A stretch of 41,857 bases of DNA from positions 1-41,857 of the forward strand of contig CAMMLS010000006.1 of the NCBI GenBank assembly GCA_946497775.1, given 5' to 3'. The notes under the pieces were generated by a model. The model saw only the letters and a program-made list of their open reading frames with translations, made no database searches and had not been told where the DNA came from. A program made the translations under genes and the position numbers. This document shows, one piece after another, positions 1 to 41,857 of this stretch. How positions within the stretch are numbered: the first letter of the stretch is position 1; each line of letters opens with the position of its first letter. Source of the DNA: an uncultured Clostridium sp. (GTDB lineage: Bacteria; Bacillota; Clostridia; TANB77; CAG-508).

Positions 1-199
1 GGAAAAAGTGATGGAGAAAAAATTCGGTATGAAACGTGGAATAAAAAATGGCAAATTAGAAACAGCAAAAGCTATGATTAAGGATAATGTTAAATTTGAA
101 ATAATAGAAAGATATACAGGAGTGAAAAAAGAAGAGCTAAATAAATTGTATGCAGAAAAAGAACAAAATACGCACACACAAAATACTCCAAAACACTAG
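1..199 (+). CDS. C-terminal part of an Rpn-family (PD-(D/E)XK) transposase/nuclease-like protein; continues beyond left edge; possible CGG +1 shift at 25
   Basis: C-terminus ETAKAMIKDNVKFEIIERYTGVKKEELNKLYAEKE closely resembles the C-terminus of the full-length copy at 1397..2302 (AMLKNNVKREIIQKYTGLNDEELDKI). Confidence 0.6.
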   Translation, partial: EKVMEKKFGMKRGIKNGKLETAKAMIKDNVKFEIIERYTGVKKEELNKLYAEKEQNTHTQNTPKH

Positions 200-263
200 T
201 AAAATCAATAAAAATATGGTATAATATAAGAGTGGGGAAAATTAAAAAAGGAGATTAAATTAA

Positions 264-440
264 ATGTATATGGAAAAGAAATTTTATTATGATATAGATA
301 ATATAAAACAAGATTTAGCAATGGAAAATATGGTGGTTACAGACGAGCATGTTGAGAATTTAAAAAGATATGCTAATAATGAAATTAGCATGGACGATAT
401 TATGGAACAAATAAGAAAAGATGCAATGGAAAGGAATTAG
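264..440 (+). CDS. Small VbhA-like antitoxin of a Fic toxin (58 aa)
   Basis: ATG at 264, TAG at 438-440: MYMEKKFYYDIDNIKQDLAMENMVVTDEHVENLKRYANNEISMDDIMEQIRKDAMERN; sits 4 nt upstream of the fic start; not in the supplied ORF track. Confidence 0.65.
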   Translation: MYMEKKFYYDIDNIKQDLAMENMVVTDEHVENLKRYANNEISMDDIMEQIRKDAMERN

Positions 441-444
441 TGCC

Positions 445-1045
445 ATGAATGATTTTTATGAAGCTAGAAATTCTATATATTGTTATCCAGGAAGTAATGT
501 TCTTGTTAATAAATTTAATATAAAAAATTATAATAAGTTAATGGAAATAGAGACAGATATTGTTATTTATAAGTCATTTGAGTTAAGACAAGAGGGAATA
601 ACAGGAGGTTTTGATATAGAGCATTTAATTGGAATTCATAAATATTTGTTTAATGAGTTATATCCATTCGCAGGATTTTTTAGAACTGAAAACATTGCAA
701 AAGATAATTTTAGATTTGCTGAATGGGAATTTATTGAGGATGAACTTAGAAAATTACTTGAACAATTGAAAGAAGAAAATTATTTGGAGCGGGCTTGATA
801 AAAAGAACTTAGCTAAAAGATTAGCATATTATCTAGCAGAACTAAATGTTTTGCATCCTTTCAGAGAGGGGAATGGTAGAGCTCTAAGAGAATTCATTAG
901 ACAGCTTGCTTTAAAAAATGGCTATTTACTTAATTTGCAAAATGTAAATCCAAAAGATATGCTTAATGCTTGTATTAAGTCTGTTGTGGATACTGAGGAT
1001 TTGGAGATTGTTTTGGAAAAATGTTTGGAAAAGGATGAAATTTAA
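445..1045 (+). CDS. fic: Fic/DOC family protein (AMPylase-type toxin), frame interrupted by extra C at 790
   Basis: Fic motif HPFREGNGR at about 854-880; skipping C790 joins ...KEENYLE-GLDKKNLAKRLAYYLAELNVLHPFREGNGRALREF. Confidence 0.85.
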
Positions 1046-1058
1046 AATTTAAAGGTGA

Positions 1059-1099
1059 CCATGTAAATATATTAAGATCTTAATCTATTTACATGGTTT
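1059..1099 (+). terminator. Intrinsic terminator-like hairpin after fic
   Basis: accatgtaaata ... tatttacatggt followed by tttt. Confidence 0.6.
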
Positions 1100-1396
1100 T
1101 ATATATTTGAGTGAATTCAATTATAAATTAAAATAAAAAAATGTCGAAATTTGCGATGAAAAGTGCAATTTTAAGTATTTACTTTTGTAAGTTTGTGATG
1201 TAAAATAAAAGTATATTTAATCTATTAAAACAATATTTTGGAATGACTTAAAGTAATCAGGCATTTTCTGCAAAAATTAATCAATCTTTTTAAAACAAAG
1301 TAAATAAGGTGTTGGTAATTATACTGTGAGACGAGTAATAGTAAAAGTATTGCTTTTGCAAAGTACGTAATGCTACAATAGAGAGGAGAAGATATT

Positions 1397-2302
1397 TTGA
1401 ATAAATTAAATGAAAATGAATTAAAACCAAAGAATGATATAATCTTTAAGAATATATTTTCCAAGGTAGGGAATGAAGATATGCTTAAAGAATTATTAGA
1501 AGAAATTATTAAAATAAAAATAGAAGAAATAGAAGTACAAAAAGAAGTAGAATTAAGCAAAATGAAGAAAGAAGAAAAGTATGGAAAATTAGATTTAAGA
1601 GTAATAATAAATAAAAATATAATAGTAATAATAGAAATGCAATTAAATGATACATGCAACATGGAAAAAAGAGCAATGTATTATGCTGGCAAAATTATTG
1701 CAAGTAGTCTAAGGACAAAAGAAACATATGATAAAATTAAAGATATATATGTAATAAGCATATTAAATTACGAAATGACCAGATTAAAAAAATATTGTAC
1801 AGATACAGTAACAGTAGAGAATGAATATAGAAATTATGAAATGATAAAAGGAATAAAGTATTTCTTTATAGAGCTACCAAAGTTTAGAAAACAAATACAA
1901 GTGCCAGAGACAAAACTAGAACAATGGTTAGCGTTTATAGATTATGAGGATAGGGAGATGATAAAAATGGCAGTAGAAAAGAATGAATTAGTTAAAAAAG
2001 CACAAAAGGATTATGAATACCTAACAGGAGATGAGGCAACAAGGAGATTGCAAGAGCTAAGAGAAAAAGCAATACTAGATGAAAACTCAGCATATGCAAC
2101 AGGAGTAAAAAGAGGAGAAGAGCGTGGAAGAATGGAAGGAGAAGCTCGTGGAGAGGAAAGAGGCAAAGCTATTGGAAGAATAGAGGAAAAAATAGAAATA
2201 GCAATGGCTATGCTTAAAAACAATGTAAAACGAGAAATAATTCAAAAATATACAGGATTGAATGATGAAGAGCTAGATAAAATTTGTATGCAGAAGGTAT
2301 AA
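1397..2302 (+). CDS. Rpn family recombination-promoting nuclease/putative transposase (PD-(D/E)XK)
   Basis: 301 aa; NDIIFKNIFSKVGNEDMLKELLEEII start, VIIEMQLNDTCNMEKRAMYYAGK core, charged R/G/E-rich C-terminal region typical of the family; TTG start. Confidence 0.8.
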   Translation: MNKLNENELKPKNDIIFKNIFSKVGNEDMLKELLEEIIKIKIEEIEVQKEVELSKMKKEEKYGKLDLRVIINKNIIVIIEMQLNDTCNMEKRAMYYAGKIIASSLRTKETYDKIKDIYVISILNYEMTRLKKYCTDTVTVENEYRNYEMIKGIKYFFIELPKFRKQIQVPETKLEQWLAFIDYEDREMIKMAVEKNELVKKAQKDYEYLTGDEATRRLQELREKAILDENSAYATGVKRGEERGRMEGEARGEERGKAIGRIEEKIEIAMAMLKNNVKREIIQKYTGLNDEELDKICMQKV

Positions 2303-2343
2303 ATATATTTATACAATTTACATATAAGGAACACACATTTATT

Positions 2344-2377
2344 AAAACCTACTATTTATAGTAGGTTTTTTTCTTTA
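2344..2377 (+). terminator. Intrinsic terminator
   Basis: aaacctactatttatagtaggtttttttc. Confidence 0.75.
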
Positions 2378-2456
2378 TTTTACTTGTATTTTTTTGGAAA
2401 AAAGTATATAATATTTGCATTAATTTATTAACTTTAAATTATAAGGAGATGGAATT

Positions 2457-2741
2457 ATGAAAATAAGTAGGGAAGAAATCATTCATATTGCAAAACTTGC
2501 GAATTTGAATTTGACTGATGCAGAGATTGATAAATACACAAACGACATGGAAGATATACTAAATTTTGCAAACACAGTTAATAATGTAAATACTGAAAAT
2601 GTTGATGAAACTATTGGTGCAGATAATTATAATGTGTTTAGAAAAGATGAAATAGGGGAAAGCTTTGATAGAGAAGAGCTATTGAAAAATGCTCCTTCAC
2701 AAGATGAAGGAATGTTTAGAATACCAAAAGTTATTGGATAA
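2457..2741 (+). CDS. gatC: Asp/Glu-tRNA amidotransferase subunit GatC
   Basis: 94 aa; [35 protein letters not shown]; followed by gatA and gatB. Confidence 0.93.
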
Positions 2742-2757
2742 AAAAGGAGGAGCGCTT

Positions 2758-4224
2758 ATGGAGCTTTATGAATTAACAGTACATGAACTTAGAGACAAGC
2801 TAGCTAAAAAAGAAATTACATCAGAAGATATTACAAAAAGTTATATTAAAAGAATAGAAGAAAAAGAGCCAGATGTTAAGGCTTTTGTAAATACTACATT
2901 AGATGACGCTTTAAAAAATGCACAAGAAGTGGACAAGAAGATTAAAGCTGGGGAAAATGTATCTAGCTTAGCAGGTATTCCAATTGGAATTAAAGATAAT
3001 ATTTGTACAAAAGGTGTTAAGACTACATGTAGTTCAAGAATGTTAGAAAATTTTGTTTCACCTTATGATGCAACTGTTATGGAAAAAATAAAAGAACAAG
3101 ACTTAGTAATGCTAGGAAAATTGAATATGGATGAATTCGCAATGGGAGCTTCTACTGAGTATTCATATTTCAAGAAAACAAGTAATCCATGGGATTTAAA
3201 CAAAGTTCCAGGAGGTTCTAGTGGTGGTTCGGCAGCAGCAGTAGCAGCAGATATGGTACCATGGGCATTAGGAAGCGATACAGGTGGAAGTGTTAGACAA
3301 CCATCATCATTTTGTGGGACTGTTGGACTAAAACCTACATATGGATTAGTTTCAAGATATGGTCTAGTTGCATTTGCGTCATCACTTGACCAAATAGGAC
3401 CTATTACAAAGGATGTTGAAGATAATGCGATTTTATTAAATATAATTGCAGGACATGATAGAAGAGATTCAACATCAGCTAATATAGAGAAAAAAGATTA
3501 TACAAAGGCTCTTAAAAATGATGTAAAAGGGCTTAAAATAGGAATTCCAAAAGAGTATTTTGGAGAAGGTATAAATCCAGAAGTTAAAGAAGCTGTAATG
3601 GCAGTTGCTAAAAAATATGAAGAATTAGGTGCAACTGTTGAAGAATGTTCAATTAGTGTAACAGATTATGCACTTGCAACCTATTATATCATAGCATGTG
3701 CAGAGGCAAGCTCAAATTTAGGTAGATTTGATGGAATTAGATATGGATACAGAACAGAAAACTTCTCTAACTTAAAAGACATATACAGAAATTCAAGAAG
3801 TGAAGGTTTTGGCTCAGAAGTAAAGAGAAGAATTATATTAGGAACATATGTATTAAGCTCTGGATATTATGATGCATATTATAAAAAAGCACAAAAGGTA
3901 AGAACACTTGTAAAACAAGCATTTAAAGAATTATTTAAAAAATATGATGTGCTTCTTACACCAACATCACCTACAGTAGCATTTGATATTGGAACAAGAT
4001 CAAATAATCCACTAGAAATGTATTTAGCAGATATTTGTACAGTATCTATTAACATAGGTGGAGTTCCAGCAATATCTGTACCATGTGGATTAGATAGTCA
4101 AGGTATGCCAATTGGATTTCAATTAATAGGAAATCATTTTGATGAAGAAACATTATATAGAGCAGCATACACATACGAGAAAAATACTAATTTTAGAGAA
4201 AATAAACCTACATTTAAAAAATAA
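2758..4224 (+). CDS. gatA: Asp/Glu-tRNA amidotransferase subunit GatA
   Basis: Amidase signature [38 protein letters not shown] aggagg and ATG at 2758. Confidence 0.97.
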
Positions 4225-4236
4225 GGAGGAAAGTAT

Positions 4237-5676
4237 ATGGCAAGAGAAGATTATGAAGTTATAATAGGACTAGAAGTTCATAGCGAATTATCAACAAAAA
4301 CAAAAATATTTTGTAGTTGCCCTACCGAATTTGGAGGAGAACCTAATACACACTGTTGCCCAGTATGTATGGCAATGCCAGGTACTTTGCCAGTATTAAA
4401 TGAAAAGGTAGTAGAATATGCTGTAAAAGCAGGAATTGCAACTAATTGTGAAATAGCAAGAAATAGTAAAAACGATAGAAAAAATTATTTCTATCCAGAC
4501 TTACCAAAAGCATACCAAATATCACAATATGACATGCCACTTTGTGAAAAAGGATATGTAGAAATAGAAACAGAAAATGGACCAAAGCAAATAAGAATTA
4601 CAAGAATTCACATAGAAGAAGATGCAGGAAAATTAAATCATGATGAATATGGAAGAGGAAGCTTTGTAGATTTAAATAGAGCAGGAGTTCCATTAATTGA
4701 AATAGTATCAGAACCAGATTTAAGAAGCAAAGAAGAAGTAGAAGCATATCTTAAAAAATTAAAATCAATACTAGAATATATAGAAGTTTCAGACTGTAAA
4801 ATGCAAGAAGGTTCATTAAGAGCAGATGTTAACTTATCTGTTAGAAAAAAAGGTGATACAAAATTTGGAACAAGAACAGAAATGAAAAACATGAATTCAT
4901 TTAGGTCAATTGTAAGAGCAGTAGAATATGAAGCAAATAGGCAAATAGACTTAATAGAAGCTGGGGGAGAAGTAGAACAAACAACTTTAAGATGGGATGA
5001 TATATCAGGTAAAACATTCCAAATGAGAGATAAGGAAGATGCACAAGATTACAGATACTTTCCAGACCCAGACCTAGTTGCAATTAGAATTTCAGATGAA
5101 TATGTAGAAAATATAAGAAAAAATCTACCAGAACTTCCAGAAAGTAGAAAGAAAAGATATATGGAGGAATATAAACTTCCAGAATATGATGCTTCTTTAA
5201 TAACAGCATCAAAATATTTATCTGATTTACTAGAAGGAGCAAGCAAAGTATGTAATAATCCTAAAGCCGTAAGTAACTGGATTATGTCTGATATAACAAG
5301 AATACTAAACGAAAAAGAAATAGAACCAGACCAAATACCATTTACAGCTGAACAATTAGGAAATTTAGTTGTATTAATAGATAAAGGAACAATTAGTACA
5401 AGTATAGGTAAAAAAGTATTAACAGAAATGTTTGAAAATCCAGAAGAACCAGCAAAAATAATAGAAAAAAACGGCTGGGTACAAATTTCAGATGAAGGAG
5501 CAATAAAAGAAGTTGTTCAAAAAGTATTATCTGAAAATGCACAATCAGTAGCAGACTACAAAGCTGGAAAAGACAAAGCACTAGGATATTTAGTAGGTCA
5601 AGCAATGAAAGCGACAAAAGGAAAAGCAAACCCAGGAATGCTAAATAAAATGTTTTTAGAAGAATTGAAAAAATAG
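4237..5676 (+). CDS. gatB: Asp/Glu-tRNA amidotransferase subunit GatB
   Basis: YEVIIGLEVHSELSTKTKIFCSCPTEFGGEPNTHCCPVCMAMPGTLPVLN. Confidence 0.97.
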   Translation: MAREDYEVIIGLEVHSELSTKTKIFCSCPTEFGGEPNTHCCPVCMAMPGTLPVLNEKVVEYAVKAGIATNCEIARNSKNDRKNYFYPDLPKAYQISQYDMPLCEKGYVEIETENGPKQIRITRIHIEEDAGKLNHDEYGRGSFVDLNRAGVPLIEIVSEPDLRSKEEVEAYLKKLKSILEYIEVSDCKMQEGSLRADVNLSVRKKGDTKFGTRTEMKNMNSFRSIVRAVEYEANRQIDLIEAGGEVEQTTLRWDDISGKTFQMRDKEDAQDYRYFPDPDLVAIRISDEYVENIRKNLPELPESRKKRYMEEYKLPEYDASLITASKYLSDLLEGASKVCNNPKAVSNWIMSDITRILNEKEIEPDQIPFTAEQLGNLVVLIDKGTISTSIGKKVLTEMFENPEEPAKIIEKNGWVQISDEGAIKEVVQKVLSENAQSVADYKAGKDKALGYLVGQAMKATKGKANPGMLNKMFLEELKK

Positions 5677-5688
5677 ATAACAATTAAA

Positions 5689-5724
5689 AAACAAAGATAG
5701 GCCATATATGACCTATCTTTGTTT
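5689..5724. terminator. Bidirectional terminator between convergent genes
   Basis: aaacaaagatagg ccatatatga cctatctttgttt. Confidence 0.75.
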
Positions 5725-5758
5725 GTAATGTAAAGCAAAATGAATATGTACTACATTA

Positions 5759-6583
5759 TCATTTTCCTTCAAAATGCATTACAACAATAGTCTTTTCACT
5801 GCCAAAATTTGGTTGACTTTCAATGAGTTTTACAAAGTTATCCAGATTATCAAGATTTTCAAAAAAATCTGGTAATTTGAAATATGGAGTAAAACCATCA
5901 CTATAAACCGCTACCGTATCACCAGGGTTAAGAAGAATGGAACCTTCTTTTATGAAGTATTCAGCTTCTTTTTCGCCAGTGAGTGCACCATAAGAAACAC
6001 ATTTACCATTAATAATATGATTGGGGTTATTACGGTATAAAGAACGAGTTACTACTCTTCCCATAGGGGTATGCCATGGATTGGAAACAAGTGCCTTTGC
6101 AATATAAGGGTCAGAATATACTGATTTATCATCAGTTGTCTGAAAACGAATATTTCCCTTTTTATCCCAAACAATTACACCACAATCGCAAATATAAGAA
6201 TAGAATAAACGATTCTTATTAATGTATGCAACTGCTGCTACACATGCTGCGTAATCGTTTTCGAGATAGTCGCATTTAACGTTTTTGTTAAGATTTGTAA
6301 GCATAGAATTTGCAAGGCACATTAATTTTTTCAAATCATTAGCATTTTGTGACTTTTTGAAAGTTTCACATACTGTCATCGCTGCTTTGGTTGCAGGGGA
6401 AGGATTAGGATAGTTTTTAAAAATAGTTTCAGAAGAAACTTTTTTTAAATCAAGACATCCATATGAATCCCGTGTAATACCATCAGCAACTATTGCAAAA
6501 TTATTCCTAAAAAAGAATTGATCTTCAAGAGGAATAGAATCTGGAACACCAAATTTTGCAAATGTTTTTGCGTACGTAATCAT
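5759..6583 (-). CDS. PP2C-like protein phosphatase domain protein
   Basis: FFFRNNFAIVADGITRDSYGCLDL and NPGDTVAVYSDGFTPYF; likely start MITYAKTF at 6583 preceded by aaggag; has an in-frame CGG read as triplet (6472-6470). Confidence 0.6.
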   Translation of the reverse strand: MITYAKTFAKFGVPDSIPLEDQFFFRNNFAIVADGITRDSYGCLDLKKVSSETIFKNYPNPSPATKAAMTVCETFKKSQNANDLKKLMCLANSMLTNLNKNVKCDYLENDYAACVAAVAYINKNRLFYSYICDCGVIVWDKKGNIRFQTTDDKSVYSDPYIAKALVSNPWHTPMGRVVTRSLYRNNPNHIINGKCVSYGALTGEKEAEYFIKEGSILLNPGDTVAVYSDGFTPYFKLPDFFENLDNLDNFVKLIESQPNFGSEKTIVVMHFEGK

Positions 6584-6690
6584 TATGCTTTCACTCCTTT
6601 GATGCGAGTGTAAGATATTTATCTTACACATATACTAATGTAATTTATAATATAATTATAGCATATTATTATGTATATTGCAAACCTAAG

Positions 6691-6939
6691 CTACATCATG
6701 TTTTTGATAGTATTAGTAGCAATTCCACATATGAAAAAGCTAACTACAAACATTATACCAGCTCTAAATAAACCTAAACTAATTTCATAATATATGTAAT
6801 CTAATGACAAAGAATTATAAAAATAAAACAAAATAACAGAAGAGATACATATAATCATAGAAAAAATTAGCCCTAGTTTAACAACTTTGCTGATAGGTTT
6901 ATCCATGCGAAAAATGTTATCTAAAAATTTATGTATCAT
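6691..6939 (-). CDS. Small membrane protein (DUF-type)
   Basis: 82 aa with two hydrophobic segments; SD-like ggaggt upstream. Confidence 0.5.
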   Translation of the reverse strand: MIHKFLDNIFRMDKPISKVVKLGLIFSMIICISSVILFYFYNSLSLDYIYYEISLGLFRAGIMFVVSFFICGIATNTIKNMM

Positions 6940-7020
6940 AAAAAATTACCTCCGAATTTAAATATGTTCATATGTATATCCTAACATAAAAATATATTCA
7001 AAACAAAGGTAATTAAAGGA

Positions 7021-7076
7021 AGAAAAGGATAATTATTTTTATTTCTACTAATAAAAATAATTATCCTTTTCTTAAA
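7021..7076. terminator. Terminator hairpin downstream of rpsT
   Basis: aaggataattatttttatt tctac taataaaaataattatcctttt. Confidence 0.65.
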
Positions 7077-7083
7077 TAAAAAC

Positions 7084-7344
7084 TTATTTTGCACTATTTA
7101 ATAATTTTGCAAGTCTTGATTTTTTTCTAGATGCAGTGTTAAGTTTAATAACTCCTTTTGAACAAGCTTGATCAACTTTTTTTACAGCTTCTGTAAAAAG
7201 TGGTTCAAGTTCTTTTTCTCCATTTGCTACTGCTAATTCAAACTTTTTAACAGCTGTTTTATATCCAGATTTAACCATATTATTTCTTAAAGTTTTCTTT
7301 TCTATAATTTTAACTCTCTTCTCAGCAGATTTAATGTTTGGCAT
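7084..7344 (-). CDS. rpsT: 30S ribosomal protein S20
   Basis: MPNIKSAEKRVKIIEKKTLRNNMVKSGYKTAVKKFE...TASRKKSRLAKLLNSAK. Confidence 0.95.
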   Translation of the reverse strand: MPNIKSAEKRVKIIEKKTLRNNMVKSGYKTAVKKFELAVANGEKELEPLFTEAVKKVDQACSKGVIKLNTASRKKSRLAKLLNSAK

Positions 7345-7444
7345 TTTTGCACCTCCTCTTAGTGATTCTTAAATTTTGCTTTATATATTCTACCACGAAA
7401 CTTTGCAAAATGCAAGTAAAACTTAATAGATTCTCTCTTTTAAC

Positions 7445-7987
7445 TTAATTTTCAGAAGAATTACTAGGAATATCTGTTACTTCTTTTTGTAAATCATCTG
7501 CTTTTTCTTCTAACATAGAAGTACAATTAGGACATCTTGTAGCTTTAATGTTTATTTCAGAAAAACAATAAGGACATGTTTTAGTGGTAGGTGCTGGTTC
7601 TTCTTTTTTATCTTCCTTAATATTTAATTTTTTCTTAATTTTCTTAAAAAATTTACTCTGCTTAACATTTTCCTTATTTTTTTCATTTATTTCTTCAAGC
7701 TTAGAGTTCATTTTATTGATATATTTAATCATAATAAAAATAGAAAAAGCAATAATTAAAAAATCTATAACAGAAGTTAAAAAGGCTCCATATTTAATAG
7801 AACTATTACCAATTGTAATACTTAAATTACTATAATCTACCTTGCCAGTAATAACAGAAATACTTGGCATAATAATATCATTAACAAGAGATGTAACAAT
7901 TTTTTGAAAAGCACCACCAATAATAACACCAACTGCTAAATCCATAATGTTACCTCTCATTGCAAATTTTTTAAATTCGTTTAACAT
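7445..7987 (-). CDS. mscL: Large-conductance mechanosensitive channel with C-terminal zinc ribbon
   Basis: [38 protein letters not shown]-terminal [18 protein letters not shown]. Confidence 0.93.
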
Positions 7988-8123
7988 AAAATCTCCTAAC
8001 CTATTAGAATTAAATCTAATAAAACTAAAAATACACTGATATTATAACATATTTTGTTACAGTTGTAAAAAAACACAATTTGTGCTATTATATATATGTT
8101 AGTATATAAAGGGGGAATCACAT

Positions 8124-8573
8124 ATGACAATAGCAATAGCCTCAGATCATAGAGGATTTAAAATTAAAGAAGAAATAAAAAGATATTTAGATGAAAACGA
8201 TATAAAATATAAAGACTTTGGAACATATTCGGAAGAAAGAATGGATTATCCAGAAGTAGCAACAAAAGCTACAAAAGCAGTACAAAACAAAGAATGCGAA
8301 CTTGGAATTTTAATATGTGGAACAGGTTTTGGAATGTGTTTAGTAGCAAATAAATTTAAAGGAATAAGATGTACACCATGTTACGACGAGGAAACAGCTA
8401 AATTTGCAAAAATGCACAATAATGCAAACATATTAGCATTAGGAGCAGAACACTTAACAGCACATGATGCTATAAGAATATTGCGAGTATTTTTAGCAAC
8501 ACCATTTGAAGGCGGAAGACATAGTGATAGACTAAAAATGATAGAAGAGATTGAAAATGAAAATATGAAATAG
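8124..8573 (+). CDS. rpiB: Ribose-5-phosphate isomerase B
   Basis: MTIAIASDHRGFKIKEEI...GILICGTGFGMCLVANKFKGIRC. Confidence 0.95.
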   Translation: MTIAIASDHRGFKIKEEIKRYLDENDIKYKDFGTYSEERMDYPEVATKATKAVQNKECELGILICGTGFGMCLVANKFKGIRCTPCYDEETAKFAKMHNNANILALGAEHLTAHDAIRILRVFLATPFEGGRHSDRLKMIEEIENENMK

Positions 8574-8584
8574 CGAGGTATCTT

Positions 8585-9680
8585 ATGTGGGGAGATATTG
8601 CAATAGCATTTGTTCTGGCTTTTATAATAGCCTTTGTTGTAACACCATATACAATAAGAATAGCTAAAAAAGTAGGAGCAATAGATTATCCAAAAGATGA
8701 AAGAAGAGTAAACACAAAGCCAATGCCAAGACTCCGGTGGATTAGCGGTAATTGCAGGATTTATTGTTTCAGTTGTTTATTTATTAATTGTAATGAGCAT
8801 AGAAAACACCATAGATTTATTTGGAGAAGAAGTATATTGGCAAAAACTTCTAGGATTTATAATAGGAATAATTATAATAGGGGTAGTATGCTTTATAGAT
8901 GACTCAAAAGGAGGAGTACACCCACTTGTAAAATTAACAGCACAAATAATAGCAGCTGTTGTAATGCTAATATCAGGAGTAAAAATAGAAGGTTTGCAAA
9001 TTCCATTTATTAATGATGCTCCATGGGAAGATGCTTTTTATACGATATTAACAATTGGTTGGATTGTAGGAATAACAAATGCAATAAATTTAATAGATGG
9101 ATTAGATGGATTATCAACAGGGGTAACAATTATTGCATCAATTTCACTACTTATAATATTCTCATTAAATGGTGCTCCATTATTAGCAATTATACTAATT
9201 ACAGCATTAGCAGGAGCACTTATAGGATTTTTGCCGTATAACTTTAATCCGGCAAAAACATTTATAGGAGATGTAGGGTCAGACTTTCTCGGCTTTTCAC
9301 TTGCGGTAATATCCATACTTGGAGTAGCAAAAACATATACAGCAATAGTAATAGTGGCTCCACTTATAGTTTTAGCTCTGCCGGTATTTGATACATTATT
9401 TGCAATAGTAAGAAGAATAGTAAAAGGAAAATCATTAAAAGCTGTAATAATGCCAGATAGAGGTCACTTACATCACAAAATATTGGACAAGGGTTACACA
9501 CAAAAACAAGCAGTTTTAATTTTATATGGTATTAGTGCAACTTTTGGCATGTTTGCCGTGATATTATTAGAGAGCGGAATTTGGAAGGCAATTTCATTTG
9601 CTTTAATGATAGTTGTAGCAATAGCAATAGGATATCATAGTATGTTTAAATTAAAAGAAGAAGATAACAAGAATCAATAA
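8585..9680 (+). CDS. MraY/WecA-type undecaprenyl-phosphate sugar-1-phosphate transferase, frame interrupted at CGG 8735
   Basis: First frame ends ...KPMPRL-CGG; skipping one C gives KPMPRLGGLAVIAGFIVSVVYLLIVMSIENTIDLF and continues into NAINLIDGLDGLSTG and GDVGSDFLGF. Confidence 0.9.
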
Positions 9681-9690
9681 AGGAGGACAT

Positions 9691-10764
9691 ATGGAAAAAG
9701 TAACGATTATAATACCAATATACAATGTAGAAAAATATTTAAGAGAAGCAATAGAATCTGCAATTAATCAGACATATAAAAATTTAGAGATAATATTAGT
9801 AGACGATGGTTCAACAGATAATTCAGGGAGAATATGTGATGAATACATTTCAGTAGATGAAAGAATAAAAGTTATTCATAAGAAAAATGGTGGATTATCA
9901 GATGCAAGAAATGCAGGATTAGACAATTGCACAGGTGAATATATAATGTTCCTAGATTCAGACGATTTTTTAGAACCTGACGCAGTAGAAAATATGCATA
10001 AAGAAATAGTAGAAAAAGATGCTGATTATGTAATAGGAAACTATATAAATGCCACAGAAGAAGGAGAAAAATGGGAAAAACCAGTATTTGATTTAGAAAA
10101 ATATAAGCCATTTAAATTATCAATACACGATTATATGAATTCTTTTTTTATAATGAATTCAAGCGTATGTAACAAAATATTTAAGAAAGAATTTATAGAT
10201 GAATTAAATTTAAGATTTGTTGTAGGATTACCAGCAGAAGATGCAATTTTTACTACATATTGCTTTATAAAATCAGAAAAAGTATATTATATACCAAACT
10301 TAGTATTTAATTACAGACAAAGGAAAGGTGGCTCAATAAGTAGCAGTTGCTCAAGAGAATATTTTAGAGGAATAAATAAGGCATATCGAATAATATATGA
10401 AAATTTTAAAGACAATGGGAATTTAGGCTATTATAGATATTTTTATGCTAAAAGTATGAACTATATGATTTATAAATTTATAGATTCTACATTATTAAAT
10501 GATGCAGAGAGAAAAGAAGTTCTGCAAGAAATGTTATGGTTTTATAAATTAACAATAGAGATAGAAGTTAAACCATGCCAAAAAGCAGTAGAAAAAATAA
10601 TAGGAAGAATTATAAATGGAGACTATGTAATAGCACTTAAATATTGCGAAGTATTAAGAGAATCTAGAACATATATGACAATGCAAGAAAAAGAAAAAAT
10701 GTCAAAACCAGGACCTGATATGTATAAAGAATTATCAAAATTAGATGCAAAATATTCAAAATAA
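9691..10764 (+). CDS. Family 2 glycosyltransferase
   Basis: KVTIIIPIYNVEKYLREAIESAINQTYKNLEIILVDDGSTDNSGRICDEY. Confidence 0.92.
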   Translation: MEKVTIIIPIYNVEKYLREAIESAINQTYKNLEIILVDDGSTDNSGRICDEYISVDERIKVIHKKNGGLSDARNAGLDNCTGEYIMFLDSDDFLEPDAVENMHKEIVEKDADYVIGNYINATEEGEKWEKPVFDLEKYKPFKLSIHDYMNSFFIMNSSVCNKIFKKEFIDELNLRFVVGLPAEDAIFTTYCFIKSEKVYYIPNLVFNYRQRKGGSISSSCSREYFRGINKAYRIIYENFKDNGNLGYYRYFYAKSMNYMIYKFIDSTLLNDAERKEVLQEMLWFYKLTIEIEVKPCQKAVEKIIGRIINGDYVIALKYCEVLRESRTYMTMQEKEKMSKPGPDMYKELSKLDAKYSK

Positions 10765-10810
10765 TTAAATAAAAAGGAACATATTTTTTAATATGTTCCT
10801 TTTTATTTAA
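10764..10810. terminator. Bidirectional terminator
   Basis: aaataaaaaggaacatattttttaatatgttcctttttattt. Confidence 0.75.
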
Positions 10811-11859
10811 TTAAAGAAAAAATCCATATAAAGCTTCTTAAAGTTTGTACTGTCTAATGAATGTGAACATTTAATATTTTCATCTGAAAGCTTTTTAAAT
10901 AAATCGCGGTTTTCATACAATTTAATTATTGCATTTTTTAGATTTTTTCTTATAATTTCATCATCTGTTGTAGTTCTATCACCAATAATAAATTCTTTTT
11001 GCAAATCACCAAGAACTTCTGGAACAATTCCAACATCTGTTGCAATAACAGGTACACCACAAGACACAGCTTCTAATACTGGAATTGGAGTACCTTCTTG
11101 ATAAGAACAAGTAACATATATGTCAATAGTTTTGTAATAGTCAGGCATTTGGTCATTTGGTGTAAATTTAATTTGTTTATCTGCAAATACTCTTTTTATA
11201 TTATAACCTGAATTTTCTAAATCTTCTAAAACTGGTTCTAAAATAGTATGAAGCCCTTTATAATCTATATTTGATTTGTCTTTGCTATTCCAAGCAGAGT
11301 TTCCTACCCAACCTATTATAATTGGTCTGCTTGAAATGTTTTCGATATCAAAACGCTCTAAATTCATTGGCACGAATGTATTTATATTAAAAGTATCTGA
11401 TATAATAGTTTCAGGTTTTTTATATTCTGAAATATTACAATATATATCATAAAGCTTTTTAGAAATTGTGTAATATTTTCTTGAAAACTTATTAAAAACA
11501 TCTTTATACTGTTCAATTTCTTTCTTAGATAAAAACATATGGTCATTAACCGCAGTAGTTATCTTTTTAGAAAAGAAATCAACATATTCATCATAATTAA
11601 TATTACGAGATATTAAATCTTGTTTAAATTTATCAGAATTAAAAGAAAGTAGATTTTTACGCCATAAAAAGTGAATATAGTCGTAATCTTTTACATCTTC
11701 TAAAAGCATAAACAAATCATCATTATAAGGCTCTACATGAATTGCAAAAATATCAATATCAATAACATCTTGTAGTTCTTTTTTCATTAAATTGGCAACA
11801 TTATGAAATGCCCAATTTGGAACATCAATTATAATAGCCATTTTCTTTTTTATTTCCAT
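10807..11859 (-). CDS. GT-B type (family 1-like) glycosyltransferase
   Basis: IDIYVTCSYQEGTPIPVLEAVSCGVPVIATDVGIVPEVLG. Confidence 0.85.
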   Translation of the reverse strand: MEIKKKMAIIIDVPNWAFHNVANLMKKELQDVIDIDIFAIHVEPYNDDLFMLLEDVKDYDYIHFLWRKNLLSFNSDKFKQDLISRNINYDEYVDFFSKKITTAVNDHMFLSKKEIEQYKDVFNKFSRKYYTISKKLYDIYCNISEYKKPETIISDTFNINTFVPMNLERFDIENISSRPIIIGWVGNSAWNSKDKSNIDYKGLHTILEPVLEDLENSGYNIKRVFADKQIKFTPNDQMPDYYKTIDIYVTCSYQEGTPIPVLEAVSCGVPVIATDVGIVPEVLGDLQKEFIIGDRTTTDDEIIRKNLKNAIIKLYENRDLFKKLSDENIKCSHSLDSTNFKKLYMDFFFN

Positions 11860-11916
11860 AGTTTACCTCCTTAAAACATTATATAAAAAAAAGTTATATA
11901 AATCAATAGAGAATAA

Positions 11917-11947
11917 TAAAAGAGGTTCAAATATGAACCTCTTTTAT
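11917..11947 (-). terminator. Intrinsic terminator
   Basis: aaaagaggttcaaatatgaacctctttta. Confidence 0.65.
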
Positions 11948-11949
11948 TT

Positions 11950-12225
11950 CTACCTAGTATAGATAATAATAAATAGCGGAATAGTTGCAACTAATAAACT
12001 GATTATATAAAATACAGTATCAAGAATACTACCAGCAAAAAGGGAAACTATAATTAAAACTATCGAAAAAAGTATAGCTAGAAATCCCCAATAAGCTGCC
12101 CGCTGTAAAAAACTAGAGCTAGTGCTCGTAGAATACCTAAACAGGTAGATACATGTTACAATTAAAAGAAAAAAATGAATTAATTGTAACAATAACCGGA
12201 TAACATTAAAAAGTTCGTCAATCAT
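11950..12225 (-). CDS. Small integral membrane protein
   Basis: MIDELFNVIRLLLQLIHFF...; hydrophobic segments; ggaggataagcaacATG; carries two in-frame CGG triplets (12198-12196 and 12102-12100). Confidence 0.6.
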   Translation of the reverse strand: MIDELFNVIRLLLQLIHFFLLIVTCIYLFRYSTSTSSSFLQRAAYWGFLAILFSIVLIIVSLFAGSILDTVFYIISLLVATIPLFIIIYTR

Positions 12226-12357
12226 GTTGCTTATCCTCCTTGCAAAAATATGCTTTACATAATACAATTATACCATAAAATTAATATAAAATCAAAAAAT
12301 GTACATTGTTAAATAAAAATATGATATAATTAATCTAAATTATTGGAGAGGAAAACA

Positions 12358-14275
12358 ATGGCAAAAAAACTATTAATAACAGAAAAACCATCGGTAGCAA
12401 TGGAATTTGCAAAAGTGCTAAAAGCAAATGGTGTAAGAAAAAATGGATATTTAGAATCAAATGAATGGGTAATAACATGGTGTGTTGGGCATTTAGTTAC
12501 AATGTCTTATCCAGAAAAATATGACGAAAAGTATAAATATTGGAGATTAGATACCCTTCCATTTATGCCAAAGGAATATAAATACGAGGTTATACCAGCA
12601 GTAGAGAATCAATTTAATATAATAAAAGGATTATTTTCAAGAGACGACATAGATACAATATATGTTGGCACTGACTCTGGGCGAGAGGGAGAATACATAT
12701 ATAGGCTAGTAGCACAAATGACGAATGTGCAAGGGAAAGAACAAAAAAGAATATGGATAGATTCACAAACAGAAGAGGAAATATTAAGAGGAATAAACGA
12801 GGCAAAAAATCTAGATGAGTACAATAGCCTTTCAGATTCAGCATATTTAAGGGCAAGAGAAGATTATTTAATTGGTATTAATTTTTCTAGGTTGTTATCT
12901 GTTATATATGGAAGAAGAGTAGCAGGAGACCTAGGAGAAGATAGAATAGTAATTTCTGTTGGTAGAGTTATGACTTGCGTACTAGGAATGATTGTTCAAA
13001 GGGAAAGAGAGATTAGAAATTTTGTTAGAACTAAGTATTATAAAATTAATCGGAGATTTCGGAAATGAAAACAGTAGCTTTAAGGCAGAGTGGAAAGTAG
13101 ACGAAAATTCTAGTATGTATAATTCAAACAAATTATATAATGATAATGGATTTAAAAAGTTAGATGATGCAGAAAAATTTATTGATACACTAAAAGGAAA
13201 AAATGCAACAGTTTTAGAAATTAAAAAAAGTAAGCAAAAAGAAAATCCACCATTATTATTTAATTTAGCAGAAATACAAAATGAGTGTACAAAATTGTTT
13301 AAAATTAAGCCAGATGAAACACTTGAAATTATTCAAAATTTGTATGAAAAAAAGTTAGTTACATATCCAAGAACAGATGCAAGAGTATTGTCAACTGCAA
13401 TAGCAAAAGAGATTACTAAAAATCTAAACGGATTAGCTAAAAACTTTAAAGATGATGAAATTAAAGGGTATATTAAGAAAATGGTAGATGAAAAATATAA
13501 AACAGATTTAGTAAAAACTAAGTATGTAGATGATAGTAAAATAACAGACCATTATGCTATTATTCCAACAGGACAAGGACTAGAAAATTACGAGGGATTA
13601 AATGAACTTAACAAAGATGTGTATAAATTAATTGTTAAAAGGTTCTTGGCAATTTTTTATCCACCTGCTGAGTTTAATAAGGTTAATATTACAATAGGAA
13701 TAGAAAAAGAAAAATTTTATGCTAATGGTAGAGTTTGCACGAAAAAAGGTTATCAAGAGATTTTAAAAAATTCTAAAAAATCATCTGAAAATTCAGATAG
13801 TACAGATAATGTTGAAATTCTAAATAGCTTAAAAAAAGGAATAGAGATAGAGGTAAAAGAAATAGCTACTAAGGAAGCGGAAACATCTCCTCCAACAAGA
13901 TATAATTCAGGTTCAATTATACTTGCTATGGAGAATGCCGGAAAGCTAATTGAAGATGAAGAACTAAGGGAACAAATTAAAGGCGCTGGAATTGGAACTA
14001 GTGCAACAAGGGCAGAGATTATAAAAAAACTAGAAAAAATTAAATATATAGACATAAATAACAAAACACAGATAATTACACCTACTAAAAAGGGTGAAAC
14101 TATATATGATGTAGTGAATATGTCTATGGCAGATATGCTAAATCCGAAACTTACCGCTAGTTGGGAGAAGGGATTAGAAATGGTGGCTAAAAAGGAAATT
14201 CAGCCAGAGGAGTTTATGGAGAAGCTTGAAAAATATATAAAGCAAAAGGTAGATAGGTTGGTTGTGAAGATATAG
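12358..14275 (+). CDS. topB: DNA topoisomerase III (type IA), frame interrupted at CGG 13051
   Basis: MAKKLLITEKPSVAMEFAK, VGTDSGREGEYIYR; skipping C13051 joins KYYKIN-GDFGNENSSFKAEWKV to LYEKKLVTYPRTDARVLS. Confidence 0.93.
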
Positions 14276-14384
14276 GGATATTTATGAATAAAATTTTCCA
14301 AAAATAACTTGTACAAATTAGATAAATGTGATATAAATATGCATATATGAATTAGTGTTTAACTAAAAAGGACGTGATATATCA

Positions 14385-15113
14385 ATGGAAGAAAATTTAG
14401 ATAATAAAAAGACTATACTTATAGTAGATGATGAAAAACCTATTGTAGAGATATTAATGTATAATTTGCAAAGAGAAGGTTATAACACATTAGAGGCAAA
14501 TGATGGCTTAGAGGCTGTTAATATTGCATTAGAGAAAAAGCCAGATTTGATTTTACTTGATATAATGCTTCCTAAAATGGATGGACTAGCTGTTTGTAAA
14601 AGAATTAGACATTCTCTTCCTAATGTTCCTATTTTAATGCTTACTGCTAAGGCAGAGGAAATTGATAAAATTTTAGGACTAGAATTAGGTGCAGATGATT
14701 ATATTACAAAACCATTTAGTGTAAGAGAGCTTATGGCAAGAATTAAGGCTAATTTAAGAAAAATCGAGGCTAATAACTTAAAAGATGATGGCTCTAAAGA
14801 TGATTCAAATAGTAATGTTATGAAAGTTGGCGATTTAACATTAAATTTAGATAAATTCGAAGTTAAAGTTAAAGGACAATCTGTAGATTTAACTTTAAGA
14901 GAGTTTGAAGTTCTTAAATATCTAGCAGGACAGCCAGGACAAGTTGTAACAAGAGAAATACTTCTTGAAAAAGTTTGGGGATATGAATATTATGGGGATA
15001 TAAGAACAGTTGATGTTACTGTGAGAAGAATTAGGGAGAAAATAGAAAAAGACACCTCAAATCCAAAAATTTTAATAACAAAAAGAGGAGTAGGTTATTA
15101 TATTGCAACATAG
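14385..15113 (+). CDS. OmpR/PhoB-family response regulator (WalR/PhoP-like)
   Basis: ILIVDDEKPIVEIL, LLDIMLPKMDG, winged-helix GYEYYGDIRTVDVTVRRIREKIE. Confidence 0.93.
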   Translation: MEENLDNKKTILIVDDEKPIVEILMYNLQREGYNTLEANDGLEAVNIALEKKPDLILLDIMLPKMDGLAVCKRIRHSLPNVPILMLTAKAEEIDKILGLELGADDYITKPFSVRELMARIKANLRKIEANNLKDDGSKDDSNSNVMKVGDLTLNLDKFEVKVKGQSVDLTLREFEVLKYLAGQPGQVVTREILLEKVWGYEYYGDIRTVDVTVRRIREKIEKDTSNPKILITKRGVGYYIAT

Positions 15114-15180
15114 AAGTAAATAATAAAGATTAGGGTGGCTAAAAGCTACCCTAAAATTTTTAAAGCAGAAGGGAATTAAA

Positions 15181-16636
15181 ATGAAAAATATACAAACACA
15201 AATAATTTTAATATTTACATTATTAGGTATAGCAGTAATGGCGGGGTTGGGAATATTTTACAATTGCCAACTACAAGGCTTAGAAGTGCAAGTTAATTCA
15301 AATTTAGATATTGCCGAAGCACTAGAAGCAGAAATTATGCAAATAAGACAAATAACAATTTATGCAATATTACTATTTGCAATAATTGCAGTAGTAATAG
15401 GTCTTTTTGTTAGAAAACTAATAATAAAACCAATGTATAAGTTAACTAAAAATGCGACAGAAATTGCAGAAGGTAAAATGGTCGATATGAACAATATGAT
15501 GCCACAAAAAATAAGAACAGATATCGATGATTTAGTTCAAGCTTTTTGCAAAATGAATAATGAACTAAATGAAAAATTTAATGAAGCAACACGTCAAAAA
15601 AAGCAGATAGAAACAATTTTACTTCATATGACAGATGGTATTATAGCATTTGATATAGATGGTGAGATTATACATATTAATCCAGCTGCAAAGAATTTAT
15701 TAGGATTAGAAGATACAGAGAATAGTTTTGACAAAATATTTAATAAACTAGATTTAAGTATGAATATAGAAAAAATAATATATTTAGAGAACTGGACTTC
15801 GACTGAGCAAAAAATAAATGTAAAAGATAGATATGTAAATTTATTATTTGCACCATTTAAAGACGAAAATGATAGACCCGCAGGAGTAATTGCGGTTATC
15901 CAAGATATAACAGAACATGTAAGACTAGATAATATGAGAAAAGAATTCGTAGCAGATGTCTCACACGAACTTAAAACACCAATTACATCAATAATGGGAT
16001 ATGCAGACACATTATTAGAGGGAGAATATGAAAAAGACATACAAGAAAGATTTTTAAGTGTAATTTCATCAGAAGCTAAAAGGATGGCAAGACTAGTTAA
16101 TGATTTATTAACACTTTCTAAATATGATAATAAAGAAAATAAATGCGAAAAAACTGAATTTGATTTAGGTGAACTAGTAAAACAAACACAAGAAAGTTTA
16201 GCTCTGGAAATTAAGAAAAAATCGCAGAGTGTGGAATGCTATGTAACAGCAAATGTTCCAATGGTGTATGCAGATAGATATGGAATAGAAAGAGTGGTAA
16301 TTAATATACTAACCAATAGTATTAAATACACACCAGAAGGCGGAAATATAAAAATATATGTTGGATTTGTTTATAATGATGCATATATAAAAATAATAGA
16401 TAATGGAATAGGAATTCCAGAAAAAGATTTATCAAGAATTTTTGAAAGATTTTATAGAGTAGATAAAGCAAGAACCAGAGCCCTTGGAGGAACAGGACTT
16501 CGGACTTTCTATTGCAAAAGAAATATTAGATCAAAATGGAGGAAGTATAGATATAAAAAGCATACAAGATAAAGGTACAGAAGTAGTAATAAGAGTACCA
16601 ACAAAAACATCAGAGACAAGACAAAAAAATGAATAG
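15181..16636 (+). CDS. HAMP/PAS sensor histidine kinase (WalK/PhoR-like), frame interrupted at CGG 16501
   Basis: DVSHELKTPITSIMGYADTLLEGE; skipping C16501 restores ALGGTGLGLSIAKEILDQNGGSIDIKSIQDKGTEVVIRVPTKTSETRQKNE*. Confidence 0.95.
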
Positions 16637-16702
16637 CAATCTTGATAATAAAACAATACTAAGGTATAATAGATATACTACTTAAAAAGAAAGGAAAATA
16701 AA

Positions 16703-17356
16703 ATGAAACCTGAGATAAATCCAAAGTTAAAAGAAGTATTAGAATGGACATACTGCATAATTATAGCAGTTATACTAGCTTTATTGGTTAAGTATTATAT
16801 AGGAATTCCAACAGTAGTACAACAAGTTTCAATGAATCCTACATTATATGAAGGACAAAGACTTTTATTAGATAGAACGGTAAGAACATTCCATAGACAA
16901 TTAAACAGAGGAGATATAGTAACATTTGAATCTCCAAGCGATTTGCATATAACGTCATATGAAGCTGATTTTGATTACCCAGTTGCAAAATATGAGAATG
17001 AACCACAAGGATTACTAAACAGGTTTACATACTATGTTTTAGAAACTACAAAAGAAAGTTTTATAAAAAGAGTAATAGGTTTGCCAGGAGAACATGTAAA
17101 AATAGAAAATGGAAAAGTATATATAAATGGAGAAGAATTAGAAGAACCATATCTAGCAGATAATGTTGTAACAGAATCAATAAATGGAGGAATATTTGTT
17201 GATTTAGTTGTACCAGAAGGGACTGTATTTTTATTGGGAGACAATAGACCAGAAAGCACAGATAGCAGATCATTTGGCTGCATTCCATTAGAAAAAATAG
17301 AAAGTAGAGTATTAATAAGATTTTGGCCACTAAATTTATTTGGAACAGTTGACTAA
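16703..17356 (+). CDS. lepB: Signal peptidase I
   Basis: QVSMNPTLYEGQRLLLDR, KRVIGLPGEHVKIENGKVYING, LGDNRPESTDSRSFGCIP. Confidence 0.93.
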   Translation: MKPEINPKLKEVLEWTYCIIIAVILALLVKYYIGIPTVVQQVSMNPTLYEGQRLLLDRTVRTFHRQLNRGDIVTFESPSDLHITSYEADFDYPVAKYENEPQGLLNRFTYYVLETTKESFIKRVIGLPGEHVKIENGKVYINGEELEEPYLADNVVTESINGGIFVDLVVPEGTVFLLGDNRPESTDSRSFGCIPLEKIESRVLIRFWPLNLFGTVD

Positions 17357-17367
17357 TAGGAGGAACA

Positions 17368-18277
17368 ATGGCTTTTGAAAAAATATTAGGAAATGAAAAA
17401 GTAAAAGAAACTTTACTAAAAACTATAAAATCAAATACAGTGTCACATGGTTACATGTTTGTTGGAAAAGAAGGAATTGGGAAAATGCTATTTGCAAAAG
17501 AATTTGCTAAAATAATACTGTGCCAAAATGCAGACAAACCCTGTGATAAGTGCAAATCTTGTATAGAATTTAACCGGAAACAATAATCCTGATATAAAAA
17601 TAATAGAGCCAGATGGAAATTCAATAAAAATAGAGCAAATAAGACTATTAAACTCAAAAATAATAGAAAAACCAATAACATCAAACAGAAAAGTATATAT
17701 AATTAATAATAGCGAGAAAATGACCATAGATGCACAAAATTGTTTATTAAAGACACTAGAAGAACCCCCACAATATGCTACAATAATTCTAATTTGTAGC
17801 AACGAAGCACAGATGCTAACAACAATAAAATCTAGATGTATAAAAATAGTTTTTCAAAAACTAAATAATCAAGAAATAAAAGAATATTTTGAAAAAGAAA
17901 CAAAAGAAACTGTAAGTAATAGAATACAAAAGCTTGCAGAAGGAAGTATTGGAAAGGCTATACAAATTAAAGATAAAGAAGAATTATACAGCAGTATAGA
18001 AAACATAATAAACGAAATAGAAAAAACTTTAAAAAGTCAAATATGGAACATTTCAGATACTATATATAAAAATACAGATGATATTTTTGAAATACTAGAT
18101 TACATGAATATATTATTTTTTGAAAAAGGAAAAACAAATCCCAAATACTTAAATTGTATAGAAATAGTAGAAAATACAAAAAGAAGATTAAAAACAAATA
18201 GTAATTATAATATGACAATAGATAATTTATTATTGCAGATATGGGAGGAAATAAATGAAAAATATAGTAGGAGTTAG
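17368..18277 (+). CDS. holB: DNA polymerase III delta-prime subunit-like, frame interrupted at CGG 17575
   Basis: HGYMFVGKEGIGKMLFAKEFAKIILC; skipping one C joins CIEFN-GNNNPDIKIIEPDGNSIKIEQIRLLNSKII to MTIDAQNCLLKTLEEPP. Confidence 0.92.
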
Positions 18278-19169
18278 ATTTAAAAAGCCTGGTAAAATAT
18301 ATTTTTTTGATCCGGGAAATTTAAAAATAAAAAAAGACTCATATGTAATTGTTGAAACTGCAACAGGAGAAGCGTATGGAGAGGCAGTAATAATAAATAG
18401 ATTAATACCAGAAGATAAATTAGTTTCCCCGCTAAAACCGGTAATAAGGATAGCAACATATAAAGATATAAAACATAATGAGGATAATAAGAAAAAAGAA
18501 AAAGAAGCAATGAAAATATGCTTAGAAAAAATAGAAAAACACAAATTAGACATGAAACTAATTGATGTAGAATATAAATTTGATAACTCAAAAATAATAT
18601 TTTATTTCACAGCAGATGGAAGAATAGATTTTAGAGAGCTTGTAAAAGACTTAGCAGCAGTATTTAAAGTAAGAATTGAACTAAGGCAAATAGGAGTAAG
18701 AGATGAAATAAAAAGAATGGGTGGAAATGGAGTGTGTGGAAGAGAACTATGTTGTTGCTCATTCTTAGGAAACTTTGAAACCGTATCAATAAAAATGGCA
18801 AAAGAACAAAATATATCTTTAAATCCTTCTAAAATATCTGGAAATTGTGGTAGATTAATGTGTTGCTTAAAATATGAACAAGAAGCATATGAAGAAAAAC
18901 TAGCCAGATTACCTAAGATAGGTGCAATAGTTAAAACAGAAGATGGACAAGGTGAAGTATGTAGTATAGAAACTTTAAAAGAAAGAGTAAAAGTAAAATT
19001 TAAAGATGGAGATGAAGTTTTTTATAAAAGGTATAATTTGCCAGAAATAACAATAATAAAAAATATAGAGAAAAAACAAGATTTAGCAGAAGATGCAGAA
19101 GACATAAAGGAATTAGAAAAATTAGAAAAACTAGATGAATTAGAAAATTCTAATACAGATGAAATTTAA
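18255..19169 (+). CDS. ricT: PSP1 domain protein (RicT/YaaT-like)
   Basis: GGNGVCGRELCCCSFLGNFETVSIKMAKEQNISLNPSKISGNCGRLMCCLKYE. Confidence 0.93.
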   Translation: MKNIVGVRFKKPGKIYFFDPGNLKIKKDSYVIVETATGEAYGEAVIINRLIPEDKLVSPLKPVIRIATYKDIKHNEDNKKKEKEAMKICLEKIEKHKLDMKLIDVEYKFDNSKIIFYFTADGRIDFRELVKDLAAVFKVRIELRQIGVRDEIKRMGGNGVCGRELCCCSFLGNFETVSIKMAKEQNISLNPSKISGNCGRLMCCLKYEQEAYEEKLARLPKIGAIVKTEDGQGEVCSIETLKERVKVKFKDGDEVFYKRYNLPEITIIKNIEKKQDLAEDAEDIKELEKLEKLDELENSNTDEI

Positions 19170-19182
19170 GGAGGTGAAAGAA

Positions 19183-19353
19183 ATGGCTTATAAAATAACA
19201 GATAAATGCATAAAATGTGGAGCTTGCGCATCAGCTTGCCCAGTAAGCTGCATATCAGAGGGAGAGAGCAAATACGAAATAGATCCTAATATGTGTATTG
19301 AATGTGGAACATGCCAAGGTGTTTGCCCAGTTGACGCACCAGAATTAGAGTAA
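19183..19353 (+). CDS. 2[4Fe-4S] ferredoxin
   Basis: CIKCGACASACPVSCI...CIECGTCQGVCPVDAP. Confidence 0.95.
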   Translation: MAYKITDKCIKCGACASACPVSCISEGESKYEIDPNMCIECGTCQGVCPVDAPELE

Positions 19354-19380
19354 AAATACAGTGTTATTTACATAAAATTA

Positions 19381-19430
19381 ATAGCCAAATGAAAAGAAAT
19401 TGTTTTCACTATCTTTTCATTTGGCTATTA
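19381..19430. terminator. Bidirectional terminator
   Basis: tagccaaatgaaaagaaattgttttcactatcttttcatttggcta. Confidence 0.75.
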
Positions 19431-19434
19431 ATTT

Positions 19435-20511
19435 TTAATCTAATTTTACTTTCTTGAATTTCTTATTAGAGAAAGCTAAGAATATGGCTCCTACAATAAT
19501 TGGAGCATAAAATGTATATAATCTCCAAAATAAAATTGACATATTTATTGTGCCTTCTTTAAAAATAGAATTAAAGATTAGTAAAAAGCCACCTTCTGCA
19601 CCGATTCCCGCCCCAGGAGTAGGTATAAATGTCATTACAAGAAGTAGGAATGCTTGTGCTGGTATAATTTGCCAAACTGCTAAACCACTATTTCCAAATG
19701 CCCTATAAACCATGTATGTTATCATATAATAAGATAAACATTGAACAATAGAAATTAAAAACATTTTAACAACTAATGCTTTTTGAGCTTTCATAAATTT
19801 GAATTGATTATTAAAATTAGATAAACTATTATCAAATTTTTCTATTGTACTTTGAGTATCTTTAACTATCTTTATTTTACCAAGAAATTTTATAATGGGA
19901 TTTGCAATTGAAGATATGATTTTTTTATTAATTCCTGCCAGAATAACAATTATAATGGCAAAAATATTTACCCCAAAACTCAGCAATGCTACCCATAAAA
20001 AATTATTCATAAGACTCATAAAAAAGTCAAACTGAAAAATAACAACAACAAAAGTAAAAAGCACTAATGCCATTTGATAAATAATAAATTTAATAGCTAG
20101 CATAGAAAAAGAATCACTAACGCGTTTACCAGTTTTGCTAAGCTCATATGCTTGCATAGGTTGCCCACCTGAGCAAAATGGAGTAAGGTTGTTAAATAAT
20201 TGCCCAATCATAGACACCTTAAAAGATTCACCAAATCTTTGGTCTGGATATAATTTTTTAAGGGGAAGATGAAGAGTAATTCCCTCGCATAGCCAAAAGA
20301 ATACAATACAAAAAACTCCACCTACAACCCATTTAAAATCAGCATTTTTAAGCAGATTTACTATATTATCTATTCCATCTACATTAATCATATATATAAA
20401 TAAGCCAATAAAAATAATAACAACAATTGCTATATTAATTATAGTAGATTTTTTATTAGCTGGTTTTTCATATAAATTTTCATTATCCATATATTTTCTT
20501 AATACCTCCAA
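19435..20511 (-). CDS. Lysylphosphatidylglycerol synthase TM-region / UPF0104 flippase-like membrane protein
   Basis: FNNLTPFCSGGQPMQAYELSKTGKRVSDSFSMLAIKF; TFIPTPGAGIGAEGGFLLIF. Confidence 0.85.
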   Translation of the reverse strand: MEVLRKYMDNENLYEKPANKKSTIINIAIVVIIFIGLFIYMINVDGIDNIVNLLKNADFKWVVGGVFCIVFFWLCEGITLHLPLKKLYPDQRFGESFKVSMIGQLFNNLTPFCSGGQPMQAYELSKTGKRVSDSFSMLAIKFIIYQMALVLFTFVVVIFQFDFFMSLMNNFLWVALLSFGVNIFAIIIVILAGINKKIISSIANPIIKFLGKIKIVKDTQSTIEKFDNSLSNFNNQFKFMKAQKALVVKMFLISIVQCLSYYMITYMVYRAFGNSGLAVWQIIPAQAFLLLVMTFIPTPGAGIGAEGGFLLIFNSIFKEGTINMSILFWRLYTFYAPIIVGAIFLAFSNKKFKKVKLD

Positions 20512-20622
20512 ACACTAATATTTATATAGTAAAAATAGATGAAAGTCAATATTTATGGTAAATAATTAAAATGTAAGAGTAGAAATATTAAACAAGAATA
20601 TGTAGAATTTTAAAATAAAAAG

Positions 20623-20651
20623 TTGACATAAAATTAAAAATAAAGTATAAT
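20623..20651 (+). promoter_or_regulatory. SigmaA-type promoter
   Basis: TTGACA (20623-20628), 17-nt spacer, TATAAT (20646-20651). Confidence 0.75.
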
Positions 20652-20682
20652 AATTATATATTAAAACAAAGGAGGAATCCAA

Positions 20683-21015
20683 ATGGAAGTAAAATTTATT
20701 GGAGCTCATTATGAATACTCTGATACTGTTGAAGTTCAAGGAAAACGGGATAAAATTCGGGGGTATTTAAATAAAGGCTATAAAATAAAAGATGAGCGAA
20801 ATGGGTATTGGGTTTTAATTAAAACTGCACAAGTAATACTTACAGTTATGGATGAAAACTCACAATATCGTATTTTCAGCGTAAAAAATAAGGTTTTGGA
20901 ATTATACAACAAATCCAGAATAAGCGAAAAAACCTTTGGAAAATTTTTATCTGATGCCAAGAGCGGAAAAATTAAATTTTACTTAACTGAATATGATGAA
21001 CTCATCATTCAGTAA
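20683..21015 (+). CDS. Small protein of unknown function with atypical Arg codon use
   Basis: SD aggagg, 110 aa; two in-frame CGG triplets (20746, 20758) plus CGA and CGT. Confidence 0.65.
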   Translation: MEVKFIGAHYEYSDTVEVQGKRDKIRGYLNKGYKIKDERNGYWVLIKTAQVILTVMDENSQYRIFSVKNKVLELYNKSRISEKTFGKFLSDAKSGKIKFYLTEYDELIIQ

Positions 21016-21035
21016 AAATTAGCATTTAGCTAAAA

Positions 21036-21068
21036 GAAGAAAAATAGCACTTTCGTGCTATTTTTCTT
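21036..21068. terminator. Bidirectional terminator
   Basis: agaagaaaaatagcactttcgtgctatttttcttct. Confidence 0.7.
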
Positions 21069-22017
21069 CTTTATTTGTAATTTCTTCTAAATCAAGAAGA
21101 GCTTGCCATCTTGTATCTACTTCTTTTTGGAATTCTTCTATCATCCACTCATTTCCAGGTTTAAACATATGTTTAAACCTTTTTTGTGGTCTTAAAAATT
21201 CCTCAATTGGCTTTTTCTCTTTTGGTTTATAATTAATTTTGTATTTTCCATTTATAACTTCATACATAGGCCAATAGCAAGTCTCCATTGCTAATTTATT
21301 TATAAGCATTAAATCTTCTGTTGGATATCCCCAGCCTCTTGGACATGGTGCTAATACATTTAAAAATGCAGGACCTTCTGTATAAATTGCTTTTTCTGCT
21401 TTTTCATATAAATCTTTAAAATTATTTACTGCCAATGTTTGTGCAACATATGGTATATGGTGTGAAACCATAATTTCTGTTAAATCCTTACGAGATTGCA
21501 TTTTACCAGGAATTACAGTTCCAGCAGGTGATGTTGTTGTGTCTGCAAATTTTGGAGTTGCAGAAGAACGTTGAATACCTGTATTCATATATGCACCATT
21601 ATCATATGCAACATATACCATATCATGTCCTCTTTCCATTGCACCAGAAAGACTTTGAATACCTATATCGTATGTACCACCATCTCCACCAAATGCTATA
21701 AATTTTGTATGTTTATCTTCTGGTAATTTTCCTTGTCTTTTCATTGCTTTATATGCTGCTTCAACACCAGCTTCTGTTGCAGCTGCACATTCAAATGCTG
21801 TATGTATATATGAATCTGTCCATGAAGTATATGGATAAATAAAGCTAGAAACTTCTAAACAACCAGTTGCATTACATACAACAGCATGATCTTCTGGTTT
21901 TAATGCTCTTAAAATCATTCTTACAACAGGAGGGGCTCCACAACCTGCACACATTCTGTGACCAGAAGTAAATCTTGAAGGCTTTTCAGCCATTATTTCT
22001 TTTAAATTATATGCCAT
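21058..22017 (-). CDS. porB: 2-oxoacid:ferredoxin oxidoreductase beta subunit (pyruvate type)
   Basis: GHRMCAGCGAPPVVRMILRAL; AFGGDGGTYDIGIQSLSGAMERGHD (TPP binding). Confidence 0.92.
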   Translation of the reverse strand: MAYNLKEIMAEKPSRFTSGHRMCAGCGAPPVVRMILRALKPEDHAVVCNATGCLEVSSFIYPYTSWTDSYIHTAFECAAATEAGVEAAYKAMKRQGKLPEDKHTKFIAFGGDGGTYDIGIQSLSGAMERGHDMVYVAYDNGAYMNTGIQRSSATPKFADTTTSPAGTVIPGKMQSRKDLTEIMVSHHIPYVAQTLAVNNFKDLYEKAEKAIYTEGPAFLNVLAPCPRGWGYPTEDLMLINKLAMETCYWPMYEVINGKYKINYKPKEKKPIEEFLRPQKRFKHMFKPGNEWMIEEFQKEVDTRWQALLDLEEITNKEEK

Positions 22018-23204
22018 TATTTTTCACCTCTTACACCTAAATATCTATATGGCCTTTCAACTTTGCCAGTTTTTACAATCTCTTGTAAATCTGTGTATGC
22101 TTCTAATATATCTTCTTCTGTTGTGTCACGACCACCTATGCCATATACATAACCAATTGCGGGAACATGTATATTATTAATAAGCATTCCAGAAGTTACA
22201 TCTGTAAATAAAGGACCACCTACTGCATTTAATCCATCTGCTTTGTCTAAAATAGCTACTGCTTTTAGATTTTTTAATGCTTCTGCTATTGTTTCAGCAG
22301 GGAATGGTCTAAATACACGAACTTTTATGACTCCAGCTTTTACGCCTTTTTCTCTTAATTTGTCAGCTGTATATTTTGCAGTTCCTGCTGTTGAGTTCAT
22401 ACAAACAACTGCAATTTCTGCATCTTCCATTCTATATTCTTCTATAAAACCATATTTTCTACCAGTTAATTTTTCAAAATCTTTGGCTACATCTAATATA
22501 ACCTTTTTTGCATTTTCCATAGCCTTAGCTTGTTGTCTTTTATGTTCAAATAAATAAGCTTGTAAATCTAATGGACCTATTGCTATTGGTTCTTTATCAT
22601 TTAATAAATAGTGTTCTGGGTGATATTCACCAACAAATTTTTTAACACTTTCATCATCTTCAAGCTCTATGTTTTCAATAGCATGTGATGTGATAAATCC
22701 ATCTTGACATACCATAACAGGAAGTAGAACATCTTTATGTTCAGCAATTCTGTGTGCCATTAATAAATTATCATATGCTTCTTGGTTTGTTTCAGAAAAT
22801 AGTTGAATCCAACCAGAATCTCTTGCACCCATTGCGTCTGAATGGTCATTGTGTATGTTTAATGGACCAGATACAGCCCTATTTACTAATGACATAACAA
22901 TAGGAAGACGCAAACTAGATGCTATATATAACATTTCCCACATTAGTGACATACCATTTGCAGATGTGGCTGTCATGGCTCTTGCACCAGCAGCTTCTGC
23001 ACCAATACATGCACTCATTGCACTATGCTCACTTTCAACAGCAACAAATTCTGTATCTACTTTTCCATTGCTTACAAAGCTAGAAAAGTATTGAGGAATT
23101 TCTGTTGAAGGAGTAATTGGGAATGCTGCAACAACATCTGGATTAATTTGTCTCATTGCAGTTGCAGCTGCTTCATTTCCACTTAATCTTTCTCTTATTT
23201 TCAT
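22017..23204 (-). CDS. porA: 2-oxoacid:ferredoxin oxidoreductase alpha subunit
   Basis: LSGNEAAATAMRQINPDVVAAFPITPSTEIPQYFSSFV. Confidence 0.93.
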   Translation of the reverse strand: MKIRERLSGNEAAATAMRQINPDVVAAFPITPSTEIPQYFSSFVSNGKVDTEFVAVESEHSAMSACIGAEAAGARAMTATSANGMSLMWEMLYIASSLRLPIVMSLVNRAVSGPLNIHNDHSDAMGARDSGWIQLFSETNQEAYDNLLMAHRIAEHKDVLLPVMVCQDGFITSHAIENIELEDDESVKKFVGEYHPEHYLLNDKEPIAIGPLDLQAYLFEHKRQQAKAMENAKKVILDVAKDFEKLTGRKYGFIEEYRMEDAEIAVVCMNSTAGTAKYTADKLREKGVKAGVIKVRVFRPFPAETIAEALKNLKAVAILDKADGLNAVGGPLFTDVTSGMLINNIHVPAIGYVYGIGGRDTTEEDILEAYTDLQEIVKTGKVERPYRYLGVRGEK

Positions 23205-23223
23205 AAATATAATCTCCTTATAA

Positions 23224-23517
23224 TTAATTTTCTACCATTTCTATTGCTTTAAAAGGACATACCTTTGCACAAACGCCACACCCTTTGCAAGCATCATAAT
23301 CGAAATCTTCTCTTTTTTGTTCTTTGTTTACTGGTATTGCATCATCTGGACATACAGGAAAACAAAGTCCACATTGTGTACATTTTTCGCTTATGTATTT
23401 TGGTTTAACACTGCGCCAAGAACCTGTTTTAAATTCTTTGGCATTTCCTGCTGTGTAAATGTTTCCACCAGGTGTAATTTCTTGCCATGTAATTTTTGAA
23501 TCTATTTTCTTATCCAA
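23224..23517 (-). CDS. porD: 2-oxoacid:ferredoxin oxidoreductase delta (ferredoxin) subunit
   Basis: CTQCGLCFPVCPDDAIPV...CKGCGVCAKVCPFKAIEM. Confidence 0.92.
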   Translation of the reverse strand: MDKKIDSKITWQEITPGGNIYTAGNAKEFKTGSWRSVKPKYISEKCTQCGLCFPVCPDDAIPVNKEQKREDFDYDACKGCGVCAKVCPFKAIEMVEN

Positions 23518-23535
23518 AATAACCTCACAACCTTT

Positions 23536-24114
23536 CTAAATTTTCTTAATTTCATTTAAAGCCATTTTTAAAGCCTGCATGTTTCCGTCTATTACTTCTG
23601 GTTTTTTTGCAAATTTGTGTTTAAATGAACCTACCATGTCGTTTAAAAATTCCTCTTCTGACATAACACCTGTAACTTTTACAACTGCTGCAAGCATTGG
23701 AACATTTGGAAAATATTTTCCTAAACATGCCATTGAAATTTTTCTTGCATCTATTGTATAGATATCACCTGTATAACCATTTAAGTGTGACTTTATATAG
23801 TCGTCAGATTTTGTGGTGTTTATAATTATTGCACCTTCACTTTTTAAACCAGATGTAACATCAACTGATTCTAAAAGTGAGTCATCTACAACTGCTACAT
23901 AATCTGGGTAATATATGTTGCTATGAATTTTTATTGGAGCGATACTAATCCTGTTATATGCAGTTATAGGTGCCCCCATTCTTTCTGGACCATATTCAGG
24001 AAAGCCTTGTATGTATTTACCAGTATTGAATGCTGCATCTGCTAAAAGTAAAGAAGCAGTTTTAGCACCTTGACCGCCACGTCCGTGCCATCTAATTTCT
24101 ATTAAATCTTTCAT
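23536..24114 (-). CDS. porC: 2-oxoacid:ferredoxin oxidoreductase gamma subunit
   Basis: MKDLIEIRWHGRGGQGAKTASLLLADAAF. Confidence 0.92.
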   Translation of the reverse strand: MKDLIEIRWHGRGGQGAKTASLLLADAAFNTGKYIQGFPEYGPERMGAPITAYNRISIAPIKIHSNIYYPDYVAVVDDSLLESVDVTSGLKSEGAIIINTTKSDDYIKSHLNGYTGDIYTIDARKISMACLGKYFPNVPMLAAVVKVTGVMSEEEFLNDMVGSFKHKFAKKPEVIDGNMQALKMALNEIKKI

Positions 24115-24258
24115 TAAAGAATAACCTCCTTTTCTTACTGTACTAAGTATATTATTTTATGGTGTAGATGTCAATAAGAAATGACCATGAAGTTTAAATC
24201 ATAAATTGTGTTTAAATAAGGAATTATAGAACGTAGGAGATATTTATGAAAAAAAGTG

Positions 24259-24287
24259 TAGACAAATGTTGATTAATTTTATATAAT
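24259..24287 (+). promoter_or_regulatory. Leader cassette A promoter
   Basis: TAGACA, 17-nt spacer, TATAAT; same arrangement in cassette B. Confidence 0.75.
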
Positions 24288-24325
24288 GAAATTATCGAAA
24301 AAACAAAAGAAAGAGGTTGCTTAGG

Positions 24326-24379
24326 ATGAATAGAAACGCTGTAAGCCTTGCGGTTGTACACACACACACACACAGGTAG
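24326..24379 (+). CDS. Leader peptide A, MNRNAVSLAVVHTHTHR*
   Basis: Upstream agaaagaggt SD-like sequence; homologous to leader B; (CA)n tract encodes His-Thr repeats. Confidence 0.5.
   Translation: MNRNAVSLAVVHTHTHR
24358..24374 (+). repeat. (AC)8A microsatellite in leader peptide A
   Basis: acacacacacacacaca followed by gg. Confidence 0.95.
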
Positions 24380-24419
24380 TATATTAGAGAAAATAAATAG
24401 GAGAAATATATAGATTAGT

Positions 24420-24470
24420 AAGACATATAAGACTTAGCTTTGTGGCTAGGTCTGTATGTCTTTTTGTTTT
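24420..24470 (+). terminator. Intrinsic terminator/attenuator of cassette A
   Basis: aagacatataagacttagc tttgtg gctaggtctgtatgtctttttgtttt. Confidence 0.75.
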
Positions 24471-24479
24471 GGCTTTTTT

Positions 24480-24717
24480 GTAGAGTAGTTTTTTAGGGGG
24501 AGATGTTTTAAAAAGAGCCGCCGAAAAGATAGATATATTAAAATTTATTTCGCTCCTAGGAACACCTTCCAGGCTCGACAAACTCTAAGCCCAATTTTTC
24601 GAGCCTCTCCGAAGCCTTCGCACCCTCAAAAAATTTGGCTAAGAGTTTGTACGACCCTTACAGGCACACGTCGTCGCTACATAAATTTTAATATATCTAT
24701 CTTTTCGGCTACTCTAC
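24480..24717. repeat. Long hairpin / inverted-repeat element A
   Basis: 27-nt perfect arms ccgaaaagatagatatattaaaattta (24521-24547) / 24682-24708; outer gtagagtag (24480-24488) / ctactctac (24709-24717); GC-richer loop with nested inverted repeats. Confidence 0.85.
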
Positions 24718-24740
24718 GAATTTAAATTGTAGCAATATTT

Positions 24741-25412
24741 ATTTTATAGGAGGATATGTAACAAATTACACAACACCAAATGGAGATCCAGATGTAAAAT
24801 GGAGGATATTTTATGCAGATGATAGTAACATTTATTTGATAGCAGATGATTATATACATTATAATTATGCACCAAAATCAGACAAATTGAATATAAATCG
24901 GTAATCTTGGTAATTATAGTGTATCATTAGAAAATGTATATGTTGATTATAATGGAGCAAGTAATATAACAGATTTAAGAATAACTAAATGGTTAAGTTA
25001 TGTTAGTGATAACCAAAATGCAGAAGGAGAAGCAATTCAGTCAGTAGCATATATGTTAGATATACCAATATGGAGTGAAAAATATTCAAATGATAAATAT
25101 GCAGAATATGCAATAGGGGGACCAACACTAGATTTATATTGTGCATCATACAAAAATACGAATCCAGATAACTATCTGGAATATAGTTATAACAAAACTG
25201 GGTATAACGTAAAATTGAGCGCAAATAATATTCCAATTGTTACAATAAATGATAGAGATAATTTATATTATATAACAGATACAAATAAAGCATATACAAT
25301 GTGGATTGCTTCACCACATGCCTTGGATAAATCCGTGATGAGTGTATTATATTATGGTGAAATAAGTGGATCCACATATAGATCATACTTAGGGTTTAGA
25401 CCTGTGCCTTGA
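24741..25412 (+). pseudogene. 5'-truncated surface-protein remnant with CGG +1 shift at 24899
   Basis: YVTNYTTPNGDPDVKWRIFYADDSNIYLIADDYIHYNYAPKSDKLNIN-(CGGT)-NLGNYSVSLENVYVDYN...IWSEKYSNDKYAEYAIGGPTLDLYC...RSYLGFRPVP; no prepilin-like N-terminus or credible start codon after the SD. Confidence 0.65.
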
Positions 25413-25651
25413 TTATTGCATTAGTGGTAATTTTGAGCAAATAAAAAAATAAACCATTCTGCTTTTGACCGAAGTTTAATGGTTTATTTTATCATTATAT
25501 TTGGTAACCACTTTCGTGGTTTCTCTTTTTCTACACTAATTATACAACTGTTTTTTTATTTTGTCAAATATGATTGTTATAGTAAAGATCATATTTGACA
25601 AACAGGTGCTATAACAATATTAGCAATATTGCGATAAGCTATGCATTACGT

Positions 25652-25700
25652 ATTGCAATAAAAAACTTAGGAACGGCAATTCCTAGGTTTTTTATTGCAA
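25652..25700. terminator. Terminator-like long hairpin
   Basis: ttgcaataaaaaacttaggaa cggca attcctaggttttttattgcaa. Confidence 0.7.
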
Positions 25701-25766
25701 GAATATTTCACATTTTCCATTTTTGTGTTACAATATATGTTACTAATACAATATAAGGAGGTTTTT

Positions 25767-26483
25767 ATGTTAGAGCTTAAAAATGTTTGTTTCCACAAAG
25801 ATGGAAAAGATATTTTAAAAAATATAAATTTACAAATAGATGAAGGCAAGTTTGTTGCTATTACTGGACCTAATGGTGGGGGAAAGTCAACTCTTGCTAA
25901 GATTATAATGGGTATATACGAGCCAACTGATGGACAGATTTTGTTTAATGGTGAGGATATAACTAGTTTAAGTATTACAGAAAGGGCAAATAAAGGTATT
26001 GGTTTTGCATTCCAACAACCTGTTAAGTTTAAGGGGATTACTGTTAGAGATTTAATTACTTTGTCTGCTGGGAAGGATATTAAGTTTAATGAGATTTGTG
26101 ATTATTTGTCTAGTGTTGGATTATGTGCGAAAGAGTATGTAAATAGAGAAGTTGATGCTAATTTGTCTGGTGGGGAGCTTAAAAGAATTGAGATTGCTTC
26201 TGTTGCCGCTAGAAAGACTAAACTTACTGTTTTTGATGAACCAGAGGCTGGTATTGATTTGTGGAGCTTTAATAATTTAATTGAACTTTTCGAACAAATG
26301 CATAATGAAATTAATGGTTCTATTGTTATTATTTCTCACCAAGAAAGAATTTTAAATATTGCAGATGAAATTATAGTAATTGCAAATGGTAGTGTTTCTA
26401 AAATGGGAACAAAAGAGGAAATTCTTCCAGAATTATTATATAAAAGTAACTGTAAATGCGTTAAAGGAGGGAAAAATGGATAA
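25767..26483 (+). CDS. sufC: SufC-type Fe-S assembly ATPase
   Basis: MLELKNVCFHKDGKDILKNINLQ, GPNGGGKSTLAKIIMG, LSGGELKRIEIASV. Confidence 0.92.
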   Translation: MLELKNVCFHKDGKDILKNINLQIDEGKFVAITGPNGGGKSTLAKIIMGIYEPTDGQILFNGEDITSLSITERANKGIGFAFQQPVKFKGITVRDLITLSAGKDIKFNEICDYLSSVGLCAKEYVNREVDANLSGGELKRIEIASVAARKTKLTVFDEPEAGIDLWSFNNLIELFEQMHNEINGSIVIISHQERILNIADEIIVIANGSVSKMGTKEEILPELLYKSNCKCVKGGKNG

Positions 26484-27393
26484 TATAGAAAAGAATTTAT
26501 TAAAAGAAGTAGCAGATATTGAAAAAGTTCCAATGGGAGCATATAACATAAGAGAAAATGGTAAAGGAATAGAGAGAAATGTTACAGAAAATATTAATAT
26601 AGTAACTAAAAAGGACAAGCCAGGTATTGATATTATAATAAAAGAAAATACAAAAAACGAAAGTGTTCACATACCAGTAATAATTACACAAGGGGGATTA
26701 ACAGATATAGTTTATAATGATTTCTATATTGGAAAAAATGCAGATGTTGTAATAGTTGCTGGATGTGGTATTCACAATAGTACATGTTCAGATTCAAGAC
26801 ATGATGGAATTCATAGATTCTTTTTAGAGGAAAATGCAAAAGTTAAATATATAGAAAAGCATTATGGAGAGGGAGAAGGTACTGGCAAAAGAGTATTAAA
26901 TCCACAAACTGTAATTGACCTTAAAAAAGGTGCTAATTTTGAAATGGAATCTGTACAAATAAAAGGAGTAGATTCAACTATAAGAGAAACAATAGGATAT
27001 GTCGCAGAAGATGCAAATTTAACTGTAACTGAAAGAATAATGACACATGGTGAGCAATTTGCCAAAACAATTTTTGAGGTAAAATTAAATGGAGAAAATG
27101 CAAGTACACATGTAACATCAAGGTCAGTTGCAGATAATAATTCAAGACAAGAGTTTTTATCAAGAATTGAAGGTAATTCTAAATGCTTTGGACATGTTGA
27201 ATGTGATGCCATAATAATGGAAAATGCAAAAATAATAGCAAGCCCACAAATTGAAGCAAATAACTTAGATGCAAATTTAATTCATGAAGCTGCAATAGGT
27301 AAAATAGCAGGTGAACAAATAACCAAATTAATGACTCTCGGACTAACAGAAAAAGAAGCAGAAGAACAAATAATTAGTGGCTTCTTAAAATAA
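26476..27393 (+). CDS. sufB: Short SufB/SufD-type scaffold
   Basis: SufBD-type core: GYVAEDANLTVTERIMTHGEQFAKTIFEVKLNG...HEAAIGKIAGEQITKLMTLGLTEKEAEEQIISGFL; overlaps sufC. Confidence 0.88.
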   Translation: MDNIEKNLLKEVADIEKVPMGAYNIRENGKGIERNVTENINIVTKKDKPGIDIIIKENTKNESVHIPVIITQGGLTDIVYNDFYIGKNADVVIVAGCGIHNSTCSDSRHDGIHRFFLEENAKVKYIEKHYGEGEGTGKRVLNPQTVIDLKKGANFEMESVQIKGVDSTIRETIGYVAEDANLTVTERIMTHGEQFAKTIFEVKLNGENASTHVTSRSVADNNSRQEFLSRIEGNSKCFGHVECDAIIMENAKIIASPQIEANNLDANLIHEAAIGKIAGEQITKLMTLGLTEKEAEEQIISGFLK

Positions 27394-27464
27394 ATATAAA
27401 AATATATTGTAATAATAAAAATTATTGTTATAATAAATGTATAATTTATTTATAGGAGGTTATT

Positions 27465-28619
27465 ATGTCTGTAAAAAAATTTGTATTAAACGAGACATCA
27501 TATTTTGGAAAAGGAGCAAGAGAAGTATTACCAGAGGAATTTAAAAACAGAGGCTTTAAAAAAGCATTAGTAGTAACAGATAAAGCTTTGTTTGAAGTTG
27601 GTGTTACTAAAAAGGTAACAGAAGTATTAGATGGAGCAGGAATTGAATATGAAATATATTCAGATGTAAAACCAAATCCAACAATTAAAAATGTATTAGA
27701 TGGAGTAGAAAAATGTAAAGCATCAAAAGCTGATTGTTTAATTGCAGTTGGAGGAGGATCTAGCATAGATACAGCAAAAGGAATAGGTATATTAATGACA
27801 AATCCTGAAAGAAGTGATGTTGTATCTTTAAATGGTGCATCTAACACAAAGAATAGATGTATGCCAATTATTGCACTTCCAACAACAGCAGGAACAGCAG
27901 CAGAAGTAACAATTAACTATGTTATAACAGATGAAGAAAGAGAAATAAAAATGGTATGTGTTGATCCAAATGATATACCAGTTTTAGCAATTATAGATTC
28001 AGAGCTTATGGCATCAATGCCAAAATCAATAGCTGCAGCAACAGGTATGGATGCACTAACACATGCAATAGAAGGATATATAACAAAAGCACATAATACA
28101 ATGTCAGATATGTTCCATATGAAAGCAATTCAAATGATTTTTGAAAACTTACCAGCAGCTGTTAATGATAAAGATGAAGAAGCACTAGAAAATATGGGAA
28201 TGGCACAATATATTGCAGGAATGGGATTTTCAAATGTGGGACTTGGAATAGTTCATTCAATGGCACATCAATTAGGAGCAGTTTACGATACCCCACATGG
28301 AATTGCAAATGCAATACTTTTACCAACTGTTATGGAATTTAATGGAGAAGTATGCTATGAAAGATTTAGAGATATATTAATAGGTATAGGCATTCAAGCA
28401 CAAGATATGAATAAAGAAGAACTTATTAAAACAATGGTAGAAAAAATAAAAGAATTATCTGTAAAAGTTGGAATAACACAAACTGTAAAAGATGTTGGAG
28501 GAAAAGAAGAAGATTTAGAAATGCTTGCTGAAAAAGCAATGGAAGACCCATGTAAACCAGGAAATCCAAGAGAAGTTACAAAACAAGATTTTATAGATTT
28601 ATATAAAAAAGCAATGTAA
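27465..28619 (+). CDS. Iron-containing alcohol dehydrogenase (FucO-like)
   Basis: GGGSSIDTAKGIGIL, ALPTTAGTAAEVTINYVITD, GLGIVHSMAHQLGAVYDTPHGIANAILLP. Confidence 0.93.
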   Translation: MSVKKFVLNETSYFGKGAREVLPEEFKNRGFKKALVVTDKALFEVGVTKKVTEVLDGAGIEYEIYSDVKPNPTIKNVLDGVEKCKASKADCLIAVGGGSSIDTAKGIGILMTNPERSDVVSLNGASNTKNRCMPIIALPTTAGTAAEVTINYVITDEEREIKMVCVDPNDIPVLAIIDSELMASMPKSIAAATGMDALTHAIEGYITKAHNTMSDMFHMKAIQMIFENLPAAVNDKDEEALENMGMAQYIAGMGFSNVGLGIVHSMAHQLGAVYDTPHGIANAILLPTVMEFNGEVCYERFRDILIGIGIQAQDMNKEELIKTMVEKIKELSVKVGITQTVKDVGGKEEDLEMLAEKAMEDPCKPGNPREVTKQDFIDLYKKAM

Positions 28620-28622
28620 AAA

Positions 28623-28668
28623 TAAAAAAGGCATATAATACTTAAAAATAAGATTATATGCCTTTTTA
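28623..28668 (+). terminator. Intrinsic terminator
   Basis: aaaaaggcatataat ... attatatgccttttt. Confidence 0.75.
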
Positions 28669-28761
28669 AATAATCCTTGTATTTGTTTTAAAAATAGGTA
28701 TAATATAAATAAAGAATAATAAGGAGAAAGAAATTGATATAACAGTTTCTAAGTAATATAT

Positions 28762-29988
28762 ATGAATAAAATGATATTAGATTTAGCAAAAAAAATTGAA
28801 AATATTGGCGGACGAATGTATCTTGTTGGTGGAGCGGTTAGAGATTTTCTTATGAAAAAAGAAAGTCATGATGAAGATTATTGTATAACAGGTATAGATA
28901 TTGATGAATTTATAAAAAATTGCCCAGAAGCAAAAATTAGAGGTAAAGATTTTCCAGTTTTTGATTTATATGGCACAGAAATAGCACTTGCAAGAACAGA
29001 GAGAAAAATAGGAATAGGGCATAAGGGATTTGAAATAAATACAAACAAAAATATAACTATTGAGCAAGATCTAAAAAGAAGAGATATAACAATAAATGCA
29101 ATTGCGCAAGATGTTTTAACAAAAGAAATAATTGATCCATTTAATGGAAAAAAAGATATAAAAAATAAAATTATTAAAGCAACAAGTGAAAGCTTTAAAG
29201 AAGACCCATTAAGAGTATATAGAGTAGCAAGATTTGCTGCTAAACTAAAATTTGAGGTAGACAAAAACACATTAAAATTAATGAATGAACTTAAACCAGA
29301 ATTAAATACAATTTCAAAAGAAAGAGTATTTGACGAATTTAGAAAAGCCTTAAAAACAGATAAACCATCTATATTTTTTGATGAATTAAAAAATGCTAAT
29401 GTTTTACAAGTACATTTTTTAGAAATATATAATCTAATAGGAGCCGAGCAGCCACAAAAATATCATCCAGAAGGGGACAGCTATAATCATACAATGGAAG
29501 TAATAGATAGGGTATGTACAATGACAAACAATTTAGAAATAAGATATGCGGCATTAGTGCATGATTTAGGAAAAGGTATTACTCCAAAAGAAATGTATCC
29601 ACATCACTATGGGCACGACAAAAAAGGAGTAGAGGTTGTGCAACGATTTAGTAATAGAATAGGAGTTCCAAACTCGTGGAGAAAATGTGGAAAAACAGCT
29701 GCAAAAGAACATATGATAGGAGGAATATTTTGGGAAATGACTCCGGCTAAAAAAGTAGATTTTTTAGAAAGAGTAAATAAATCAATTCTAGGACTAGAAG
29801 GATTACAAATAGTAGTAAATGCAGATAAAAATTCAAAACAAGGAAAAGATTTTGCATATTTAAAGAATGAAATATTAGATAAAATAAATGGAGAATATAT
29901 AAAAGAAAAATATGGAATAAAAGAGGGAATACAATTAAAAGAAAAACTAAGAGAAGAGAGAATTAAAAAAATAAAAGAAATTGAATAA
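28762..29988 (+). CDS. cca: CCA tRNA nucleotidyltransferase
   Basis: GGRMYLVGGAVRDFLMKKESHDEDYCITG, RRDITINAIAQD, DPLRVYRVARFAAKLKFEVD, HD domain. Confidence 0.93.
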   Translation: MNKMILDLAKKIENIGGRMYLVGGAVRDFLMKKESHDEDYCITGIDIDEFIKNCPEAKIRGKDFPVFDLYGTEIALARTERKIGIGHKGFEINTNKNITIEQDLKRRDITINAIAQDVLTKEIIDPFNGKKDIKNKIIKATSESFKEDPLRVYRVARFAAKLKFEVDKNTLKLMNELKPELNTISKERVFDEFRKALKTDKPSIFFDELKNANVLQVHFLEIYNLIGAEQPQKYHPEGDSYNHTMEVIDRVCTMTNNLEIRYAALVHDLGKGITPKEMYPHHYGHDKKGVEVVQRFSNRIGVPNSWRKCGKTAAKEHMIGGIFWEMTPAKKVDFLERVNKSILGLEGLQIVVNADKNSKQGKDFAYLKNEILDKINGEYIKEKYGIKEGIQLKEKLREERIKKIKEIE

Positions 29989-30044
29989 AAACTGCAATTT
30001 GGTTAATAATCTATATGAAATTATAAAAGAAAGGATGATTGAAT

Positions 30045-30482
30045 ATGGATAATTTAATCAAATGCTTAAACGAATATTTATCTGATTTAAAAGTATTTGC
30101 AGCTAAATTACAAAATTATCATTGGAATGTAAAAGGTAAAGAATTTTTTGTAATGCATGAAAAATTAGAAGAGTATTATAACTGTGCAAATGACGCTATT
30201 GATGAAGTTGCAGAAAACATCTTAATGATAGGAGGTCAGCCACTAGGAACATTAAAAGATTACATGCAAAATTCAAAAATTGGTGAAGCACAAAACCAAA
30301 AGGTGTGCCAGAATGTAATATTTGATGCTTTGCTGCAAGATTTTAATACACTTTTAACTAAATCTATACAAATAAAGGAAGAAGCGGAGACAAAAAAAGC
30401 ATATTTAATTTCTATACTAATGGATAATTATATATCTGACTATAATAAAAAGATTTGGATGATAGCCCAATCAAAAGAATAA
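30045..30482 (+). CDS. dps: Dps/ferritin-like DNA-binding protein
   Basis: LNEYLSDLKVFAAKLQNYHWNVKGKEFFVMHEKLEEYYN. Confidence 0.92.
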   Translation: MDNLIKCLNEYLSDLKVFAAKLQNYHWNVKGKEFFVMHEKLEEYYNCANDAIDEVAENILMIGGQPLGTLKDYMQNSKIGEAQNQKVCQNVIFDALLQDFNTLLTKSIQIKEEAETKKAYLISILMDNYISDYNKKIWMIAQSKE

Positions 30483-30489
30483 AATAAAT

Positions 30490-30548
30490 TAAAACTAAAT
30501 GTGACTATATTGAGCTTTTAAAGCTTATATTAGTCACTTTTAGTTTAT
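30490..30548 (+). terminator. Intrinsic terminator-like hairpin
   Basis: aaactaaatgtgactatattgagctttt aaagcttatattagtcacttttagttt. Confidence 0.65.
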
Positions 30549-30722
30549 ATTTTAATAAAAAATGCCTACGGAAATAAAGAAAAGAAAAAAATATAAAAAA
30601 ATTTGTAATATTTTTGTAATATTTTTATAACATTCATTGACTTTTCCTCAAAAACATAATAAGATATATAGATAGAAAAACATAATTAAAAATCTATAAA
30701 CATAGATTTAAGGAGGAAGATT

Positions 30723-31517
30723 ATGGGAGAAGTTATAGTTATAACATCAGGAAAAGGAGGAGTAGGGAAAACAACTACAACTGCAAATTTAGGTGCAGCC
30801 CTAGCATTACAAGGCAAAAAAGTAGTATTAATAGATACAGATATAGGGCTTAGAAACTTAGACGTTGTTATGGGGCTAGAAAATAGAATAGTATACGACA
30901 TAGTAGATGTAGTAGAAGAAAAGTGTAAACTAAGACAAGCTTTAATAAAGGACAAGCGTTTTGATGAACTTTTCTTACTTCCAGCTGCTCAAACAAGGGA
31001 TAAAAGTGCTGTAAATGAAGAACAAATGAAAGAATTAACAGGAAAATTAAAAGAAGAATTTGACTATATCCTTATAGATTGCCCAGCCGGAATAGAACAA
31101 GGCTTTAAAAACGCCATAGCCGGTGCAACAAGAGCAATTGTGGTAACTACTGCTGAAATTTCTGCCATAAGAGATGCTGATAGAATAATAGGACTTTTAG
31201 AAGCATCAGACATTAAAAATCCGGAATTAGTAGTAAACAGATTAAGACCAGCCATGGTAAAAAAAGGCGAAATGATGGATGTTGATGATATAGTAGATTT
31301 ATTATCAATAGACTTAATAGGTGTAGTACCAGATGATGAATTTATAATAACACAAACAAATAAAGGTGAGCCAGTTGTTTCAAACAAAAAAGCTCCATCT
31401 GGAAAATCATATACAGAAATTGCTAGAAGAATTTTAGGAGAAAATATAGAGGTATCTATTCCAGGTAGAGAAAAAGGCTTTTTTTGTAAAATTAAAAATA
31501 TGTTTTCAAAAAAATAA
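30723..31517 (+). CDS. minD: Septum site-determining protein MinD
   Basis: MGEVIVITSGKGGVGKTTTTANLGAALALQGKKVVLIDTDIGLRNLDVVMGLENR. Confidence 0.97.
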   Translation: MGEVIVITSGKGGVGKTTTTANLGAALALQGKKVVLIDTDIGLRNLDVVMGLENRIVYDIVDVVEEKCKLRQALIKDKRFDELFLLPAAQTRDKSAVNEEQMKELTGKLKEEFDYILIDCPAGIEQGFKNAIAGATRAIVVTTAEISAIRDADRIIGLLEASDIKNPELVVNRLRPAMVKKGEMMDVDDIVDLLSIDLIGVVPDDEFIITQTNKGEPVVSNKKAPSGKSYTEIARRILGENIEVSIPGREKGFFCKIKNMFSKK

Positions 31518-31544
31518 ATAAAATTATAAAGTGGAGGATATAGA

Positions 31545-32120
31545 ATGTTTGAGAGAATAATAAACTTTTTTAAAGGATTAGCAAAAAAGGAAAAGCAAGA
31601 AGCTAATACATCAAAAGATACTGCAAAGGAAAGATTACATTTAGTCCTAATGCAAGATAGAGCGAATGTATCAGCAGACTTTTTAGAACTTATGAAACAA
31701 GAAATTATTGAAGTAATTAAAAAATATATAGAAGTAGACGAAGGTGCTATTGATGTAAGACTAACAAATAAAGCAAACGATGATGGAACAACAGGTGCAC
31801 CAGCACTTTATGCTAATATTCCTATAATGAATATCAAACATGAAATGGGCAAAGAACAAAATGAAAAAGAAAATGAAAGCAAAAAAGAATTACCAGAAGA
31901 AAAGCAAGAAGAAATAAAGCAAGAACCAGAAAATGAGAATAAAAATGAAAGTGATAATAAAGAGGAAAATACTGATAAAGAAGTAGAAGAAACAAATAAT
32001 AAAGTAAGCAGTGACCAAGAAAAAGTTGAAGAAAAAGCAGAAGAAAGCCAAAAACAAGAAGAAACAAAAAGTGAAAAAGAACCAGAAAAAAAGGAAGAGA
32101 TACCTGTAACAAATAAATAA
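31545..32120 (+). CDS. minE: MinE with a long acidic/Lys-Glu-rich C-terminal extension
   Basis: TAKERLHLVLMQDRANVSADFLELMKQEIIEVIKKYIEVDEGAIDVRL followed by an E/K/N/Q-rich tail; 191 aa. Confidence 0.9.
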   Translation: MFERIINFFKGLAKKEKQEANTSKDTAKERLHLVLMQDRANVSADFLELMKQEIIEVIKKYIEVDEGAIDVRLTNKANDDGTTGAPALYANIPIMNIKHEMGKEQNEKENESKKELPEEKQEEIKQEPENENKNESDNKEENTDKEVEETNNKVSSDQEKVEEKAEESQKQEETKSEKEPEKKEEIPVTNK

Positions 32121-32124
32121 TAAT

Positions 32125-32167
32125 AATGAAAAATGAATAATTATTAACTATTCATTTTTCATTATTT
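32125..32167. terminator. Hairpin after minE
   Basis: aatgaaaaatgaataattattaactattcatttttcatt. Confidence 0.65.
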
Positions 32168-32197
32168 AAATAAACTTCAATTAAATGAGGTACTTTG

Positions 32198-33305
32198 ATG
32201 AAAAAAAGATTATTAAAGAACATGGACTGGGGTATACTTATTTGTGTTGTTGCACTTATAATAATAGGACTTATAGCATTGATGTCTGCAACACAAGATA
32301 CAGAATTTGAAGAATTTATAAAACAAATACAATGGATTTTAATTAGTGTACCAATACTTATAATAGCAATATGCATAGATTATGAATTAATTGCAAAAAT
32401 ATCGCCAATTTTATATATTATATTTATAGCACTTTTAATAGGAGTGCTATTTACAGAGCCAATAAATGGTGCTTCAAGCTGGTTTGATTTCAAAGTGTTT
32501 TTATTTCAACCAGCAGAATTTGCAAAGGTAGTTGTTATAATCTTTTTAGCATATGCAATAACAAAAGTTCAAGAAAGAAAAAAAGATGAAATAAATCATC
32601 CGTTAAAACTAGGACTATTATTGCTTATTACATTAATACCAGTGTTACTGATAATAAAACAACCAGATTATGGTACAGCTTGTGCCTTTTTGGTAGCAAC
32701 AGTATTTATGATATTTGCAGCTGGAATAAAAAAAAGATATATAATATCTGCTTTAGCAATTGTAGTTATAATAGTGCCAATTGCATATTTGTATATACTT
32801 CCAGATCATGCAAAAAAAAGAATAGATGTGTATTTAAACCCAGAATCAGATCCTCGTGGAGCAGGATATAATATTATACAATCTAAGCTCGCTATAGGAG
32901 CTGGTGAATTATTGGGAATGGGAGTTTTAAAAGGAAATCAAACACAATTAGGTTTTCTATATCCAAAAACATCTGACTTTATATTCTCTGTAATTGGAGA
33001 AGAAATGGGATTTATAGTAACAGGTTCGATAGTATTAATATATGTAACTCTCATAGTGAAAGCTATATATATTGCAAAAACGGCCAAAGATGAACTCGGA
33101 TCGTATATTGCAGTAGGTATAGCTCGGAATATTTATGTTTCACATGACAGAAAATATTGGAATGACAATAGGACTACTTCCTATAACAGGAGTGCCACTT
33201 CCGTTTTTAAGCTATGGTGGAAGCGCCATGATAACGAATTTTATATTAATTGGATTATTGCTAAATATAAGCGGAAGACGTCAAAAGGCAATATTTATAG
33301 AATAA
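32198..33305 (+). CDS. rodA: RodA/FtsW-type SEDS glycosyltransferase, frame interrupted at CGG 33125
   Basis: [53 protein letters not shown]; skipping C33125 restores [66 protein letters not shown]. Confidence 0.96.
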
Positions 33306-33317
33306 TAGGAGAAAAAT

Positions 33318-34293
33318 ATGTATTTAGATAAATTAAAAATTGGAAATATTGAATTAGAAAATAACATATTGCTAGCTCCAATGGCAGGTATTACAGACCT
33401 GCCATTTAGAATATTATGCAGAGATAATGGAGCAGGACTTGCTTTTACAGAAATGGTTAGTGGAAAAGCACTTTATTATGGAGATGAAAAAACTAAAAAG
33501 CTTTTAGACACAACAAATGAAAAAAGACCAATAGGTGTTCAAATTTTTGGAAACGATATAGAAGCAATGAAAAAAGCTACTGAATATGTAAATAATATTG
33601 CAGATATTATAGATATAAATATGGGCTGTCCGGCACCAAAAGTTGTAAAAAACGGAGATGGCAGCAAATTATTATTAAATTTAGATTTAGCAGAAGAAAT
33701 AGTAAAAGAAGTAGTAAGTGTAAGTAAACATCCTGTAAGTGTAAAAATTAGAAAAGGTTGGGATTCAAATAATATAGTTGCAATAGAAGCGGCAAAAAGA
33801 ATAGAAAAAGCAGGAGCCTCTATGATTACAATTCACGGAAGAACAAGAGAAGAATATTACTCTGGAATGGCAGATTGGGACATAATAAAACAAGTAAAAA
33901 AAGAGGTGAACATACCTGTAATTGGAAATGGGGATATAAAAACATGGAAAGATGCTAAAGAGATGTTTGAACAAACCAATGTGGATGGAATAATGATTCG
34001 GAAGGGCAGCACTTGGAAATCCATGGATATTTAAGCAAATTATATATTATCTAGGAACAGGAAAAAAGCCAGATGAGATTTCTCCTAAGCAAAAATTAGA
34101 AACAATTTTAAATCATATAGAGATGGAAGTAAATTTAAAAACTGAAAAAGTTGCAATAAAAGAAATGAGAAAACAAATTGCTTGGTATGTTAAAGGACTA
34201 AAAGATTCTAGCAAAATTAGAGATAAAGTAAATACAATTGAAACTAAAAAAGAAATGCAAGATTGTATAACAGAATACTTTAAAAATATATAG
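33318..34293 (+). CDS. dusB: tRNA-dihydrouridine synthase (DusB-like), frame interrupted at CGG 33999
   Basis: LAPMAGITDLPFRILCRDNGAGLAFTEMVS, MGCPAPKVVKNGDGSKLL; skipping C33999 restores VDGIMIGRAALGNPWIFKQIIYYLGTGKKPDEISPKQKLE... to TAG at 34291. Confidence 0.96.
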
Positions 34294-34304
34294 AATAAAT
34301 ATTA

Positions 34305-34337
34305 ATAGAGTAGCAAATATAGCTACTCTATTTTTAC
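34305..34337 (+). terminator. Intrinsic terminator
   Basis: agagtagcaaatatagctactctattttt. Confidence 0.75.
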
Positions 34338-34367
34338 ATAATTTTAAATTATTAAAAGGAGGAAAAG

Positions 34368-35024
34368 TTGAAGGAAAAGGAAGTAAGTCAAAAGAGAAAA
34401 ATATTTATTATAACTGTAATTACTGTAATTTTTTTATTAATTTTATTTCTTATATTAAAAATTAATTATAAAAACATTATTTCTGGAAATACTATAACTA
34501 GTAAAAATACAGATTCAATTGTAAATAATATTTTAAATATGAAATCATACGAAGCAGATGTAACAATAGATGTAATAAGCAATAAAAATCAAAATACATA
34601 TAAAATAAAGCAACAAAACTTGCAAGAAAATGAGTACAAACAAATTGTTAAAGAACCAAGAAATATAGCAGGAATTGAAATAATATTTAAAAATAATAAA
34701 TTAGAAGTAAAAAACACTAAGTTAAACCTAAATAAAATATACGAAAACTATAAATATCTTGCAGAAAATGAACTAATATTAACATCATTTATTAAAGATT
34801 TTAACCAAGAAAATGAAACTGAAACAATAGAAGAAGAAAACCAAATTATATTAGAAGTAAATATAAAGAAAGAATTAAATAAATATTCAAAATATAAAAA
34901 ATTATATATAAGTAAGGAAACTGGACTACCAACAAAAATGGAGATAAAAGATGAAGCACAAAATACACTAGTTTACATATTATATAATGATATAAAGATT
35001 AATGGTTTGCAAGAAATAGTTTAA
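34368..35024 (+). CDS. LolA/GerS-like outer-envelope or germination lipoprotein-like protein
   Basis: N-terminal membrane segment then MKSYEADVTIDVISNKNQNTYKIKQQNL ... YKKLYISKETGLPTKMEIKD; located before mazF. Confidence 0.5.
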   Translation: MKEKEVSQKRKIFIITVITVIFLLILFLILKINYKNIISGNTITSKNTDSIVNNILNMKSYEADVTIDVISNKNQNTYKIKQQNLQENEYKQIVKEPRNIAGIEIIFKNNKLEVKNTKLNLNKIYENYKYLAENELILTSFIKDFNQENETETIEEENQIILEVNIKKELNKYSKYKKLYISKETGLPTKMEIKDEAQNTLVYILYNDIKINGLQEIV

Positions 35025-35120
35025 AAAATAGAATTAAAGCAGGCTAAAATTTGTATCTAATATTTAAAATATATCAAAAAGAATCAAAATTAATATATAG
35101 AATTAGTGGGAGTGAATTAT

Positions 35121-35465
35121 ATGGTAATTAAAAGAGGAGATATGTTTTATGCAGATTTGAGCCCAGTAGTCGGATCAGAACAAGGTGGAATTAGACCAGT
35201 TTTAATAATACAAAATGATATGGGAAATAAATATAGTCCAACAGTAATTGCTGCTGCGATTACTTCACAGATAAATAAAAATAAATTGCCTACTCATATA
35301 GAGATTGACTCAGAAGAATTTGGGCTTAAGTCGGACTCTGTTGTCTTAACAGAGCAGATAAGAACCATAGATAAAAGTAGACTAAAAGAAAAAATTGGAC
35401 ATATTGATGATGAAGAAGTTATGAATAAAATTAATAATGCTATAGGAGTGAGCTTTGGACTTTAA
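35121..35465 (+). CDS. mazF: MazF/EndoA family endoribonuclease
   Basis: [52 protein letters not shown]. Confidence 0.93.
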
Positions 35466-35567
35466 AATTTTTTTGTTTTAAATATTGAAAAAAAGCTTAC
35501 TTGAATAAATTATGTAAATATGCTATAATATCAATATTCAAAAATAATTATAAAGGAGAGAGGCATT

Positions 35568-36440
35568 ATGAAAAAAATTGCAACTAGGGTGTTTCTCCTG
35601 GCTTGTATATTTACAACTGTTATACTTAGCAGTGTTTATGCAATGCCAAGTGGATATGAACGGATTGGTAAAACTAATATAAGTTCGCCAGTCAATATTC
35701 GCAAAGGACCTTCTACTGATTACGAAATTGTAGGTCAATTAAATCAAGGAGATGTTGTAGAAGTTATTGAAATTGAAAGTAGTGGGTGGTATAAAATACT
35801 CTATAAGGGTGATGAAAGGTACATATATGCTGAATATATTGATACCAAAACAGATTCTTTATATGAGCGTATTGGAAGCTACAAAACTTATTTTGATTTT
35901 AATAATACTAATCGCAATCACAATATTAATTTAGCGTCAAAGCAAATTTCTATCGAAGTATTGCCAGGACATCTTTTTAAGTGGAGCGAAGTTATTGGAC
36001 CTGCATCAAAAGAACAAGGATATCTTTTGGGTAATGTTATTGTTGGAGATGAAATGAAATTAGATTATGGTGGTGGCGTATGCCAAGTGTCTTCTACATT
36101 ATACAATGCTGCATTAGATGCAAATTTGGAAATTATAGAAAGACATACTCATGGACTTCCTGTAACATATGTACCAGAGGGTAAGGATGCCACTGTAAGC
36201 TATGGCTATTTGGATTTTGTGTTTAGAAACAATAAAGATTTTCCTATTCAAATTATAGGCTTTACAGGAAATGGTTTTATTGAAATTGAGATTTATAATA
36301 CTAGTAAAAAAATTTATAATTCTAGCAAACTAAAAAAAACCAAGAATACTAAACATGAAGAAAAACCAATAGATGTTCTAAGAGTAGTATTAGTAAAACC
36401 AAAAGTTAATAATCCTGTTCATGTAAGATGTTTAAGGTAA
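35568..36440 (+). CDS. Secreted SH3-domain plus VanW-family protein
   Basis: Signal peptide; SPVNIRKGPSTDYEIVGQLNQGDVVEVIE (SH3_3); DYGGGVCQVSSTLYNAALDANLEIIERHTHGLPVTYVPEGKDATVSYG (VanW); in-frame CGG triplet at 35661. Confidence 0.88.
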   Translation: MKKIATRVFLLACIFTTVILSSVYAMPSGYERIGKTNISSPVNIRKGPSTDYEIVGQLNQGDVVEVIEIESSGWYKILYKGDERYIYAEYIDTKTDSLYERIGSYKTYFDFNNTNRNHNINLASKQISIEVLPGHLFKWSEVIGPASKEQGYLLGNVIVGDEMKLDYGGGVCQVSSTLYNAALDANLEIIERHTHGLPVTYVPEGKDATVSYGYLDFVFRNNKDFPIQIIGFTGNGFIEIEIYNTSKKIYNSSKLKKTKNTKHEEKPIDVLRVVLVKPKVNNPVHVRCLR

Positions 36441-36442
36441 TA

Positions 36443-36492
36443 AAAAAAGATTTAATTAACCATTATTTTTAGGTTAATTAAATCTTTTTTAT
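36443..36492 (+). terminator. Intrinsic terminator
   Basis: aaaaaagatttaattaacc attattttta ggttaattaaatctttttt. Confidence 0.75.
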
Positions 36493-36537
36493 TAATTTAT
36501 AGAATGCGATGTAATTATGAATAATTTTGATAAAGTG

Positions 36538-36566
36538 TAGACAAATGCGTAGTAATCGTATATAAT
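36538..36566 (+). promoter_or_regulatory. Leader cassette B promoter
   Basis: TAGACA, 17-nt spacer, TATAAT, identical arrangement to cassette A. Confidence 0.75.
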
Positions 36567-36605
36567 ACTTACATGAGATAAACAAAAGAAAGAGGTCATT
36601 GTATT

Positions 36606-36668
36606 ATGATGAAGATAAACGCTGAAAGCCTTGTGGTTGTACACACACACACACACACAGTTTATTAG
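36606..36668 (+). CDS. Leader peptide B, MMKINAESLVVVHTHTHTVY*
   Basis: Aligned with leader A (NAxSLxVVHTHTH); SD-like agaaagaggt upstream. Confidence 0.5.
   Translation: MMKINAESLVVVHTHTHTVY
36641..36659 (+). repeat. (AC)9A microsatellite in leader peptide B
   Basis: acacacacacacacacaca followed by g. Confidence 0.95.
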
Positions 36669-36701
36669 TGAAAATAAAAAGAATGAATATATAGATTAGT
36701 A

Positions 36702-36750
36702 AAGACATATAAGACTTAGTTTGTACTAGGTCTATGTGTCTTTTTGTTTT
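36702..36750 (+). terminator. Intrinsic terminator/attenuator of cassette B
   Basis: aagacatataagacttag tttgta ctaggtctatgtgtctttttgtttt. Confidence 0.75.
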
Positions 36751-36768
36751 GTTTTTTTAGGGTAGCCG

Positions 36769-36889
36769 TCCAAATAGATTAATATATATTATTTTTTGCC
36801 TCTACAAAGGCTCTGTGGGCTTATGCGTACGACGTACAACTTCCTCGGACTGCAAAATAATATATATTAATCTATTTGGACTACTCTAC
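36769..36889. repeat. Long hairpin / inverted-repeat element B
   Basis: 26-nt perfect arms tccaaatagattaatatatattattt (36769-36794) / 36855-36880, followed by ctactctac as in element A. Confidence 0.85.
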
Positions 36890-36934
36890 AATGATGGATT
36901 TAGCAATATTTATTTTATATAGGAGGAATATGTT

Positions 36935-38915
36935 GTGAGAATAGATAAGGGAATAACTTTGATAGCTTTGATAATAACAATTATTGTAATGTTAATTTTA
37001 GCTGGTGTTGCGCTTTCTACATTGACAGGTGAAGGGAGTATTATACAAAATGCGGAAACAGCAGTGGGAGAGTATAATAATAAGGTTATAAATGAACAAG
37101 AAACATTAAATGAGATAATTGAATATATAAAAAATGATGGAAATATAGATATAGAAGAGAGTGGAATAAGCATAAGCGCTACTCCTGATACAACGGGGAT
37201 TACGAAATCAGTAATAGTAACAGTAGTAGGAAAGGCAGAAGACGGAATAAAAAGTTTTACATCAACAGCAGGAGATAGTAAAACATATGAAGATGGAAGA
37301 ACAGAAATAATAGAGACATGTAATATAATAGAAAATGGGATATATTTATTTACAATAGAAGATATTAATGGAAAAACAGCAAGTACGGGAATATCGATAG
37401 AGAATATACTAGAAGGAACAATACAAATGCAAGCAGATAAAACAATGCCAACAAAGGATAATGTAATAGTAACAGTAACATGGCCAAGTGGAAGTGAAAA
37501 AGGGGTGCAAGAGATAAAAGTAGGTAATAATAATTGGCAAGTAGCAAGTGGGAATACAACTCGAGTAGAAGTAGAAGAAAATTGTACAGTGGTGGCAAGA
37601 GTAAGCAATAGCACAGGAGAAGTGACACAAGCAAGTATAACAATAAGTATTATAGATAAATTACCACCAAAAGTAACTGTGGCAAATGGAGGAACAGAAA
37701 CAATAACAGAAGGAGACAGTAAAGAAATAAGTAGTTACTTTAATTATTCTGCAAATGGAACCGCAGAAATCACATCAGTAATATATACAGATACAAGTGA
37801 TGGAAATAAAGTAGTTACAAATACAAATACATTATCAGTAGGAACCCATATAATCAAATGTACAGTAACAAAAGAAACAGGATTATCTAACTCAGCAACA
37901 AAGACAATAGTAGTAGAAAAAAGTGGGCCACCAGTAGATGAAGACGGACTAGCTACTGAAAATGTAACAATAAAACCAGACCCAGATAGTGATTTACAAA
38001 TAACAATCCCAGCAGGATCTGCCCCAGCAATCCTAGCCACAGGAACTTTGCAAAGTGGACCAGGAGAAGATGGAAGTGTAGCAAGTATTATGCCAGCTAA
38101 TGAGTGGAATAATATAACAACAGAAGATATAAATAAAGGAATAGTAATAGTAGATCATGCTATAACATATACGGAAGATGTACCAGATTTTAATGAGTTT
38201 GTTTGGGTACCAATACCAGATATGAGTAAATTTAAAAGGGTTGATTGGTTTAATTATTCTACCGATGAAGTATTATTAACTAATAAAGCAGAAGAAAATT
38301 CTTTTTGGGAAGATAATACCACAGTAGAATATATAAACATGCTAGATAGTGTAGAATACTATAAAGGGTTTTATATTGGACGCTATGAAACTACTGGTGA
38401 TGAGAATGGAAATATTCAAAGTAAACGAAAGTATGAGGGAGGAGGTTCCCGGTATATGTAGTATATATAAAAATATTATGCATACGATTTATGGGATAGA
38501 ATGGGATAGTACATTAAATTGGCTAATTGGAAATGCAATAATATCATCAGTAGAAGCCGGAAAAACAAAAATAATGGATAGAGATGATATAGATCTTGTC
38601 AGCTGGAATTGGGGAAATTATGAGTTTTCCGAAGGAGATGCCGCAATAGGTAGTGGGACACTTCAAGTAACAGGATATAGCGAATATTGGAAAGCAAATA
38701 ATATATATGATTTAGCAGGCAATTGGCCAGAAGAAACACAGGAAAAGTATTCCACGGGAGGCTTTTTTAACCTTAGGGGCGGAGGTTGCTTTGGTGATTT
38801 TTCTTTTGGAGTAGCTGATCGTTGGATATATCATAATGAAGATCTATTTAAGATTCCAGGTATAGGTTCACGTATTAGCTTTTATATCACACTGGACTCT
38901 GGTAGCGATGCATAA
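36935..38915 (+). CDS. Prepilin-like N-terminus surface protein with SUMF1/FGE-like C-terminal region, frame interrupted at CGG 38450
   Basis: GTG start; KGITLIALIITIIVMLILAGVALSTLTGEGSI; skipping one C joins EGGGS-GICSIYKNIMHTIYGIEWDSTLNWLIGNA to WKANNIYDLAGN...FFNLRGGGCFGDFSFG. Confidence 0.85.
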
Positions 38916-38947
38916 GGAAAGACTCTTGCTAGAGTTTATAGATTAAT

Positions 38948-39003
38948 AAAAATAGCGGATAATGGATTTACACGGTAGTGCGAAAATCCATTATCCGCTT
39001 GTT
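38948..39003 (+). terminator. Intrinsic terminator-like hairpin
   Basis: agcggataatggatttacacggtagtgcgaaaatccattatccgctt. Confidence 0.75.
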
Positions 39004-39125
39004 TATATTGTATAATTTTACGGATACATGTGGCATTTTTTTTATTAATTTACCAAAAATGATTTTAAATATGGCCAAATTGTAGTATAATATAAAGAAT
39101 TAATATAGTTATATGAGGGGAGAAA

Positions 39126-41857
39126 ATGAATTCACTTATTAATATATTAGAAAAACATGATAAATTTAATCAATATATAAAAGATATAAACAAAGGTGTA
39201 AATCCTATTATGCTTTCTGGATTAACAGATAGCGGAAAGGTGCACCTTTCTTATGCTACAAAAATTTATACAGAAAGACCAATATGTATTGTAACATATA
39301 ATGAGTTACAAGCTAGAAAATTAATTAAAGATTTAAAATACTATACTAATGATGTTTACTATTTCCCAAAAAGAGAAATTGTTACATATGATTATTTAGC
39401 AGAAAGTAAAGATACTTTAAATGAAAGAATAGAGTGTTTGAATAATATTAAAACTCAAAAAGCAAAAGTTATTGTAACAACAGTAGAAGCTTGTATGCAG
39501 AAAATGATATCAAAAGAAAGCTTATATAGGCATGTTCTAAATTTGAAAGTTGGAACAGAATATAAACTTGACCATATAAAAGAAGAATTAATTAACTTAG
39601 GATACGAAAGATTTGATTTAGTAGAAGGAAAAGGTCAGTTTAGTGTAAGAGGCGGCATAGTAGATGTTGCAGTGTCTGACAAAATACGGAATTAGAATTG
39701 AATTTTGGGGAGATGAAATTGATTCTATTAGAAATTTCAATATTTACACTCAACGTTCCACAGAAATGTTAGAAAAAGTGGAAATTTATCCTTCAAATGA
39801 GTTCGTTTTGGAAAATGGATTAGATAAAGTTTGTTATGATATACAAAAAGGAAAATACATAGAAGAAGATTTAGAAGAAATTAGAAATGGTAATTATTTA
39901 AATAAAGTAGATAAATATTTTAATTCTTTTTATAAAACTCAAAATAACTTATTTGATTATTTACCAGATGAATATGTTATTTTACTAGACGAAGTAAAAA
40001 AGATAAAACAAAGATCAGATAATATTATAAAAGACAATGAAAGTATAATGAAAAGCTTGGTAGAAAAAAATAAAATAATACCAGAAGCTTTAACTGTAAT
40101 GGATAATTACGAAAAACTAATATTAAAATTAGATAAAAGGCAATTAATATATCTAGAAAATCAAGACAAGGGTTTTGTAGATTCTAATAGTATGCATGCA
40201 AAAAGAAACGGATATAGCTTTAGCTATAGGGAGGTCAACTTTTTTCGCCTTGGAACTGATTTACTATTTGAGGAAATTGAAAAAGCGAGAAAAAAAGATA
40301 AAATAGTTGTTGTTATTGCCGGAAGCGAAGATAATGGAAGAAAAATTTCAAAAATCTTATTCGAAAAAGATATTCCAAACACATTTAAATCTACATTAGA
40401 AGGAAATATTGCAGAAAATTATATATATGTAACAACAGGAAATTTAGAAAGTGGTTTTGAGGCATATGATTTTAATTTGTTTGTAATACCAACAGGAGAA
40501 CTATTTAAAACCAAAAAAAACAAAAGGGTTGCTAATAAAATATACAAAGATGCAGATACGATAGTATTTTCAGATTTAAAAGTTGGAGATTATGTAGTAC
40601 ACAAAAATCATGGAATAGGACAATTTATAGGTGTCAATACTATTACAGCAGATAAAATAACAAAAGATTACATTAAAATAAAATACAAAGGAGACGACAT
40701 ATTATATATTCCAACAAATCAGTTAGACAACATAAGAAAATATGTAGGCGTTGGAGAAAAACATTCCCCAGACTTAAATAGTTTAGGAAATAAAGAATGG
40801 TCTAATACTAAAAAAAGAGTAAAAGCAAATTTACAAATAGTTGCAAAAGAACTTCTAGAATTATATGCAAAAAGAGAGAAAGCAAAAGGATTTGCATTTT
40901 CAAAAGATACAGTATGGCAAACACAATTTGAAAATAGTTTTGCATATGAAGAAACAGATGACCAATTAAGATGTATTGATGAAATGAAAAAAGATATGGA
41001 ATCACCTAAACCTATGGATAGACTACTATGTGGAGATGTTGGATATGGAAAAACAGAAGTCGCAATAAGAGGTGCTTTTAAAGCTTGTATGGATGGAAAA
41101 CAAGTAGCCTATTTAGTTCCAACAACTATTCTTGCTAACCAACAATATGAATCTTTTAAAGAAAGAATGAAAGAATTCCCAATTAGAATAGAGCTTTTAA
41201 ATAGATTTAGAACAAAAAAAGAGCAAGAAGAAACAGTTAAAAAATTAAAACTAGGAGAAGTAGATATTGTAATTGGAACACATAGACTTCTTAGCAAAGA
41301 CATAGAATTTAAAAACTTGGGAATGCTAATAATAGATGAAGAGCAAAGATTTGGAGTTAAAGCAAAAGAAAAAATAAAAGAAATGAAGCACAATATAGAT
41401 GTACTTACAATGACCGCAACACCAATACCTAGAACATTACATATGTCTATTGTAGGAATAAGAGATATGTCAGTTATATATGAACCTCCACAAAATAGAA
41501 AACCAGTTCAAACTTATGTACTTGAATTTGATGAAGAAGTTATAAGAGAAGCTATTGTTAAAGAACTAGAAAGAAATGGTCAGGTATTTTATTTATACAA
41601 TAATGTAGAAAACATTATACAAAAAGCAGATGAAATACAAACATTAGTACCAGAAGCAAATGTAGCATATGCACATGGTAAAATGGCTGGAAAAGAAATA
41701 GAAGAAATAATGGAGGATTTTATAAAAGGAAAAACAAATGTCTTAGTGTGTACAACAATATTAGAGTCAGGAATAGACATACCAAATGCAAATACAATAA
41801 TAGTAGAAAATGCAGATAGATTAGGATTAGCACAACTATACCAAATAAGAGGAAGAG
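39126..41857 (+). CDS. mfd: Transcription-repair coupling factor Mfd (partial, runs off right edge), frame interrupted at CGG 39687
   Basis: [22 protein letters not shown]; skipping C39687 joins [24 protein letters not shown]; downstream [51 protein letters not shown]. Confidence 0.97.

Follow-up and report, generated by a model that had tools for sequence, protein, structure and literature searches.

Amino-acid attenuators such as the his, thr and trp leaders combine a leader peptide with an intrinsic terminator and take the level of charged tRNA as their signal. In the pyrBI attenuator of Escherichia coli, a ribosome that translates up to the terminator prevents the hairpin from forming, and this coupling is set by the level of UTP. 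Slipped-strand phase variation acting on translation is known from genes of the Neisseria opa and Haemophilus lic type, and the NgoAV-type phase-variable type I restriction specificity genes carry a repeat between their two specificity domains. The closest described system is that of Streptococcus gallolyticus, in which phase variation through GCAGA repeats in a leader peptide was demonstrated experimentally for the pil1 locus by comparing strains that differ in repeat number, by mutating the start codon and ribosome-binding site, and by deleting the terminator (Danne et al. 2014, PMC3894217). A leader stop at least 28 nt 5' of the terminator gave mixed, mostly low expression, and a stop 4 nt before or within the terminator gave high expression (PMC3894217). 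The same work compared the pil1 mechanism with the trp attenuator and described two pilus loci with a repeat-controlled leader, pil1 and pil3 (PMC3894217). S. gallolyticus is the sole precedent that we found in the literature for an attenuator set by the repeat length of its leader.

The stretch of DNA analyzed here (the window; 41,857 nt) is contig 6 of a 1.46-Mb assembled genome of an uncultured Clostridium sp. It contains two copies, A and B, of a leader cassette in which a promoter, a Shine-Dalgarno sequence, a short open reading frame (ORF), and a strong terminator follow one another, as the first-pass annotation of this DNA had described. Each cassette is, very probably, a slipped-strand (phase-variable) attenuator set by the length of an (AC)n tract. 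The promoter would drive a short leader ORF that contains the tract. In two of the three frames the ribosome would meet a stop within about 4 to 25 nt of the end of the AC run, in most cases at a distance of about 30 nt or more 5' of the terminator, and after such an early stop the intrinsic terminator would fold and the downstream gene would be OFF. In the third frame the ribosome would reach the edge of the terminator or cross its 5' arm; the hairpin would then be blocked, and RNA polymerase would read through into the surface-protein gene, which would be ON. Replication slippage, by adding or removing AC units, would flip the state randomly and heritably, and independently at dozens of copies. 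In these steps, expression, slippage rate, and read-through are what we infer from the DNA.

Copy A begins with a promoter-like site on the forward strand (TAGACA-N17-TATAAT; 24259..24287, +) in the form common to 35 of the 39 copies of this genome and its congener G002. A Shine-Dalgarno sequence (24310-24316) and the leader ORF follow, the latter encoding MNRNAVSLAVVHTHTHR* as assembled (24326..24379, +), an OFF frame with a stop-to-terminator gap of 40 nt. Within it lies the (AC)8 tract (24358..24373, +), the proposed frame switch. The ON-frame continuation, ...ILEKINRRNI* (24375..24413, +), is out of frame at n=8 and has its stop at 24411-24413, 6 nt 5' of the terminator. The terminator hairpin, followed by a T run (24420..24462, +), has a folding energy of −24.3 kcal/mol (z −7.0), which was matched by 0 of 200 shuffles. 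Copy B has the same order on the same strand: a promoter-like TAGACA-N17-TATAAT site (36538..36566, +), a leader ORF that reads MMKINAESLVVVHTHTHTVY* as assembled (36606..36668, +; OFF frame, stop-to-terminator gap 33 nt), an (AC)9 tract (36641..36658, +), an ON-frame continuation ...LLVKIKRMNI* (36660..36694, +) with its stop at 36692-36694, about 7 nt 5' of the terminator, and an intrinsic terminator hairpin (36701..36743, +; −21.5 kcal/mol, z −7.2). With n=8 and n=9, copies A and B would both be OFF as assembled.

Between attenuator and gene, each copy carries an inserted imperfect palindrome outside the switch, of about 200 bp in copy A (family 1; 24512..24716, +) and about 130 bp in copy B (family 2; 36762..36890, +), with near-perfect stems that differ in sequence. 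The long hairpin had been listed as a component of the cassette. It is indeed present in both copies, but the two belong to different families, both of which also occur away from leaders, and several leader copies are without any; as optional, dispersed inserts the palindromes were ruled out as components of the switch. Between terminator and gene, about 20 copies of the genus share a conserved block, GGTTAGTAGTTTT...ATATGATAAGATA; the block GGTTAGTAGTTTTTGAGAATAATATGATAAGATA, present there in L009, L016, L026, L023, and about 16 more copies and missing from copies A and B, has a core that is matched exactly 13 times in the genome. This conserved block could act as a second promoter that bypasses the switch. 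In copy A, TAGCAATATTTATTTTATAGGAGG comes after the palindrome, and further downstream lies a pseudogene (24750..25412, +), the C-terminal part of a surface protein that is 5' truncated and frameshifted. The AGGAGG noted earlier as preceding a surface-type gene exists, but at copy A it sits inside this remnant (GG of GGYVTNYTTPNG...) and therefore does not serve any intact gene as its ribosome-binding site. The putative target of copy B is a prepilin-like surface protein (MRIDKGITLIALIITIIVMLILAGVAL...; 36935..38915, +), apparently frameshifted near position 38440. Between 38400 and 38480 a 508-amino-acid ORF ends and another frame continues to 38915, which is either a real frameshift or an assembly error.

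The cassette had first been taken as a two-copy element, a count that the genome corrects. Copy A's 500 bp gave 45 BLAST matches in the 1.46-Mb assembly, of which about 26 are leader copies, and G002 has at least 20 leader matches. The TAGACA and TATAAT elements are spaced by exactly 17 nt in 35/39 leader copies of the genome and its congener; with this fixed spacing and the 45 matches, the leader cassettes are not a product of chance. Contigs 10, 19, 24, 33, 36, 37, 59, and others end at or near repeats of leaders and surface genes. Since so many contig ends fall at leader repeats, the real copy number is probably higher. Among 292 genomes of the same Clostridia order, 48 carried the exact tract motif, with up to 32 matches per genome; they represent 21 of 45 genera. 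A reversed control pattern had no matches in the 292 genomes, and the exact motif was absent from 398 sampled genomes of the phylum outside the order.

The HTHTHT stretch of the leader peptide is encoded by a pure (AC)n microsatellite in which n ranges from 3 to 27. The tract lies inside a leader ORF with an in-frame ATG upstream, at a distance of 21, 27, 30, or 33 nt in the window's genome and always in frame, which would let a translating ribosome enter the AC run. The length of the AC unit is not a multiple of 3, and the frame in which the ribosome would leave is set by n mod 3. Among near-identical copy pairs, n differs in 7 of 9, e.g., n=10 and n=19 with flanks that are 98 to 99% identical, and the ortholog-like loci L027 and L208 are one dinucleotide apart and differ in state. 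In the window's genome n=8 predominates and most copies are OFF. These values come from an assembled consensus (a metagenome-assembled genome), in which tract variation within the population is invisible.

In the window's own genus, two frames close a short way past the tract, and the remaining one continues as ...[IL]LxKIxRxNI*. No copy among the 39 from the genome and G002 interrupts this third frame, the proposed ON frame, which closes with TAG or TAA 3 to 10 nt 5' of the hairpin, before it and not inside it; OFF stops in the same 39 copies mostly lie 30 to 44 nt away. Across 38 aligned copies (genome and G002), the entropy sums of the ON frame were 2.1, 3.0, and 7.4 bits for the first, second, and third codon positions, i.e., variation falls mostly on the third position, though few copies are currently in that frame (L004, L009, L027, L021, and the start-less L024 in the own genome; L213 in the congener).

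A wider set of loci was picked solely by the tract and the sequence upstream of it, and 89 of these loci, in 23 sequence families, have a strong terminator. One frame was open through the whole 5' arm of the hairpin at 82 of the 89 loci and in 20 of the 23 independent families, compared with 15.0±3.2 loci and 3.4 families when the spacers were shuffled by dinucleotides. At 85/89 loci exactly one frame reached the terminator with the other two closed at least 10 nt earlier (shuffles, 36.8±4.3). Over the scanned region, stops in the ON frame numbered 14 in total, and the other frames averaged 4.5 each. In this set the ON frame usually ends in the loop or the 3' arm of the hairpin, and 22 of the 89 loci are in the ON state as assembled. 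Two other locus families showed no period-3 signal in the ON frame (with just 6 and 4 sequences), which suggests that openness is kept there and not the peptide sequence. This lack of periodicity, the possible bypass by a second promoter, the prevalence of n=8 and of OFF copies in the window's genome, and the position of the genus's ON stop before the hairpin all weigh against the switch.

The genome search for leaders and their downstream genes that the first-pass annotation had called for found a prepilin motif of the GITLIALIIT type after 17 of the 22 copies with enough downstream sequence, and after 11 of 11 such copies in the congener. Its idea of attenuation or phase variation for prepilin-like proteins is thereby strengthened, in a form that joins the two. 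A motif scan of the wider set placed 55 leader loci and 16 fused loci before or in prepilin-like proteins; other downstream products were LPXTG/Big_2 proteins, dockerin proteins, a glycosyltransferase, and a polysaccharide biosynthesis enzyme. Judged by position 5' of prepilin-like and other surface genes, surface or pilus-type genes are probably under control of the leaders. At nine or more loci without a strong terminator, the tract is fused in frame to a prepilin-like gene (L086, L089, L107, L111, L123, L133, L145, L148, and L196), and at L110 and L156 a terminator lies inside the fused frame. In four prophage-like regions (L079, L125, L165, and L199) the ON-frame stop and the start codon of the following gene overlap (ATGA type). 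The gene after the tract matches a tail-fiber family at L079 and L125, with an endolysin downstream at L079, and it is possible that phage receptor binding is phase variable through (AC)n at these four loci. In an intact hsdS gene (L075:3146-4336, −), the two specificity domains lie on either side of (AC)16, which has a leader-type CTTGAGGCTGT flank. These independent settings (fusions, prophage genes, and hsdS) support frame switching as the common function. Directly visible in the DNA are the parts, the way in which the frames follow from n, the period-3 pattern that the genus shows in its ON frame, the differences in n between near-identical copies, and the in-frame fusions.

A leader rich in His and Thr followed by a terminator is also what classical amino-acid attenuation would produce, with scarce charged His or Thr tRNA stalling the ribosome on HTHTHT and favoring an antiterminator, and the supply of these amino acids had been suggested as the signal. 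The codons are better understood as a by-product of (AC)n, since their number varies between about 2 and about 18 and differs even among near-identical copies, where a regulatory codon number should be stable, and it is the open frame that is kept rather than the His/Thr content. The downstream genes examined include surface, cell-envelope, phage, and restriction genes and no His or Thr biosynthetic gene, and the tract also occurs inside hsdS and before prophage tail-fiber genes. The pairing of the AC tract with the 3' arm of the terminator, which was considered as an antiterminator, is unconserved, with RURU variants alternating in the alignment of the arm. Amino-acid attenuation, which also leaves unexplained why exactly one frame reaches the terminator, is in our judgment highly improbable. 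It is somewhat less improbable, though still quite unlikely, that the cassettes represent ordinary translational phase variation by direct fusion, with the leader-terminator loci being decayed fusions and the terminator incidental. True in-frame fusions do exist, two of them with a terminator inside the fused frame. However, loci that pair a leader with a terminator are the majority, and their ON frame stays free of stops right through the 5' arm and in most cases closes in the loop or 3' arm. Within the genus, the ON frame also has the signature of coding sequence, even though the bulk of the copies are OFF.

The sequence just 5' of the tract raises a different alternative, namely, that the leader works as a structured RNA or as a DNA or RNA element bound by protein and that the ORF is a coincidence. 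Over the 24 nt preceding the tract, in 39 copies from the own genome and G002 and in 131 other loci, the first and third codon positions are conserved and the second is variable, giving the skeleton RNA RNN SNT RNA ANC CTT GNG GNT. This is the opposite of protein-coding constraint, and what is conserved there is thus not the peptide sequence. The leader had no Rfam match above the gathering score, however, and two candidate mini-hairpins (AGCC/GGCU and GCU/AGC) showed no convincing covariation: it did not exceed that of shuffles in the genus, and one was marginal (0.019) in the wider set. A coincidental ORF would also have to account for the distance from ATG to tract, which is in frame at each of its four values, and for the rule of one open frame downstream, and we regard it, too, as highly improbable. 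Such an element may exist in addition to the switch, not instead of it.

A broader and tentative reading, to which we give a minor share of our confidence, is that a portable phase-switch module, RNARNNSNTRNAANCCTTGNGGNTGT(AC)n, is copied among unrelated genes of one Clostridia order and that its nucleotide skeleton, free at the second codon position, is recognized by some factor, e.g., one that promotes slippage or copying. This module would serve in leader attenuators and in-frame fusions, in the translational coupling that precedes prophage tail-fiber genes, and in the hsdS linker. As for the phase-variable attenuator itself, our results suggest that each genome in a large group of uncultured gut Clostridia carries dozens of surface genes that switch randomly and independently of one another. 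The count of AC units would predict ON or OFF from DNA, so that within-host phase variation could be measured directly in metagenomes. The attenuator would generalize a mechanism whose described cases, as far as we found, are two pilus loci of one streptococcus, and would extend it to prophage tail-fiber and restriction specificity genes.

The cassettes resemble pil1 and pil3 in having a tandem repeat in the leader ORF whose number sets the frame, an OFF stop well 5' of an intrinsic terminator, an ON stop just before or inside it, and pilus or surface genes downstream, with control inferred here from sequence and proven there; the stop spacings in the Clostridia fall on the same two sides as those of S. 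gallolyticus. The label "undescribed" given to the system earlier was therefore too strong, as the same logic has been shown experimentally for the GCAGA repeats of pil1 and pil3. The repeat unit differs, however (AC, 2 nt, versus GCAGA, 5 nt), and the leader sequences are unrelated, so the cassette resembles pil1 in its mode of action without being homologous to it. Unlike the two pilus loci of S. gallolyticus, up to 32 exact-motif matches per genome are spread across an order, and unlike pil1 and pil3, the targets are prepilin-like proteins, with direct fusion, translational coupling to phage genes, and hsdS as further outputs. As in the his, thr, and trp attenuators, the position of the ribosome would decide termination, but the signal would be a heritable, random repeat length, and as in pyrBI, translation up to the terminator would block it, but with the reading frame and not UTP setting the coupling. 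The directly fused (AC)n loci would work like opa and lic, whereas most loci differ in using a separate leader and terminator, and the hsdS of L075 is like NgoAV in the position of its repeat and differs by its AC tract with a leader-type flanking motif. The proposed dinucleotide, multicopy, order-wide form of the pil1-type mechanism is new.
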